Source of the DNA: Halioglobus sp.
GTDB lineage: Bacteria > Pseudomonadota > Gammaproteobacteria > Pseudomonadales > Halieaceae
Length of the DNA: 64,000 nucleotides
Reading direction: 5' to 3'
NCBI GenBank assembly: GCA_029246385.1
Contig: JAQWNG010000039.1
Location: 1 to 64,000 of the forward strand
The notes beneath the pieces were generated by a model, which did not search any database, was not told where the DNA came from, and was given only the letters and a program-made list of their open reading frames with translations. Made by a program: the position numbers and the translations under genes. Shown piece after piece: positions 1-64,000 of the stretch; within the stretch, counting starts at the first letter, position 1, and every line of letters starts with the position of its first letter.

Positions 1-526
1 GCTGGACCTGCTGGGTCACGTTGAGATCGTTGAGAGCTGCTGGACCTGATTGTCGCTGGCTCAGTATCACAGCTCCACCCACATCACCTAGATCATAGCC
101 AACCTAGAGTCCCAGCCTTAGACAACAGTGCAGCAAAGATCGAGCTAAACACCTTGCCAGCAGAAGCCTAATATCCTGAGAGCCGGCCCCCTCCCCCTTT
201 GAGTCACACAGCGGAAGACGAAAGATAGGGTGGTTGCCTACAGATTTTATTATTCAGATTGAGCAGGGGTTAGCGGAGCCTCAGCGATTGGCGCATATGG
301 GCATTAGTTTGGCGGGAATTGTCACATACGCCAGCAAGGCTCTCGGGGAAACTACAAGCTCTCATTAACTGGTTTCTATGAGAGGGGGAGACCCTCAAGC
401 CCTTAGAGAGTAAGTAGATACATCACCCACCTACCTCCTAAGACTAAGGACTAAAGACTAAAGGTTAGAGGTTAGAGGTTATTAGACATAGCAACAAAGA
501 AGAACAGCAGTACATGAACTTAAACA
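1..526. other. Non-coding leader of the accessory element, with short repeats
   Basis: I see no convincing gene here. The first 50 bases contain the 10-mer GCTGGACCTG twice, at 1-10 and 38-47. The right half ends in a heptanucleotide tandem array, listed separately. The stretch precedes the polymerase-like gene and probably holds its promoter. It may also hold element-specific replication or recombination sites, but I see no clear -35/-10 pair. Confidence 0.5.
435..483. repeat. Heptanucleotide tandem array
   Basis: From 442 the sequence reads with a strict 7-nt period: GACTAAG, GACTAAA, GACTAAA, GGTTAGA, GGTTAGA, GGTTATT. A degenerate unit CTCCTAA precedes it at 435-441. The array lies about 60 nt upstream of the polymerase-like start codon. 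It could be an iteron-like binding site or a slippage-prone spacer that tunes expression. Only the periodicity is seen; the role is inference. Confidence 0.7.
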
Positions 527-544
527 TTGATAGAAGGAGTGAAC

Positions 545-1927
545 ATGGAAGTTGAACAAAGCAAAGGTATCTTGATGCATGCCGCTTTAACGGAGAACAC
601 TATCTGGGGTGGACACTTCAGGCATAACCAGTTGATTGATGAAGAGGGTGAACTATACACATGCCATGCCAACCCCTCCCGCTTCATTGAGTCCCCCAAA
701 CTAGAGGATGTGTTTAACGAGGTTACTGCAGGGATAAGCTTTCGAGGGGTCGGTAGGGACCATAGGCGCTTGGCTGTTCTGTGCTTGATAAATGCTTGCT
801 TCGAAGCTATTCACACAAAGCCAGAAGAGCATGTGGCGGTGTTATGGCCAACAGGCACTAATGCAAACAAAGAGTCAGGTAAGCTGTTCTCTGCTAAGGC
901 CAGAAAGCCCGCAGTTGACCACCTTGTCGAACATGGCTACATCGAGTTCAAGAAAGGCGGCAAGGATCCGAGTGGCTTCATGCCAGGTGTCGTCTCATTG
1001 GTCATACCTACGGAAAAGCTCTACCGCCTCTACCACTCAATGGCAGGCGAAGACTTCTGTGTGAAACAACACAAGAAGGCAAACCGAGAGCTGATTGTCC
1101 TAAAGGACAGGAACAAAAAGGTGATGGCGTTCGAGGACACTGAGCAGATATGCAAATGGCGCAATCACCTTCTTGAGATGAACCAAGTTAATAGAACACA
1201 CAAGTGGAGTTATACAAACAAAGACAGCAAGAATGTTGCACTCTCACCATGGGATCTCGCCTTGCAACGTGTTTTCCTAGAGGGCAGCTTTTCAACGTAT
1301 GGCCGCATCCATTGTAATGCGCAGAGTCTGGGAAAGAATCAAAGAAGAAGCCTGATGATTGATGGCGAGCAAACGACTGAGCTTGATTATGCTGGCATGC
1401 AAGTGGCTTTGGCGTATGGCGAATCTGGCAAGCAAGGGATCGACATCTCAACCTATGATCCAACTAGTGATCCTTATGCCCTCAAAGGATACAGCAGAGC
1501 AACGGTTAAACAAGTGGTGTCTATCGCCTTCAACTGTCCCACTCGCCTAAAGACTATTCAAACCCTGCGCGCAAAGAAGCTAGAAGACCTAGCAGGTGGC
1601 AAAGGGAACCCTGCGATCAATGGCATTCTGGACGCCATCATTCAACAGCACCCCGTACTCGAGCCCTACTTCTTTAACGATGCATGGCGCACGTTAAACT
1701 TCGCAGAGTCCAGCATCATGATGGAGCTTATCAATCATTGCCGAGGGTTTGGAGTTCCAGTGCTTCCTGTTCACGACTGCCTGATATGTCGCGTTAGTGA
1801 CCGTTATAAAGCTGCCCAGTTCATGAGCCGCGTGTTTGAAATGCAATACGGCTTTAAGCCAATGATATGTGAAACACAAAGAGCTAGCGGTGAGAGCACG
1901 GTGGTTGATGTTGATGAGATGCGTTAG
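545..1927 (+). CDS. Stand-alone DNA polymerase family A-like protein of a mobile element
   Basis: This 460-residue protein carries the three palm/fingers signatures of family A polymerases in order. Motif A is ELDYAGMQVALAYG, with Asp at about 281. The O-helix pattern R-x3-K-x6-F runs from R318 through K322 to F329. Motif C is PVHD, with Asp at about 411. No 3'-5' or 5'-3' exonuclease domain precedes them. The N-terminal 200 residues instead include a winged-helix-like stretch (AVDHLVEHGYIEF). ATG 545 is preferred over the in-frame codon at 527 because AAGGAGT lies 4 nt before it. Similar uncharacterised proteins occur on plasmids and integrative elements. The exact activity (DNA polymerase, primer extension or none) is unknown. 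It sits at the tRNA-bounded end of a probable element, which suggests a role in element replication. Confidence 0.6.
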   Translation: MEVEQSKGILMHAALTENTIWGGHFRHNQLIDEEGELYTCHANPSRFIESPKLEDVFNEVTAGISFRGVGRDHRRLAVLCLINACFEAIHTKPEEHVAVLWPTGTNANKESGKLFSAKARKPAVDHLVEHGYIEFKKGGKDPSGFMPGVVSLVIPTEKLYRLYHSMAGEDFCVKQHKKANRELIVLKDRNKKVMAFEDTEQICKWRNHLLEMNQVNRTHKWSYTNKDSKNVALSPWDLALQRVFLEGSFSTYGRIHCNAQSLGKNQRRSLMIDGEQTTELDYAGMQVALAYGESGKQGIDISTYDPTSDPYALKGYSRATVKQVVSIAFNCPTRLKTIQTLRAKKLEDLAGGKGNPAINGILDAIIQQHPVLEPYFFNDAWRTLNFAESSIMMELINHCRGFGVPVLPVHDCLICRVSDRYKAAQFMSRVFEMQYGFKPMICETQRASGESTVVDVDEMR

Positions 1928-1967
1928 TAGGAGCAAAGACACTCAACGATCCCAAGGGGCCACCCTG

Positions 1968-2102
1968 CTGCAGTGGCTTATGGCGCAACAGGAGGTGGCT
2001 GAAGACTTTGTGATTGCCACCGGGCAACAAACCTCGGTGCGAGACTTTATCATCCGCGCCGCTAACGAGCTGGGCATTACAATCGCGTTTAAAGGGCAGG
2101 GC
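1968..2102 (+). pseudogene. gmd: Internal fragment of GDP-mannose 4,6-dehydratase
   Basis: About 45 codons match the C-terminal third of Gmd: LQWLMAQQ, EDFVIATGQQTSVRDF and the following GITIAFKGQG. Gmd makes GDP-4-keto-6-deoxymannose, the precursor of fucose-, colitose- and rhamnose-type sugars in surface polysaccharide. The NAD-binding N-terminus and the rest of the C-terminus are missing on both sides, and the frame runs into unrelated sequence after 2102. It lies immediately after the polymerase-like gene and is probably debris from rearrangement of a polysaccharide locus. The similarity is by eye but the signature is characteristic. Confidence 0.75.
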
Positions 2103-2302
2103 CAACTATCGTTTAAGAAGGTCTCTTTATCAAAATACACGACGCTTATGGGTGTTTTATGGCCATTTGGTTCATTTATAACAATAGTTAATAGCCTGAA
2201 CCGTGATAAATGGTTGTCTGCAGTCGACTGTTGTACTAGATTAGTAGCAAAGGTAGCGTTCATCCCGCTTATACTTTACGACCATGTAGTATAGGAAATG
2301 CC

Positions 2303-3154
2303 ATGATGAACAGTCTCTCAACAGACGTGATCGACAAGGGCGACGAGCGTCCTTTGCGCCAAGTACGACCCGGGAAAGACCTCCATCAAAATGTATTGGT
2401 CGTCTCGATTCCGAAGAGTGGAACCCATCTCGTGGATGGCGCCATGAGATCGCTGGGATACCGAACGGTCGGGAAGATGATTTGGCCCAAGAGTGGCCGG
2501 CCCAGGGCTTGGAACAGAAGACCGTTCCCTGAAATTTTGCGTTCACTGGAATCAGATCGATCTGAAAAGGTATGTGTCATCACCCACCATCTTCCACTTG
2601 TCCCCGGGATCCAGGAATTGTTGGATCGCACCCATGTCAGGATCGTATTCAATCACCGTGATCCAAGAGGGGTCGCCCTTTCGCAATACCACTACCTTCT
2701 AGGAAATACACGGTTAGGAGTCGAAGGCGTCACGCCGACGCCTTTCAATCTGGCCTATTCTAAGACTCTCAGGGAAATCTCGACCTTATCGGAAAGGGTT
2801 GACTATCTAGTTTTCGAGATGCTTCCCAAAATCATAGAAAGATTCTTCAAGGATCACCTCTGGCTTCTCCACCATCCAAGAGTTTTCAAGACCTCCTTTG
2901 AGACCCTGGTCGGACCTTGCGGTGGAGGCGACGGAAGGGGCCAGTGCCGCACCGTTGAAAAGCTCATGAACCATCTGGCCGAAACTGGCGAAGCTCAATC
3001 GATTGCTGAAGATCTATTCGACAAGAATGTCCGAACCTTTCGGAATAGCAGAGTCGATGAATGGGAAACGTTTTTCAGCGAAAAATATCTCGAGACCATC
3101 GATGACCTCTACGGTGATATCCTCGATGCGTACGGCTACCCGCGATGGTCCTGA
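2303..3154 (+). CDS. PAPS-dependent sulfotransferase family protein
   Basis: This 283-residue cytosolic-type sulfotransferase has the 5'-phosphosulfate-binding loop SIPKSGTH at about 35-42. The 3'-phosphate-binding strand and helix RDPRGVALS lie at about 119-127. A C-terminal TFRNSRVDEWETFF resembles the RxGxxGxW region that closes over the cofactor. It would move a sulfuryl group from PAPS to a hydroxyl acceptor, which cannot be predicted. AGGAAATGCC precedes the tandem ATGs at 2303 and 2306, and either could start. There is no signal peptide or membrane span. It lies after a gmd fragment and 144 nt before a lipoprotein gene. Its base composition looks different from the core genes, which is consistent with transfer. 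Confidence 0.8.
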   Translation: MMNSLSTDVIDKGDERPLRQVRPGKDLHQNVLVVSIPKSGTHLVDGAMRSLGYRTVGKMIWPKSGRPRAWNRRPFPEILRSLESDRSEKVCVITHHLPLVPGIQELLDRTHVRIVFNHRDPRGVALSQYHYLLGNTRLGVEGVTPTPFNLAYSKTLREISTLSERVDYLVFEMLPKIIERFFKDHLWLLHHPRVFKTSFETLVGPCGGGDGRGQCRTVEKLMNHLAETGEAQSIAEDLFDKNVRTFRNSRVDEWETFFSEKYLETIDDLYGDILDAYGYPRWS

Positions 3155-3298
3155 CTGCTGCCTCCTGCTGCAAGAGTGTGGGGAAAAGGGAGCACACGCG
3201 CCGGTTGCGTTTGGGCCGGCATAAAGACAAGATGGTGTCAAGGCTGGAGTGGACGACTCCGTCGTAAACGGACCAAGAAAGAAGAAGGGGAGGAAAAA

Positions 3299-3727
3299 AT
3301 GAAGAAGCTTACCGTACTTCTTGTGATCACTGCTTCTGCGGCAATCCTTTTGGGGGCGTGCCAGGCTACCAGGTTGGTTCCCAATCTGGTTGGAACGTGG
3401 GATGAGCAGAGAGAAACCATCAGCAAGCATTCGAAAAATCGGGGTTTCGAGATCATGATGGATGAAAGCGCGCCCGCAATAATCATCATCAAGGAGCAAC
3501 AGAACCGTGCTTTCGTAGGGGAAAAACAGTGGGTCAAGCGTGGGAAAGCCTATTCGGAAGAGTTTTCGTGCACGATCTCCTCGGAGAACAGGCTCAACTG
3601 CGCTGATCATGACAAGGGATACTCTTTCGGGAGGATTCTGTCCGACGACAGGATGGAAATCGATTACGTAGAGGATGGGGAAAAGGCAAAAGTCATTCGG
3701 GTAGAGTTTACGAAAAGGGGTTCTTAG
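3299..3727 (+). CDS. Small lipoprotein of unknown function
   Basis: This is a 142-residue protein. It begins MKKLTVLLVITASAAILLGAC, a lipoprotein signal peptide with the lipobox LGAC about 20 residues in. The mature part is charged, with one short cysteine pair (SCTISSENRLNCADHD), and ends FTKRGS. The start at 3299 is chosen over an upstream in-frame extension because GGGGAGGAAAAA precedes it and the lipobox is then placed correctly. I do not recognise the family. The fold may be a small lipocalin-like barrel (the LVGTWDEQ near the mature N-terminus is suggestive), but this is weak. It is co-oriented with the sulfotransferase and followed by a strong terminator. Confidence 0.6.
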   Translation: MKKLTVLLVITASAAILLGACQATRLVPNLVGTWDEQRETISKHSKNRGFEIMMDESAPAIIIIKEQQNRAFVGEKQWVKRGKAYSEEFSCTISSENRLNCADHDKGYSFGRILSDDRMEIDYVEDGEKAKVIRVEFTKRGS

Positions 3728-3818
3728 TCCAAAAGTACGGAATTTCCTGTTTTCTCTGAAACCGACAAGATAGAATTGGACCCGAAAGAGGATGCCAGAG
3801 CCAAAAAATGGATAAGGC

Positions 3819-3844
3819 GCGTACACGTTGAGAGCTATGTACGC
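3819..3844. repeat. Perfect 7-bp inverted repeat with 12-nt spacer
   Basis: GCGTACA at 3819-3825 is matched by TGTACGC at 3838-3844. It lies just before a strong terminator and has no T-run of its own. It could be a protein-binding site for an element-encoded recombinase or regulator. Confidence 0.4.
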
Positions 3845-3880
3845 ACCTTAACCATGTATCACAGGGATATCACAAGATAG

Positions 3881-3921
3881 AATCAGGGGGCTGCGGAATC
3901 TCCGCAACCCCCTGATTTTAT
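3881..3921 (+). terminator. Strong rho-independent terminator
   Basis: A 17-bp stem with one mismatch pairs 3881-3897 (AATCAGGGGGCTGCGGA) with 3901-3917 around a 3-nt loop. TTTATT follows. It would end transcription from the sulfotransferase/lipoprotein pair about 155 nt upstream. Confidence 0.85.
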
Positions 3922-4096
3922 TGGCGTCCCCAAGGGGACATGCTCAGTATCATGGTTGCTCCAGCTACTTATAGTTAGTTGTTAGGCACACCTTAACCTC
4001 AAGCAAGTACTTGAAAAAAGAGTCACGTCCGCTCTTATAGTGGGCGGGTTTTATCCGTTATGTTGAGAAATCCCGCTCGACTAATGCAATACACAG

Positions 4097-4117
4097 CGGT
4101 CCTTCGGGGGCCGTTTT
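4097..4117 (+). terminator. Weak hairpin with T-run
   Basis: CGGTCC (4097-4102) pairs with GGGCCG (4108-4113) around a TTCGG loop and is followed by TTTT. It is short but of terminator form. Confidence 0.4.
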
Positions 4118-4275
4118 GCTGTCAGGCGTTTCAGCTCGCATAGTTTCAATTGAGCAGGGTAGTTAGCCAAAGCACAGCACTGTCCTTGCCGCTACAGTTG
4201 CCGTGGTACACTCTTGGCACAAACTCACCGCTACGACATAACCACAGGCTGCATAGGTACGCTGAATAAGGGTTA

Positions 4276-4301
4276 GGGTTCAAGTCCCGCCTTCGGCACC
4301 A
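4276..4301 (+). tRNA. tRNA-Leu 3'-end fragment (probable attachment site)
   Basis: The sequence contains a T-loop (TTCAAGT) and half T-stem, then the acceptor strand CTTCGGC, discriminator A and CCA, as in leucine tRNAs whose 5' strand is GCCGAAG. Upstream of 4276 the match stops: bases 49-50 of the T-stem do not pair, and no GCCGAAG occurs within the previous 100 nt. So this is a 26-nt 3' remnant, not a gene. Integrases often target tRNA 3' ends, leaving such a remnant at the far end of the element. Its direction places the element to the left and an intact tRNA-Leu beyond the window start. Confidence 0.75.
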
Positions 4302-4338
4302 TATCAATGTTTCATGAAATTCTATGAGACCCTTGAAG

Positions 4339-4360
4339 CCCAGCAATAGCTGGGTTTTTG
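4339..4360 (+). terminator. Terminator downstream of the tRNA-Leu fragment
   Basis: CCCAGC (4339-4344), loop AATA and GCTGGG (4349-4354) are followed by TTTTTG. It lies 38 nt after the CCA end, the usual place for the native terminator of a tRNA transcript. Confidence 0.8.
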
Positions 4361-4504
4361 TGTCTGATCGCCCCGCAGCGTCCCATGACTGGCCCGAAGT
4401 CTGTGCCCACGTTGAGTAACTTTAGAGGGTCACCCAAATCGAGGTTGAGTTATCTTTGCTAATGACCTACTGTTTGTCGTAGTCGATATTGAGAGGCATT
4501 GGAA

Positions 4505-6118
4505 ATGGTAAGCAAGACGTTTGAGTGGCGTATCCTAACAGTTTTAAGGGTATTCGTAGTTCTGCTATTAGCACTGGTGTTGTCGGGCTGCAGTGACAAC
4601 GACAATGATAATGATGTAACTGGTGACATTCTAACCCCACAACCTGCCAACCCAATTGTGGAGGAAGTTACGGTTCTCGGAGGCGGGCCGGAATCTGGCT
4701 TCATTTTTGACGGAGCGATCGACCTTAGAGACCAAAATTATAAACCTGGCACTGCGTTCTATTCTGGCCTTGCTTATGATGCCGCAGAAGTGGGTTATCG
4801 AGAAACAGAATACTTCATTTCTGGCACGGCCGTTTCCTATGTGCCGACAGAAGAGCTTGGCGAAGACGGTATATGGTCAATACAGGAGGCAGACGCAGCA
4901 GAGTACAAAACCCGTATTGTGGTCAGGCGGCCTATTGATGTCGCAAAGTTTAATGGCACCGTGATGGTGGAGTGGTTTAACGTATCAGGCGGCTTAGACG
5001 CTGCTCCTGGCTTTTTGGCAACCCATGTAGAATTGGAGCGAGAAGGCTATGCTTACGTCGGTGTCTCTGCGCAGTCTGCAGGGGTTGAAGGGGGCGCAGG
5101 GGCTTTCGATATTTCATTAAAGGTTGTCGATGCAGTGCGCTATGGGATATTGAACCACCCCGGTGATGACTATTCTTACGATATTTTTTCGCAGGCAGCG
5201 CAAGCCGTGATGAGCCCGCAAGGCCTCGACCCGCTTGAAGGTTTGGTTCCTGAGCGCGCGATAGCGTTTGGGCAGTCGCAGTCAGCGTTCAGGCTGGTAA
5301 CATATATAAATTCGGTTGCTCCACGGACAGCTCGCTTTGACGCCTACCTCCTCATGGCCCGCGGTGGTGATTCCGCGCCCCTGATAGGAAATGGGCGAGA
5401 CACCTCTTCGTTGCCGGGCTTGTCGTCGATTCCAGAAGCAGTTTTTATTCGCACCGACTTATCAGCACCCGTGATTACATTGCAGAGCGAGACTGATGTT
5501 TTCCAGCTTAATTCTGTCGTCTCACGGCAGGAAGACTCTGAGAATTTCCGTTATTGGGAAGTTCCAGGCAGTGCACATTCCGATATCTACACGACACTAA
5601 AGTCACCTAACGACAAGGGCGATGATCCCGGTATCGCGTCAGTAGTAGAAGAGCCAGAAGTGCGGCCACCCTTCATCAGCTGTAGCTTACCTGCCAACGA
5701 CGGACCGATGCACTTTTTAGCTAACGCCGCGGTGAACGCGCTCGATACTTGGGTGCGTACCGGAAATCCCGCACCATCGGCCAACTTCTTGGATATAAAT
5801 GAGACAGATCGTAGCTTTGTGTATGACGACTTGGGCAATGTTACAGGGGGCCTAAGAAACCATTCTGTGGACGTCCCCGTCGCCATTTTGCATGGAGAGG
5901 GGCAGCCTGTCTCCGATAGGTTCTGCAACCTTTTTGGTACTACAGAACTTTTCGATGAGGCTAAACTGGTCGAATTGTATCCCGACCAACAGTCATATAT
6001 CGATGCGGTTGATAAATCCGTTGCTGAATCGGTTGAGAAGGGATTCCTGCGACCAAGTGACGCCGAGCTTATCAGGGCTTCTGCTGGCCTTTGTTCTGGA
6101 GCTGTGTGCTGGCCGTAG
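4505..6118 (+). CDS. Lipoprotein alpha/beta hydrolase (alpha/beta hydrolase domain family)
   Basis: This is a 537-residue secreted lipoprotein. After a hydrophobic segment the lipobox VLSGC is followed by an acidic linker (SDNDNDNDV). The body resembles the large single-domain alpha/beta hydrolases that act on esters. The nucleophile elbow is GQSQS with Ser at about 258. A candidate acid and His lie later (EVPGSAHSD at about 360). The GTVMVEWFNVSGG strand is typical of this family. The substrate is unknown; anchoring would place it in the periplasm or at the outer membrane. ATG 4505 is preferred over TTG 4499 because GAGAGG precedes it at good spacing. It starts about 200 nt after the element boundary. 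Confidence 0.7.
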   Translation: MVSKTFEWRILTVLRVFVVLLLALVLSGCSDNDNDNDVTGDILTPQPANPIVEEVTVLGGGPESGFIFDGAIDLRDQNYKPGTAFYSGLAYDAAEVGYRETEYFISGTAVSYVPTEELGEDGIWSIQEADAAEYKTRIVVRRPIDVAKFNGTVMVEWFNVSGGLDAAPGFLATHVELEREGYAYVGVSAQSAGVEGGAGAFDISLKVVDAVRYGILNHPGDDYSYDIFSQAAQAVMSPQGLDPLEGLVPERAIAFGQSQSAFRLVTYINSVAPRTARFDAYLLMARGGDSAPLIGNGRDTSSLPGLSSIPEAVFIRTDLSAPVITLQSETDVFQLNSVVSRQEDSENFRYWEVPGSAHSDIYTTLKSPNDKGDDPGIASVVEEPEVRPPFISCSLPANDGPMHFLANAAVNALDTWVRTGNPAPSANFLDINETDRSFVYDDLGNVTGGLRNHSVDVPVAILHGEGQPVSDRFCNLFGTTELFDEAKLVELYPDQQSYIDAVDKSVAESVEKGFLRPSDAELIRASAGLCSGAVCWP

Positions 6119-6176
6119 ATACGGGCGCTCGATACTGAGACCTTCTGATGATAATTTCCTAGGGCAGGACGCCGGT

Positions 6177-7475
6177 CTAGTCAGGCAATACAAAAAATTG
6201 TGCGCCGGCCATATGCAGGGCAGAGTGGTCTGCGATTCGACCATGCTCAGTCGTCACCAAGCCAATTTCTATCCCCGCAACTTTTGCAAGTAGCCTCTGC
6301 GGTACGGAAACACTGAGATCGACTTGCAGGTAGTTCTTGCTAGGAATGGCCATGGTGAGAGGGTGGGTGACCCTTGTTTTGCTTAGAGCCTGCCGATCGT
6401 GGCCGAACAGCGTTGATTGTACCGCCAGTCCAGGGTGACTCGCAGCATCAATATTCATGCTGTTGCCGTTGAATATTACAATTCCTACGCTACTTTCTTC
6501 ACCATTAGCGCGTGCGCCAAAATAACCCTTACAATAGATGTTTATCTGTTTCCATATATTGCTTCCCAGTGGTTCAGGGGGAGTGTAACCGTGAGTGTCA
6601 GAATATGTGGCATTGTAGATTTCAATGTCTTCGCTGTAGTATTGCCTAAGCATTTCTACGAGATGCTGTTCCATAAATAATGCTGAATTCAGACGGTTCA
6701 AAGCGTCTAACTGAGCAGGAAGTAGGTCGACGACATTCTCTGGCATTGGCTTGGTGTGTTCATGAGCATCCCGTCTTTCACCCGCGGTTTTATTGAGTTC
6801 GCCAAGAACGATCTCTGCGCCGGTCCAATTTTCAAGGCAGGTTTTCAGTTCGTCGAGCTGATCTATGCGGAAAATGCGGTTATATCTGTCTACCCCGCGA
6901 AGGCTTAGATGCTGAGGAATCCAATGGGTATCCAAAGATGAGGCAGGTTGTGAAATAATATATTCAACGAACTGTCTGAAGGTGATGCCCTTATCCATGT
7001 CGGGACTAGTGTTGCCTTGAACTGCGCTGATCACCGCCCTCGTGTGCCAGTGATTGCCCTCGCGATGACGGTTAACGACGAATTTTTCCGTGTAAGCGCT
7101 AACGATGCGCTCAACCGGATCACGAACAGCCGCAAATTTATAATATTCATCTGAGTGCCGTATTTCCATGCTACGTTGCCGAGGAATATCTTTGAGCTGC
7201 ATTCCGGTACTGAATTTGTCGGTGACTCGATGTACGCCATGTTTGAGAATCTGCTCCGCGTGCTCCACCTGGGCAAGATGAACCATCATCGTCTTCAGCG
7301 AGGTGCAGGCACATTTGGCAACAGGTGAATACAGCACCCGATGCGGCTCACTGACCATGATGGAGCCGACGGGCCAGGGCAGCCATGCTCTGCTTACAGG
7401 AGGAAAATATTGTTCAGCCTCTTTCATCCACGGTTGCGATAAATCATTGGAATCGTCGGAGAGGTGGTGGGGCAT
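6177..7475 (-). CDS. Sulfotransferase family 2-like protein with extra C-terminal domain
   Basis: This is a 432-residue protein. The PAPS 5'-binding loop is AKCACTSLK at about 53-61, with the Cys-Ala-Cys pattern of the carbohydrate (HNK-1/chondroitin-type) sulfotransferases. The 3'-phosphate motif VRDPVERIVSAYTEKF follows at about 117-132. The catalytic region ends near 320. The last 110 residues look like an added beta-rich domain. No signal peptide or membrane span is seen. It would sulfate a sugar or polysaccharide hydroxyl. It is convergent with the hydrolase gene, with 58 nt between stops, and is a different subfamily from the sulfotransferase at 2303-3154. Confidence 0.75.
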   Translation of the reverse strand: MPHHLSDDSNDLSQPWMKEAEQYFPPVSRAWLPWPVGSIMVSEPHRVLYSPVAKCACTSLKTMMVHLAQVEHAEQILKHGVHRVTDKFSTGMQLKDIPRQRSMEIRHSDEYYKFAAVRDPVERIVSAYTEKFVVNRHREGNHWHTRAVISAVQGNTSPDMDKGITFRQFVEYIISQPASSLDTHWIPQHLSLRGVDRYNRIFRIDQLDELKTCLENWTGAEIVLGELNKTAGERRDAHEHTKPMPENVVDLLPAQLDALNRLNSALFMEQHLVEMLRQYYSEDIEIYNATYSDTHGYTPPEPLGSNIWKQINIYCKGYFGARANGEESSVGIVIFNGNSMNIDAASHPGLAVQSTLFGHDRQALSKTRVTHPLTMAIPSKNYLQVDLSVSVPQRLLAKVAGIEIGLVTTEHGRIADHSALHMAGAQFFVLPD

Positions 7476-7841
7476 TTACTGGGTACCAGATGTGAGTGCG
7501 AACAAAATATACCACAACTGCAACATCAGCGCTGCATGGGTCTCACAGGTCTGTCGGTGAGAACTGCGCAGGGATTCCAGCCGGTCTCTTATCGCACGGG
7601 TTCCATGGACGGCTGGTTTTTGGGCTTTTTTTGACGCTATTCATATGTAACGTATAGGGCAGTAAAGACATAGTAATCAGATGCTTATCGATGTTAAAGG
7701 GTTGCAGGCACCTCTGTCGTAGTTTCGGATAGATCGCTATTTTGATCGACGTCAGCCTGTCAGTTACCGGTTAATCCTGTATATTTAGGGTCTGCCTTTG
7801 ATTCGCCGAGAGGGCAAGAACCGAGCATCAGGACGTTAAAG
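7476..7841. other. Intergenic region between divergent genes
   Basis: No gene is visible. A CCAGCCG/CGGCTGG pair (7577-7583 with 7610-7616) followed by TTTTTGGGCTTTTTTT could be a terminator, but the loop is 26 nt. TTGACG at 7631 and TATAGG at 7653 make a possible promoter for the Sel1 gene downstream, with a 16-nt spacer. Confidence 0.35.
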
Positions 7842-8777
7842 ATGGCAAATAGTGGCGCAACCGTGAAAGAGCGAAGTGTTTCATTTATAGGATTAGTTGA
7901 AGTGCTGTGGGTCGCTATCGCTATAGTGTTTTTAATCGCTCCCTTAGCGACAGCTGACGACTGGTCCCCCGCGAAAATCGCTGAATACCGAGCTGCCGCT
8001 GCAAGGGGTGAAGCATGGGCTCAATCTAACCTAGGTATTGCCTATGCAGAGGGTCTGGGTGTTCCTGAGAATGACGCCACTGCTGCGGAGCTGTATGCCA
8101 TGGCGGCAGAGCAGGGCTATGCGCAGGCCCAGAACAATTTGGGCCTTATGTATGACTACGGTGACGCTGTACCTGAAAACGACGCGACTGCGGCGATGTG
8201 GTACGCGAGGGCTGCAGAGCAAGGTAATGTCGACGCGCAATACAATCTGGGTAATATGTATAGGTTCGGTGAAGGCGTGCCTGAAGATGATGCAATCGCC
8301 GCGAAGTGGTATGCCAAGGCGGCACAGCAAGGCGATGCTCAGGCTCAATCCAATCTGGGCAACATGTACGACAACGGTAACGGAGTGTCGGAGAATGACG
8401 CCACTGCGGCGAAGTGGTACCTAAAGGCAGCAGAACAAGGGAATGTCGACGCTCAATATAATTTGGGCAATATGTATAGATTCGGTGACGGTGTGCGCCA
8501 GAATGATGCTGCCGCTCTTAAGTGGTACACCAAAGCGGCAGAGCAAGGGGCTGCGGGGGCCCAGCTCAATCTTGGTTTAATGTACGCCAAGGGCGAGGGT
8601 GTGCCAGAAGGGAATATGCCTGCGTACATGTGGATAAATCTAGCGGCAGCGCAAGGGCATGAGTACGCGAAGACATTGAAGGACAGAATCAAAGACGGCA
8701 TGACACCTGCCGACATATCCAAAGCCCAGGCACTAAGTCGAGAGTGTTTGGCTAAAAGCTATAAAAACTGTGGCTAG
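7842..8777 (+). CDS. Sel1-repeat (TPR-like) protein, exported
   Basis: This is a 311-residue protein. An N-terminal hydrophobic segment (about 16-36, ending ATADD) is probably a cleaved signal peptide. Six 36-residue Sel1 repeats follow, of the form AQxNLGxMYxxGxGVxxNDxxAxxWYxKAAEQG. They form an alpha-solenoid that binds partner proteins, usually in the periplasm. Repeats 3 and 5 are nearly identical and lie exactly 216 nt apart, which points to a recent duplication of a two-repeat block. The C-terminus (LSRECLAKSYKNCG) has two Cys that may form a disulfide. The function is unknown and no operon partner is evident. Confidence 0.8.
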   Translation: MANSGATVKERSVSFIGLVEVLWVAIAIVFLIAPLATADDWSPAKIAEYRAAAARGEAWAQSNLGIAYAEGLGVPENDATAAELYAMAAEQGYAQAQNNLGLMYDYGDAVPENDATAAMWYARAAEQGNVDAQYNLGNMYRFGEGVPEDDAIAAKWYAKAAQQGDAQAQSNLGNMYDNGNGVSENDATAAKWYLKAAEQGNVDAQYNLGNMYRFGDGVRQNDAAALKWYTKAAEQGAAGAQLNLGLMYAKGEGVPEGNMPAYMWINLAAAQGHEYAKTLKDRIKDGMTPADISKAQALSRECLAKSYKNCG

Positions 8778-8903
8778 GATGAGCAGCGACTTGTTTTTCA
8801 GCAAGCGTTTCTTCTAGAGCTTGGCAGAATATGCGTCAAAGCGATGCTTGGCATGACCGTCCGACTTGGCGAGACAACCGACCTAGAGCAAAGCCTAGGT
8901 CTA

Positions 8904-11303
8904 TCAATAAACGGAATCAAATAGGTCATAATACGAAAGATCGAACACGCCGGCGTCCCATTTACGATTGGTGAAATTCCAGTCGTTAAACCAATCATAG
9001 GTCGACCAAAATGCTCTTTGGTTACGCAGGACCGCGTAGCGATCTCGAAATTCAAGAAAATCGGCTTGCGACTTTACGTCGCGCAATTCTTGAATAAAAG
9101 CCGACGTTTGGTCAATATTAATTTCCATAAAAAGATTGGGAAAGCCGCCCACTATGTCGGGATATACGCTCATGGTGTAAAGGTCAGGAAGTGCAACGCC
9201 ATTTTGAAACAGAATCGTATATTGGGTTTGATAGACACGGTTTACTACCAGTGAGTAAAGCCTCGAATTCTCACCTTGATTGACCTTCATGACTATCATG
9301 CTCGGCATGTAGCGCGGAAATTGATAGTCAGTGGTAACGGTCATCGTTGCCATTGCCTCGATCCATTCGTCGAAGTTTGCAATCCCTTTTTCAAAGGCGT
9401 ATGGCGTCTTGACCCAAGGATTTAGGTGGTCGGTGGGGCCTGCAATGGCTGGACCCATGTGGGCTTCAATGGCACTCACAACGCCGACCAGCGGATGCTT
9501 AGGATCGTTATTCTGAATGGGGGAGGGTTGGTCTTTGGCAGCAAAACTTGTCAGGTGAAGCCCTACGTCGCCAACGCCTTTACTCCAGTCCTCACGAATT
9601 TTTACACGCACGTATTCAGGCAGGAACAGCAGAAAATCATCCTCGAACTCCTGTCGTAGGAAATTAAAAAAGCCTACGGTCTCCAGCTTTCCGGTATCGC
9701 CGCCCCAGTATTCAAAATGCGCAACAGTATCGTAGTAGATGCGTTCAAAACCACTGAAGCCCATGACCCACTGGCTGCGGGGAATGCCGCCCTGGCGCCC
9801 TTTCATGACCCAGGTGTTGCTTTCATGGCGAAGTACAGTAAGCCAGGCATTCTTGTTGGTCTTGTTGCCATCCCAAAGGGCATCGATTGTGTAGCCGTCC
9901 GGAAACAGCCGCTGCACGGTTTTCCCATAAGCGACATCATAGGTCTCGTTGCCGATCGGCGAGCGATCCATTAATGCTCCCCAATCTCGCAGTCCCAGTT
10001 GCGGATCGAGCACTGACACATCATGATCTGGATCCATGAAATAAACCCAGAACTGGTCCTTAACCGCGTAAGTTGCGGTCTGGCCTAGGCATACCGGACC
10101 CGACGTAATGCCAGCCACAATAATCTCCGAATTCTCGATCAAAAACAGATAGCGAGACTTTGTTGGAATGGCTTGGTACATGGAGAAAGGATTGCCCACG
10201 TCCCAGGGGGCGTAAAAACCTGAGCTCTTTGCCCATTCTCTATCAAAGAATACCGATTCCAAATGAGCGATGTCATTTTGCCCGAGCGCCCAGACGAAAT
10301 GATTTTTCTGCACCGGTCGAGACGTCATCTTCTTTAGTCGATAATAGAATTGATCGACATTGGCATATACCATCGGGTTGTCATACGGCTTCGGAGAATC
10401 TATTACTACGACTTCTGGCGTTGGCTTGCCGGCTATGGCGTCGTGGATTGTGTTCCCAGCGGTTTCTGAACGTACCAATTTGAATAGTTCACCTGGGCTT
10501 TCATTGAACGCGATCGTCGATAGATAGACATGATCAAAGATATATCGTGAGACCAGTTGGTGTTGCGCATCCGGTTGATTAAAGAAGGTCTCCCAGCGCG
10601 CGATAACCTCTGGGTTGGCCAGTGCTGAAGCTTTCGAAAGTTCCGCCTGAGTCGGGCCTGGCGAGCCGGCGGAAACCCACTGATTAATCTGATTTAACTG
10701 ATCATCACTCAAGGCTGGAAGGCCGTATGGCATACCTGCAGCGGGATTGTCTTTCAGGTGTGATCTTAGAGCGTCTGATGTGCTGGAGCAGGAATGCTTG
10801 TAACGATCGGTGTAGGATGACATTAAGGCTTCTCGCGAAAAACCCGGCTGATTGTTTTGGTGCCCCGCTGCCACAAGTTGAGAAATCATAGACCCGGCTA
10901 GATTTTCAGTCGCGCTGCCGTCACGCGACACCACTGGGTAAAAGCCTTCTTGGCGCCACTCTTCGACGGTTGCATGAACGTCCATCCCCGTGCGCGGAAC
11001 GGCATCAAAATGCAGCGAGTAGGGGTTTTTTCCGAACCCCCCTCGCTCCACACCTCGAAAAGAAGAGAGTTTCACATTACAGGGAGAGCCAATGCAGCCG
11101 TGGCAGGCGATACAGCGATTGTCAAACAGCGGTTGAATTTCGTTGTTATAGGTCGCTGATGCAGCTGGTTCCGTTTTCAGGGTGGCAATTTTTTCAGACG
11201 GTTTTGTGGCAGCGACTGAGGTGTCATTGCTACAGCCCAAAGTCAGCACGAAGAATGCTAGTATGAAAAGAATATCACTGAATGGCTTGAGACGCTGAGG
11301 CAT
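8904..11303 (-). CDS. cti: Fatty acid cis/trans isomerase
   Basis: This is a 799-residue protein. Cti is a periplasmic haem c enzyme that isomerises cis-unsaturated fatty acids in phospholipids to trans, stiffening the membrane under solvent or heat stress. The N-terminus has a lipobox (LTLGC, Cys 24), so this copy appears to be lipid-anchored. The haem site CIACH lies at 64-68, followed by CIGSPC. The rest matches the family in length (about 760-800) and character. ATG 11303 is preferred over the longer reading because AAGGGA precedes it and the lipobox is then correctly placed. It is transcribed alone, convergent with the Sel1 gene. Confidence 0.85.
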   Translation of the reverse strand: MPQRLKPFSDILFILAFFVLTLGCSNDTSVAATKPSEKIATLKTEPAASATYNNEIQPLFDNRCIACHGCIGSPCNVKLSSFRGVERGGFGKNPYSLHFDAVPRTGMDVHATVEEWRQEGFYPVVSRDGSATENLAGSMISQLVAAGHQNNQPGFSREALMSSYTDRYKHSCSSTSDALRSHLKDNPAAGMPYGLPALSDDQLNQINQWVSAGSPGPTQAELSKASALANPEVIARWETFFNQPDAQHQLVSRYIFDHVYLSTIAFNESPGELFKLVRSETAGNTIHDAIAGKPTPEVVVIDSPKPYDNPMVYANVDQFYYRLKKMTSRPVQKNHFVWALGQNDIAHLESVFFDREWAKSSGFYAPWDVGNPFSMYQAIPTKSRYLFLIENSEIIVAGITSGPVCLGQTATYAVKDQFWVYFMDPDHDVSVLDPQLGLRDWGALMDRSPIGNETYDVAYGKTVQRLFPDGYTIDALWDGNKTNKNAWLTVLRHESNTWVMKGRQGGIPRSQWVMGFSGFERIYYDTVAHFEYWGGDTGKLETVGFFNFLRQEFEDDFLLFLPEYVRVKIREDWSKGVGDVGLHLTSFAAKDQPSPIQNNDPKHPLVGVVSAIEAHMGPAIAGPTDHLNPWVKTPYAFEKGIANFDEWIEAMATMTVTTDYQFPRYMPSMIVMKVNQGENSRLYSLVVNRVYQTQYTILFQNGVALPDLYTMSVYPDIVGGFPNLFMEINIDQTSAFIQELRDVKSQADFLEFRDRYAVLRNQRAFWSTYDWFNDWNFTNRKWDAGVFDLSYYDLFDSVY

Positions 11304-11752
11304 CTTGATGATTCCCTTGGTTAGCAGATTGAGTGCAATTTTAACGATTTCTCTAGCTTCGACCCGCCCGCAAAACAATCTAGTGGCACGCCCGCAACCC
11401 TGCCCTATTCGAGTGCAGATTTTGGAAGACTTAATACGTTTGTCGATTTATGAAGTATAAATACAGTAAACAGGCTGTGTCGAGTAAATTGTCTATTGCG
11501 CCTTAGTCGAAAGGCGCCAACATAATGCGTGCTCAGCGCGAAATAATATCAAAACAGCGCCTAGGCTTTATTCGAGGATGTGACCCTTACAGGACCTATA
11601 CAATGCCGGTAAACAGCGCATCATCGTATTATGTTGCAGCGGCAGATTGCCCGTGCTTATGTGATGCGCTTAATCGCCGGTATTAAAAAAAAGGCTTAAT
11701 AGGGCTAATGTATCTCTGCTAAACTCTGCGGCCGTGTTGGTGGAGTTACGCC
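11304..11752. other. Intergenic region between divergent genes
   Basis: No gene is visible between cti (leftward) and the small membrane protein (rightward). The sequence is AT-rich around 11450-11480 and 11680-11700, as expected for two divergent promoters, but I cannot fix a -35/-10 pair. Confidence 0.35.
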
Positions 11753-11998
11753 GTGGTTGGGCAGTTGCAAACAGTGCTAAATTGGCTTGGGTTTATATGC
11801 CTTGTCTATATGACTGCGTTCGCCATGATATATGGGGTTGGCATGGAACTATTTAGTTTAGACATTCCACACCCTAACAGCTTCTTTATCGATCTATTTT
11901 TTATCAAGCTCGGCCTCTACCCTGTATGCCTTATCGCTCAATACCTTATATGCGGCAAAGTCACTATTCTTCCTTGGAGGCCAGCAGGGGGGATATAG
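11753..11998 (+). CDS. Small membrane protein, hypothetical
   Basis: This 81-residue protein has two hydrophobic segments, at about 8-32 and 45-66 (FFIDLFFIKLGLYPVCLIAQ). It ends in a short soluble tail. The start is GTG, and a weak GGAG lies 9-12 nt upstream. I do not recognise the family. It lies upstream of the tRNA-fMet/rimP block on the same strand. The hydrophobic pattern supports a real product, but nothing in the sequence tells its role. Confidence 0.5.
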   Translation: MVGQLQTVLNWLGFICLVYMTAFAMIYGVGMELFSLDIPHPNSFFIDLFFIKLGLYPVCLIAQYLICGKVTILPWRPAGGI

Positions 11999-12000
11999 AG

Positions 12001-12120
12001 GCCGCGCAGGCGGGGCAGCGGCTAAGTTCGTGCGATCTAGCATTCTGTAAGAGTGCGAGTAGCGAAAGCGAAGCACTCAAGCCGCGGCCCTGCAGGCGCG
12101 AAGCCATTGCCAGCAAAAAT
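12001..12120. other. GC-rich potentially structured segment
   Basis: A hairpin GAGTGC (12051-12056) with GCACTC (12073-12078) encloses a GCGAAAGC tetraloop stem. GC-rich flanks (GCAGCGGC upstream, GCCGCGGCCCTGC downstream) could pair around it. It may be a structured RNA or an extragenic palindromic repeat. It lies between the small membrane protein and the tRNA promoter. Confidence 0.3.
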
Positions 12121-12164
12121 TAGCGGCAGCCCCCAAATTAGTCTATTTTTCGCTCTTCTCAAGG

Positions 12165-12193
12165 TTGACCGGGGTAGTGGGCCTACCTATAAT
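12165..12193 (+). promoter_or_regulatory. Sigma-70 promoter for tRNA-fMet
   Basis: TTGACC (12165-12170) and a perfect TATAAT (12188-12193) are separated by 17 nt. They lie about 84 nt upstream of the tRNA, the strongest promoter-like pair seen in the window. The initiator tRNA therefore does not depend on an upstream tRNA-Leu transcript here. Confidence 0.85.
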
Positions 12194-12276
12194 GCACTCC
12201 CTCGAAATTGGAGCCTACATAGGAAGTGGGTCCGGTGTCAGGGCCGAGGGGCCTGTCACAGTCGAGAAAGCTTTGA

Positions 12277-12353
<77 letters not shown>

Positions 12354-12389
12354 ATTGCACTGGTAGCGTCATAGCTATGGTGTGAAGTT

Positions 12390-12416
12390 AAAAGCCCCTT
12401 TTTAGGGGCTTTTTTG
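12390..12416 (+). terminator. Terminator after tRNA-fMet
   Basis: AAAAGCCCC (12390-12398), a T-rich loop and AGGGGCTTTTTT form a classic hairpin with U-tract. It lies 36 nt after the tRNA and just before rimP, so it may act as an attenuator for the downstream operon. Confidence 0.85.
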
Positions 12417-12438
12417 TACACGGGGAAAACAACCGGCA

Positions 12439-12894
12439 GTGGCGAGCAAAGACCAGCAAATTGCGGAGATGTTGCAACCCAGCGTAGTGGCATTGGGTTA
12501 CCAGTTATGGGGTGTAGAGTATACGCCGCAGGGCAAGCACAGTATTGTGAGAGTTTTTATAGACAGTGCTGCTGGCATCTCGGTTGATGACTGCGCTGGC
12601 GTCAGCGCACAGGTGAGCAGCATTCTGGATGTTGAGGATCCAATCGCTGGGGAGTATACACTGGAAGTGTCCTCCCCAGGAATAGATCGGCTGTTGTTTA
12701 CGCTGGAGCAGTATTCCAGTTATGTCGGCGAGACAGTGGAGTTGCGTCTCCGCAGTGCCTTTGAGGGGCGGCGCAAATTTAAAGGTATTTTAAAGGGTAT
12801 CGAGGGTGACGAGGTTGTGGTCCAGATAGACGACCATGACTTTTTGTTGCCCTTTGGCGGGATTGAAAAAGCGCGGGTGCAACCCCGTATCTAA
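12439..12894 (+). CDS. rimP: Ribosome maturation factor RimP
   Basis: RimP (151 aa) assists assembly of the 30S subunit, especially the S12/S19 region. The conserved GVEY, the RVFID strand, the DCAGVS helix and the [12 protein letters not shown] motif are present, followed by the C-terminal SH3-like barrel. The length is typical. It starts at GTG, 23 nt after the terminator hairpin, and is the first gene of the rimP-nusA-infB-rbfA-truB-rpsO-pnp block. Confidence 0.95.
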
Positions 12895-12923
12895 ACGCGG
12901 CAAGTGAATTGGCGAGGCTTGAG

Positions 12924-14417
12924 ATGACGAAAGAAATTCTGTTGGTAGCGGAGGCTGTCTCTAATGAGAAGGGCGTCTCTGAGGATATAATCTTCGAAGC
13001 GATAGAGCTGGCGTTGGCAACCGCTACCCAAAAGCGTTACGACGAAGATGCAGATATTTTGGTCACTATTGATCGTGCTACGGGCGATTATGTTTCCAAG
13101 CGGCGCTGGCTGGTTGTGCCAGACGATGAAATGGCACTGCTTGGGACTCAGTTCACGACCGAGGAGGCCATCGAGCAGAACCCAAATTTGAAGCCCGGAG
13201 ATATTCACGAGGTGGAAGTGGAGAGCATCGTATTTGGCCGTATCGCGGCGCAGACTGCCAAGCAAGTGATTATCCAGCGGGTTCGTGACGCTGAGCGCGC
13301 ACAGGTTGTTGATCAGTATTTAAGCCGCGTGGGTGAGCTTATTGCTGGGACGGTAAAAAAGGTGACTCGAGATAATGTGATTATTGATATGGGCAGCAAT
13401 GCCGAGGGTCTGCTGCCTCGGGATCAATTGGTGGGTCGCGAGACGTTCCGGGTCAATGATCGGGTGCGGGCTATTTTGAAGGAAATCAGTGCGGAGCCAC
13501 GGGGTCCCCAGTTGATTTTGAGCCGTTCATGTACAGAAATGCTGATAGAGTTGTTTAAAATTGAGGTGCCAGAGATTGCTGAGGAGGTCATCCAGATTCG
13601 TGCCGCAGCGCGTGACCCCGGCTCTCGCGCGAAGATTGCTGTAAAAACTAATGACCAGCGCATTGATCCAGTGGGTGCCTGTGTCGGCATGCGTGGATCG
13701 CGTGTACAAGCTGTCTCTAATGAGCTCGATAACGAGCGAGTTGATATTGTGTTGTGGGATGACAACCCCGCACAACTCGTGATCAATGCCATGGCGCCGG
13801 CAGAAGTTGAGTCTATTGTGGTGGATGAGGACAACCGCACTATGGATGTTGCTGTATCTAAAGACAATCTGGCGCAGGCGATCGGTCGTTCCGGCCAAAA
13901 TGTGCGCCTGGCCGCTCAGTTAACCGAATGGACGATCAATGTGATGAGTCTGGAGGATGCGGCTGAGAAGCAGGAAGCGGAGTCTACTGAAGTTATTCAG
14001 GTATTCGTCGATGCTCTCGATATTGACGAGGATGTGGCTGGAATTTTGGTCGAGGAAGGTTTTGCTGCGTTAGAGGAAGTGGCCTATGTGCCGCTGGCAG
14101 AACTCACTGCGATCGAAGGCTTTGATGAGGAGATCGCAGAGGAATTGCGCGCAAGAGCTAAGGGCGCGTTGTTGACGCAGGCTATTGCGTCTGAAGAGGA
14201 AGTGGGCTCGCATGAGCCTGCCGAGGATCTTTTAACCATGGAGGGTATGGATCGTCAGTTGGCCTATATTTTGGCCGGTCGTGCGATTGTAACCATGGAA
14301 GATCTAGCAGAGCAGGCGGTGGATGACCTTACGGACATCCCAGAGATGACTGAAGAGCGTGCCGGTGAATTGATTATGACCGCAAGGGCACCCTGGTTTG
14401 AAGAAGCAGAAGAGTGA
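12924..14417 (+). CDS. nusA: Transcription termination/antitermination protein NusA
   Basis: NusA (497 aa) binds RNA polymerase and controls pausing, termination and antitermination. In order it has the N-terminal RNAP-binding domain ([19 protein letters not shown]), an S1 domain ([24 protein letters not shown]), two KH domains ([24 protein letters not shown]) and two C-terminal acidic repeats, as in E. coli. ATG 12924 gives the family's normal start and has GAGG upstream; the TTG at 12909 in the same frame is rejected. It lies 29 nt after rimP. Confidence 0.96.
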
Positions 14418-14470
14418 CCTGAGATTGCACGATTAATTGCGCTAAGACAGGGCAACAAGGAGAGTATCAA

Positions 14471-17131
14471 ATGGGTCAGGTGACAGTAAAGCAACTCGCT
14501 GAAGTGGTAGGCGCCTCTGCAGAGCGTCTTTTGACACAGATGAGAGAGGCGGGATTGCCGCACACGGGTGCAGAGCAAGCTGTGTCTGATGAGGATAAGC
14601 AGACACTTCTGACCCATCTGAAGCAAAGTCATGGAGAGTCAGCGGACGCTCCGAAACGCATTACATTGAAGCGAAAGACTATTAGTACGTTACGTACGTC
14701 CGCGTCGCAGGGTAGAAAAACCGTCAATGTAGAAGTGCGAAAGAAACGTACGTATGTAAAACGCGATTCGGAAGAGTTGATCGATGCAGAGGTGCCAGTT
14801 GAGGATGAACTGGCTGAGCGTGAGCAGGAGATCGCTTCAGAAGCGGCGTCCGCGCAGGCTGCTGCTGAGTCAGAGTCTCAGGAATCGACGGCAGCCGAGC
14901 GTGAGCAACTCGCAACCGCGGTAACGGAGTTGGAGGCCAGTGCGGATGAGGATTCTGCTAATTTGGATCCTGAGGTATTGCGTCAGCGAGCCGCGGCTCG
15001 CCGCAAGTTACAGGAAGCCGATGAAGCGGCGTCCCGCAAAATTGCCGCTGATGCACGTAAAGCAGCTGAAGACCAAGTAAAGGCTGAAACCCTGATTGCT
15101 AGTGAGGAGAAAGCTAAAGAGGGTGGCAAGCGACCGAAGCGTCTCCATGAGGTTCCATCGGCCGCTCCTGCCGGAGATAACGATAGCCGTAAGCCGCGTA
15201 ACAAGTTAGCTCGCAATTCACCTTCGGGTCGGGGCAAACAGCGTAATCACAATTTGTCGCTGGCTGACCTGGATTCTGAGCAGGGTACAGGCCGCCGTCG
15301 CGGTGGTCGTAAGAAAATCAGAACATCACACGAGGAGCATTCCAAGCACGGGTTTGAAATGCCGACTGAAAGAAAAATTCAGCAAGTCGAAATTATGGAT
15401 ATGAATTCCATCGCAGACCTTGCCCAGCAAATGTCAATGAAAACTGGAGCTGTCATTAAGGAGCTGATGAAACTGGGTGTGATGGCAAATATCAATCAAA
15501 TGATTGATCAGGATACTGCGACGCTATTGGTGGAAGAGTTTGGCCACAGTGTCAAGTTTGTTAGCGCTGACGCGTTGGAAGAAAAGCTGGAAGAAGCCTT
15601 ATCGCGGCGCGAAGGCACCCAAGAATCCCGTGCGCCAGTGGTTACCGTAATGGGCCATGTAGACCACGGTAAAACCTCGTTGCTCGACTACATTCGTAAG
15701 AGTCAGGTTGCGTCGGGCGAAGCGGGAGGCATTACCCAGCATATCGGTGCTTACCATGTGGAAACTGATCGCGGCATGATCTCATTTCTCGACACGCCGG
15801 GGCACGCCGCGTTTACAGCGATGCGCGCGCGTGGCGCTAAAAGTACAGACATTGTGATTCTGGTCGTCGCTGCAGATGATGGCGTGATGCCTCAGACGGA
15901 AGAGGCTGTAAAACACGCCAAGGCCGCTGATGTGCCGGTGATTGTGGCCGTCAACAAAATAGACAAAGAGGGCGTCGATCCTGAGCGCATCAAGAGCGAA
16001 TTAGCAGCCAAAGATGTGATTCCCGAAGAGTGGGGAGGCGATACACAGTTTATTCATGTTTCGGCTCAAACCGGTGAAGGCGTGGAGAGTTTGCTCGATG
16101 CGATTTTGTTGCAATCAGAACTGTTGGAGCTGACGGCTGCCCGAGACATACCTGCACAAGGTATTGTGATTGAATCCCGGTTGGATAAAGGGCGTGGTCC
16201 TGTTGCGTCCCTGCTGATCCAAAGTGGTACGCTGCGCAAAGGCGACATTGTTCTTGCCGGTCTACAGTTTGGGCGAGTACGCGCCATGTTGGATGAAAAT
16301 GGTCAAGTAATTGATGAGGCAGGTCCCAGCATACCGGTAGAAATCTTGGGTTTGGGCGCTGTTCCCGCGGCAGGAGATTTGTTTGCTGTTGTCGAGAGTG
16401 AAAAGCATGCTCGCGAGGTCGCTGACTTCCGACAGGAAAAGACGCGCAGCACGAAAATGCAGCGTCAGCAGGCCGCAAAATTAGATAATATGTTTGACAG
16501 TATGACGGCGGTTGATAGAAAAACGCTTAACGTTGTAGTTAAAGCAGACGTAAGGGGTTCGCTGGAGGCAATTCAGTCGGCTCTCCTCGAGATTGGGAAC
16601 GATGAAGTTCAAGTTAATATTGTCACTGGCGGCGTCGGTGGGATCACTGAGACAGACGTTAATTTGGCAGTGACTTCCAGTGCAGTCGTGTTCGGTTTCA
16701 ATGTGCGAGCGGACAATGCAGCACGGAGATTGGTGGAAACTGAAGTCGTTGACTTGCGTTATTACAATGTCATTTACGATTTAATCGACGATGTGAAAGC
16801 GGCTTTGACAGGTATGCTAGCGCCCGAACTGAGAGAAAATATTGTTGGCATCGCCGAAGTTCGCGACATATTCAGTTCGCCCAAATTTGGCCAGATTGCA
16901 GGCTGTATGGTGATCGAGGGAACCGTTTATCGTTCCAAGCCTATTCGTGTGCTACGTGACAGCGTGGTGATTTATCAGGGCGAGTTGGAATCATTGCGGC
17001 GCTTTAAGGATGACGCCAATGAAGTGCGTAATGGCACGGAATGTGGAATCGGCGTGAAGAATTACACTGATGTCAAAGCGGGCGACCTGATCGAGGTTTA
17101 CGAAGTCAAGGAAATAGCCCGCTCGCTTTAA
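14471..17131 (+). CDS. infB: Translation initiation factor IF-2
   Basis: IF-2 (886 aa) is the GTPase that brings fMet-tRNA to the 30S subunit. The N-terminal IF2_N domain ([16 protein letters not shown]) is followed by a long charged Ala/Glu-rich linker to about 300, then a second IF2_N-like segment. The G domain has GHVDHGKT at 395-402, DTPGH and NKID. The C-terminal beta-barrels and fMet-binding domain end at IARSL. AAGGAG precedes the ATG. An internal start for a short isoform, known in E. coli, is possible but not clear here. Confidence 0.97.
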
Positions 17132-17155
17132 GCGGCGCTGTAATGAGTATGATTA

Positions 17156-17554
17156 ATGGCTAAAGAATATGCCAGAACACAACGCGTTGCCGACTATCTG
17201 CAGCGTGAATTGGCTTTGCTGATTCAGCATGAAGTGCGAGACCCTCGTGTTGGTATGGTTAGCATTACGGGGGTCGACGTGAGTCGAGACCTCGGCCATG
17301 CCAAGGTCTACTATACGGCGCTGGATAGCAATTCGAGCGAGGATGCGAGCGAGTCTACCGAGGCGTTAAACAAGGCCTCTGGCTTCTTGCGCACTCAGCT
17401 GTCTAAAGACAGTAATATGCGTACGGTCCCTAATCTTAGGTTTTATTTTGACGGCAGTGTGGGTCGCGGTCGCAGTCTGGAAGATTTAATTCAGCGCGCG
17501 ACGGAGGCAGACCGAAAGTTAGGTTTTCACAGTGACGAAGAGTCGAAGAACTAG
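17156..17554 (+). CDS. rbfA: Ribosome-binding factor A
   Basis: RbfA (132 aa) is a KH-type factor needed for 16S 5'-end maturation and cold adaptation. The conserved start (TQRVADYLQRELALLIQ), DPRVGMVSITGV and the VPNLRFYFDGSV strand are present. It starts 25 nt after infB and ends 3 nt before truB. Confidence 0.95.
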   Translation: MAKEYARTQRVADYLQRELALLIQHEVRDPRVGMVSITGVDVSRDLGHAKVYYTALDSNSSEDASESTEALNKASGFLRTQLSKDSNMRTVPNLRFYFDGSVGRGRSLEDLIQRATEADRKLGFHSDEESKN

Positions 17555-17557
17555 CGG

Positions 17558-18487
17558 GTGGCTAGAGTTCGCCGTGGGCGATTGGTAGATGGCATTTTAC
17601 TGTTGGACAAACCCTTCGGGGTTAGTTCAAATCACGCGTTACAGGGCGTTAAACGGTTGTATGAGGCTGCAAAGGCGGGCCACACCGGCAGTCTTGATCC
17701 TTTAGCCACTGGCGTATTGCCTCTATGTTTCGGTGAGGCAACCAAGTTCTCACAGTATTTGCTGGACGCAGACAAGGCTTACGAGAGTACATTTGTACTT
17801 GGTACTGTCACTGATACGGGTGATGCAGAAGGGCGGGTGCTGGAGAATAAGGATGCCAGAGGTGTTACAGAGACTGACGTAATTACAGCATTGCGAGCCT
17901 TTGAGGGGGATATAGAACAAATTCCTTCGATGTTTTCTGCTATCAAACAGGCTGGACAGCCTCTGTATAAGTTGGCACGTAGGGGTCTTGAGGTAGAGCG
18001 CAAGTCGCGCTCCGTGGTCATCAAGACACTGGAGCTGCGAGCCTTTCGAGGCGGTGAAAGGCCTGAGGTGGATATTTACCTAGAGTGCAGCAAGGGCACC
18101 TATGTGAGGTCGCTGGCAGAGGATCTCGGCAATGCAATGGGCTGCGGTGCCTTTGTTAGCGCGCTGCGGAGAACTAGGGCAGGGCCTTTTGGCATAGAAG
18201 ACAGTATCACTATGGGCGCCCTTGAGGCTCTGAAGGGTAGCCATGAGTCTGGTGAGCTGGATAGACTTTTATTGCCCACGGATGCCGCCTTGGGCGCATT
18301 GCCGCTGGTTCAACTCAGTGAATCTAGTGGTTTTTACATGCGCCAAGGTCAGCCAGTAATGGTGTCAAATGCGCCGCAAAATGGTATTGTGCGCGTCGCA
18401 CTCGACTCTGGTGAGTTTTTAGGGGTTGGAGAAATGTTGGATGACGGGCGAGTTGCGCCACGTCGTCTGATTGTCACCGGGAGGTGA
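17558..18487 (+). CDS. truB: tRNA pseudouridine-55 synthase
   Basis: TruB (309 aa) makes pseudouridine 55 in the T-loop of tRNAs. The catalytic motif HTGSLDPLATGVLP contains the active-site Asp. LLLDKPFGVSSN and KGTYVRSLAEDLG are the other conserved blocks, and a PUA-like C-terminal domain closes the protein. It starts at GTG, 3 nt after the rbfA stop, so translation is probably coupled. Confidence 0.95.
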   Translation: MARVRRGRLVDGILLLDKPFGVSSNHALQGVKRLYEAAKAGHTGSLDPLATGVLPLCFGEATKFSQYLLDADKAYESTFVLGTVTDTGDAEGRVLENKDARGVTETDVITALRAFEGDIEQIPSMFSAIKQAGQPLYKLARRGLEVERKSRSVVIKTLELRAFRGGERPEVDIYLECSKGTYVRSLAEDLGNAMGCGAFVSALRRTRAGPFGIEDSITMGALEALKGSHESGELDRLLLPTDAALGALPLVQLSESSGFYMRQGQPVMVSNAPQNGIVRVALDSGEFLGVGEMLDDGRVAPRRLIVTGR

Positions 18488-18493
18488 CATGAA

Positions 18494-18528
18494 CCTGTCT
18501 GTAAATCTGCACGGACAGGCTTTTTTAT
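18494..18528 (+). terminator. Terminator between truB and rpsO
   Basis: CCTGTCTGT (18494-18502) pairs with ACGGACAGG (18511-18519), followed by CTTTTTTATT. It splits the block, so rpsO-pnp probably has its own promoter just downstream or depends on partial read-through. Confidence 0.85.
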
Positions 18529-18579
18529 TAACGAAGGGTGGTGTGCCACCTGAGGCAGATTAAGCAAGAGGAAAGAGCA

Positions 18580-18849
18580 ATGGCATTACATGCAGAAAAA
18601 AAAGCAGAGATTGTAAAAGAGTATCAGGTGGCAGAAGGCGATACCGGTTCCCCAGAGGTGCAGGTAGCACTACTGACCGCGAATATTGAGCAGTTGCAGG
18701 GGCACTTCAAAACGCATTCACAGGACCACCACTCTCGCCGAGGTCTGATCCGGATGGTCAACCAGCGTCGTAAGTTGCTGGATTACCTTAAGCGCAAAAG
18801 TGTTCCGCGTTACAGCGATCTGATTAAGCGACTTGGGCTACGTAGATAG
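18580..18849 (+). CDS. rpsO: 30S ribosomal protein S15
   Basis: S15 (89 aa) binds the 16S central domain and the B4 bridge. The signature [35 protein letters not shown] and the terminal IKRLGLRR are all present, at the exact usual length. ATG 18580 follows GAGGAAAGAGCA; an in-frame upstream extension is not used. Confidence 0.97.
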
Positions 18850-18861
18850 GCCGCACCCTTG

Positions 18862-18886
18862 CCGGGCGCTCATGGGAACGTCCCGG
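18862..18886 (+). promoter_or_regulatory. Hairpin in the rpsO-pnp leader
   Basis: CCGGG (18862-18866) pairs with CCCGG (18882-18886) in the 64-nt gap before pnp. In E. coli a hairpin here is cut by RNase III and allows PNPase to control its own mRNA. A similar role is inferred from position. Confidence 0.45.
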
Positions 18887-18913
18887 TGTCATTTTGAGAA
18901 TTGGAGAAATACA

Positions 18914-21031
18914 GTGAACCCAGTAACTAAAACATTCCAGTACGGTGGCCAGACTGTCACTTTGGAGACTGGTCGTATCGCTCGTCAAGCGAGTGGAGCA
19001 GTCTTGGTGACCGTTGAGAACACTTCTGTGTTGTGCACGGTAGTCGCCGAAAAAACCGAGCGGCCGGGCCGCGATTTCTTCCCGTTGGCCGTTCATTATC
19101 AAGAAAAAGCCTATGCTGTAGGTAGAATACCTGGTGGCTTTTTTAAACGTGAAGCTCGACCTAGCGAAAAAGAGACGCTGACGTCTCGTCTGATTGATCG
19201 TCCGATCCGCCCCTTATTTCCTAAGGGCTTTATGAACGAAGTGCAAGTGATCTGTACTGTTATGTCGGCGGATAAGCATATCGATCCTGATATCCCTGCG
19301 ATGATTGGTACGTCTGCAGCATTGGCGATTTCCGGCTGCCCATTCAATGGGCCAATCGGCGGAGCTCGAGTTGGCTTTAATGAAGCCAAAGGTTATTTTC
19401 TTAACCCGACCTATGCGCAGTTGGCAGAAAGTAAGCTAGACATGATTGTCGCCGGTACCAAGGATGCGGTATTGATGGTTGAGTCTCAGGCGCAGGAATT
19501 GAGCGAAGACCAAATGCTGGGTGCAGTACTGTTTGCACATCAGGAAATGCAAACGGTTATTCAGGCAATCAATGAATTGGTTGCCGAAGCGGGCAAACCG
19601 CGCTGGGAATGGGAGCGCCCAGCTGTCGATGAAGTGCTAATGACGGCTGTTGAAGATCAGGTTAAGGGTGATTTAGGCGAGGCATACCGCATAACCGAGA
19701 AAGCAGTACGCTATGAGCGAGTTAGTGCAATTCGCGCTGCGGCATTAACCGCGCTGGCTGTGGAGGGAGGCCCCTCTGCCGACTCAGTGAAGGACATTTT
19801 CAAGAAAATTGAAAAGAATTTGGTGCGTAAGCGTATCTTGTCGGGCGAAGCGCGCATTGACGGCCGTGATACACGCACTGTGCGCCCCATCGCATGCGAG
19901 GTCGACGTGCTCTCCAAGGCTCATGGTAGTGCACTGTTTACACGTGGCGAGACACAGGCTATTGGCGCTGTAACCTTGGGTTCGACGCGTGACTCGCAGA
20001 TAATCGATGCATTGGAAGGCGAGCGCAGAGATCCTTTTATGCTGCACTATAATTTTCCTCCTTATTCCGTTGGGGAAGCAGGTCGTGTTGGCTTCACCAA
20101 TCGTCGTGAGGTGGGCCATGGTCGTTTGGCGCGTCGTGGCCTAACCGCTGTTTTGCCGACCAATGAAGATTTCCCCTACACCATTCGCGTCGTCTCTGAG
20201 ATCACGGAATCTAACGGCTCTAGCTCTATGGCGTCAGTTTGTGTCGGCTCTCTCGCTCTCATGGCTGCAGGCGTACCTTTAAAAGCCCCCGTTGCCGGCA
20301 TCGCTATGGGTTTAGTAAAGGAAGGCAATCAGTTCGCTGTGCTTACCGATATCTTAGGTGATGAAGATCATCTTGGTGATATGGATTTTAAAGTGGCAGG
20401 AACTACAGAGGGTGTGACTGCGCTGCAGATGGACATTAAGATTGAAGGCATCAATGAGCAAATCATGGAAGTCGCACTGGAGCAGGCACAGGTTGCCCGT
20501 TTGCACATCTTGGGACAGATGAATGAAGTGCTGCCGACCGCTCGCACAGTAACATCTGAAAATGCTCCTAGCATGACCACACTCAAAGTAGATTCCGATA
20601 AAATCCGGGATATCATCGGCAAAGGTGGTGCGATGATCCGATCAATCACTGAGCAGTCTGGTGCGACGGTTGATATTGATGATGATGGCACTGTGCGTAT
20701 CTTTGGTCAGGATCAGGCTTCGCGAGATGCGGCAGTGGCTTTGGTTGAAGAGATAACGGCAGAAGCAGAAATTGGAGCCGTGTATGAGGGAACGGTTGCA
20801 CGTATTGTAGACTTCGGCGCCTTTATTAATATCCTGCCGGGTAAGGATGGGTTGGTACACATTTCTCAAATTGCCAATGAGCGTGTGGAGAATGTGTCTG
20901 ATCATCTTAAGGAAGGTGAAGTCGTGCGAGTCAAAGTGCTGGATGTAGATCAGCGTGGCCGCATCAAGCTTTCCATCAAGGAATTACTTGAGGATGAGGC
21001 TCCCGCGGCAACTTTAGAAGCGGCAGAGTAA
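18914..21031 (+). CDS. pnp: Polyribonucleotide nucleotidyltransferase (PNPase)
   Basis: PNPase (705 aa) is the phosphorolytic 3'-5' exoribonuclease and degradosome component. Two RNase PH cores are joined by an all-helical linker. The active second core contains [22 protein letters not shown] and [14 protein letters not shown] ([12 protein letters not shown]) and S1 ([30 protein letters not shown]) domains follow. GTG 18914 with GGAGAAATACA gives the standard start [12 protein letters not shown]. Confidence 0.97.
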
Positions 21032-21062
21032 ATTATCGCCTAAACATTTGTGAGCTGGTATA

Positions 21063-21095
21063 GGGGCATGCTGTGAGGCGCGCCCCTTTTTTTTA
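21063..21095 (+). terminator. Terminator after pnp
   Basis: GGGGC (21063-21067) pairs with GCCCC (21082-21086), followed by eight T. It separates pnp from the convergent acs gene. Confidence 0.85.
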
Positions 21096-21151
21096 TCAAA
21101 ACTTTTCGCAACCCTGCTTTGAATGAGATTGCCCCCTGATGCAATGTTGAC

Positions 21152-23083
21152 TCAGGCTGGTCTATTCTTTATTAAGCTTTCCACCACAGACGGATCCGCT
21201 AGCGTACTGATGTCGCCTAAGTTATCCAGCTCGTTTTCAGCGATTTTGCGCAGAATTCTGCGCATAATTTTTCCTGAACGAGTTTTAGGGAGTCCCGGTG
21301 CCCACTGAATAATGTCGGGTTTAGCGATGGTTCCAATTTCTGCCGCGCATAAGGTTATCAGTTGTGCCCGCAGCTCTTCGGACGGCTCGACACCTTGCAT
21401 GGGCGTAACGTAGGCGTAGATACCTTGGCCTTTGATGTCATGAGGATAGCCCACTACTGCAGCCTCAGAGATGAGCGCATGCAGCACCAAGGCGCTTTCG
21501 ATTTCGGCAGTACCCAAGCGGTGACCAGAGACGTTGAGTACGTCATCTACGCGACCAGTTATTCTATAATAGCCATCCTCATCACGGCTGGCACCGTCTC
21601 CGGTAAAATAGTAGCCAGGGTAGGGTTTAAAATAAGTATCAATCATGCGTTGATGGTCGCCATACACACTGCGAATTTGGCTTGGCCAAGCGGATTTGAC
21701 GACAAGGTAGCCTGCGCCAGGCCCCTTAATTTCGATGCCTTGCTCGTTTAACAATGCCAAATCAACGCCGAAAAAAGGTAGACTGGCTGAGCCTGGCTTC
21801 AGGGCCATGGCTCCGGGTAGCGGAGTGATCATGTGGGCACCTGTCTCTGTTTGCCACCAGGTGTCCACAATAGGGCAGCGCGAGTCACCAATCACTGTGT
21901 AATACCATTCCCAGGCTTCGGGGTTAATAGGCTCGCCTACGGTACCGAGCAGCCTCAGGCTTGCGCGTGAGCTGCGTGTGACCGGCTCATCGCCCATCGC
22001 GTGAAGGGCGCGGATCGCTGTAGGTGCGGTATAAAACGTATTGACCTGATGTTTGTCGATAACCTCCCAACAGCGGCCTGCATCAGGATAGGTAGGAACA
22101 CCTTCAAACATCAGAGATATTGCGCCATTGGCGAGCGGGCCATAAAGAATATACGTGTGGCCCGTTATCCACCCCACATCGGCCGTACACCAGAACACTT
22201 CCCCTTCGCGGTAGTCAAACACATACTTGAATGACATGGCGGACTGCAGGAGGTAGCCGCCGGTGGTGTGCAGCACTCCCTTGGGCTTGCCCGTGGAACC
22301 AGATGTATAGAGTATGAAAAGAGGGTCCTCTGCGTCCATAGACTCGGGTATACAATCGCTGTCTGCATTGTCCACTGTGTTGTGGTACCAGATGTCCCGG
22401 TCTTCTTGCCATGCGACATCCCCGCCGGTGTGTTTTACAACCAGACAGGTATGAACATTGGGGCAGAAGGCCAGTGCCATATCTGCATTGGCTTTCAGTG
22501 AAACGGTCTTGCCTCCGCGTACGCCTTCATCCGCGGTGATCAGCGTCTGGCAGTTTGAATCCAATATTCGATCTTTAAGGGCTTCTGGAGAAAATCCGCC
22601 GAACACCACCGAATGCACAGCACCAATGCGGGTGCAGGCCAACATTGCGAAGGCCGCTTCAGGAATCATAGGCATATAAATGCAGACGCGGTCGCCCTTG
22701 CGCACGCCCCGATTTTTTAGGGTGTTAGCCAATCTGCAGACATGATCCTTCAGCGCAGCATAAGTAATGTGTTTGCCGTTGGCCGGATCATCTCCTTCCC
22801 AAATCAGTGCTGTTTGGTCCGCTCGTTGAGGGAGATGTCGGTCGATACAATTGTAGGAGACATTGAGCTTGCCCCCGGCAAACCATTCGGTATCACCCTT
22901 ATTGAAATCAGAGCGGACAACGGTGCGCCATGGTTGATCCCAATCCAAAAATTCATCAGCCATTTTTGCCCAGAAGACTTCAGGATTATCCAATGACTGC
23001 TGATACATATCACGATAGCGTTGGGCATCTATATGAGCATCACTGAAACTGGCAGGTACCGGACGCGAGTGAGAGATAGGCAT
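21152..23083 (-). CDS. acs: Acetyl-CoA synthetase
   Basis: Acs (643 aa) activates acetate to acetyl-CoA through an acetyl-AMP intermediate. It has the ANL-family P-loop [29 protein letters not shown] and the C-terminal hinge ([20 protein letters not shown]). The C-terminus [11 protein letters not shown] carries the lysine that is acetylated in this enzyme. The N-terminal extension also matches. ATG 23083 is preferred because AAGGGAAAATC precedes it. Acetate use fits the CbrAB carbon-control locus nearby. Confidence 0.96.
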
Positions 23084-23180
23084 ATGATTTTCCCTTGTTA
23101 CGTTTATACAACACAAAATAATACGTATCCGGCTGTGTCATTCCAGCCGACGGTCGACAACGGGATAAAAAGAATATGGT

Positions 23181-24068
23181 TTAGTGGCCGCTGGCCAGCA
23201 TGCCCCAATCGGATACTGGGTTCAGCGACAGTCGCACGTTGTCAATAAGACGTGTGGAGCCTAAACAGGCTGCCGCTAGGATGGCAATTTCCTCCGTATC
23301 TTCTGTAACGGCTAGAAGAGTGTGGGCATCGCGAATTGCAAAGTAGTCTGCATCAAAGCCCGCTTGCAGAAGCTTGATGCGTGCGTGTGACTCCAATTCC
23401 AAAAAATTGTCAAAGCCGCAGGCGATGGCTTCGCGGCAACTATTTAGGGTTTGGTTTAATGTCGGCGCGATACGCCTCTGTTTGAAGGAGAGGTAATTGT
23501 TACGAGAGCTTTTAGCTAAGCCGTCCTCATCACGGGCGGTATAGACGCCGACGATGGTGATCGGGATACACAGATCGTTGACCATTTTTCGTATAATCGA
23601 CAGCTGCTGAAAGTCCTTTTCACCGAAAACCGCTACGTCGGGCTGTACGATATTGAATAATTTGCTGACGACTGTGGTGACGCCGTCAAAATGACCTGGC
23701 CGGCTACTACCACAAAGCATATCGCCGAGCTCAGGAACGTGCACCAGGGTTTGAGCGCTCATGCCTTCTGGGTAGATATCGTTTACACCAGGTGTATATA
23801 AAACTTGAACGCCTTCGCTAAACAATTTCTCTTTGTCGGCCGCCAGTGTGCGAGGGTAAGCTTCAAGATCATCGTTAGGACCAAATTGTAAGGGATTGAC
23901 AAAAATGCTTACGATAACGATATCGCAGAGGTGACGCGCTTTGCGGACAAGGTCTAAATGACCTTCGTGTAAATTTCCCATCGTGGGAACAAAAGCGATG
24001 GTCTGACCATTGTGGCGAAAACCGCGAAGGGCGGATTGCAATTGCACAGTGCTGCTATGAGTTCGCAT
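23181..24068 (-). CDS. panC: Pantothenate synthetase
   Basis: PanC (295 aa) joins pantoate and beta-alanine using ATP, the last step of vitamin B5 synthesis. It has FVPTMGNLHEGHLDLV (HIGH-like), FVNPLQFGPNDD, GEKDFQQL and the KMSKS-like KSSRNNYL. The gap to panB is 266 nt, unusually wide for this pair. It contains an open frame on the other strand that I do not recognise. Confidence 0.95.
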   Translation of the reverse strand: MRTHSSTVQLQSALRGFRHNGQTIAFVPTMGNLHEGHLDLVRKARHLCDIVIVSIFVNPLQFGPNDDLEAYPRTLAADKEKLFSEGVQVLYTPGVNDIYPEGMSAQTLVHVPELGDMLCGSSRPGHFDGVTTVVSKLFNIVQPDVAVFGEKDFQQLSIIRKMVNDLCIPITIVGVYTARDEDGLAKSSRNNYLSFKQRRIAPTLNQTLNSCREAIACGFDNFLELESHARIKLLQAGFDADYFAIRDAHTLLAVTEDTEEIAILAAACLGSTRLIDNVRLSLNPVSDWGMLASGH

Positions 24069-24334
24069 ATCTACTGTATCCCTGAGATCCGGAATGATAA
24101 CGCTAAACTAACTATACATGATGTTTCTAGCCCGCGCTTTTCGCCCGAGTTCGCTCCTAAATCGGTGCAAAGTATGCCCCAACGTATCTCACCCGGCAAC
24201 GAGTTTTTAGGTAAAATTCACATTATTTGTTACGAAAAGAAGCAGCAAAAAGGCGCAACTGAGTTGTTAAGCCACATTGAGTTAGTGAGTGCTCGCTTAT
24301 TTTATGATGCCACTATGACTGTGCCTGGCGATGA

Positions 24335-25126
24335 TCAGTTGTATGTGTGCTCTTCCTGCGGGTATTGGCCTGATTTGACCGCATCGACAAATGCACGGAG
24401 GCCACCGGCAATACTGGATTGGTCTGCCATGAAGTTTTGTACGAATCGTGCGGTGTGCTGAGAGAGCCCGAGCAAGTCGTGCATCACTAAGACCTGCCCA
24501 TCGGTATCGCACCCTGCACCGATTCCAATAACGGGAATATCCAGTTTCCGAGTGATATCAGCGGCAAGGTGCGAGGGGACGCACTCCAGTACAAGCAAGC
24601 CCGCACCGGCGTCCTGGATTTCCACGGCATCTGCCAAAATAGACTTAGCCTCCTTGGGTGTTCGTCCCTGTACCTTGAACCCACCAAACGTGTTGACCGA
24701 TTGAGGCGTGAGTCCCAAGTGGGCACATACCGGGATTCCGCGCTCTACCAAGCTGCTAATCGTGTCGCTCAGCCAAGTCCCGCCTTCCATTTTCACCATA
24801 TGCGCACCCGCTTGCATAAGTTGAGTAGCGCTTTCCATCGCCTGTTGCGTGGTCGAATAACTCATAAAAGGGAGATCTGCAATTACCAGTGATTTCGGCT
24901 CTGCTCGGCATACGCACCGTGTGTGATAGGCCATGTCGGAGATCGTCACGGGTAAGGTACTGTCGTGGCCCTGCAGGACCATGCCTAAAGAATCACCCAC
25001 CAGAATTGTTTCTGCCCCGACCTCGCTAATAATCCGGGAGAAGGTGGCGTCATAGGCGGTGATACAGACAAACTTTTCACCACTGGCTTTCATCTTTTCC
25101 AGGGTGCTGATCGTAATTTTACCCAT
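24335..25126 (-). CDS. panB: Ketopantoate hydroxymethyltransferase
   Basis: PanB (263 aa) adds a hydroxymethyl group from methylene-THF to ketoisovalerate. It is a TIM-barrel enzyme with VCITAYDATFSRI, VGDSLGMVLQGHDSTLPV, KMEGG, HLGLTPQSV and the catalytic LVLECVPS. It lies in the conserved pcnB-folK-dNK-panB-panC order. Confidence 0.95.
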   Translation of the reverse strand: MGKITISTLEKMKASGEKFVCITAYDATFSRIISEVGAETILVGDSLGMVLQGHDSTLPVTISDMAYHTRCVCRAEPKSLVIADLPFMSYSTTQQAMESATQLMQAGAHMVKMEGGTWLSDTISSLVERGIPVCAHLGLTPQSVNTFGGFKVQGRTPKEAKSILADAVEIQDAGAGLLVLECVPSHLAADITRKLDIPVIGIGAGCDTDGQVLVMHDLLGLSQHTARFVQNFMADQSSIAGGLRAFVDAVKSGQYPQEEHTYN

Positions 25127-25176
25127 GCCTAGAGTCCTGTCTCATTACTTGTAATTACTTCAGGTTCTGCGCAGCG

Positions 25177-25857
25177 CTATCTAAAAAACGTGGGATTGAA
25201 GTAGTGGCGCCCACTGTGAATATTGAGCAAATAATTCACTAGGTCTGTGTAATCTGTTGCGTTGTTTGCCAAGTCGATTTCACTGGCGTTGACAATCAAC
25301 AGCGGAGCGTCATCGTAATATAGAAAGAACTCACTGTACACTTCGTTCAGTCGCTCCAGATACCCTCTGTCTATGTTCCTCTCGATGGCTAAGCCTCTGT
25401 TTTGGATGCGAGATAGCAGTACATCTGTAGATGCCTGCAGGTAGATCACTAGGTCAGGTTTGGGCGCATCAATGGTAAGCTGTTTATACACCTTGTCGTA
25501 GAGCTGATATTCATCTCTGTCGAGGTTAATTTTCGCAAAAAGGGGGTCCTTTTCGATCAAAAAATCGGTCACGCGCGCAGGCTCAAAAATGTCAGTCTGA
25601 CGTATATCCTGAATCTTTTGAGCCCGTTGAAATAAGAAAAATAATTGAGCCGCTAAGGCGGCCTGCTTGCGACGTTGGTAGAATTTTTCTAGGAATGGAT
25701 TCTCTTCTGCTTCCTCAAGGAGCACAGCATAGTTGAAGCTGGCGGCGAGCTTCTTGGCAAGGGTAGTTTTGCCCACACCTATAGAGCCTTCTACCGCAAT
25801 AAAGGCAGGCGGAGTGCGCCCCTTCAAATCTATCTTGATAGCCCTCGTGTCCGGCAT
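25177..25857 (-). CDS. Deoxynucleoside kinase family protein
   Basis: This is a 226-residue kinase. The P-loop is GSIGVGKTT near residue 25. The lid and substrate motifs are EEAEENPFLEKFY, DRDEYQLYDKVYKQL and YLQASTDVLLSRIQNRG with ERNIDRGYLERLNEVY. This fits the deoxyadenosine/deoxyguanosine kinase family of nucleoside salvage. It lies between folK and panB, as often seen in gammaproteobacteria. Substrate preference is not certain from sequence. Confidence 0.85.
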   Translation of the reverse strand: MPDTRAIKIDLKGRTPPAFIAVEGSIGVGKTTLAKKLAASFNYAVLLEEAEENPFLEKFYQRRKQAALAAQLFFLFQRAQKIQDIRQTDIFEPARVTDFLIEKDPLFAKINLDRDEYQLYDKVYKQLTIDAPKPDLVIYLQASTDVLLSRIQNRGLAIERNIDRGYLERLNEVYSEFFLYYDDAPLLIVNASEIDLANNATDYTDLVNYLLNIHSGRHYFNPTFFR

Positions 25858-25895
25858 GAAGCATGGCCTCTTTTATGCTACCCGCTTGGCGAGCG

Positions 25896-26396
25896 TTAGA
25901 TTCTTAATAGTGGGTATTCGGTTCTAATCAAATCTGCATTTGTGCACTGTTGCAATAAGGTATCCAGATCACTTCCGTCTGGCAGGACGAGATTAGTGTC
26001 GCTGATTTCACGTAGTGGATACAGTACGAAATTGCGTTGCTGCATGCGCGGGTGTGGGACAGTTAATCGTGTCGAATCAATCTGCAGATCGCCATATAGC
26101 AACAGGTCGATATCGAGGGTGCGAGCTCCCCACCGAACCCCCCGCACACGGCCCTGATTCCTTTCTATCTGTTGTGTGGCGTCCAGCAAGGCCGTCGGAG
26201 ACAGGTCTGTCGCAAGTAACAGTACCGCATTGAGGTAATTAGGTTGTATGCCGGGTCCTACTGCCGCACTGCGATAAAGGCTCGATATTCGCTTAACATC
26301 TATGTCCGGCAGCTGCTCCAGTGCTGTCAGGGCTTTGCGCAATTGATCTTTTGGATCGCACAAATTACTACCGAGACTAATGTAGGCAAATGTCAC
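25896..26396 (-). CDS. folK: 2-amino-4-hydroxy-6-hydroxymethyldihydropteridine diphosphokinase
   Basis: FolK (166 aa) pyrophosphorylates the pterin before condensation with pABA in folate synthesis. It has AYISLGSNL, the NQGRVRGVRWGARTLDIDLLLYG block and VPHPRMQQRNFVL. A GTG start at 26396 overlaps the pcnB stop as GTGA, so the two are coupled. The longer reading into pcnB has no family similarity. Confidence 0.93.
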   Translation of the reverse strand: MTFAYISLGSNLCDPKDQLRKALTALEQLPDIDVKRISSLYRSAAVGPGIQPNYLNAVLLLATDLSPTALLDATQQIERNQGRVRGVRWGARTLDIDLLLYGDLQIDSTRLTVPHPRMQQRNFVLYPLREISDTNLVLPDGSDLDTLLQQCTNADLIRTEYPLLRI

Positions 26397-27790
26397 GGCG
26401 CGGGGTTGGGGCGACGTTTCCGAATTCTTTTGGGTCGCTTGTGGTTGCCCTCTGCAGAGGCCACTTTTTCCATGCGCTGCTCTGGCGACAACGCCTGAAT
26501 CTCCGTCCACCAGCTGCACAGTTCGCCGGTGTCTTCTCCGGCTTGCTCTCGCAGCAGTAGAAAATCATAGGCAGCTCTGAAGCGGCGGTGTTCGATCAGT
26601 TCTAGGGCTTTACGTCCTGTCCGTCGTTGCAGGCGCAATTGAAATTCCCAAATTTCCCGCATTGGCTGGCTAAAACGACGGGGTATAGCGATGTGCTTAA
26701 CGGCTTCTATGACAGCGCTCTGTCCCGCATTATGCATTGCCACCATGGGCGCCTCGCCGCTGCCCTCAAGCACCGCAAATTGCTTGCTGACAATTGGCCA
26801 CAGTAGGGCCGCGAGAATAAAGGCCGGTGTCACATGCTTGCCCTCGGAAATACGCTCGTCGGTGTTGCCCATGGCAGCTTGAACTAATGCTCGTGTTGTC
26901 TCGTCCTGTTGAATGCATCTGCTTGTGCCTGGGAAAAGGTACTGCAGTAGATTATATTCCAGAAGATTGTCCAGCGTTCTTGCGGCGCTTCCTGCGAGGA
27001 AAAGTTTCAAGAATTCATCAAACAACCGCGCAGCGGGAATTTCTGCGAGCAGGTGCGCGCAGCGAGGAATAGCCTCAGCTGTCTGTTGATCAATACTGAA
27101 ATCGAGTTTGGCTGCAAAACGAACCACACGCAGCATACGCACAGGGTCTTCTGTGTAGCGCTGCTCTGGGTTGCCGATAACACAAATTGTACGATTTTTG
27201 AGATCTTGAATACCTTGGAGGTGATCAAACACTTCGAACTTTCCGGAATCGTAATACAGGGCGTTTACACTGAGATCGCGTCGTGCAGCGTCTTCTTCCA
27301 GAGTGCCGTAGACATTATCTCGAAGCAGAAGACCACTGGCGGACTGCCGAGAGTGGTTGCCCCCCTTTTTGTCGTGTCGACTCTCTTTGGTTTTGCTGTC
27401 GTGGTGGCCGCGAAAGGTGGTTACCTCAATTATCTCGCGACCAAAACGGACATGCACAATTCGAAAGCGACGACCAATGATGCGGGAATTACGAAACAGT
27501 GCTGTTACCGCTTCTGGTGTAGCATCTGTCGCGATATCAAAATCCTTGGGACATCCGCCGAGCAACAAGTCACGAACTGCGCCCCCAACGAGATAGGCCT
27601 GAAATCCACCGCTACGTAACCGCGACATAACCTTAAGTGCGCCGTCGCTGATATTTTTGCGGGATATACAGTGTTGATCCCTAGGGATTATGTCCAAACG
27701 AATTAGAGCCTGTTGAAGAAAGTCGACCGGATATAAGTCTACCACAGAAGTGATCACGCTGCCGTTGACTTGGGCAGCAACTGAGGGCAA
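26393..27790 (-). CDS. pcnB: Poly(A) polymerase I
   Basis: PcnB (about 465 aa) adds 3' poly(A) tails that mark RNAs for decay. The nucleotidyltransferase core has YLVGGAVRDLLLGGCPKDFDIATDA, RRFRIVHVRFG and RRDLSVNALYY. The C-terminus is basic (KRPKRIRKRRPNP). No ATG or GTG lies near the 5' end of the open frame. The first candidates are TTG 27790 and ATT 27796; GTGs occur 12 and 16 codons later. E. coli pcnB itself uses a rare AUU start. The frame opens right after the hairpin of the small-RNA region, so expression may be linked to it. Confidence 0.92.
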   Translation of the reverse strand: MPSVAAQVNGSVITSVVDLYPVDFLQQALIRLDIIPRDQHCISRKNISDGALKVMSRLRSGGFQAYLVGGAVRDLLLGGCPKDFDIATDATPEAVTALFRNSRIIGRRFRIVHVRFGREIIEVTTFRGHHDSKTKESRHDKKGGNHSRQSASGLLLRDNVYGTLEEDAARRDLSVNALYYDSGKFEVFDHLQGIQDLKNRTICVIGNPEQRYTEDPVRMLRVVRFAAKLDFSIDQQTAEAIPRCAHLLAEIPAARLFDEFLKLFLAGSAARTLDNLLEYNLLQYLFPGTSRCIQQDETTRALVQAAMGNTDERISEGKHVTPAFILAALLWPIVSKQFAVLEGSGEAPMVAMHNAGQSAVIEAVKHIAIPRRFSQPMREIWEFQLRLQRRTGRKALELIEHRRFRAAYDFLLLREQAGEDTGELCSWWTEIQALSPEQRMEKVASAEGNHKRPKRIRKRRPNPAP

Positions 27791-27880
27791 AAGAATGGGG
27801 AAACAATGTTCCCCTCCCAGATCTTCGCTTAGGTGTTATTGTTATGTCCGTAGACTATTATTGTTATTGGTATGATCAAA
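27791..27880 (-). ncRNA. CrcZ-like small RNA, second copy
   Basis: Read on the minus strand, this copy has CA motifs ACCAATAACAATAATAG (27854-27872) and CATAACAATAACACC (27832-27846). AAGATCTGGGAGG follows, then a hairpin GGGGAA/TTCCCC (27797-27814) and CTTTT. It aligns over its length with the copy at 27963-28058, including the AGATCTGG-to-hairpin segment. AAYAAYAA motifs bind Hfq/Crc in CrcZ of Pseudomonas. I see no separate promoter, so it may be the 3' half of one transcript of about 270 nt. Confidence 0.65.
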
Positions 27881-27962
27881 ATCAGGCGGGTTTTGAACGT
27901 TTTACTGTCCCGAGGGCCTAAAAAGACATATCGTCAGTAGCCTGCGGGTCCCGCGGAATAAA

Positions 27963-27992
27963 TCACAAAAAATGAAGGGAAGATATCTTCCC
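27963..27992 (-). terminator. Terminator-like hairpin of the first CrcZ-like copy
   Basis: A perfect 16-nt palindrome (27977-27992) is followed on the minus strand by TTCATTTTTT. A central 2-4 nt must stay unpaired as the loop, leaving about 6 bp. Confidence 0.6.
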
Positions 27993-28058
27993 CCATCCAG
28001 ATCCTTATCACGTCCTGTTATTTTTATTACAGCAGGTATTATTGTTATTGTTCTACTG
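27963..28058 (-). ncRNA. CrcZ-like small RNA, first copy
   Basis: Downstream of a sigma-54-type promoter the minus strand reads AGAACAATAACAATAATACC, then GTAATAAAAATAAC, then GGATCTGGATGGG. It ends in a perfect palindromic hairpin GGGAAGATATCTTCCC (27977-27992) followed by TTCATTTTTTG. Position (between cbrB and pcnB, same strand), promoter type and AAYAAYAA motifs match CrcZ, the decoy RNA made by CbrAB that sequesters Hfq/Crc. The Pseudomonas RNA is near 400 nt, so this unit alone would be short. The start is inferred from the promoter. Confidence 0.72.
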
Positions 28059-28068
28059 CATAATAGAT

Positions 28069-28084
28069 AGCATATTCCGTGCCA
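28069..28084 (-). promoter_or_regulatory. Sigma-54 (RpoN) promoter of the CrcZ-like RNA
   Basis: The minus strand reads TGGCACGGAATATGCT, with GG and GC separated by exactly 10 nt as required for the -24/-12 elements. TGGCACG is a full match to the -24 consensus. It lies 125 nt downstream of the cbrB stop and points toward the CA-motif region. CbrB-type activators use this class of promoter. The CbrB-binding sites, expected upstream at 28100-28200, cannot be assigned by eye. Confidence 0.8.
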
Positions 28085-28208
28085 GATTAAATTAATATAA
28101 TTTAATCAGGGGTTTACGGTTTTAAAGGCGGGGCAGAGGCAGCAGGAAAGGTCTATTTTGTTACTAAACTACTCCAATTTGAGGTGTATATCCGCGCGAG
28201 GGTAACGG

Positions 28209-29642
28209 TTATTTGTCCTCAGTAGCGGTGATTTTGGCTCGGCTATTCACATTGCCCTTATTTCTGGGCATACCAAATCGTTGGCGCCGCTCCCACAGGC
28301 ATTTGCGACTGACACCGAGCTTTTGGGCGAGCTCCGTTTCGCTCATTGAATCTTGGTGTTCTAGCACGAAGCGCTGAAAATAATCTTCCAGAGACAGGTC
28401 CTCTCCCGGGTCATGATTGGTCTTAGCGGTAATAGGGCTGGTCGAGTTATTAGAGTTCTGCTGCCCGCGAATGCGGTTGATATTGACTAACTCAAGATCA
28501 ATGCCAAGTGTTTGGTTGTCGATCTCTTTGCCGTTTGAGAGGATGACCGCCCGTTCGATGGCGTGTTCCAGCTCTCTGATATTGCCCGGCCATTGGTAGG
28601 TTGTAATGGCTTGGATAGCGCGGGGAGACAACCGCATAAGAGTTTTTCCAGCACGCGCCGTCTGGGCTTCTAATATACGCTCGGCTAGGTAAAGGATATC
28701 TTTGCCCCGCTCCCTCAGTGGAGGCAGCGCCAAACAAAGGACATTAATCCGATAGAATAGGTCCTTGCGGAACAATCCCTCCGCTGCCAGGCTTTGAAGA
28801 TTGCGGTGGGTAGCGCAGATAAGTCGAACATTGACCTTACGGGAATGTACCGATCCTATGCGACGAATTTCTCCCTCTTGGATAAAGCGCAGCAGCCTTG
28901 CTTGTGCCTCCATTGGGAGCTCGCCAATTTCATCCAAAAACAGCGTGCCACCATCAGCAGCCTCGATAAGACCCATACGGTTTGCATCGGCACCTGTGAA
29001 TGCGCCTTTTTCATAACCAAATAGTTCAGACTCGATGAGGGTTTCGGGAATTGCTGCGCAGTTGACAGAAATCATGGTCTTACCAGCGCGCAGACTGCTC
29101 TCGTGTACGCTGCGCGCCACCAACTCCTTGCCCGTCCCCGTCTCACCTAGTACCAGCACTGTAGAGTCCGTGGGCGCCATTTTTTTGATGTGCTCCAAGA
29201 GCACACGCATCGCGGGACAATTGCCGATTATGCCGTCCAGCTTAGAGGGTGTCCCGCTGTTAGTGGCGAGTTCCTCTGGAGATCGACCGGTGGGGTGGTC
29301 TGCAATGATACGTTGCACGGCGATAACCATATCGCCGTGATCAAAGGGCTTGGCGATATAGTCCACTGCGCCCATCCGCATGGAATCTACGGCTGATCGC
29401 AGGCTGGCATAGCTGGTCATAATTAATACGGGTACATCTCCCGCTTTCTTGATCAGATCCGTACCGGGTGCGCCAGGGAGGCGTAAGTCACTGATGACGA
29501 GGTCAAAATCGATAAAAGTGTGATCTTTTTCCGCTTCCTGCACCGACCCAGCTTCACTGACCTCAAAGTCGTGACGTTCCAGCAGGCGGCGCAGCGCAGT
29601 TCTGATGACGGACTCATCTTCGACAATGAGGATCTTATGCAT
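28209..29642 (-). CDS. cbrB: Sigma-54-dependent response regulator CbrB
   Basis: This 477-residue NtrC-type regulator has a receiver domain with acceptor D52 (VISDLRLPG). The AAA+ domain has Walker A GETGTGKE (166-173), the sigma-54 loop GAFTGA (213-218) and [14 protein letters not shown] Fis-type helix-turn-helix closes the protein ([24 protein letters not shown]). With CbrA it controls use of carbon and nitrogen sources. The assignment as CbrB rests on the neighbours: cbrA upstream, a CrcZ-like RNA and pcnB downstream, all on one strand. Confidence 0.92.
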
Positions 29643-29728
29643 ACGGTGTTACCTATGTGTCATTACGACTCAACATACTACGCCCCAGTGCAATATTCCA
29701 GTTCGGCGCCGATGTCCCTTGTTCAGTG

Positions 29729-32701
29729 TTACATTTCAACGTCCGGCCCGTAACAGGCGGACGCTAAGTACAATGTAACCCGGGTGCCGCATTGAACATC
29801 CGGTGTACTCGTAAGATGAACTTTGCCATTCATATCATCCATGATGCTAAATACCAGCGCTAGCCCCAGTCCGGTGCCGACACCTGGGTCTTTGGTAGTA
29901 AAAAAAGGCTCGAAAACCTGCGATTGCAGTGCTGGTGGAATGCCGCTACCGTTATCTTCGACCTCAATTTGCACCTGATCACCTCTCGTGGTGGCCCGTA
30001 TATGCACCTCCCCGTTGTCGTCGCAAGCGTCTCTGGCGTTACCCAGCAGGTTGATAAAGACCTGCAGTAGACGTTGGTTATCTGCTAAAGCAAGTAACTC
30101 GCGGTCGCACTGATTGTTAAACTGTACTAGCTTGGCTTCTCTGTCTAATGCCAACAGATGAATGGCCTCGTCGACACAGTCGGCTAGGTTGGCTGGCGCC
30201 AATGTCGTCTTTTCAAAATAGGAACCTGTGTGCGAAAAGTTCATTAGTGACTCCACTATTCGCGTGACCCGACTGGTTTGCTTGAGAATATCCTGCGCCA
30301 TGTAGCGGATTTCCTTGGGGTCTGATTCGTACTCGAGATTCTGTGCCAGACAGGCGATGCCAGTAACCGGGTTGCCGATTTCATGAGCGACCCCAGCGGC
30401 GAGACGACCAATTGACGCCAAGCGTTCGTTTTGGAGTAGCTCTTCCTCCAGCAACTCGATTTCGGTAATATCTTCCACCATGATGACTGTATTGCGGTGA
30501 TGATTTTCTTTAATCAACGTTTTATGCAGATCGACCCAGCGTGAAGGACTGTCCTCCATCGTGACTTCTTTCTTCACGACCGTTTCAGTGTCTCCTTGTA
30601 GAAACCCTTCAAGAATAGCGCTCCATGGATGAGGGATGTCGCTCAATAAAGATCCCAGAACATCAGTTGGTTCAATTCCTGTGATCCGCTGCATGCTCTG
30701 GTTCCACATGAGTAACTCGCCGTCGGCGCTAATTGAACAGGCGCCTATGGGCAGTTTATCCAGTGTTTCTCTGTGGTGTCTTCGCAGATTATCTAGGTCC
30801 GCGGCCAATCCCGTAAAATGGGGTTGGCTCTGATCAAGTGTCCGCTCCATCAGGTGGATGTCCTCGGCATCGGTGTGCGCGCTAGGCAACAGCGGAATGC
30901 GGCCTTCGATGATGCGGTGGGCGACCGCAGGACCCAGTAGCCCCGAAAGATTTGCTTCTAGTCGGGCTCGCAGGCGCCTCAGAGCATAAGGTCTGTTCTC
31001 GGAGGGCGAAAATTGCAGTTCACTTAGGGCTTTTTCAACTTCAGACTTTGCAGTGTTCTCTCCTAAAGATAGCGCCAGTCGTTGGCTGAATTCTGCAGGG
31101 CTATAGACGGACAATATCCGACGTGTGGGGCGGGCGAGGTCGTCCATGGAACAAATTTCCGCGGCAATTTTTTCTTCGTCTGAATTCCTTCTGGTTACAA
31201 CTGAAATGGCGATGAACAAGGCGACATTGATGCCCAATGAAACCAAAGCAGTGGCTGTCGACAACTTCTTGCTCTCTCCGAGAACCGCAGTGTAGAGCGA
31301 GGTGAGTAGCTCCGGGCTTTGTACGCCGAACAGTGGTAAAAGCATTGAAAAGAACCAAATCCCCAATCCGCCGCTGAGTCCAACGAGGAGGCCGGTGCGG
31401 TTGGCTCGCGGCCAATAGGGCGTCGCAATGATGCCCGGCAGAAACTGAAGCGTGCCAATGAACGCCACCAGTGCCAGCTGCGAGAGGCTTTGCCGACCGT
31501 TCAGTGTGGTAAAAAAGATATATCCAGCAACAATAAGAATCGTAATGAGACCCCGTCGCAGCCATTTGAGTTGGACATAAATATCTTGCCCTTTATTGAT
31601 TTGCAGCGGACTAAAAGGCAGCACCAGATGATTGAGACACATGTTAGATAGTGCCAGCGTAGTAATAATAATAGTTGCGCTGGAGGCAGATAAGCCAGCG
31701 ACAAAGGCGGCGGTACTGATGGTGCCTGACTGAAGCGCCATGCCAATAGCGAGGCCGGTGTAGTCCATCGGCAGCTCATGGCCCAACTTAATCCCTGCCC
31801 ACGTCACCGGCAGAATGGGCAGACTCAGTAACAATAGATACAGTGGCAGTCCCCAAGTGGCAATGCGCAAGCCGCGGCTGTCGTTATTTTCGGCAAAAGC
31901 CATATGAAAGATGTGGGGCATGCACACTGCACCCGCAAAAAATATGAGCAGCAGAGCACGGGCATCATCGCCCTGAATAGGTTGGGTCAGTTGATCCCTC
32001 GTTTGCGGGTTTTCAAGTAACCACCGCTCCAAGCCCCCAATGCCACCGAATACAGCGTAAATCGCCGCGAGTAGCAGCACCAACATAGCGCTTAACTTGA
32101 CTACCGATTCAAACGCGATGGCAGTCACTAAACCCGTGTTGCGATGTTGAGATGATACATGGCGTGTCCCGAACAAAATGGAGAACACTGTAATGATCAC
32201 GCAGAAAAGAAAGGCCAGCAGGTTATCCCTATTCCCACCGAACGATTCGGTCGCGCTGTCTCCTGAAAGGATATGGATGCTCTCGGCTACTGCCTGGATT
32301 TGTAGCGCGAGCAGCGGAAGTAAAGTAATGCACATCGCAACGGTCACTGCAGACCCAACCCAAGGGCTGCGAAAACGGAATGTGAGAACGTCTGCTAAAG
32401 AGGCTAATTGATAGACTCTACACAGCCGCAAGAGAGGCATGAGGAGTATCAGAGGCAACACAAACATTAAGACTACGCCGATGTAGTACAGTAGAAAGTT
32501 GTAGCCAAACTGATGGGCCATAGCGATCACGCCATTGCTGGCCATGGCACCAGCGAATACACCCAGCGACAGAACGTAGACGGCGGGGTGATGGGTAATG
32601 CGTTGTGGAATGATCCCGCGGTCGGCCAGATGAGCCACTGCAAATAAGCCGGTAAGGTAAGCAATAATAACCAGTAGTATTTGAGTAAGGCTAAAGATCA
32701 T
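29729..32701 (-). CDS. cbrA: Sensor histidine kinase CbrA with SLC5-type transporter domain
   Basis: This is a 990-residue protein. The first 500 residues form a sodium:solute symporter-like membrane domain of about 13 helices. A linker of STAC-like position follows, then a PAS domain (LPIGACSISADGELLMWNQS). The kinase core has phospho-acceptor H773 in GVAHEIGNPVTG and an ATPase domain with NLLGNARDACDD, DNGSGIP and GTGLGLAL. The length matches Pseudomonas CbrA (about 980). The transporter domain of CbrA is linked to histidine uptake in Pseudomonas; whether this one transports is unknown. Its start overlaps the small upstream gene by 11 nt. Confidence 0.94.
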   Translation of the reverse strand: MIFSLTQILLVIIAYLTGLFAVAHLADRGIIPQRITHHPAVYVLSLGVFAGAMASNGVIAMAHQFGYNFLLYYIGVVLMFVLPLILLMPLLRLCRVYQLASLADVLTFRFRSPWVGSAVTVAMCITLLPLLALQIQAVAESIHILSGDSATESFGGNRDNLLAFLFCVIITVFSILFGTRHVSSQHRNTGLVTAIAFESVVKLSAMLVLLLAAIYAVFGGIGGLERWLLENPQTRDQLTQPIQGDDARALLLIFFAGAVCMPHIFHMAFAENNDSRGLRIATWGLPLYLLLLSLPILPVTWAGIKLGHELPMDYTGLAIGMALQSGTISTAAFVAGLSASSATIIITTLALSNMCLNHLVLPFSPLQINKGQDIYVQLKWLRRGLITILIVAGYIFFTTLNGRQSLSQLALVAFIGTLQFLPGIIATPYWPRANRTGLLVGLSGGLGIWFFSMLLPLFGVQSPELLTSLYTAVLGESKKLSTATALVSLGINVALFIAISVVTRRNSDEEKIAAEICSMDDLARPTRRILSVYSPAEFSQRLALSLGENTAKSEVEKALSELQFSPSENRPYALRRLRARLEANLSGLLGPAVAHRIIEGRIPLLPSAHTDAEDIHLMERTLDQSQPHFTGLAADLDNLRRHHRETLDKLPIGACSISADGELLMWNQSMQRITGIEPTDVLGSLLSDIPHPWSAILEGFLQGDTETVVKKEVTMEDSPSRWVDLHKTLIKENHHRNTVIMVEDITEIELLEEELLQNERLASIGRLAAGVAHEIGNPVTGIACLAQNLEYESDPKEIRYMAQDILKQTSRVTRIVESLMNFSHTGSYFEKTTLAPANLADCVDEAIHLLALDREAKLVQFNNQCDRELLALADNQRLLQVFINLLGNARDACDDNGEVHIRATTRGDQVQIEVEDNGSGIPPALQSQVFEPFFTTKDPGVGTGLGLALVFSIMDDMNGKVHLTSTPDVQCGTRVTLYLASACYGPDVEM

Positions 32702-32867
32702 CTGGATATCTCTTGCGCTGGTTCCAGTAGGCGGCGGCCACGATCAACAGCCATAACTGGTAAGGCCGGTACCATGCAATTTCCGAGCTGGTCATCCAGC
32801 CCTCGATCGTGGGAAAAAAAATCAACACAATGCCGACAGTCAGTAGTAGGAAGCGATTGATATACAT
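32691..32867 (-). CDS. Small membrane protein overlapping cbrA (CbrX-like)
   Basis: This short gene encodes 58 residues: MYINRFLLLTVGIVLIFFP, a polar link, then a second hydrophobic stretch (PYQLWLLIVAAAYW) and a charged tail ending YPDDL. AAGGGG lies about 10 nt before its ATG. Its last codons overlap the cbrA start by 11 nt in another frame, so translation is likely coupled. Pseudomonas has a small gene, cbrX, in the same place that affects cbrA translation. Identity with CbrX is inferred from position. An overlapping 84-codon frame on the same strand has no membrane character and is rejected. Confidence 0.75.
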   Translation of the reverse strand: MYINRFLLLTVGIVLIFFPTIEGWMTSSEIAWYRPYQLWLLIVAAAYWNQRKRYPDDL

Positions 32868-32967
32868 GGTCCAAGCCCCTTCTAGTCGCGGTTACCGTTT
32901 TGATTGACACACTGCTGGAGCGCATTCTGGCAGTGGATATTACTGAAGCCACTGCTGTGCGTAAAGT

Positions 32968-33870
32968 TCATGCACTGACCCCGATTTTGGCTGCCGGGAT
33001 AGACGAAATGGCCGGAACCTGCTCCAGAGACCAGTGCTCCACAGCGAAGGCTAGCAATTGGCCGACGCTGGACAACATCGCAGGAGGTTCGCGCTGGTGT
33101 AGGAGGCGCAAGGCGCTAAGCAGGTTGCTGCGAGGCATACTGTTGTCCAGTGCCGGAGCATGATTTTGTTTGCTAAATTTTTGGCCTTGGCTGGTGGTGA
33201 TGACGGGAACATGGCAATAGCGGGGAGTAGGGTAAAGTAGGCACTGTTGCAGAAAGATCTGGCGTGGTGTTGAGGCAAGCAGATCCGATCCTCGCACGAC
33301 ATGAGTGATACCTTGCTCGGCATCGTCAACGACCACAGCCAGCTGATAAGCAAACAAGTTATCTTTCCGTTTTACTACAAAATTCTCGAGAGATTGACCC
33401 AGCAGTGTGTGTTCTTGCCGTTGCAACCGGTCTTTGAAGACAATTTCCTGTTCAAAAGGTACCCTTATTCTTGTAGCAGCAGGGCCGGATATTTTTGTCT
33501 GAGATGTTTTGCAATCGCTATCGCAGGCACCGCTTATGCTCAGTATTGCTCGGGTGCAGTCACAGTGGAAAAGGTGGTTGCGGTCAGCTAAGTTAGCAAG
33601 TGCAGCGTTGTAGGCTGCAGTGCGTGTGCGTTGGTACAGAATATGTTCGTCCCAATGGAGGCCGTGACATTGCAGGCTGTGGAGTATATTGTCAGCAGCG
33701 CCCGGTTCCTCGCGGGGAGGATCAAGATCATCCATGCGAACCAGCCAGCTACCGCTGCAGTGACGCGCGTCTAGATAGCTTGCCAAGGCCGCAACCAGAG
33801 AACCGAGGTGCAGTGGGCCAGTGGGTGAGGGCGCAAAACGCCCCCGGTATGCCAGATCGGAGCCGGACAC
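32968..33870 (-). CDS. gluQ: Glutamyl-Q tRNA(Asp) synthetase
   Basis: GluQ (300 aa) attaches glutamate to queuosine in the anticodon of tRNA-Asp. It is a truncated glutamyl-tRNA synthetase with a catalytic core (FAPSPTGPLHLGSL), a zinc site (HCDCTRAI...CDSDC), HVVRGSDLL and a KMSKS-like KFSKQNHAP. It lacks the anticodon-binding domain. It lies directly after dksA (20-nt gap), as in most gammaproteobacteria. Confidence 0.94.
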   Translation of the reverse strand: MSGSDLAYRGRFAPSPTGPLHLGSLVAALASYLDARHCSGSWLVRMDDLDPPREEPGAADNILHSLQCHGLHWDEHILYQRTRTAAYNAALANLADRNHLFHCDCTRAILSISGACDSDCKTSQTKISGPAATRIRVPFEQEIVFKDRLQRQEHTLLGQSLENFVVKRKDNLFAYQLAVVVDDAEQGITHVVRGSDLLASTPRQIFLQQCLLYPTPRYCHVPVITTSQGQKFSKQNHAPALDNSMPRSNLLSALRLLHQREPPAMLSSVGQLLAFAVEHWSLEQVPAISSIPAAKIGVSA

Positions 33871-33890
33871 CGCTAGCGCGCCCGCAGAAC

Positions 33891-34553
33891 TTAGCCCATT
33901 TCCTGCTTTTCTTTGATCTCGGCCAGCGTTTTACAATCGATACACTGAGTCGCGGTTGGTCTGGCTTCAAGGCGCTGAATGCCTATATTCACACCGCAGG
34001 TCTCGCAGTATCCGTACTCGTCCATATCGATGAGCTCCATCGTGGAGTCGATCTTCTTGATGAGCTTGCGCTCTCGGTCTCGTGTGCGTAACTCTAGGCT
34101 GAATTCTTCTTCTTGAGTGGCTCGATCAGCCGGATCGGGGAAGTTGGCAGCTTCATCTTTCATGTGACTTACAGTGCGATCCACTTCTTGCATTAAATCG
34201 GTTTTCCAATTCAGCAAAATCGTCTTAAAGTGCAAGCGCTGCGGTTCATTCATGTACTTTTCGCCCCGTCTCGGTTTATAGGGCTCGAAGTTGCTGAACT
34301 CGAGGCCGTTCGAGTTCTTGGGCGCTTTGGATTTTCTAACCGCGCGAATAGCAGTGCTGACCTTAGCTGGCTTGGCTTTTTTAGAGGCGGCGGCTTTGGC
34401 TGGCTTGGCTTTTTTAGACGCAGCGGCGGCTTTGACTGGCTTAGCTTTTTTAGAGGCGGCGGCTTTGGCTGGCTTGGCCGCCTTAGTTGCGACTGCGGCC
34501 TTGGCCGTCTTGGCGACTTTAGTCGTTTTCGGTGTTTTGGTTGCTCGGGGCAT
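33891..34553 (-). CDS. dksA: RNA polymerase-binding factor DksA with lysine/alanine-rich N-terminal tail
   Basis: DksA binds the RNA polymerase secondary channel and, with ppGpp, retunes rRNA and amino acid promoters. The canonical 140 residues are present. The coiled coil carries the tip acidic pair DPAD and EEEFSLELRTRDRERKLIKKI. The four-cysteine zinc finger is CETCG...CIDC. Unusually, about 80 residues precede them, built of repeats such as ASKKAKPAKAA that resemble bacterial histone H1-like tails. The total is 220 aa against 151 in E. coli. The start at 34553 (MPRATKTPK) is preferred over a longer frame. Confidence 0.93.
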   Translation of the reverse strand: MPRATKTPKTTKVAKTAKAAVATKAAKPAKAAASKKAKPVKAAAASKKAKPAKAAASKKAKPAKVSTAIRAVRKSKAPKNSNGLEFSNFEPYKPRRGEKYMNEPQRLHFKTILLNWKTDLMQEVDRTVSHMKDEAANFPDPADRATQEEEFSLELRTRDRERKLIKKIDSTMELIDMDEYGYCETCGVNIGIQRLEARPTATQCIDCKTLAEIKEKQEMG

Positions 34554-34757
34554 GGCTATTTTCCCATACGGCAAAGGTAACTTGACAATGTCTGCGATTC
34601 TTCGAGGAAGGGCTGCCAAGCGGTGCCCCAATCCGAGGGCCGTGAAACTACCAGATAACAGCGGGTGCTGCCACCATTTCCTTTCGCTTTTTTGACTTGC
34701 TACCGCCTCTACTCGGCAGTTGCTACTATAGTCAGCCTGCTACAGCGGAGGTTATCC

Positions 34758-35945
34758 ATGTTGGGTTCGAAAAAATCCATTTACAGGCCAGCAGGCTTTT
34801 CCCGGCGCGTGGCTGAAATTGAGCCATTCAGAGTAGTGGAAGTACTGGCTCGGGCAACAGAATTGGCAGCGGGCGGTGCCGATATTGTGCACATGGCGGC
34901 TGGCGAGCCCGATTTTACTACCGCAGCGCCCATTGTAGAAGCGGGCCAAACCGCTCTCGCTCTAGGTGCGACACACTATTCGCAGGCTGCCGGCATTCCA
35001 CAACTGCGTGAGGCGGTGTCACGCTATTACGCTGACGTCTATGGGGTGGATGTTGCGCCTTCACGTATCCTGATTACCCCCGGTGCTTCCGGTGCCCTGC
35101 TGCTGATTGCTGCTCTGTTAGTGAATCCCGGTGACGGCATGCTGATGACTGACCCCGGTTATCCCTGCAATAGGCACTTTATGCGCTTGGTGGAGGGGTG
35201 TGGGCAGCTGGTGCCAGTGGATGCTAGCAGCAACTATCAGCTGAATGCAGACCTCATTCAGGCTCACTGGCAGGAAAATACTATCGGGGCCATGGTGGCT
35301 TCACCGGCAAATCCAACGGGCACTGCGTTGTCTAGGGAGGAACTGATGGCCCTCGCGAGCGCAGCGCGATCGCGCAATGGCTATCTGTTGGTTGATGAGA
35401 TTTACCATGGACTGGTTTATAACGGATCCGCTCCATCGGTATTGGAAGTCGATTCGGACGCCTTTGTGATCAATAGCTTTTCAAAATACTTCGGTATGAC
35501 GGGTTGGCGCTTAGGTTGGCTCGTAGCGCCAGAGGCAGCAACGGCTGAGATGGAGAAGTTGTCTCAGAACTTATTTATTTCTATGTCCACTATGGGCCAG
35601 TATGCAGCGCTGGCGGGCTTCGAACCTGGGACCCAGGAGATACTGGAGCAACGCCGGGAAATATTTGGTCAACGCAGAGACTATCTGTTATCCGCAGTAC
35701 AGGCGCTGGGTTTTGTGGTGCCCTGTGAGCCACAGGGAGCTTTTTATATTTATGCTGATGCCAGTCGCTTCACTACCGATAGTCAGCAATTTTGCCTGAG
35801 TTTGCTTGAGGAGCATGGTATCGCTCTGACGCCTGGAGTAGATTTTGGCCATCACTTGGCCAATCGGCATGTGCGCTTCTCCTACACCACGAGCATGGAT
35901 CGCCTCGAGCTCGCAGTGGAGCGCCTGTCGAAAGTGTTAGGCTGA
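34758..35945 (+). CDS. PLP-dependent aminotransferase, class I/II
   Basis: This 395-residue protein belongs to the AspC-like fold type I family. It has a substrate/cofactor region (AAGEPDFTTAAPI, SPANPTGT, LVDEIYHGLVY), the PLP lysine in NSFSKYFGMTGWRLGW, and a C-terminal arginine region (HVRFSYTTSMDRLE). A homologous aminotransferase gene lies beside dksA in Pseudomonas, divergently placed. The amino acid substrate cannot be told. ATG 34758 follows GCGGAGG; the longer frame lacks similarity. Confidence 0.88.
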   Translation: MLGSKKSIYRPAGFSRRVAEIEPFRVVEVLARATELAAGGADIVHMAAGEPDFTTAAPIVEAGQTALALGATHYSQAAGIPQLREAVSRYYADVYGVDVAPSRILITPGASGALLLIAALLVNPGDGMLMTDPGYPCNRHFMRLVEGCGQLVPVDASSNYQLNADLIQAHWQENTIGAMVASPANPTGTALSREELMALASAARSRNGYLLVDEIYHGLVYNGSAPSVLEVDSDAFVINSFSKYFGMTGWRLGWLVAPEAATAEMEKLSQNLFISMSTMGQYAALAGFEPGTQEILEQRREIFGQRRDYLLSAVQALGFVVPCEPQGAFYIYADASRFTTDSQQFCLSLLEEHGIALTPGVDFGHHLANRHVRFSYTTSMDRLELAVERLSKVLG

Positions 35946-36066
35946 TCAAGGCATATTAGTGTTGCTTTTCTAACGTTCGCGCTAGGATGCTTAAAGCAAG
36001 GCGGTATCGTAGTCATTCCGGTGCCAAAATTCAGCAAATTCAGCAAATTCAGCGGAGAGGCCACCT

Positions 36067-36783
36067 ATGGCCGAGGCACTCAATCGAAGGCAGTTAACAG
36101 GGCTGGATGAAACGCATCTTGTTACGCTCGCCGGTGGTCATCGTTTACAAAGTGAGGTGGCTCTGGCCTTTACGGCCCTACAATCAGACGCTCGTCGCGC
36201 TGGTTTCGACCTCACTATAGCTAGTAGCTTTCGACCTTTCGACCGCCAACTTGCCATTTGGAACGGTAAGGCCGACGGTAGCCGGCCGATATACGACGAT
36301 CAGGGTCGCCTAGTGTCTATCGAACCATTGTCTCGCACGGATCAGCTCCATGCGATCCTCCGTTTCTCGGCAATACCGGGCACATCGCGACATCACTGGG
36401 GTACGGATCTGGATGTATACGACGCTGCGGCTGTGCCTTCGGATTATCCGCTGCAGTTATCACCCGTTGAAGCCGGTCCAGGCGGTGTATTCGATCGGCT
36501 GCATTGTTGGCTGGATGCGAGATTAGCGGCTGGCGAGTCACATGGATTTTTTCGGCCCTATGGGAAAGATCGCGGTGGTGTCGCTCCCGAGCGTTGGCAT
36601 CTGAGCTACGCGCCACTGTCAGTTGCGTGTGCTGCGCAGTTTAGCAGTGCAACGCTGGCGTTCTGTTGGGCTTGTGAAGAGGTTGAACAGGAAATGCTAT
36701 TAAAAGCTGAGATTAATGCAGACTTGCCGCAAATCATGGCGCGATATGTCGCTGTGCCGGACGATTGGTGGATCCCTTGCTAG
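36067..36783 (+). CDS. M15 family D-alanyl-D-alanine carboxypeptidase-like protein
   Basis: This is a 238-residue protein. Zinc ligands sit in SRHHWGTDLDVYD (HxxxxxxD) and ERWHLSY (H), the pattern of VanY/DD-carboxypeptidase M15B enzymes that trim the last D-Ala of peptidoglycan stem peptides. ASSFRPFDRQLAIWNGK is the conserved substrate-binding block. No clear signal peptide is present, so the location is uncertain. GGAGAGGCCACCT precedes the ATG. Confidence 0.85.
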   Translation: MAEALNRRQLTGLDETHLVTLAGGHRLQSEVALAFTALQSDARRAGFDLTIASSFRPFDRQLAIWNGKADGSRPIYDDQGRLVSIEPLSRTDQLHAILRFSAIPGTSRHHWGTDLDVYDAAAVPSDYPLQLSPVEAGPGGVFDRLHCWLDARLAAGESHGFFRPYGKDRGGVAPERWHLSYAPLSVACAAQFSSATLAFCWACEEVEQEMLLKAEINADLPQIMARYVAVPDDWWIPC

Positions 36784-36793
36784 GCTGCAGCTT

Positions 36794-36830
36794 CCCCCTC
36801 TGTGAATCGTGATGTGATGTCGAGAGGGGG
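36794..36830. terminator. Possible bidirectional terminator
   Basis: CCCCCTCT (36794-36801) pairs with AGAGGGGG (36823-36830) around a 21-nt loop, between two convergent genes. There is no clear T-run on either side. Confidence 0.4.
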
Positions 36831-36844
36831 GTGTGCACTGCGAG

Positions 36845-37489
36845 TTACTCGCTCGCCCTCGCTGCAGTGTGCAGGTGTCCGAAGTGGTTACTGTAATCCA
36901 ACTCTGCTGCGGCAATGACCTTGAGGGCTTCATCGCGGCCATAGACAAGGTCCACCATCACGTTGGTCTTTTTGCCCGGAACCATTTTGTAGGTTGAGAA
37001 GTAATGCTGCAGCCGCTCGGTTTTAATCGCGGGTAGGTCAGCGATGTCATGCACATCACCCCAGATGTTGTCTCCTTCAAGCACGGCCACAATCTTGTCA
37101 TCGGCTTCGCCGGCATCAATCATTTGGATGCCGCCTACAACTCGGGCTTTTAACAGAATGTCCGCGCGGGTGATGTGTCGTTCAGAAAATACGCAAATGT
37201 CTAGGGGGTCGCCGTCCGCAATCTCCGCTCCCGGACAACGCTTGGCAACCTCTTCCGCACAGTAAGTCCGCGGAATAAAACCATACAGAGCCGGTGGGCT
37301 TGACGTTGTGCGCTGCGGCCGATCTACCATCAAAAAGCCCGATGCTTTGTCGAGCTCATATTTGACGACGTCAGAAGGCGTCATTTCGATGTAAACCTGC
37401 ACGATATCTTCTGGCATGTCGACCGCGTGAGCGCGCAGGCCATGCCAAGGATGGCGGCGCCATCGATTAAACTCACTATTACTGTACAT
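36845..37489 (-). CDS. ppa: Inorganic pyrophosphatase, family I
   Basis: This is a 214-residue protein. It has the Mg/PPi site (GDPLDICVFSE, containing the DxxDxxV-type acidic block) and YGFIPRTY. VYIEMTPSDVVKYELDK aligns with the family N-terminus. It hydrolyses PPi to phosphate. It is somewhat diverged from the E. coli type, with longer N- and C-terminal parts. It lies 116 nt downstream of PPi-dependent phosphofructokinase on the same strand, so two PPi-using enzymes share the locus. Confidence 0.88.
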   Translation of the reverse strand: MYSNSEFNRWRRHPWHGLRAHAVDMPEDIVQVYIEMTPSDVVKYELDKASGFLMVDRPQRTTSSPPALYGFIPRTYCAEEVAKRCPGAEIADGDPLDICVFSERHITRADILLKARVVGGIQMIDAGEADDKIVAVLEGDNIWGDVHDIADLPAIKTERLQHYFSTYKMVPGKKTNVMVDLVYGRDEALKVIAAAELDYSNHFGHLHTAARASE

Positions 37490-37605
37490 GTTTTACCTCG
37501 AATTCATTGGTGGGTTGTAGTCGTCAGAAGGCGCGCATTGTACAGACAACATTCGGCGAAAGCTTGCCCGAGATGAGGAAAGTTAGTGGTGATACGGTTT
37601 TTTCA

Positions 37606-38868
37606 CTATAACGCGAAAGGCGTTTTTAACTTTCGCGGCACTGCTATGTTTTTCAATCGGACATAGATCGGTAGGCCGTTGCGATATTCGGGATAGGCCT
37701 CCCCTGCGATGAGAGGCGTCAGATAGTCTTTTGCCGCATTGGTAATGCCAAAGCCGTCTCGACTGATGTAGTTGCGCGGCATTTTTTTCTCGCGATTGGC
37801 GACATTTTTTAGAGATGCTTCGCTGATGGACCAGCTGTAGCGCTTGCCTTCGCCGCGAACGATGCAGGGCATGATGGCATTGTCGCCACGCAAGGCAAAA
37901 GTAACCGCAGCCTCACCTAGTGCATAGGCCTGATCCACATCAGTCTGGGAGGCAATATGCCGCGCTGAGCGTTGCAGATAATCCGCAACCGCCCAGTGAT
38001 ATTTATAGCCAAATTCTGATTTGACCATCTGCGCCAACTGTGGGGCTAGCCCGCCCAGTTGGCTGTGACCGAAGGCGTCCTTAAGCCCAGACTCTGCCAA
38101 AAAGGTACCGTTCTCGTATTGCGCTCCTTCTGAGGCGACGATGACGCAGTAGCCGTGACGTTTGACGGTGCGCTGTACTTTTGCCATGAATTTGTCTCGG
38201 TCAAAGGCGATTTCTGGAAACAGAATGATGTGTGGGGCATCGCCCTCTTGGGCCGCCGCCAAACCGCTGGCTGCAGCAATCCAGCCGGCGTGGCGCCCCA
38301 TAACCTCTAAGATGAAGACCTTGGTTGAGGTCTCACACATCGAGGCAACATCCATCGCGGCTTCGCGCGTGGAGACAGCGATGTACTTGGCCACAGAGCC
38401 AAATCCTGGGCAGTTGTCGGTCAGCGGAAGATCATTATCGATAGTTTTTGGTATGTGTATGGCCTGTAGTGGATAACCGGTTGCTTGGCCCAACTGAGAG
38501 ACTTTCAGGCAGGTGTCAGCAGAGTCTCCTCCGCCGTTATAAAAAAAGTAGCCGATGTTGTGCGCCTTGAATACGTCTAGCAGACGTTCATACTCGGCGG
38601 GGTTTTCCTGCAGACTTTTCAGCTTGTGGCGGCACGAGCCGAAAGCTCCTGCCGGCGTTGTCAGCAACCCGCGAATGGCGGCGGCACTTTCTTTGCTGGT
38701 ATCGATCAGGTCCTCTTGCAGTGCCCCAATGATGCCGTTGCGACCGGCGTAGACCTTGCCAATTTGTGAGCGATGCTTCCTGGCGGTTTCAATGAGGCCA
38801 CAGGCAGAAGCATTGATCACGGCCGTGACGCCACCAGACTGTGCGTAGAAAGCATTTCTTTTGGGCAT
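37606..38868 (-). CDS. pfp: Pyrophosphate-dependent 6-phosphofructokinase
   Basis: This 420-residue enzyme phosphorylates fructose 6-phosphate reversibly with PPi instead of ATP. The nucleotide/PPi site is GGGDSADT (112-119), with Asp where ATP enzymes have Gly. The PKTIDND motif (140-146) carries the Lys that marks PPi enzymes, and the F6P site MGRHAGW is present. Reversibility lets it serve both glycolysis and gluconeogenesis and suits marine heterotrophs that lack an ATP-PFK. ATG 38868 is followed by PKRNAFYAQSGG, the family start. Confidence 0.93.
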   Translation of the reverse strand: MPKRNAFYAQSGGVTAVINASACGLIETARKHRSQIGKVYAGRNGIIGALQEDLIDTSKESAAAIRGLLTTPAGAFGSCRHKLKSLQENPAEYERLLDVFKAHNIGYFFYNGGGDSADTCLKVSQLGQATGYPLQAIHIPKTIDNDLPLTDNCPGFGSVAKYIAVSTREAAMDVASMCETSTKVFILEVMGRHAGWIAAASGLAAAQEGDAPHIILFPEIAFDRDKFMAKVQRTVKRHGYCVIVASEGAQYENGTFLAESGLKDAFGHSQLGGLAPQLAQMVKSEFGYKYHWAVADYLQRSARHIASQTDVDQAYALGEAAVTFALRGDNAIMPCIVRGEGKRYSWSISEASLKNVANREKKMPRNYISRDGFGITNAAKDYLTPLIAGEAYPEYRNGLPIYVRLKNIAVPRKLKTPFAL

Positions 38869-39048
38869 GTGTTTTTGGTTCCTGCTGGAGGGAGCTGTAT
38901 AAGCTCCGGCTATGTTAATTTTGATGTGTGATTTACAGTGAGAGTGTACGGCAATTGGGACAGCTTGTGCACTGGTGCAGTGGTTTTGCTTCGTTGACTA
39001 TAGCCGTTAGCAAGGCCATGCTAATATGAGGGTTTGTAAACGGAGCGG

Positions 39049-40437
39049 TTGTTGAAAGGGCATATTCATATTCTTGGAATTTGTGGCACGTTCATGGGCG
39101 GCATCGCACTGCTGGCGCGGGAGTTGGGTTACCGGGTGACGGGCTCTGATGCCAGCGTTTATCCTCCCATGAGTACTCAGCTGCGTGCGGCCGGCATCGA
39201 TTTGATGGAAGGTTATGCCCCCGAGCACCTGCAGCCGAGACCTGACTGCGTAGTGGTCGGCAACGCTATGACTCGCGGCAATCCGTTAGTTGAGTATTTG
39301 CTGAATACGGGCCTCCCCTACACATCAGGGCCTCAATGGCTGGCAGAGCATGTGCTGCAGGGCAAGTGGGTGTTGGCAGTGTCTGGCACTCATGGCAAGA
39401 CTACCACCAGTAGTATGCTGGCCTGGATAATGGAATATGCAGGGATGGCGCCTGGGTTTCTGATAGGCGGAGTGCCTGCTAATTTTGGTGTCTCGGCGCA
39501 CAGCGGTAATTCGGATTTCTTTGTGGTTGAGGCCGATGAGTACGACACTGCATTTTTCGACAAACGCTCGAAATTTGTGCATTACCGTCCGCGCACCCTG
39601 ACTATTAATAATCTCGAATTTGATCACGCCGATATTTTCGATAATGTGGCGGCAATTCAACGTCAATTTCATCACGTTGTCCGATGTGTTCCCGGTGATG
39701 GATTGATCGTGTGTGGCCATGCTGTTCAGGCTATAGAGGAGATGTTGGCCATGGGTTGCTGGACGCCCACCGCCTCTTTCGGTATCGGCGAGCAGGACAC
39801 TGCTGACTGCAGTGCACAATTGCTGACAGAAGACGGCTCGGCATTTCGAGTGGCGTTTGGTGCCGGCGACAGCAGCAGAGACGTTCACTGGTCACACTGC
39901 GGCCGTCACAATGTTGAAAATGCACTTGCCGCTCTTGCGGCTGCCAGGCATGCAGGCGTTACATTAGATGTGGCTGTGGCAGCGCTTGAACAATTTCAGG
40001 GCGTCAAACGCCGACTTGAATTATTGGGTAGACCTGGGGATATCGCCCTGTACGATGATTTTGCTCATCACCCGACCGCTATTGCGACGACTTTGCATGG
40101 TCTGCGTGCGCGCGCCGGAAGCGGTCGCGTCATTGCACTGATAGAGCCCCGGTCCAATACCATGCGCATGGGTGAGCACCGGCAGCAGCTAGCGGCCGCC
40201 ACTAAGGAAGCTGATTCGGTCTACTGGTTTCAGCCTTCGGACATAGATTGGTCGCTGGAATCGGTGATAGGCGATAGTCCAGTGCCTGCGAAGGTCGTGG
40301 ACGATGTGGATGCGCTCGTGACACGGGTTGCGGCTGAGGTCGTTGCCGGTGATCAGATTGTCATTATGAGCAATGGTGGTTTTGGTGGCATTCACCAGAA
40401 ACTTTTGAATCGGTTGCAGGATGCAGTATCTCCATGA
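39049..40437 (+). CDS. mpl: UDP-N-acetylmuramate:tripeptide ligase (murein recycling)
   Basis: Mpl (462 aa) re-attaches recovered L-Ala-gamma-D-Glu-meso-DAP to UDP-MurNAc. It has HILGICGTFMGGIALLARELG, the ATP loop SGTHGKTTTSSML, VVEADEYDTAFFDKRSKFVHY and YDDFAHHPTAI. No ATG fits the start: TTG 39049, or the next codon TTG 39052, follows CGGAG. It overlaps the next gene by 4 nt (ATGA). Confidence 0.94.
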   Translation: MLKGHIHILGICGTFMGGIALLARELGYRVTGSDASVYPPMSTQLRAAGIDLMEGYAPEHLQPRPDCVVVGNAMTRGNPLVEYLLNTGLPYTSGPQWLAEHVLQGKWVLAVSGTHGKTTTSSMLAWIMEYAGMAPGFLIGGVPANFGVSAHSGNSDFFVVEADEYDTAFFDKRSKFVHYRPRTLTINNLEFDHADIFDNVAAIQRQFHHVVRCVPGDGLIVCGHAVQAIEEMLAMGCWTPTASFGIGEQDTADCSAQLLTEDGSAFRVAFGAGDSSRDVHWSHCGRHNVENALAALAAARHAGVTLDVAVAALEQFQGVKRRLELLGRPGDIALYDDFAHHPTAIATTLHGLRARAGSGRVIALIEPRSNTMRMGEHRQQLAAATKEADSVYWFQPSDIDWSLESVIGDSPVPAKVVDDVDALVTRVAAEVVAGDQIVIMSNGGFGGIHQKLLNRLQDAVSP

Positions 40438-43013
40438 ATTTATCTTTTTCGTCTCTTTACAATACGTTGGTGCTGCGCCGCCCGTGGCTATCACTGATTC
40501 TAGTGACGCTCTTGCTGGCAGCAATGTCGACGCAACTGGACAAAATCAAGATCGATGCTTCTGCTGATTCCCTGATGTTGCAAGGTGATCCCTCTTTAGA
40601 GTTCTACAGGCAGGTGTCCAAAGAGTATAGCGCTGAAGACTTTGTGTTGATTACTTGGCAGCCCAATGCACCACTGCTGTCACCGCAGTCTCTGGAACCT
40701 TTAGCTGAGATGGCTGAAGCTTTGAAGCGGCTAGACGGCGTGTCTTCTGTTACGACTATTTTAGATGTGCCGCTGCTGGAGAGTCCGCCTGTTACCTTGT
40801 CGGATATGATATCCGTCGACCCTTTGCCTACGCTAGAGCAGCCGGATTTAGACCTAGATATGGTGCTGCGCGAGTTTACCACCAGTCCGATTTATGCCGA
40901 CCTGCTGGTGAGTCGTGACGGTCTCATCAGTGCCGTACAGATTAACCTTTATCGCGACGAGGGCTATTTTGAATTACTGGATGCGCGCGAAGCACTTCGG
41001 TCCGAGCGCAATACTGAAAACTTCTCTGCATTGCAGTCTAGGGAGCTGGAGTCTATCGAGTCTGCGTTTAAAATGCGCTCGGCGGTCGTGTTGGAACGTG
41101 ATCAGTTGCTGGTGCAAAACGTGCGCAAAATTGCCGCCCAGTATTCGGACGACGCGAGATTGTTTGTCGGCGGGGTTCCGATGATTGCTGCGGATATGGT
41201 TAGCTTCGTCAGTAATGATTTAGTCATTTTTGGCAGCGCGATTTTGGGCATCATGATGTTGGCGCTAGCGATTATTTTTCGCCGTGTGCGTTGGGTTACC
41301 ATTCCATTGGTGACCTGCGCAGGGACGGTACTGATCATGCTCGGTCTGCTCGGTGCATTGGACTGGCGCATGACGGTTATCTCGTCTAACTTTGTTGCGG
41401 TGTTACTCATTATTTCGCTGGCTATGGCTATCCACCTGATAGTGCGCTATCGAGAATTGCAGGCCGAGGATCCAGGCGGAGAACTTCATGAGCGCGTGCT
41501 GCAGAGCATGAAACTTATGGCGGTGCCGTGTTTTTACACTGGTCTTACGACGATCGTAGCCTTCATGTCTCTAGTGGTGTCGGGCATCCAGCCGGTTATC
41601 GATTTTGGCTGGATGATGACAGTTGGTGTGTGCGTGGCTTTACTAATGTCATTCGTCGTCGTGCCTTGCCTAATGTTGGTTTGGCCAGAGGGCAAAGTGC
41701 ATCACCATGCAGGAAGTGATCCCGTGCTTACGGCATTCTTTGCGCGTCTGACCGACCGGCATGGCAACAGCGTATTGTTGGTCAGTGGCCTTTTGGTGGT
41801 TCTTGTCATCGCTGGTGTCAGTCGACTTCAGGTGGAAAACCGCTTCATTGATTACTTCAAAAAAACGACGGAAATCTACCAGGGTATGGAATTGCTGGAC
41901 ACCATGCTAGGCGGCACTATTCCGCTGGATATTATTATTTCGCCCCCGGACAGGGATGCACCATTGCCGGGCTTAGAGATGATGGCTTCTGGCTCTCAAG
42001 CGCAGCCAATACCCGCCGATGATCCTTTCGTGCTAGACAATGATTTTGGTGAAGATGGCTGGGATGATGAATTCGCCAGTGATACAGATGAATTCGTCAG
42101 TTCAGCCGACAACTTTCAGCCTAGCTACTGGTTTAGCCTAGCCGGCATGCGTGAACTTGACCGAGTGCATGATTATATAGATTCCTTGCCTGAGACGGGC
42201 AAGGTGCTGTCGCTTTCAACCGTGTTTGCGGTGGTGAAAAGTTTGATGGGGCAAGATATTGGCGGCGTTGAACTGGCGATCGTACAAAAGAGCTTTCCTG
42301 AGGATTTGGAAGAGCTGATGGTTTCTCCGTATTTTTCCCAAGATAATGAACAGGTGAGATTAACGGTGCGTGTAAAGGAAACAAGTAAAGACCTGCGTCG
42401 GGATGAGTTTCTGCGCGGAGTGCGCGAGCATCTTGAGGGGTCGCTAGGTCTGGCGCCGGAGCGGATACAGTTTACTGGTATGCTAGTTCTGTATAATAAC
42501 GTGCTACAAAGTCTGTTCCGGTCACAGATACTCACCCTGGGTGCCGTCTTTGGCGCTATTCTTATTATGTTTCTGCTGTTGTTTCGCTCACTGCCGTTGG
42601 CTCTGATTGCGCTGGCACCTAATATGCTCGCTGCGGGTCTGGTTTTAGGCGCTATGGGCCTTTTGGGTATTCCATTGGATATTATGACGATTACTATTGC
42701 TGCTATTGTTGTGGGTATTGGTGTCGACGACTGTATCCATTACGTGCATCGATTCATAAAGGAGTTTGCGGTGGATCGAGATTACCGTGCTGCGATGTAT
42801 CGCTGTCACAATAGTATCGGCCGTGCAATGTATTACACAACACTGACGGTTGTGGTCGGGTTTTCAACTTTGACATTATCTAATTTCAACCCGAGTATTT
42901 ATTTCGGGCTGCTCACGGTGCTGGCCATGGCTGCTGCGGTGTTAGGAGCGTTGTTGCTTCTGCCTCGTTTAATTCTGGTATTTAAACCCTTAGGCCCTGA
43001 GGGCAGTGCGTGA
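40434..43013 (+). CDS. RND superfamily exporter (MMPL-like)
   Basis: This 859-residue inner membrane protein has one N-terminal helix, a periplasmic loop and a five-helix bundle (about 255-400). A second helix, a second loop and a second bundle (about 700-850) follow. Of interest is an acidic insert (DNDFGEDGWDDEFASDTDEF) in the second loop. It belongs to the hydrophobe/amphiphile exporters of the RND superfamily, which use the proton gradient; the cargo may be a lipid or hopanoid. Its ATG overlaps the mpl stop, so it is probably co-translated. Confidence 0.82.
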   Translation: MNLSFSSLYNTLVLRRPWLSLILVTLLLAAMSTQLDKIKIDASADSLMLQGDPSLEFYRQVSKEYSAEDFVLITWQPNAPLLSPQSLEPLAEMAEALKRLDGVSSVTTILDVPLLESPPVTLSDMISVDPLPTLEQPDLDLDMVLREFTTSPIYADLLVSRDGLISAVQINLYRDEGYFELLDAREALRSERNTENFSALQSRELESIESAFKMRSAVVLERDQLLVQNVRKIAAQYSDDARLFVGGVPMIAADMVSFVSNDLVIFGSAILGIMMLALAIIFRRVRWVTIPLVTCAGTVLIMLGLLGALDWRMTVISSNFVAVLLIISLAMAIHLIVRYRELQAEDPGGELHERVLQSMKLMAVPCFYTGLTTIVAFMSLVVSGIQPVIDFGWMMTVGVCVALLMSFVVVPCLMLVWPEGKVHHHAGSDPVLTAFFARLTDRHGNSVLLVSGLLVVLVIAGVSRLQVENRFIDYFKKTTEIYQGMELLDTMLGGTIPLDIIISPPDRDAPLPGLEMMASGSQAQPIPADDPFVLDNDFGEDGWDDEFASDTDEFVSSADNFQPSYWFSLAGMRELDRVHDYIDSLPETGKVLSLSTVFAVVKSLMGQDIGGVELAIVQKSFPEDLEELMVSPYFSQDNEQVRLTVRVKETSKDLRRDEFLRGVREHLEGSLGLAPERIQFTGMLVLYNNVLQSLFRSQILTLGAVFGAILIMFLLLFRSLPLALIALAPNMLAAGLVLGAMGLLGIPLDIMTITIAAIVVGIGVDDCIHYVHRFIKEFAVDRDYRAAMYRCHNSIGRAMYYTTLTVVVGFSTLTLSNFNPSIYFGLLTVLAMAAAVLGALLLLPRLILVFKPLGPEGSA

Positions 43014-43056
43014 ATTGCTGTGTTGAATTTGACTCACGGCCGTGGCCTAGCGCCTG

Positions 43057-43338
43057 ATGGAGTGTCGGGCAAAATGCGGCGCCTGTTGTATCGCCATTTC
43101 GATTCATCAGCCTTTTTATGCTATGCCAAAGGGTAAGCCGGCTGGTGTTTCCTGTGTGCACTTAAGCCCAAACATGGACTGCGTTTTGTTTGGCGACGCG
43201 CGACGTCCTGACTTGTGTGATGCGTTTGAAGCGGAACGCGAATTCTGCGGTTACAACCGCGAGCAAGCGTTGGTTCGGCTGGTCCAGCTTGAGCGGCAAA
43301 GTTTGCCCGATATTGTCATTCTTCGAGGTGGCAGATGA
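43057..43338 (+). CDS. YkgJ family cysteine cluster protein
   Basis: This is a 93-residue protein with an N-terminal C-x3-C-x2-CC cluster (CRAKCGACC) and further cysteines (SCVHLSPNMDC, DLCDAF, EFCGY), the pattern of Zn/Fe-S-binding proteins of the YkgJ/UPF0153 group. The function is unknown. It overlaps the LON-domain gene by 4 nt, so the pair is translationally coupled. Confidence 0.85.
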   Translation: MECRAKCGACCIAISIHQPFYAMPKGKPAGVSCVHLSPNMDCVLFGDARRPDLCDAFEAEREFCGYNREQALVRLVQLERQSLPDIVILRGGR

Positions 43339-43931
43339 GTGAACTATCGTTGTTTCCACTGTCGGCGGTGCTGCTGCCCTTCGGTCGTGTGCCGCTTAAG
43401 ATTTTTGAACAGCGTTATCTCGATTTGGTACGTGAAAGCATGAAAACTGATCGTGCGTTTGGTGTCGTGTGGATACGCCGCGGTGGCGAGATTGGGCAGC
43501 GTGGCCGCGCGGCGCCCGAGTTAGGTGACTACGGTACCTGCGCCCGTATCGTGGATTGGGACCAACTCTCCAATGGGCTGCTCGGAATTACCATTGAAGG
43601 AGTTCAGCGCTTTGAGTTGCATGAAACGCACACGCGTTCCAACGGATTGGTAGTAGGTGAGGTTCAGTTGAAGCAGCCTACCGTGGCAACGCATTTGGCT
43701 GAAGAATGGGCGTCATTGCTGGACGTATTACGTACCCTCGAAACACATCCGCATGTGCAGCGTATGAATTTACAGGTGGATTACAACGACGCTTGGCAGG
43801 TCGGGTATACCCTGCTGCAGCTATTGCCACTGGAGGAGTCTTTAAAGTACAAGCTTCTGGGCATCGACAACATTGAGGGGTTGATGTCTGAACTACATGT
43901 GTTGCTGAACGAGATTAGTGGTGAGGATTAG
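43335..43931 (+). CDS. LON substrate-binding domain protein
   Basis: This 198-residue protein corresponds to the N-terminal domain of Lon protease without ATPase or protease parts. SLFPLSAVLLPFGRVPLKIFEQRYLDLV is the diagnostic beginning (read in two parts). GTCARIVDWDQLSNGLLGITIEGVQRF follows. Such stand-alone LON proteins may present substrates, but their role is not settled. Confidence 0.87.
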   Translation: MSELSLFPLSAVLLPFGRVPLKIFEQRYLDLVRESMKTDRAFGVVWIRRGGEIGQRGRAAPELGDYGTCARIVDWDQLSNGLLGITIEGVQRFELHETHTRSNGLVVGEVQLKQPTVATHLAEEWASLLDVLRTLETHPHVQRMNLQVDYNDAWQVGYTLLQLLPLEESLKYKLLGIDNIEGLMSELHVLLNEISGED

Positions 43932-43952
43932 CTAGCGCTTGTGCGTCTTGAT

Positions 43953-44579
43953 TCAGCTAAATTCTGGCAACCAGCCGCCTGATTCTTTCCAGCGGTTGAC
44001 AATGTCGCAAAATAATTCTGCCGTGCGTTCTGCATCATAAGCCGCAGAATGTGCTTCGCTGTTGTCAAAAGCAATGCCGGCTTCGACACAGGCTTTAGCC
44101 AACACGGTTTGTCCGAAAGCCAAGCCTGCTAAAGTGGCTGTATCGAAAAACGAAAAGGGGTGGAACGGGTTGCGTTTGATGCCGCAGCGCTCCGCTGCTG
44201 CGGTTATGAAGCCGGCGTCGAAGTGCGCATTGTGCCCTACGAGGATCGCGCGCGTACATTGTTGGTCGCGTATTTCCTTGCGTATGACGTTAAACAGTTC
44301 TCCCAGAGCTTCTTCTTCCGTAACCGCCTCCCTGAAGGGGTGATAAGGGTCTATGCCAGTGAAATCTAGTGCCGCCTGTTCAATATTTGCGCCTTCAAAG
44401 GGCTGGATATGGTAATTATAGGTGCGGTGTACCGCGAGCTGTCCGTCTTCATCCATGCGCACCGTCGCTGCACCCACTTCTAGCAAGGCATCGGTGCCAG
44501 CAGTGAAGCCACCAGTCTCCACGTCTATTATCACCGGTAGGAATCCGCGAAAGCGATCATTGATCTCATATTCATTCAT
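43953..44579 (-). CDS. rnt: Ribonuclease T
   Basis: RNase T (208 aa) is a DEDD-family 3'-5' exonuclease that finishes the 3' ends of tRNAs and other stable RNAs. Active-site blocks are [23 protein letters not shown] and [14 protein letters not shown]. It starts inside the pyrC stop (4-nt overlap) and is convergent with the LON gene. Confidence 0.94.
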
Positions 44580-45637
44580 GAGCTTTGCGTGTCAGTTCCG
44601 CAGTCAACGACCTGCCAGGAGACAGGTTCCGAGGCTAGCAGCGGTGTTAGCATAGTGGTTCCCATAGGAATTTCTGCCGGAATCTGCCAACTTTTTTTGC
44701 GCAGTGTAACCGTACTTGTATTGCGCGGAAGGCGGTAGAAATCTGCTCCGAAGTGCGACGCGAAAGGCTCCAGCCTTTCCAGGGAGTCCAGTTTTTCAAA
44801 TACTTCTGCGTAAAACTCTAGGGCTGCATGGGCAGAGTAAATTCCGGCGCATCCGCAGCTGCTTTCCTTGCTATCGGTGCTATGGGGTGCGGAATCTGAC
44901 CCTAAAAAGAATTTGGGGTCACCTGAAATTGCCGCAGCCTGCAGCGCTTCCTGATGAATATTACGCTTAAGTACCGGCAGACAATAGTAGTGAGGTCGGA
45001 TTCCGCCTACCAGCATATCGTTGCGGTTGAACATTAAGTGGTGTGGCGTAATAGTCGCGGCGACATTAGCGCCTGCGGCGCTGACAAACTGCACTGCATC
45101 GGCGGTGGTGATATGTTCCAGGACAATACGCAGGGTCGGAAAACGTAACGCGATTGGTGCCAGGTGTCGATCAATGAAGACCTTTTCTCGATCAAAAATG
45201 TCGATGTCGCGATCAGTGACCTCGCCGTGAATCAATAATGGTAGGTCGGCTTTTTCCATGGCGGCCAAAACCGGAAAGAGTTTTTCCAGTTCAGCTACCC
45301 CTGCAGCGGAGTTGGTGGTTGCGCCCGCGGGGTACAATTTTACGGCATGCACACCCGCTGTTGCGGCGGCTAAGCGAACTTCTGCGGCAGTGGTCCGGTC
45401 AGTTAAATAAAGCACCATCAGCGGTTCGAACTGACGTGGCAGCGCGCTCATGGCGCCCGTGATGCGATCACGATATTCGAGTGCCTGTGCGACGGTCTCA
45501 GCCGGCGGAATGATGTTGGGCATGACGACTGCTCTGCCGAAGTAACGCGCTAGGTCTGCGCAAGTGCTCTGCAGGATAGCTCCATCCCTCAGGTGCACAT
45601 GCCAGTCGTCAGGACGTGTAATGGTGAGTTCGTTCAC
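44576..45637 (-). CDS. pyrC: Dihydroorotase (PyrC type)
   Basis: PyrC (353 aa) closes carbamoyl-aspartate to dihydroorotate in pyrimidine synthesis. Zinc ligands appear in the N-terminal [22 protein letters not shown] (carboxylated lysine), LLIHGEV, LEHITT and [12 protein letters not shown] 45637 gives the normal family start and has AAGG upstream. It overlaps rnt. Confidence 0.94.
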
Positions 45638-45795
45638 AGAAAACCTTATGGTAGAAAAAATACAGAAGGAGCTTATCATAAAAGAGGGTAGACGCTTTAC
45701 TGTCTTGTCTTCTTTAAGAAGTTGGGGACTGTGAATTATGGCTTCGCAGCGTTAGAATGTCCGCCTGTTTTGTCTCTAGCTCTGAGGAGCACTAA

Positions 45796-47016
45796 ATGTC
45801 AGATATAAACAAGGTTGTATTGGCCTATTCCGGCGGTCTAGACACGTCAGTCATTGTGCGCTGGTTACAGGATAACTACGCCTGCGAAGTGGTGACGTTT
45901 ACGGCGGATATTGGTCAGGGTGAAGAGGTCGAGCCTGCGCGAGCCAAGGCGCAGGCGATGGGCGTTAGCGAGATCTATATCGACGACTTGCGTGAAGAAT
46001 TTGTGCGCGACTTTGTTTTTCCGATGTTTCGTGCCAATACGGTTTACGAAGGAGAGTACCTGCTCGGGACTTCTATAGCGCGCCCGCTGATAGCAAAAAG
46101 GCTGATTGAAATTGCCAATGAGACAGGTGCCTCTGCCATTTCTCACGGTGCCACCGGCAAAGGCAATGATCAGGTGCGTTTTGAGCTCGGTGCTTACGCT
46201 TTAAAACCTGGCATAAAAGTTATTGCACCTTGGCGTGAATGGGATCTTGGCTCGCGGGAGTCCTTGATGGCGTACTGTAAAAGTCGCGATATCCCTGTGG
46301 ATTTTTCCACTGCGAAGAAAAAGTCGCCTTATTCTATGGATGCCAACCTGCTGCATATTTCATATGAAGGCGATCTATTGGAAGATCCTTGGGCGGCGCC
46401 TGAGGAAGACATGTGGCGCTGGAGTGTGAGTCCTGAAGGGGCGCCAGACAGCGCTACTTTTATCGAACTAGACTTTGAGCGCGGAGATCCGGTGGCAGTC
46501 AATGGCGAGGCGATGACACCGGCCACTTTGCTGGAATATTTAAATAAGGTGGGTGGGGCCAACGGCATCGGTCGTGCCGATATTGTAGAAAACCGTTATG
46601 TCGGTATGAAAGCGCGTGGGTGTTATGAAACACCCGGCGGCACCATCTTGCTTAAGGCGCACAGGGCCATTGAATCTTTGACGCTTGACCGGGAAGTGAC
46701 CCACCTTAAGGACGAGTTGATGCCGCGCTACGCTCAACTCATCTACAACGGCTACTGGTGGTCGCCCGAGCGCAGGATGCTGCAGGTTGCAATCGATGAT
46801 TCCCAAGCGGTGGTGAACGGTAAGGTGCGACTCAAACTTTACAAGGGTAATGTGGTTGTCGACGGCCGGCAGTCCAATGACAGTCTATTCGATGAGCATA
46901 TTGCTACCTTTGAAGAGGACGCGGGCGCATACAATCAGGCGGATGCAGAGGGTTTCATTAAACTTAACGCACTGCGGATGCGTATTGCAGCAAACAAAGG
47001 GCGATCTTCTCTATAG
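45796..47016 (+). CDS. argG: Argininosuccinate synthase
   Basis: ArgG (406 aa) condenses citrulline and aspartate using ATP. It has the P-loop [25 protein letters not shown] and [14 protein letters not shown], and matches the type 1 family in length. GAGGAG precedes the ATG. It is transcribed alone and is divergent from pyrC. Confidence 0.96.
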
Positions 47017-47101
47017 AAGCTTCCTAGGGTTTGGCTAGCTTGTGGTTGTTTCTGTTTTTCGTGCCAGACATGGGAAGCAAAGGGGTAACTCTAAATGCTG
47101 G

Positions 47102-47260
47102 CTAGGGCGTCTCAACGCTCACGGGTTCGCTTGATGTCACCGTTTCAAATACGGTCACTGCAATAGAAGTTGCTGTTCGATTGGTTTGCGCCCGCAATAC
47201 AGTGAAGTCGCGTAGCTGAAGATGTGCAGCGAGTTGGTGGGTTTTGCCCCCAGTATTCAT
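47102..47260 (-). CDS. Possible 52-residue protein downstream of dnaE2
   Basis: An open frame starts at an ATG with GGAGCCAGAC upstream. It begins MNTGGKTHQLAAHLQLRD and ends with an acidic SSEPVSVETP. It is not recognised, and it lies 49 nt after the dnaE2 stop on the same strand. The evidence is only the start context and position. Confidence 0.3.
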   Translation of the reverse strand: MNTGGKTHQLAAHLQLRDFTVLRAQTNRTATSIAVTVFETVTSSEPVSVETP

Positions 47261-47308
47261 TGTCTGGCTCCGAACATTGTAATGCGTTAATAGGCAGAGC
47301 CCAGCACC

Positions 47309-50300
47309 TTACTGAAAGTCATGTGACTGTGTGGACAAATTAGCCAACTCATGAGAATAATCATATAGAGCGCCTGCAATCACATGGATCACGTTATCTT
47401 TGGTTTCCACAATGCCTTTTACCAGTAAAAGTTTACCGTTCATCAACGCTTGGCGGAAGTGTTGTTGCGTTCGCTCCCACACGACGATATTGCTATTGCC
47501 AGTTTCATCTTCTAGGGTCAGAAATAAAACGCCTGAAGCAGTTCCCGGACGCTGGCGACAGGTGACGAGTCCAGCAATACGCACGAAGCGCTTATGTCCC
47601 ATAGATGCCAGATCGGTGTGGCGCTTACAGCGGTTAAAGGGAGCGCGGTCGCGCAACAAGCTTAATGGATGGGCCCTCAAGGTGAGGCCTGTGGCGCGGT
47701 AGTCCGAGAGGACTTCTTCCGCTATCTTTGGCGCCGGTAACTGCACGCCATCGTCGAAGTAACTGGCGTTCTGGTACTGTTCATCACGTAATAAGGGTTT
47801 AGGTTGTTCCAGAGCCATGATTTGCCACTGAGACTGATGCCGATGTCCGCTCAGCGATTGTAGGGCATCTGCATCCGCTAGTGCCTCCATGTCGCGTTTA
47901 TTTAGGGCGGCCCATTGGCGCAAATGGCTGATCTGACGGAAAGGGTTGCGTTGTCGTGCTTCTATTACTCTCTGCGCGCCTTGCCGACTTAACCCCCTGA
48001 CTAAGCGCAAGCCCAGCCTCAGTGCTGGTTGACTCTGATGTGCAAAACGGTTCTTTAGCAACTGGTGATCCCAGTCGCTATGGTTGACGTCGATAGATAA
48101 TACGGTGACGCCGTGGCGGCGGGCATCCTGAATCAACTGTGAAGGACTGTAAAAACCCATAGGCTGGCTGTTGAGTAGGCCTGCGATAAATGCGGCGGGG
48201 TGATGGCATTTGAGCCATGCGGAAATATACGCCAGAAGTGCAAAGCTGGCGGAGTGTGACTCGGGAAAACCATAACCCCCAAATCCCTTGATTTGCTCGA
48301 ATAAGCGCCGTGCAAAACCTTCGTTGTAGCCGCGTTCGATCATGCCTTGTGTAAGCTGTTTCTCGAAGGTAAGCAGTTTGCTGTTTCTCCCCCAGCTGGT
48401 AATGGCGCGGCGTAATTGATCGGCTTCGCCACCGGAGAAACCTGCCGCCACCATCGCGAGCTTGATTACCTGCTCCTGAAAAATAGGCACGCCGAGTGTT
48501 CGTTCTAGTACTTCTTTGATGGCATCGTCGGGGTAGGTAGGCAATTCCAGCCCCTGTTTTCGTCGCAGGTATGGATGCACCATATCGCCTTGAATAGGAC
48601 CAGGTCGAACAATGGCGACTTGAATGACTAGGTCGTAGAAACACTCCGGCTTGAGTCGCGGTAGCATGGACATTTGCGCCCGCGATTCGATCTGGAATAC
48701 GCCAATGGTGTCGGCAATTTGTAGCATACGATAAGTGGACTGATCGTCTTTGGGAATGTCACTGACTGTTCTAATGGTGGGAGAGTAGCGCTGCACCATC
48801 TGTAGGCTCTTACGAATGGCAGACAACATGCCCAAGGCTAGAATGTCCACCTTGAGTAATCCCATAGACTCAATATCTTCTTTGTCCCACTGGATAATAG
48901 TGCGGTCTGCCATACTGGCATTCTCCACGGGGACTAGCGTCGATATAGGGCTGCGAGTGATAACAAAGCCACCCACATGCTGGGACAGATGCCGGGGGAA
49001 GCCTAAGATTTGTTGTACTAGTGAATAAAACAGTTCCGCCTGATGGCTGTGGCTGGCTACACCTTGCTCTTCAAATCGTTTATTGAGATCTGCCGAGCGG
49101 TCCCACCACGCCATAGATTTTGCTAGATCGTTTACGAACACTGGATCCAGTCCCAGTGCTTTGCCCACATCCCGCACCGCGCTGCGTGAGTGGTAGGTGA
49201 TGACCGTGGCGGCCAATGCGGCACGCTTGCGGGAGTACTTGTCATAGATATACTGAATCACCTCCTCTCGCCGTTCATGCTCAAAATCCACGTCGATATC
49301 CGGTGGTTCGTCTCTTTCTCTGGAGATAAAGCGCTCGAACAGTAACGATATCTGCTCAGGCGACACCTCCGTAATAAATAAGCAGTAGCACACCACCGAG
49401 TTAGCGGCTGACCCCCGGCCTTGACACAAGATGTCGCGTGAGCGAGCAAAGCGCACGATGTCGTACACCGTAAGGAAATAGTATTCATAGTGCAGTTCCT
49501 CTATTAGCGCCAGTTCCTTATCAATATTCTGCTGTATTTCTGTGGGAATACCTTGTGGCCAGCGATCATTTGAGCCTGTCGCCACCAGCTCGCGCAGGTA
49601 TTGATTAGCGCTGTAACCCAGTGGCGCAACCTCTTCGGGGTATTCATAACGCAATTCATCCAGGCTGAAATTGCAGAGGCTGGCAACGTGTAGAGTTTGT
49701 TCCAGTAGTGCAGGGGGGTAGAGCCATTGTAATTTGTCGATAGTGCGAAGGTGTTGTTGACTATTGCTAAGGCGTCGCCGGCCCAATTGAGCGATGCTAG
49801 TGTTGTGATATAGCGCGGTAAACACGTCATGTAGAGGTTTACGCTTGGCGGTGTGCATGCGCACATCGCCGCAGGCTAGCATCGGGATGTCCAATTCCTG
49901 AGCGAGCTGCCGTAGTTGAAGGTATCGCTGTATTTCATTGTTACCCAGTAGATGAGTAACGCCAAGCCATAGGCGATCCTTGCACAGCCGCTTGAGTTGC
50001 AGGCCATAGGCGCAACTGTTTTCATCATCTGTTTGAGGCAGCCAGATCAGGAGGCAGCGTTTGAGGTGAAATATTACATCGCGTAAGGTAACGCGGTATT
50101 CTCCCTTGGGACTGCGCCTGCGGGCCATGCTGATCAGGCCAGACAATTCGCTGTAAGCGCTCCGACTAGGTACTAGTGCTACCAATCGAATGCCTTCCTC
50201 CAGCGTTAGTTCGCTGCCGATGATGAGATGGATGCCAGCTTCCTTTGCGGCCACATGGGCCTTGACTACCCCTGCAAAGGAGCACTCATCCGTGAGCGCT

Positions 50301-50410
50301 AGCGCGCGATAGCCTAGCGCAGCGGCGCGTTCCACCAATTCGTGGGGCTGAGAGGCGCTGCGAAGGAAGCTGTAACAGCTAAGGCAGTGAAGTTCGGCGT
50401 AGCTTGGCAT
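47309..50410 (-). CDS. dnaE2: Error-prone DNA polymerase DnaE2 (ImuC)
   Basis: DnaE2 (1033 aa) is the SOS-induced C-family polymerase of translesion synthesis. The PHP domain (ELHCLSCYSFLRSAS, ALTDECSFAGVVKAH) is followed by the palm with PDIDVDFEHERREEVIQYI. QGRGSAANSVVCYCL and a C-terminal OB fold lie further on. It is shorter than DnaE1 (about 1160). ImuA and ImuB, its usual operon partners, are not in the neighbourhood. A LexA box lies immediately upstream. Confidence 0.94.
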   Translation of the reverse strand: MPSYAELHCLSCYSFLRSASQPHELVERAAALGYRALALTDECSFAGVVKAHVAAKEAGIHLIIGSELTLEEGIRLVALVPSRSAYSELSGLISMARRRSPKGEYRVTLRDVIFHLKRCLLIWLPQTDDENSCAYGLQLKRLCKDRLWLGVTHLLGNNEIQRYLQLRQLAQELDIPMLACGDVRMHTAKRKPLHDVFTALYHNTSIAQLGRRRLSNSQQHLRTIDKLQWLYPPALLEQTLHVASLCNFSLDELRYEYPEEVAPLGYSANQYLRELVATGSNDRWPQGIPTEIQQNIDKELALIEELHYEYYFLTVYDIVRFARSRDILCQGRGSAANSVVCYCLFITEVSPEQISLLFERFISRERDEPPDIDVDFEHERREEVIQYIYDKYSRKRAALAATVITYHSRSAVRDVGKALGLDPVFVNDLAKSMAWWDRSADLNKRFEEQGVASHSHQAELFYSLVQQILGFPRHLSQHVGGFVITRSPISTLVPVENASMADRTIIQWDKEDIESMGLLKVDILALGMLSAIRKSLQMVQRYSPTIRTVSDIPKDDQSTYRMLQIADTIGVFQIESRAQMSMLPRLKPECFYDLVIQVAIVRPGPIQGDMVHPYLRRKQGLELPTYPDDAIKEVLERTLGVPIFQEQVIKLAMVAAGFSGGEADQLRRAITSWGRNSKLLTFEKQLTQGMIERGYNEGFARRLFEQIKGFGGYGFPESHSASFALLAYISAWLKCHHPAAFIAGLLNSQPMGFYSPSQLIQDARRHGVTVLSIDVNHSDWDHQLLKNRFAHQSQPALRLGLRLVRGLSRQGAQRVIEARQRNPFRQISHLRQWAALNKRDMEALADADALQSLSGHRHQSQWQIMALEQPKPLLRDEQYQNASYFDDGVQLPAPKIAEEVLSDYRATGLTLRAHPLSLLRDRAPFNRCKRHTDLASMGHKRFVRIAGLVTCRQRPGTASGVLFLTLEDETGNSNIVVWERTQQHFRQALMNGKLLLVKGIVETKDNVIHVIAGALYDYSHELANLSTQSHDFQ

Positions 50411-50412
50411 AA

Positions 50413-50432
50413 TACTGTATAAATATACAGTA
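50413..50432. promoter_or_regulatory. LexA (SOS) box upstream of dnaE2
   Basis: TACTGTATAAATATACAGTA is a perfect palindrome-type match to the gammaproteobacterial LexA site CTGT-N8-ACAG. It ends 3 nt from the dnaE2 start codon, so LexA would block initiation directly. dnaE2 here has its own SOS control. Confidence 0.93.
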
Positions 50433-50665
50433 TTATTCAGCCTGTCAAATAGATTGGATTAAATTTGCTATCGAATCGCCCAACCTCCGACTATTTGAGA
50501 CAAAAGCGCATCACACACCCTTGAGGAAGGCCACTCTAATGACCATTTTGCATGAAAAAATAGGCTCCCATATACTTCGTCTGTGCCCTAACTCACGCAA
50601 TGGCCAGACCGTTGCAAGGCTCGACTGTTCCAAGCGCTGTGCATCTTAGCTGAGGAGGCGATGAA

Positions 50666-51016
50666 TTGATTTATTACATACTAAAAATTGCGATTACCAC
50701 TATTCTTATCGTCGCGATTTCGGAGATCTCTAAGAGAAACTCTTTTATCGGTGCAGTCTTGGCCTCTGTTCCGCTTGTTTCGGTATTGGCGATGTTCTGG
50801 CTGTACATCGATACGGGTGATGCAACAAAAGTAAGCACCCTGTCATCTAGTATTTTTTGGTTAGTGTTACCCTCGTTAGCATTATTTTTAACGCTGCCGA
50901 TTTTACTGAAACTTGAATTGCATTTTTACTGGGCCATAGCAATATCAATCGGGATTACAAGCTTGTCTTACTTATTAATGCTAGCCGTATTAAATTATTT
51001 TGGGGTAAAGTTATAA
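50666..51016 (+). CDS. DUF3147 family membrane protein
   Basis: This is a 116-residue protein with four predicted helices: residues 2-20, 25-47, 58-80 and 87-113. The opening IYYILKIAITTILIVAISEI and VLASVPLVSVLAMFWLYIDT match DUF3147 proteins, whose function is unknown. GAGGAGG at 50652-50658 selects the TTG at 50666. An ATG at 50661 is out of frame and stops after two codons. Confidence 0.8.
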   Translation: MIYYILKIAITTILIVAISEISKRNSFIGAVLASVPLVSVLAMFWLYIDTGDATKVSTLSSSIFWLVLPSLALFLTLPILLKLELHFYWAIAISIGITSLSYLLMLAVLNYFGVKL

Positions 51017-51168
51017 ACGATGCATAAAAATGCCAATCTCTATCGACACATTAATAATGCATTTAACCCGCAGGCGCGGCAGCTGGCAAGAGTAGCTAAC
51101 CATGCAGGCATCTTCTAGCGGCATCGTTCGTGATGCTTTCGCAGGGGAGTAAAATAAGGAGTTATTCC

Positions 51169-52398
51169 ATGTCTATCGATTGCCGCACTCGCCGCCATCT
51201 TGATCGAAAACAACTCGACCGAGACGCAATTTTTGACTCGCTGATTCCTGAGGCATTGTCTCATAATGCGGAGCTCGCTGCTCGCGGCCTGCGTTACAAA
51301 AATCTGCCAGCCCTGACGCTCAGCGTCGGTGATCGGACTGTCACCTTATGCGAACGGAGCGGCGCGATGCGTCTCGAAGCGGGTCATGCATCTGACAGTG
51401 CAACCGCAAAACTGGATTACAGTGCTCTGTCAGATCTCGTTCAGGACTGGACCACGACAATGGGACTGGCCATGAATTCCCGCGTTAAGATGACTCAGGG
51501 CAGCTTTGAACACTGGATTGGCTGGGAGCCGGTGCTCCGTGCACTATTTGACGGCCGCCCTGTCCACGAGGCTGGCGCCATCACGTTGACCGATCAAGAC
51601 GGCAAAGGACTTGACCTTAGCCGAGCGTTCGAACGCGATGATGATCGCGATGAAATCTCTCACTTTCTTCACCAAGCTGGGTTTTTACATCTGCGTAGTG
51701 TGTTTACAGAGGCAGAGATGGCCGCTGTATCGGCTGACCTTGACGTTGCCCTTGGGCGCGCGCGCCAAGATGACGGTGCATCATGGTGGGCGGGGGACTC
51801 CAAAGGTGTGCAGCAGGCAGTGCGTGTCCTGTTTTTCCAAGAACAATCTGCCGCGCTGCGCACGCTGCTTCAGGACGACCGGCTATCATGGCTTGCGACG
51901 ATCACAGGGGACAACCTTTGTGGTAACGTCGACGGCGCTGGTTGGCTGGGTGCCGAGGGTCTGATCAAGCCTTTGGACATCAAAACTGGTCTTTCAGACC
52001 TCCCCTGGCATAAGGACTGTGGACAAGGACAACACTCTTATTATTGTAATGGTCTCTCGATCGGCATTTCTGTTACCGGCGCGGACGAACTCAGCGGTGC
52101 ACTTGGCATTGTCCCGGGTTCACATCGCGCTAATGTTCAGACCGCAGGTAAAGACGTTAGTCTCGATTTGCCGGTGATAAAGTTGGCCACGCAAACGGGC
52201 GACCTAACGGTACATTGCAGTGATACTCTTCATCGCGCGTATCCGCCCATCGCCCGCCCGCGCAAGGTTGTCTATACGGGCTTTCGGCAGCCGCTTATGG
52301 AGGGCGACGTACTGGAAAAGGCACCAGTCGAGGAACAGCGTGCAGATCGTGCGCAGCTTACCAGTGTGCAGGATCGCATTGCAGACGCCGCTTCTTGA
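51169..52398 (+). CDS. Phytanoyl-CoA dioxygenase (PhyH) family oxygenase
   Basis: This is a 409-residue Fe(II)/2-oxoglutarate-dependent oxygenase. The HxD pair sits in WHKDCG and the distal His in VHCSDTLHRAYPP, with the Arg of ARPRKVVYTGF for 2-oxoglutarate. The N-terminal 170 residues are a separate region. Marine bacteria use such enzymes on lipids and other organic substrates, and the substrate here is unknown. AAGGAGTTATTCC selects the ATG at 51169. It lies just before efpL. Confidence 0.8.
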   Translation: MSIDCRTRRHLDRKQLDRDAIFDSLIPEALSHNAELAARGLRYKNLPALTLSVGDRTVTLCERSGAMRLEAGHASDSATAKLDYSALSDLVQDWTTTMGLAMNSRVKMTQGSFEHWIGWEPVLRALFDGRPVHEAGAITLTDQDGKGLDLSRAFERDDDRDEISHFLHQAGFLHLRSVFTEAEMAAVSADLDVALGRARQDDGASWWAGDSKGVQQAVRVLFFQEQSAALRTLLQDDRLSWLATITGDNLCGNVDGAGWLGAEGLIKPLDIKTGLSDLPWHKDCGQGQHSYYCNGLSIGISVTGADELSGALGIVPGSHRANVQTAGKDVSLDLPVIKLATQTGDLTVHCSDTLHRAYPPIARPRKVVYTGFRQPLMEGDVLEKAPVEEQRADRAQLTSVQDRIADAAS

Positions 52399-52462
52399 GA
52401 GAATGCGTGTATCGCCAGACGTATAGAGATTTAAAGTTTTCCAAAACCTAGGACTAAAGAAA

Positions 52463-53038
52463 ATGCCAAAGGCAAGTGAAGTCAAAAAAGGCGCGGCCGT
52501 CGAGTATAACGGTAAAACCTATATGGTCAGCGATATTGAGCGTTCTGTTCCGCAAGGTCGTGCAGGGGGCAGTATTTACCGTATGCGGATGTATGATGTC
52601 GTCACTCAAAATAAAGTTGATGAGACCTTTAAGGATTCAGATATTTTGAATTTAGCTGATCTTATACGAAAGCCTGTCATGCTGTCCTATGTCGACGGCA
52701 ATGAATATATTTTTATGGATACGGGCGATTATACGCCATATAGTTTGAACAAGGAGTCCATCGTCGATCAAGTCCTCTTTATCAACGAGACTACAGGTGG
52801 CGTTCATGTGATTATGGTGGATGATAGGCCAGTAGCGCTTGATTTGCCGTCTAATGTTGACCTTGAAGTGATCGAGACTGACCCGTCAATCAAGGGGGGC
52901 TCTGCGACGTCAAGAACGAAGCCTGCACTACTGTCGACTGGTTTAACAGTGCAAGTGCCGGAGTACATTTCTGTTGGCGATAAAATAAAAGTAAGTGTGG
53001 AAGATCGTAAGTTCTTGTCTCGAACAGACGCTAAATAA
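52463..53038 (+). CDS. efpL: Elongation factor P-like protein EfpL (YeiP)
   Basis: This is a 191-residue three-domain EF-P paralog. Domain I has the tip loop [11 protein letters not shown] with Arg 33 in place of the modified lysine of EF-P, as in E. coli EfpL. Domains II-III ([19 protein letters not shown] and [19 protein letters not shown]) are complete. It relieves ribosome stalling at proline-rich motifs without modification. The gene follows the PhyH gene by 64 nt. Confidence 0.9.
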
Positions 53039-53201
53039 CGTCGCATGAAGTAATAATGACGACTTTCTGACTTAACTCGGCCTTAAGGGCACAATCCTGT
53101 GGTTGATTTTCATATTTCAGCTGAGATTTTAGTGTCACCTCGGCTTGTGCCCATTTTTTGCCTGTCTTCAATATACCTCGGTATTATCGTCGCGTTTATC
53201 T

Positions 53202-54698
53202 TTACTGTTTGTGCAAGTTCAACGTTTCAGCGGTATCCGCGCGAACATGCGCAGATAAGGCTGCATCTGTCTTCAAGTCGCCGCCGTAGGAGGGAATCAT
53301 TTCTTTTAATTTTGGCACCCAATGGCCAACGAGGTGCTCGTGGAAGCAGTTTTCAAGCATATGGACCATGATCGAGACGGCGGTCGAAGCTCCTGGCGAT
53401 GCGCCTAATACAGCCACTATCGAAGAGTCAGCAGAATGAACGATTTCGGTGCCGAACTCGAGCTTTCCAGTATGCGCCTTGTCCTTTCGAATGATTTGCA
53501 CGCGTTGGCCAGCGACGACAACTTCCCAATCTGCAGTATTCGTCTGTGGGTAGAATTCACGCAGAGAATCGAAGCGATGAGAAGCGCTTTGTAATACCTG
53601 GCCCACCAAGTATTCCTCAAGCGGAAAATTGTCGCGTGCTACCGCAAGGAGCGGCAGAATATTGTCTAAACGCACCGACTTTGGCAGATCAAAGAGCGAA
53701 CCGTTTTTGAGGAATCGGGTCGAGAATCCTGCGTAGGGCCCGAACAGTAACCAGCGCTTTTCGTCTATGATACGGGTGTCTAGATGAGGAACTGACATAG
53801 GAGGAGAGCCTTTGGCAGCCAAGCCGTAGACCTTAGCGCTGTGTTGATCAGCTACTTCTGGGTTGCCGCAGCGCAGCCAAAGCCCGCTTACTGGGAAGCC
53901 AGCATAACCTTTGGATTCTGGGATGCCTGACTTCTGCAACAGCGGCAGTGCGCCTCCGCCTGCTCCGAGGAACACGTATTTCGCATTCACGATACGTCGC
54001 GCGCCGGTTATTTCGTCTTTAATGAAAAGCCGCCACCCTCCGTCTGCGCGCCGCTCCAGATCTACAACTGACTGCGAGAAGCGAACAACGAAATCCTCTT
54101 GCGTCTTGAGGTAGCGCAGCAGGCTGGAAGTGAGCGCGCCATAATTGACGTCAGTGCCTGTTGCTGTGCGGGTTGCCGCTACCGGTTGCCGCGGGTCGCG
54201 TCCCGCCATAATCAGGGGTGTCCATTCCGCGATCTTCGCGTGATCTTCAGAATATTCCTGGCCGTGATAACAATGATGGCTGCTCATCGCCGCATGACGT
54301 TTCTTGAGAAACGCCTGGTTCTCTTCACCCATAACAAAACTCATATGGGGCACGGGCTGAATGAACTCGCTGGGTCGCGGTATCGCACCCTTCTTAACTA
54401 GATACGACCAAAACTGCAGCGACATATCAAATTCGACGTTAACGTCGAGCGCCCTTGCAATGTCGATGTTGCCATCGGCATCCATTGGTGTGTAATTCAA
54501 CTCGCAGTTAGCGGCGTGCCCTGTGCCCGCATTGTTCCAAGCCCCTGAACTCTCTTGGGCTTCGCCTGGTAACTGTTCGAGAATCTCAATCTTTAGGTGG
54601 GGCTGTAACTCTTTTAAAAAAACGCCAAGCGTAGTGCTCATGATGCCTGCGCCGATCAGGGCTACATCGATTTCTTCTGAAACTGCATCTTCGTTCAT
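53202..54698 (-). CDS. mqo: Malate:quinone oxidoreductase
   Basis: Mqo (498 aa) is a FAD-dependent peripheral membrane enzyme that oxidises malate to oxaloacetate and passes electrons to quinone. The FAD fold VALIGAGIMSTTLGVFLKEL is followed by WNNAGTGHAANCELNYTP, VFLGAGGGALPLLQKSGI and the terminal LGASPGASTAVSIM. It is convergent with efpL. Confidence 0.95.
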   Translation of the reverse strand: MNEDAVSEEIDVALIGAGIMSTTLGVFLKELQPHLKIEILEQLPGEAQESSGAWNNAGTGHAANCELNYTPMDADGNIDIARALDVNVEFDMSLQFWSYLVKKGAIPRPSEFIQPVPHMSFVMGEENQAFLKKRHAAMSSHHCYHGQEYSEDHAKIAEWTPLIMAGRDPRQPVAATRTATGTDVNYGALTSSLLRYLKTQEDFVVRFSQSVVDLERRADGGWRLFIKDEITGARRIVNAKYVFLGAGGGALPLLQKSGIPESKGYAGFPVSGLWLRCGNPEVADQHSAKVYGLAAKGSPPMSVPHLDTRIIDEKRWLLFGPYAGFSTRFLKNGSLFDLPKSVRLDNILPLLAVARDNFPLEEYLVGQVLQSASHRFDSLREFYPQTNTADWEVVVAGQRVQIIRKDKAHTGKLEFGTEIVHSADSSIVAVLGASPGASTAVSIMVHMLENCFHEHLVGHWVPKLKEMIPSYGGDLKTDAALSAHVRADTAETLNLHKQ

Positions 54699-54760
54699 TA
54701 ATCTCTCTCCCTAATCTTGTACTGGTTTGGTCTGCGTAGGTGGAATGCAAATATAGAAAG

Positions 54761-55147
54761 TTATTTTAAAGGCTTAAAGGGTACTTGCGCATCCGATGCT
54801 AACACGACATAAACGCGGCGCCAGGGCTGATCGTCGATGATCCTCCAAGAATGACCACCACCTGCAGTATCCTCGGCTAGGAGTATATCCCCGGTTGTTA
54901 GCTGAAAACGTTGCCCCTCTCGGGTCTCAAATTCCAGCGTCCCACTCAGTGTGATAACTAGTTGTCTCACTGGGGCCGTATGCCATGCTAGGGTGCCCCC
55001 GGGCTTCGTCTCACGGAAAGACGTGGTTGTGACCAGCGAATCGTCGCTGAAAAGATCGCCGCCGGTGGCGGGACCGACTTCGATTATGCCTTCTTCGAAC
55101 TGAGAGTTCTTATTGTCGCCAGTCCATATTCTCACGCATCTAAACAC
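54761..55147 (-). CDS. Cupin-domain protein
   Basis: This is a 128-residue single-domain beta-barrel. The metal-site pattern is WHTAPVRQLVITLSGTLEFE with a later GGGHSW. FQLTTGDILLAEDTAG is the second cupin motif. It has no signal peptide and is cytoplasmic. It lies 62 nt upstream of mqo on the same strand. The ligand is unknown. Confidence 0.75.
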   Translation of the reverse strand: MFRCVRIWTGDNKNSQFEEGIIEVGPATGGDLFSDDSLVTTTSFRETKPGGTLAWHTAPVRQLVITLSGTLEFETREGQRFQLTTGDILLAEDTAGGGHSWRIIDDQPWRRVYVVLASDAQVPFKPLK

Positions 55148-55572
55148 AGGGCTTACCTCTCTAGTTATGATTTTACCTTGCTAACCCTACCGCAGGCAGG
55201 CGCCAATGCATCTGACGATAAATGGGTTCTAATCCGCCACCCAAACTGTCATGTGAGTTGGGCTTAAGCTTTACGCTATTATTGCGTATTGAACCATAAT
55301 ATCGAGCTTTTTAATCCTTAGATCATCAGTTATTGTGCAGGCTGTAGCTTTAGTAGCGTTGATTTTAACGCTACGGTAAAGAAATGTCTTGCCAGTGCGA
55401 ACTAAAGTTCTAGGCAAACCTGGCTGGCAAGGAATGTTGAAAAAGTATCATTGAAGGTGGTTTTCGAGAAGCAAGTATGAAACATTATACGTTGAATGCG
55501 GCGATACATGGTGCTGTGCGAGTTACGGCTATCTTTAGATGTTATACTCCAGCTTCGCAAGAGAAATTCTCG
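55148..55572. other. Intergenic region with one hairpin
   Basis: No gene is visible. A perfect 8-bp hairpin GTAGCGTT/AACGCTAC (55353-55374) with a 6-nt loop has no T-run and may be regulatory. The rest is AT-rich and carries divergent promoters for the cupin and the lipoprotein genes. Confidence 0.35.
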
Positions 55573-55818
55573 ATGAAAAAATCAGCTGTACTGCAGATCG
55601 TTTTGATCGCTTGTCTTACTGGTTGCTCCTTCAGTGACGGTGTCAGTTCTGACGACGACACTGTGCTGGGTTCAGATCGAGATATACATGGCTGTATTGG
55701 TTCGGCGGGTTATTTATGGTGCGGTCGGTCTAACCAATGTGAACGACCCTGGGAACTGGCGGAGAGCGAGGGCTTTGAGAATAATTCCGAACAGTTCGAT
55801 GCATACTGCAAGGAATAA
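55573..55818 (+). CDS. Small lipoprotein with cysteine-rich domain
   Basis: The 81 residues begin with a lipoprotein signal (lipobox LTGC). The mature part carries HGCIGSAGYLWCGRSNQCERPWE, a compact four-cysteine motif seen in many small secreted bacterial proteins of unknown function. ATG 55573 is preferred over the longer frame because the lipobox then falls at residue 19. It ends 3 nt before the VOC gene, suggesting an operon. Confidence 0.7.
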   Translation: MKKSAVLQIVLIACLTGCSFSDGVSSDDDTVLGSDRDIHGCIGSAGYLWCGRSNQCERPWELAESEGFENNSEQFDAYCKE

Positions 55819-55821
55819 AAG

Positions 55822-56238
55822 ATGACAGTTGCGTTGACACACCTTGCCCTGCATGTGAGAGATATAGAGGCCTGTATAGATTTTTACGCATCATATGCTG
55901 ACATGCATTTGGTTCACGACCGCATTTCGGGCAGCAAGCGTGTGGTGTGGCTTGCCGAGAAGAAAAACGAGCAAAATTTTATCCTAGTGCTGATACCAAA
56001 TGGTCCTGGGAGAGCGCAATCGGCTGAAGATTTTTCTCATCTAGGTTTTGCCATGGAGAGTCGCGATGCAGTAGATACTGTCGCTGAGCGCGCAAAAATA
56101 GAAGGAATTTTGGAGTGGCCACCCAGAGACGAGCCATATCCAGTCGGCTATTACTGTGGCATCAAAGACCCAGACGGACATTTTGTAGAATTCAGCTATG
56201 GACAACCTTTAGGGCCGGGCGCTTCGGTGCAGTTCTAG
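55822..56238 (+). CDS. VOC (glyoxalase/dioxygenase superfamily) protein
   Basis: This 138-residue protein has the paired beta-alpha-beta-beta-beta fold. LTHLALHVRDIEACIDFY and the C-terminal IKDPDGHFVEFSYG hold the usual metal ligands (His 7, and Glu of VEF). The role is uncertain (lactoylglutathione lyase-like or other). AAGGAATAAAAG precedes the ATG. Confidence 0.8.
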   Translation: MTVALTHLALHVRDIEACIDFYASYADMHLVHDRISGSKRVVWLAEKKNEQNFILVLIPNGPGRAQSAEDFSHLGFAMESRDAVDTVAERAKIEGILEWPPRDEPYPVGYYCGIKDPDGHFVEFSYGQPLGPGASVQF

Positions 56239-56378
56239 GAGTCATCAGCCGGCTTTGGTCCTAGCAGGCCGGATGCATGCCGTGCGGTAACAATCGCCTG
56301 TGAGACAGATTGACCTTATCTGATGGCGCGGATTGCTTTTTAATTTCATGTTGCTAACGCGTAAATTAAGGGATTGAG

Positions 56379-56594
56379 GTGAAGACAATTAACCCTCGGA
56401 AATTACTCAATAGTAAATGGACGGCTGTGAGCCCTAGGAAAAAGGAAAAGCATTTCCTAGTAACCGAAGTCGAGTTTAATGAAGAAGGAGATGTTCTTGT
56501 TTGTACCATAGAGGCTGTTATCTCTAGTCGAGCGACCTCTATACAGTGGCATGAGTTAGAAGACACCAATAAGTGGCTTCATGGCTGGAAGTAA
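56379..56594 (+). CDS. TIGR02450 family Trp-rich protein
   Basis: This 71-residue protein matches the small Trp-rich family. NPRKLLNSKWTAVSPRKKEKHFLVTEV is the diagnostic first half (read in two parts), and WHELEDTNKWLHGWK is the end. Four Trp in 71 residues is typical. It starts at GTG. The function is unknown. Confidence 0.85.
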   Translation: MKTINPRKLLNSKWTAVSPRKKEKHFLVTEVEFNEEGDVLVCTIEAVISSRATSIQWHELEDTNKWLHGWK

Positions 56595-56726
56595 TAAAAA
56601 CTATTCGCCGGAGACACTAACTCGTAAGTGAGTGTTGCGTGTTTGGTGCTATAGCGGAAAATATTTGCCAATGCTTGATTTTTCTTGTTTGAGTTAAATT
56701 CATTACTTTTTCTTACGGAGAGAAAT

Positions 56727-56990
56727 ATATCGAATGGAGGCTATCATGAGCCAATAGTTGAGCTTGCCGACAAAGTCAGAGATATGCGCAGAGCGACTAC
56801 CCAGTTAATGGAAGAGTTCGAGGCGGCAAACAGGGACAGTTATAAAGCTTATGCATGCAAAAATGCAGAACTGGAGTGAATACTGGTGCACAATAGAGCC
56901 GAAGACAAAGAACATGGGTCGATAGCTCTTGAGTGGATCAGACGATAAGCCCTGAGGTTTGACAACGAGTAAAAAGATTGCGTAGTTACA
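56727..56990 (+). pseudogene. Decayed encapsulin-associated ferritin-like protein (EncFtn)
   Basis: In one frame the sequence matches EncFtn from end to end. It opens SNGGYHEPIVELADKVRDM, continues LMEEFEA and, after a stop, HNRAEDKEHGSIALEWIRR, where E and H are the ferroxidase ligands. A GGAGA Shine-Dalgarno precedes ATA where the start ATG should be. Stops follow at TGA 56877, TAA 56946 and TAA 56970. Intact proteins form an iron-oxidising decamer inside encapsulin shells. No encapsulin gene is visible downstream. The frame is conserved between the stops, so the loss looks recent. Confidence 0.8.
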
Positions 56991-57206
56991 GATAAGCCGA
57001 CAACATACACAAAAAAGTAACTATAAAAGCCTACGGGATTAAGAGGCTCAAGCGGAGTGAGCCCTTCTGGTGCCGTGTCTCCCGCCGCGCATTGCTGCGC
57101 CGTTATTAGCAAGCTTACTGTGCACTAAAAGATGGGTCACACTTATGCAGACAATCACATCAAAAAAGTTTATCTCGCTGCGCGCTAGAACGCTGGCGTT
57201 TACATA

Positions 57207-57404
57207 ATGGATTCGCTGCTAGAAGAAGTTGTCAGTTGCCCTTACTGTGGAGAATCGATCAAAGTCCTGATAGACCAACAAGAAGCTGGCCACCAGTATA
57301 TTGAGGATTGCCAAGTGTGCTGCAGGCCCATCATGTTTTGCATTCGTGTTGATGCGATGGGTTATGTGTCTGTCGCCGTGTACGACGAGAATGAAACCGT
57401 CTAA
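57207..57404 (+). CDS. CPXCG motif cysteine-rich protein
   Basis: This is a 65-residue protein with two Cys pairs, SCPYCGE at 10-16 and DCQVCCRPI at 34-42. This is the zinc-binding pattern of the small CPXCG family. The function is unknown. Confidence 0.85.
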   Translation: MDSLLEEVVSCPYCGESIKVLIDQQEAGHQYIEDCQVCCRPIMFCIRVDAMGYVSVAVYDENETV

Positions 57405-57562
57405 CTGGTGTGAGCATTAGTGATGAAGCAGTTTCCGGTGACATGGTTGTGCTAGCTGGCTTAGGCTTTGGGGGCGTGCTCACTAAGAGCATGGCATTGC
57501 GTGTCATGCAGAAAATTTGGCCGTTGTGACGCCGACGAGGCGCTTAAAAAGGACGCTGTTTT

Positions 57563-57811
57563 ATGAAGCTGATTATTAGAAATCTTGATCGCAGTACCAC
57601 CGAAGCAGAAATAAAACTGTTGTTTGAAGAGTATGGCTTGGTCCAATCCTGTGACCTTGTTATGGATAAAGCTCTCGGTATATCTAAAGGATTTGGTTTT
57701 GTGCAGATGCCGAAGGCAGCAGAAGCTAAAGTTGCAATGAAGGCTATGAATAGCAAAATTATCGGTAACAGCAAAGTTCGCGTAAAAAGAGCGGAGGATC
57801 GTGCATTATGA
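57563..57811 (+). CDS. Small RRM-type RNA-binding protein
   Basis: This 82-residue protein is a single RNA recognition motif. RNP2 is LIIRNL, RNP1 is KGFGFVQM, and the second helix AAEAKVAMKAMNSK is followed by the terminal strand SKVRVKRAED. Such proteins are found in cyanobacteria and several proteobacteria and bind single-stranded RNA. Confidence 0.9.
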   Translation: MKLIIRNLDRSTTEAEIKLLFEEYGLVQSCDLVMDKALGISKGFGFVQMPKAAEAKVAMKAMNSKIIGNSKVRVKRAEDRAL

Positions 57812-57842
57812 GTAGGCGACTTGATAAAGGCGTGTTGGCGGC

Positions 57843-58088
57843 ATGACTACTGAGCAGTCTGCTAACCCTCTGCACGGGATTACACTAAAACACATTGTTA
57901 AAAGCCTTGCCGCGCACTGCTGCTGGAGTGGCTTAGCCGCAAAAATTCCCGTCAACTGCTGCCGCAAAGCCCCATCGGTTCAGTCATCGCTCAAGTTTTT
58001 ACGCAGAACGCCATGCGCTAGGGACAAAGTCGAGTCTTTATATGTATTCACGCCCATGAAAACCACCGTGGTCTGGATCCACGTGTGA
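57843..58088 (+). CDS. VF530 family DNA-binding protein
   Basis: This 81-residue protein has the family's core ANPLHGITLKHIVKSL and SVQSSLKFLRRTPCARDKVESLY, similar to VF530/DUF2132 proteins. The middle (HCCWSGLAAKIPVNCCRKAP) contains two CC pairs that are unusual. The role is unknown; the fold is thought to bind DNA. It lies 31 nt after the RRM gene. Confidence 0.8.
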   Translation: MTTEQSANPLHGITLKHIVKSLAAHCCWSGLAAKIPVNCCRKAPSVQSSLKFLRRTPCARDKVESLYVFTPMKTTVVWIHV

Positions 58089-58191
58089 CATCAGAAGTGA
58101 AGTGTAATCTACAGTGCTTAAAAACTGAGGTTCTCGTATTAACGTACTAATTTTTCAATAGGGAATATGAAATTTTATTGGGGAATAACGT

Positions 58192-58614
58192 ATGAAAATT
58201 CGCGCAATAGTTGCTCTGTTTTTTCTATGTGGGTTTAGTTTTTCTGCCTATGGTGAGACCGTTTTGAGGACATTGACCACATGGGAAGGAGATAAAATCG
58301 TCTACCCGCAAGGTGAGCCCGAGATAACGTCGGTAATACTAAAAATCAAAGAAGGTGAAGTCACGCAATTTCATTGTCATCCAGTTCCGACTCTAGGTTA
58401 TATCCTCAAAGGAAGTCTTGAGGTCGAAACAAAGGCCGGAAATAAGATGAGATTCAATCAAGGCGACTCATTGGTTGAGGTTATGAAAACTGTTCATCGT
58501 GGAACGGCCATCGGTGGTACTGCTGAGGCTGTAGTTTTTTATGTGGGAGAAAAATTAATGCCCAATACTGTTCTGGCAGACAGTGACCCAGAGCTTATTT
58601 ATTGCGATCCGTAG
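58192..58614 (+). CDS. Exported cupin-domain protein
   Basis: This 140-residue protein has a signal peptide (FFLCGFSFSAYGE) with cleavage near residue 22. The mature part has the cupin motif FHCHPVPTLGYILKGSLEVE, with two His for metal, and a second motif with VHRGTAIGG. It is a periplasmic, likely metal-binding barrel with unknown ligand. Confidence 0.78.
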   Translation: MKIRAIVALFFLCGFSFSAYGETVLRTLTTWEGDKIVYPQGEPEITSVILKIKEGEVTQFHCHPVPTLGYILKGSLEVETKAGNKMRFNQGDSLVEVMKTVHRGTAIGGTAEAVVFYVGEKLMPNTVLADSDPELIYCDP

Positions 58615-58701
58615 CACCGCTGCGATGTTTTAATTGTTACCACTAAGCTTGTTGTCTCGATCGCTGCTCATATTTTGTTAGTTATTTGTGAGGTCAATCT
58701 G

Positions 58702-59400
58702 ATGTCAAAAATTGTTTTTTACCTGCATGCGCACTTGGACCAGTCGCAGGCGCTGCTGAAGGCTGCTTTGGGGCTTGCGTCCGACGGGCTGTTTGAAAGA
58801 CACGGACTGCATATGGCAGTCATGAGTCCGCGCTCTGGTGACCTTTTGGCGGTTCCTGCTAATAGTGATTTTTTGGCCAAGCTTGATCTTGTTGTTGAGA
58901 TTGTATTCCCGCTTGGGCAGCCTGTTAAGCCGTTGCACTTTGAATTACGGGAGGCTACTTCGTTGATGCTCGGTTTGGCTGATAGAGAGCAGTCTTTTTT
59001 GGTATTCGGACATCAACGCACTTTTCAGGAATCAGGGAAAAAGCTACTGAGGTATCACTACCTTATGTTTCGACGCCCTGATTATAGCAGGGCCGATTAT
59101 CTAGATTATTATACACATACGCACTATTTATTTGGTATTGCTACACCACTAGCCGACTATTACCAAAATTATCTAGATGCGGAAGGTGGGCGTGAGCTTG
59201 CGGTGCTATTGCGCGTCAACTCTTTCGATGCCGATAATATATCCGAGCTTCGTTTCGAACGTCTTGAAGACTATTTGTTTAGTGACGTTATTCGTGAAAT
59301 AGCACCGCAGGCCGCGGCAGACGAGGAGTTGTTCGTCGATCGAAATCGCTGTCAGAGCTTTTCCATGGATGTACTGTTAGATTCGAGGTCATATTATTAA
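58702..59400 (+). CDS. EthD-domain dimeric alpha/beta-barrel protein
   Basis: This is a 232-residue protein. The second half contains LMFRRPDYSRADYLDYYTH, the EthD/dimeric barrel motif of small monooxygenase-like proteins. The first half may be a second, weaker copy. ATG 58702 follows GTGAGGTCAATCTG. It converges on, and overlaps by 4 nt, the alkylsulfatase gene. Confidence 0.65.
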   Translation: MSKIVFYLHAHLDQSQALLKAALGLASDGLFERHGLHMAVMSPRSGDLLAVPANSDFLAKLDLVVEIVFPLGQPVKPLHFELREATSLMLGLADREQSFLVFGHQRTFQESGKKLLRYHYLMFRRPDYSRADYLDYYTHTHYLFGIATPLADYYQNYLDAEGGRELAVLLRVNSFDADNISELRFERLEDYLFSDVIREIAPQAAADEELFVDRNRCQSFSMDVLLDSRSYY

Positions 59401-61379
59401 GGCGTCACAATATTGAATGAGGTCGGTGGCTGATCTAGCAGGGCGAGAAACCTTACCAACCCTACTTTACTACCCTCAATAGAGATGTCGTCTGAAAATA
59501 AAATATCGCTTGCACCTGCACCACCCGTTAGCATCGTTACAAACAGTGGATGCGTTATGTGGATGGTAGCGTCCGCATCAGAGGAAAGACGACCTTTGCG
59601 CTGATGGAGGACTGAGTTTTCCAGCTCTAGGACATAGTTCTCGTTTAGGTCGGTAAAGTTTATATTTAAAACGAAGGTTTTGCCGTCTGCTTTAGGGCCG
59701 TTTAGCATCACTGCCATAGCCTCGAAAAATTGATCGACAGGCGTCTCATCTATCAGGTCAATAGCGTTCGAGAGGTCAACGCCTTCAGTGGGGGCGCCCT
59801 GCCTCAGTTCTAGGGCGCCTGTCAGATAGACATCACGCCACGGTCCTGACTCAGCCATATAGGCCATCTGATCATACGTTTGGGCTAATAAATCCTTGGC
59901 GGCTTCATTGTCCGGTTCGGCAAACACTAGATGGTTGAGTAACTCTGCAACCCAACGATACTCGCCTTTGGCGAAGTCTGCTCGAGCTTGACTCATGATG
60001 GCGTCACTGCCGCCCATCATGACCACATAGCGCTCTGCTGACATTTGCGCTGGCAAGGGATCGAGGTTGGCGGGGTTGCCGTCATACCAGCCAAAATACA
60101 TCTGATATACAGCTTTTGCGTTGTGCTTTAACGTGCCGTAATAGCCGCGATTGGAAAAGCTACTTCGCAAAGCGTCGGGCATTTCCAGTAAATCGGCGAT
60201 TTCTCTCGGCGTATGACCATTGGCGGCAAGGCGTAGCGTTTGATCGTGAATGTATCGGTACATATCGCGTTGTTTTTTTAGGAAATCGACGATCTCCTCA
60301 TTGCCCCATAGCGGCCAGTGATGACTCGCGAAATAGACCTCGGTATCCGGAAATAATTCGATGGCTTCGTTTATATAGTGGCTCCACTTTCGAGCATCAC
60401 GCACTTTAGCGCCACGCAAGGTATATAGGTTATGCATGTTACGAGATACCACTTCAGCGCCGCAGAAGGCTTTCAATTTTGGTAGATAAAATGTCAGTTC
60501 GGCCGGTGCCTCGGAGCCCGCCGCATTTTGGAAAATGAATTCAACCCCATCAATGAGGATCGACTCCCCTGTGGTATCAATAATATGGGTAGGCTCAGCT
60601 ATGCCCGGGCTGCCAAAGGCAGGGCCTTTCCCTAATCCAGAGCCAATGTGGCCTTTTTCAGAGTGCTCTAGCTGGCTACCGTACATATACATAGAGCGCC
60701 GGCTCATGGTGCTGCCTGCGATCACGTTTTCGCTGGTAGCCTCCTCCATGAATCCAGCGGGAGCAAAAATTTCAATGTTTTTTCCAGCGTCCAGAACCGA
60801 CAGTACCCCGCCGAAGTGGTCTATGTGAGAGTGAGTAAAAATGACCGCTGAAACGGGCTCATTCCCGAGGTGCTCCCGGGCAAAAGCAATTGCGGCTGCG
60901 GCAGTTTCCTTGGAAGTCAGCGGGTCTACTATGATCCATCCGGTTTGTCCCTCTATAATCGTCATATTAGAAAGATCGAAGCCACGTAACTGATAGACGC
61001 CATCAGTGACCTCGAATAGTCCATGATTATTATTCAGTGTGGCCTGCCGCCAAAGACTAGGATTGACGGTGTCCGGAGCATCACCTTGTATAAAATCGTA
61101 AGACGGCATGTCCCAGACAGGAGAGCCTTCGGGACCCGGTATCCTTAGCGATGTTGGAGTGGCGATTAGCCCTCGGCTTGCATCATCGAAATCCGTCTGG
61201 TCACTGAGATTCAATTCTTTTCGAACTTGGGCGTTAGCAAGGATAGTGGTCTCGGTTGCTCGTGTATTGCCCTGAGCGCCTATTAAAGTATCTGTGGCCT
61301 GTTCTGTCTCGCACGCTAAAAGCAGTACAAACAGCGGCAAAATTAAAAAGCCTTTACAGAGTCTTGGAAATTTAGGCAT
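59397..61379 (-). CDS. Alkyl/aryl sulfatase (SdsA-like), lipoprotein
   Basis: This 660-residue enzyme releases sulfate from alkyl sulfates. The metallo-beta-lactamase zinc site is THSHIDHFGG at about 182-191, with SHHWPLWG later. A dimerisation segment and a C-terminal SCP2-like domain complete the enzyme. An N-terminal lipobox (LLLAC, Cys 23) suggests anchoring, whereas Pseudomonas SdsA1 is secreted. It is a substrate-side counterpart to the two sulfotransferases earlier in the window. Confidence 0.88.
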   Translation of the reverse strand: MPKFPRLCKGFLILPLFVLLLACETEQATDTLIGAQGNTRATETTILANAQVRKELNLSDQTDFDDASRGLIATPTSLRIPGPEGSPVWDMPSYDFIQGDAPDTVNPSLWRQATLNNNHGLFEVTDGVYQLRGFDLSNMTIIEGQTGWIIVDPLTSKETAAAAIAFAREHLGNEPVSAVIFTHSHIDHFGGVLSVLDAGKNIEIFAPAGFMEEATSENVIAGSTMSRRSMYMYGSQLEHSEKGHIGSGLGKGPAFGSPGIAEPTHIIDTTGESILIDGVEFIFQNAAGSEAPAELTFYLPKLKAFCGAEVVSRNMHNLYTLRGAKVRDARKWSHYINEAIELFPDTEVYFASHHWPLWGNEEIVDFLKKQRDMYRYIHDQTLRLAANGHTPREIADLLEMPDALRSSFSNRGYYGTLKHNAKAVYQMYFGWYDGNPANLDPLPAQMSAERYVVMMGGSDAIMSQARADFAKGEYRWVAELLNHLVFAEPDNEAAKDLLAQTYDQMAYMAESGPWRDVYLTGALELRQGAPTEGVDLSNAIDLIDETPVDQFFEAMAVMLNGPKADGKTFVLNINFTDLNENYVLELENSVLHQRKGRLSSDADATIHITHPLFVTMLTGGAGASDILFSDDISIEGSKVGLVRFLALLDQPPTSFNIVTP

Positions 61380-61561
61380 GGAATTTTTCCTGATTTGAGA
61401 TTCAACGACTAATCGAAAGACAAAGGTGATAATTAGAAATAGCCGTTGCTACTGCTTTGCTCTGCGCTGCAGAGGGTGAGAAACTGCGCCAAAGATGTTT
61501 TCACGACACCATAGTATAGCGCTGCAGTATGCTGTCAAGTCGTGTCCCGCGGCTGTTGGTC

Positions 61562-61573
61562 ACACTATAGTGT
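61562..61573. promoter_or_regulatory. 12-bp palindrome upstream of the NAD(P)-binding gene
   Basis: ACACTATAGTGT is a perfect palindrome about 40 nt before the start codon. It may be an operator for a dimeric repressor. No regulator gene is adjacent. Confidence 0.4.
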
Positions 61574-61612
61574 TGTAGTGCTGTTGAAATGTTATGTAGG
61601 AGGTATATTGAT

Positions 61613-62254
61613 ATGAAAGTGTCTATCTTTGGTGCCACGGGTGATCTGGGTAGGGAATGCCTTGATCAATGCCTTCAGGCCGGTCATGACATAACCGTGC
61701 TGGTGCGTAGTCCAGAAAAGCTACCTGAAGAGTTACGAGATGCCATTACCGTCGTTAAGGGTGATGGCTTGATAGCGGGGGATGTTGCGCGTGCTATCCC
61801 CTCTGAAACAGACGCTATTTTATTTGCGATTGGCGTTGATGAGAAAACCTCGCCTCCTGATTTGTGCACAGATGTTACGCGTCATATTTTAACGGTAATG
61901 CGGGACTATCACAGTCTGAGATTCATCTGGTGCGGCGGTGGGAGTAATATTCGAACAGACGATATTGTGACGTTCGGGGCCCGGTTTGTACGCTGGTTTT
62001 CAGAGACCTTTCTTCGACATCGGCACATAGACAAAGAACATCAGTAAGCGATTTTAGATGAGAACGCGGATCTCTGTTGGATGGGAGTGCGACCGTTGCA
62101 GATGAAATCTGGAATAAGGACGGGTCAATATCGATTAGGCTATGACGCCTTCAATGGCTTATCCAGTATTACCTTTGCCGACTGTGCGCATGCCATGGTG
62201 GCGATGCTTGACGATGACACCTGGCGAGGTCGAGCACCTATTGTGCAATACTAG
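61613..62254 (+). pseudogene. NAD(P)-binding (NmrA/YwnB-like) protein interrupted by one stop
   Basis: The first 144 codons encode a Rossmann-fold protein (VSIFGATGDLGRECLDQCL). The frame meets TAA at 62045-62047 after DKEHQ, then continues in the same frame for 68 codons (ILDENADLCWMGVRPLQM...YDAFNGLSSITFADC) to a stop at 62254. The complete reading is about 213 residues, the usual length, so a single sense-to-stop change is likely. TAGGAGG precedes the ATG. Alternatives are a sequencing error or read-through. Confidence 0.75.
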
Positions 62255-62544
62255 TCTCGCTATCAAATAATCATCTTGTAAAGACCTAAGCCAGAGCACT
62301 GTGTTGGTCTTGAGGATATTAATTTTATGGAGATTTCTGCAATCCGCCCGCATGATGGTAGAAATGGCGGCCTTGTGCTGATAATGCCTGCGTTGCGTTC
62401 AAGCATAACCCAGGTGTGCCAGAGGGGTGGAATATTTTGGGCGATCTATTGGTTCGTCTCTCTGAGGCGATACCTGTCAATGTAGAGATTTGAATAGCAT
62501 ATCGTCTCAGAGAAAATGTTGGTTTAGTGTATTGGAGAAACTTG
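62255..62544. other. Intergenic with possible gene remnant
   Basis: No intact gene is visible. In one frame, 62358-62496 reads open and ends in FKHNPGVPEGWNILGDLLVR and SEAIPVNVEI. It looks protein-like but lacks a start. It may be the tail of another decayed gene. I cannot name the family. Confidence 0.3.
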
Positions 62545-63090
62545 ATGTCTGAGAAATTTGAAAAACTTGAGCATTCCCACAAAGCATTTATCCAGAAGCA
62601 GCAGTTGTACTTCGTGGGTACGGCGAGTACCGAGGGTTATGTCAATCTGTCGCCTAAAGGGCTGGACAGTTTTCGCATCCTTGACGATTCTACTGTTGCG
62701 TGGTTAAACCTGACTGGAAGTGGCAACGAGACCGCCGCGCATGTTCTGGAGAACGGCAGGATGACCCTTATGTTCTGTTCTTTTGACAAGCAGCCTCTGA
62801 TTATGCGTCTGTACGGTCAGGCGACCGTGGTTCATCCGCGCGACAAGCGCTGGACTGAATTAGCAGCACTGTTCCCGTCCTACACCGGAGCACGCCAGAT
62901 TTTTTCTTTGGATCTAGCGTTAGTGCAGACCTCCTGTGGCTACGCTGTACCCTACTTCAGATTAGAGGGGGAGAGACCGACACTGACCAAGTGGGCTGAT
63001 AGGCATGGCGAATCAGGCATATCCCACTATTGGAAAGAAAATAATACCAAGAGTATCAACGGCATAGACACGGGGATATTCAAGAAATAG
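62545..63090 (+). CDS. Pyridoxamine 5'-phosphate oxidase-like flavoprotein
   Basis: This is a 181-residue split-barrel protein. It has an N-terminal helix (FIQKQQLYFVGTAS), LSPKGLDSFRIL, ETAAHVLENGRMTLMF and a middle LIMRLYGQATVVHP. The region is typical of PNPOx-family enzymes that bind FMN or F420. The specific reaction is unknown. GGAGAAACTTG precedes the ATG at 62545. Confidence 0.85.
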   Translation: MSEKFEKLEHSHKAFIQKQQLYFVGTASTEGYVNLSPKGLDSFRILDDSTVAWLNLTGSGNETAAHVLENGRMTLMFCSFDKQPLIMRLYGQATVVHPRDKRWTELAALFPSYTGARQIFSLDLALVQTSCGYAVPYFRLEGERPTLTKWADRHGESGISHYWKENNTKSINGIDTGIFKK

Positions 63091-63285
63091 ATAGGCATTG
63101 CTTCTTTATTTAGACTTGTTATGAGCGGCATATATTCTTATACGGGTGAAGCTAAAACTAATAGGCAATCAAACGATAATGTACTGAGGCTCCAGAATTT
63201 GGCTGTTGCCGTGGGCCTGAAGTTCGCCAAAAGACTGGGTTTAAAGTACAGCTACGGAGAGATCATTAAGCGGGACGGTGATGGA

Positions 63286-64000
63286 TTAGATGGCGACTTT
63301 TCTTGCCTCAGGCTGTGTGACGGTTGCGGGTGGCACGTTATTGACAATCATGAAGTCGGGCACGAGCAGAGGGTTCTCTGGCAAATACTGCCGCAGGTTA
63401 TCCAGCCACTGCTTCAGCGCCGGTATCTCAGCAATTTTTAAGTCCTGCTCGATACCCACCATGTGATTGAATACCACTTGTGGGTAAATGGCGAAGTCGA
63501 CCAGTGAAGGCTGCCCTAGGCCGCCAAAGAAGGGCCCTTCTTTAAAGTGTCGCAGGAGTTCCATGCCTACCCGCATTTGCATGTCGGGTAATAATTCAGT
63601 TTGGTCAATATCACAAAGCATATGCTTGATGAATGGTGCCATCTTTAGCAACTCTGGCCAGGCGTTGCGGACCTCATCCGACAGCGGTGTCTGGCTGCTA
63701 ACTATCGCTGACAGCCGCCAGGCCGTCTGCCTAAATCTGGCGGTCATTTCACCCTCGTGTGCAAACCTGAATGCACTGAGGATCAGGCTGTCCGTCACCC
63801 ATTTATCCATGTTTAAAATCAGGTCCCGCTCCCGTGCGTTGCGACCAAACAGCGGTTGAGTGGGAAACAGCTCATCCAGCCACAGGGCCAGGGGTGTGGA
63901 GTCATTGCGCCACTCGTCATCGATTTGCAGGACCGGCACCTGTGTCTGGCGGGTAAATGCGATCTGCTCGGGGTTAGTCGGATCGACAGCTATAAATTCG
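63286..64000 (-). CDS. Glutathione S-transferase family protein (5' end beyond window)
   Basis: The frame runs off the right edge. Before the GTG at 63939 it continues with EFIAVDPTNPEQIAFTRQTQ and then VPVLQIDDEW, the cis-Pro region of the thioredoxin-like domain. So the gene starts outside and the visible part lacks only the first strands. The C-terminal helical domain follows (FFGGLGQPSLVDFAIYPQVV). It conjugates or reduces with glutathione; the substrate is not predictable. Confidence 0.82.
   Translation of the reverse strand, partial: EFIAVDPTNPEQIAFTRQTQVPVLQIDDEWRNDSTPLALWLDELFPTQPLFGRNARERDLILNMDKWVTDSLILSAFRFAHEGEMTARFRQTAWRLSAIVSSQTPLSDEVRNAWPELLKMAPFIKHMLCDIDQTELLPDMQMRVGMELLRHFKEGPFFGGLGQPSLVDFAIYPQVVFNHMVGIEQDLKIAEIPALKQWLDNLRQYLPENPLLVPDFMIVNNVPPATVTQPEARKVAI

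Follow-up and report, generated by a model that had tools for sequence, protein, structure and literature searches.

A predicted CrcZ-type decoy RNA gene with two copies of its 3' module between cbrB and pcnB in Halieaceae

Does the gap between cbrB and pcnB of a Halioglobus genome hold a CrcZ-type RNA and, if so, does it hold one or two? CrcZ of Pseudomonas aeruginosa is described, in an excerpt of PMC4063720, as a 407-nt RNA with six A-rich stretches that binds and titrates Hfq at the distal face. According to the parts of a 2022 review covered here (PMC8871633), CbrAB is unique to Pseudomonadaceae, with Pseudomonas and Azotobacter the exclusive hosts. We analyzed a 64-kb stretch of contig JAQWNG010000039.1 (hereafter, the window), for which a first-pass annotation had proposed a tandem pair of CrcZ-like RNAs. 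Our results point, with a probability of roughly 80%, to a CrcZ-type decoy RNA gene carrying two copies of a 3' module. The duplication in the original proposal stood, but the notion that each unit is a whole CrcZ did not; each resembles one CrcZ 3' module.

The minus strand reads, in order, a cbrX-like open reading frame (ORF), cbrA, cbrB, CbrB subsites, an integration host factor (IHF)-like site, a sigma-54 site, the A-rich units, and pcnB. The protein genes around the gap, which spans ~420 nt, were as follows:

26393–27790, minus strand: pcnB, poly(A) polymerase I (TIGR01942, 514.5 bits, match from residue 34)
28209–29642, minus strand: cbrB, 477 aa, sigma-54-dependent response regulator (profile matches)
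29729–32701, minus strand: cbrA, 990 aa, SLC5-STAC-type sensor with PAS and histidine kinase (PDB 10ED match, Pfam)
32691–32867, minus strand: cbrX-like ORF, 58 aa, overlapping the cbrA start by 11 nt

Residues 1–609 of CbrA matched 10ED at 555.9 bits, a structure that the available part of PMC13022988 gives as the SLC5-STAC region of P. putida CbrXA. Pfam assigned PAS, HisKA, and HATPase_c domains to CbrA and no transporter domain at E 0.001. The 58-aa ORF had no Pfam match at E 0.1 and is termed cbrX-like by size and place alone; P. putida CbrX has 58 aa and a 17-nt overlap with cbrA (PMC8871633, in part). Taken together, the window encodes a CbrA that joins SLC5-STAC to a kinase, a cbrX-like ORF upstream of it, and a CbrB of the sigma-54 activator type, with the RNA locus in the position expected of crcZ, between cbrB and pcnB. 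The best cbrB copies of relatives were at most 90% identical. The real pcnB start is probably downstream of the TTG at 27790.

We then asked whether the gap contains the promoter elements of a CrcZ gene. CbrB subsites are given as F-type (TGTTAC) and R-type (GTAACA) in an excerpt of PMC6296734. The following candidate elements were located upstream of the units:

28069–28084, minus strand: sigma-54 promoter TGGCACGGAATATGCT, 0 mismatches to TGGCACGN4WTGCW
28104–28116, minus strand: IHF-like site TAAACCCCTGATT, 1 mismatch to the IHF consensus
28159–28164, minus strand: CbrB R-type subsite GTAACA (PMC6296734, in part)
28202–28207, minus strand: CbrB F-type subsite CGTTAC, 1 mismatch to TGTTAC (PMC6296734, in part)

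The sigma-54 site reported by the first-pass annotation was the sole perfect match in the window. Sites with at most one mismatch occurred at chance level there (2 versus 1.66 expected), so the credibility of this site comes from its conservation behind cbrB. To quantify conservation, we compared 145 genomes, 18 of them from the window's genus (its own genome included). Fifteen lacked a fetched region and one (G131) was dropped for having no cbrB end, leaving 129 regions, of which 127 were long enough for the strict search. The strict site was present in 116 of these 127, with a density of 0.77 per 400 bp behind cbrB versus 0.11 in cbrB coding DNA. Transcription would be expected to start near 28059.

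Within the 190 nt preceding the sigma-54 site, no 6-mer was shared by more promoter regions than GTAACA itself (106 of 117). Exact F and R subsites totaled 208 across these regions compared to 11.9 ± 3.4 in mononucleotide shuffles. The exact F subsite was rare in the family that we took as Halieaceae (8 of 80), where CGTTAC occurred in its place. At ≤ 1 mismatch, the IHF-like site was found in 48 of 80 family promoters (versus 13.1 in shuffles, maximum 22), and 43 of the 48 were at one position. The locus therefore has, by its sequence, the sigma-54 promoter and upstream CbrB subsites of a CrcZ gene.

The AAYAAYAA motifs claimed earlier were present in the gap downstream of the promoter, as six overlapping words; the window had 14 versus 8.4 expected. 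Across 82 regions, 263 such words followed the sigma-54 site within 250 nt, compared to 6 in the equally long stretch before it. Two aligned units, each with AGGATCTGG or AGATCTGG plus a hairpin, were recovered as the first-pass annotation had described:

28028–28060, minus strand: unit-1 5' stem-loop, 8 bp (28060–28053 with 28035–28028), enclosing the first A-rich motif (28049–28039)
28018–28028, minus strand: second A-rich motif of unit 1, AATAAAAATAA (first-unit alignment)
27967–28059, minus strand: unit 1, CrcZ 3'-type module (model match 27969–28062)
27967–28005, minus strand: AGGATCTGG (28005–27997), hairpin 1 (27994–27975), and a T-run (terminator-like hairpin call)
27876–27897, minus strand: inverted repeat TTCAAAA / TTTTGA, immediately ahead of the A-rich motif of unit 2
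27789–27881, minus strand: unit 2, second module (unit-1 model match), with A-rich motifs at 27868–27858 and 27845–27836
27797–27824, minus strand: AGATCTGG (27824–27817) and hairpin 2 (27814–27797) (terminator-like hairpin call)

The two units together have four A-rich (ARN)n motif sites, and several such motifs are characteristic of CrcZ. Six overlapping terminator-like calls fell at the two hairpins, compared to a mean of 0.8 in shuffles, and GATCTGG preceded both. Across the family, GACCUGGAUGGGGAA (GAUCUGG here), before and in both hairpins, was nearly invariant. An RNA running from the expected start through the hairpin-2 tail would measure ~272 nt, short of the ~400 nt of CrcZ. The coordinates fit the 95- and 270-nt sizes that had been predicted, and the units are indeed shorter than the known 407-nt RNA.

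Having delimited the units, we sought to determine whether they are copies of one another. The Halieaceae regions provided 77 first and 57 second units. The alignment of 58 first units displayed two nearly invariant AATAAnAATAA motifs followed by a GGAnCTGG...GGGG hairpin, and the 57 aligned second units repeated this order. A covariance model built from first units alone found the window's unit 2 with 55.8 bits (E 9.6e-8), in agreement with the claimed tandem duplication. Both matches of this model in the whole genome fell in the cbrB–pcnB gap, and whole-genome searches with the Rfam CrcZ and unit-1 models found no CrcZ paralogue elsewhere. The cognate arms of the unit-1 5' stem scored 12.15 against a permuted maximum of 10.83, with 0 of 5000 permutations as good (75 of 77 units). 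The unit-2 5' stem was unsupported, as 1041 of 5000 permutations were as good (45 of 57 units). In the family alignment, double-sided changes occurred in 5 of 10 pairs of the unit-2 hairpin and 0 of 5 pairs of the unit-1 hairpin. RNAalifold found no pair changed on both sides in the unit-1 and spacer alignments. We also considered a small ORF (ATG GAC CTG GAT GGG GAA) that appears in unit 1 of some relatives. Its ATG is absent both from the window's genome and from the sequence before hairpin 2, and, judging by eye, we proposed no peptide for this reason.

How closely do these units resemble CrcZ of Pseudomonas? Among Rfam families, CrcZ (RF01675) was the best in the gap (27.5 bits, E 1.8e-5, 601 bases searched), although the score did not reach the gathering threshold of 95 bits. 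The next-best place in the genome had an E-value of 0.43. Conversely, of 16 Pseudomonas-type CrcZ loci, the unit-1 model weakly matched 9 at the 3' end, at like positions (E 0.007–0.084), and had no match at E 0.1 in the other 7; these loci belong to a family (f21) taken as the Pseudomonas group from its RF01675 scores. The 3' end of Pseudomonas-type CrcZ has a stem-loop with an A-rich motif, a second A-rich motif, and a GGGGAGC hairpin. In some Halieaceae first units, the Rfam match was limited to model positions ~271–380, which are the 3' part. Each unit therefore resembles, as far as its sequence goes, one CrcZ 3' module rather than a whole CrcZ.

The locus thus shares with Pseudomonas CrcZ its place behind cbrB, a sigma-54 promoter, CbrB subsites, A-rich Hfq motifs, and a 3' module of two A-rich motifs and a G-rich hairpin. 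It differs in predicted size (~95 and 270 nt versus 407), in having four A-rich sites rather than six, in carrying the module twice, in its GAYCUGGAUGGGG-type hairpin sequence, and in scoring below the Rfam cut-off. P. putida, A. vinelandii, and P. syringae possess further CrcZ-like RNAs, CrcY/CrcX, according to the excerpted review (PMC8871633). Those systems likewise have further CrcZ-like RNAs in one genome, whereas here the second copy sits behind the first within a single locus and in most cases lacks a sigma-54 site of its own. Another precedent for crcZ arising from more than one promoter is CrcZ*, which in P. putida and A. vinelandii derives from the processing of a transcript shared by cbrB and crcZ (PMC6292655, in part). 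In contrast to CrcZ*, the read-through proposed here would cross hairpin 1, inside the RNA locus.

A CrcZ-type decoy would require partners, and the genome encodes likely ones. Its Hfq had a best match of 138.7 bits to 1u1s, an Hfq of P. aeruginosa. Four proteins had an exonuclease/endonuclease/phosphatase domain, one of them encoded between pyrE and rph (ribonuclease PH), presumably also the location of crc in Pseudomonas. In the PDB, this protein matched best to 4jg3, a catabolite repression control protein, at 226.6 bits. It scored close to this (220.5 bits) against 2myi, deposited as exodeoxyribonuclease III and presumably a Pseudomonas Crc, and 169 bits against the next exonuclease, which belongs to another group. 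NCBIfam named it exodeoxyribonuclease III (TIGR00633, 187.3 bits, cut-off 99.05) and showed no Crc model. Its paralogue, 40% identical to it, fits true exonucleases better than Crc (310 versus 257). With Crc as its best PDB match and its place between pyrE and rph, we consider the protein Crc-like. By gene and site order together with Hfq and this protein, the sequence agrees with the earlier assertion of a CbrAB–CrcZ locus outside Pseudomonas. Judged by eye, L216 and L218 comprise a likely true exonuclease III together with the Crc-type paralogue, whose catalytic positions are altered.

The signal from possible targets was weak. AAYAAYAAN{3,11}ATG occurred 72 times in the genome versus 48 in the reversed control, a slight enrichment, and 1 of 30 fetched places clearly starts a long ORF (457 aa, P450-like as named by eye). 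For this reason, we name no regulon.

The most likely scenario from this anatomy is that an RNA of 95 to 270 nt is made under the control of CbrB and RpoN and would titrate Hfq–Crc under poor carbon supply. CbrA would then activate CbrB, which, on its F and R subsites and with help from IHF, would drive RpoN polymerase from the site at 28084–28069. The transcript from ~28059 would bear two CrcZ 3' modules, each offering two (ARN)n motifs to the distal face of Hfq ahead of a conserved G-rich hairpin, with the first motif of unit 1 held in a stem-loop. A fraction of transcripts might stop at hairpin 1, giving ~95 nt and two Hfq sites, and read-through of this hairpin would yield ~270 nt and four sites. 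By analogy to Pseudomonas, the RNA would pull Hfq–Crc off A-rich ribosome sites and lift catabolite repression.

Whether one RNA or two are made, and what unit 2 contributes, can be approached through the spacer between the units. Spacers of 40 relatives (90–160 nt) had a mean folding z of –1.60 versus –0.52 for the 110 nt after cbrB. Arms of the inverted repeat before unit 2 matched within genomes (13.36 versus a permuted maximum of 12.37 in 45 of 57 genomes), and seven genomes with gaps of 326–336 nt left 25–27 nt between hairpin 1 and unit 2. Together, these results favor one run-through transcript. The structured spacer and the scant room for a promoter in those seven genomes also suit a single compact CrcZ of ~270 nt with two modules, wherein hairpin 1 serves structure or stability and lets transcription pass, a reading that we take seriously but place somewhat short of even odds. 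It is consistent with the tail after hairpin 1, which averages 5.07 T of 10 in the 57 two-unit genomes and is often TTCAATTTCC, and with the Rfam CrcZ model, in which a like hairpin sits inside an outer stem preceding the T-run. However, 6–8 T of 10 follow hairpin 1 in the window genome's clade of five, like a working terminator, 23 loci have one module only (2 of them truncated where the contig stops), and unit 1 folds well on its own (z –2.78). The fold of the whole 275-nt RNA, in contrast, is just slightly more stable than those of shuffles (z –1.32).

That unit 2 instead has its own promoter seems unlikely. Upstream of unit 2, the window yielded neither a sigma-70-type promoter call nor a strict sigma-54 site, matching the earlier remark that the second copy lacks a visible promoter. 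Across the family, only 1 of 40 spacers had a CbrB subsite, which implies unit 2 is usually without its own CbrB-type promoter. Exceptions that argue for one are genus g15, all 3 genomes of which have a sigma-54 site ahead of unit 2, and two g8 loci (L155 and L157), whose spacers (592 and 518 nt) contain CGTTAC and GTAACA a second time. The g8 spacers look as if the CbrB-binding region was duplicated along with the module. From g8 and g15, we infer that promoter and module were copied as one block to form the tandem and that most Halieaceae subsequently lost the second promoter. A further candidate was TTgGGCAT...TGTTTnnAT, upstream of unit 2 in 17 aligned spacers, but its arms match within genomes in the manner of an RNA hairpin. 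A plain sigma-70 promoter at this element is less likely since the arms pair better within than between genomes, but RNAalifold on these 17 of 40 spacers showed the sequence to be conserved with no double changes, and the element may be either promoter or hairpin. In G071, an additional strict sigma-54 site was set aside as a poor match (CGGCGGGGCTCATGCA).

Unit 2 might also be mainly an Hfq/Crc-responsive 5' leader of pcnB rather than a decoy, which we deem rather improbable. The median distance from the end of hairpin 2 to the extrapolated first PcnB residue is 7 nt over the 57 genomes with two units, and in two genomes where > 500 nt separate the units, unit 2 has kept its place next to pcnB. 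Nevertheless, hairpin 2 is terminator-like in the window's genome, the true PcnB start is probably further down, the module ends 96–328 nt before pcnB in eight single-unit genomes, and the module of unit 2 is also that of the presumed decoy. In the window (27814–27790), hairpin 2 lies almost on the annotated pcnB start, and the decoy RNA may be linked to pcnB expression. An A+T-rich gap and the chance rate of one-mismatch sigma-54-like sites would be expected if the motifs were A-rich intergenic noise with chance hairpins, yet conservation across the family and order speaks against this, leaving it a negligible probability.

Returning to the CrcZ-type decoy gene with a duplicated 3' module, we mapped its distribution with the unit-1 model. 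This covariance search returned 137 matches over 81 Halieaceae sources, the 81st being a 334-base contig end without a match. Two modules were found in 57 of the 80 loci having one, so the tandem layout is common to much of the family, and a single module in 23. Among the Halieaceae matches listed, two genomes (G035 and G046) had theirs on contigs where cbrB was not seen. Across 86 loci of other families, the module was found in Spongiibacter, Neomelitea, and Dasania at E ≤ 0.01, and twice in four loci (L040, L161, L162, and L172) at the same threshold. More broadly, 31 of the 39 families examined in the order carried, behind cbrB, a sigma-54 site that has AAYAAYAA no more than 250 nt away. 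This combination was absent behind cbrB in the other eight (f5, f8, f9, f10, f18, f28, f36, and f42), with f28 represented by a 103-base stub, and pcnB was not seen downstream in every family. Of the 390 genomes covered in the order, 84 matched Rfam CrcZ at E ≤ 0.01 and 19 exceeded its cut-off.

These sequence comparisons suggest the carbon-control circuit extends well beyond Pseudomonas. In contrast to the excerpted review (PMC8871633), a circuit with likely trans factors and promoter sites is found in the marine family Halieaceae, and the origin of Pseudomonas-type catabolite repression becomes testable outside Pseudomonas. We tentatively propose, while regarding it as somewhat doubtful, that CbrAB–CrcZ–Hfq/Crc is ancestral to the whole order and that CrcZ is modular. 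Its 3' module would be a heritable unit copied in tandem with or without a promoter, module number would tune decoy dose, and hairpin 1 of Halieaceae would be a leaky terminator setting the ratio of two-site to four-site decoys. Copying of one module suggests a way for a decoy RNA to grow. Short natural decoys with two or four Hfq motif sites may also serve structural work on Hfq–Crc–RNA.

Crc has been reported in Acinetobacter, with CbrAB left for future work, in the part of PMC8312277 available; Crc outside Pseudomonadaceae is thus already in print. CrcZ is named in the introduction only in the excerpt of PMC5955585. Within open-access literature, CrcZ together with Marinobacter was not found, nor, among the papers listed, was tandem CrcZ, as judged partly by title; subscription journals fell outside this scope. 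In the same literature, CbrA, CbrB, and Oceanospirillales co-occur in marine metatranscript work, and crcZ, cbrB, and Gammaproteobacteria in what are, by title, Pseudomonas studies. Among loci of other families, L161, L162, L179, and L191 (genomes G133, G118, G126, and G094) have two sigma-54 sites in the same gap and may represent two complete CrcZ-type genes in tandem.
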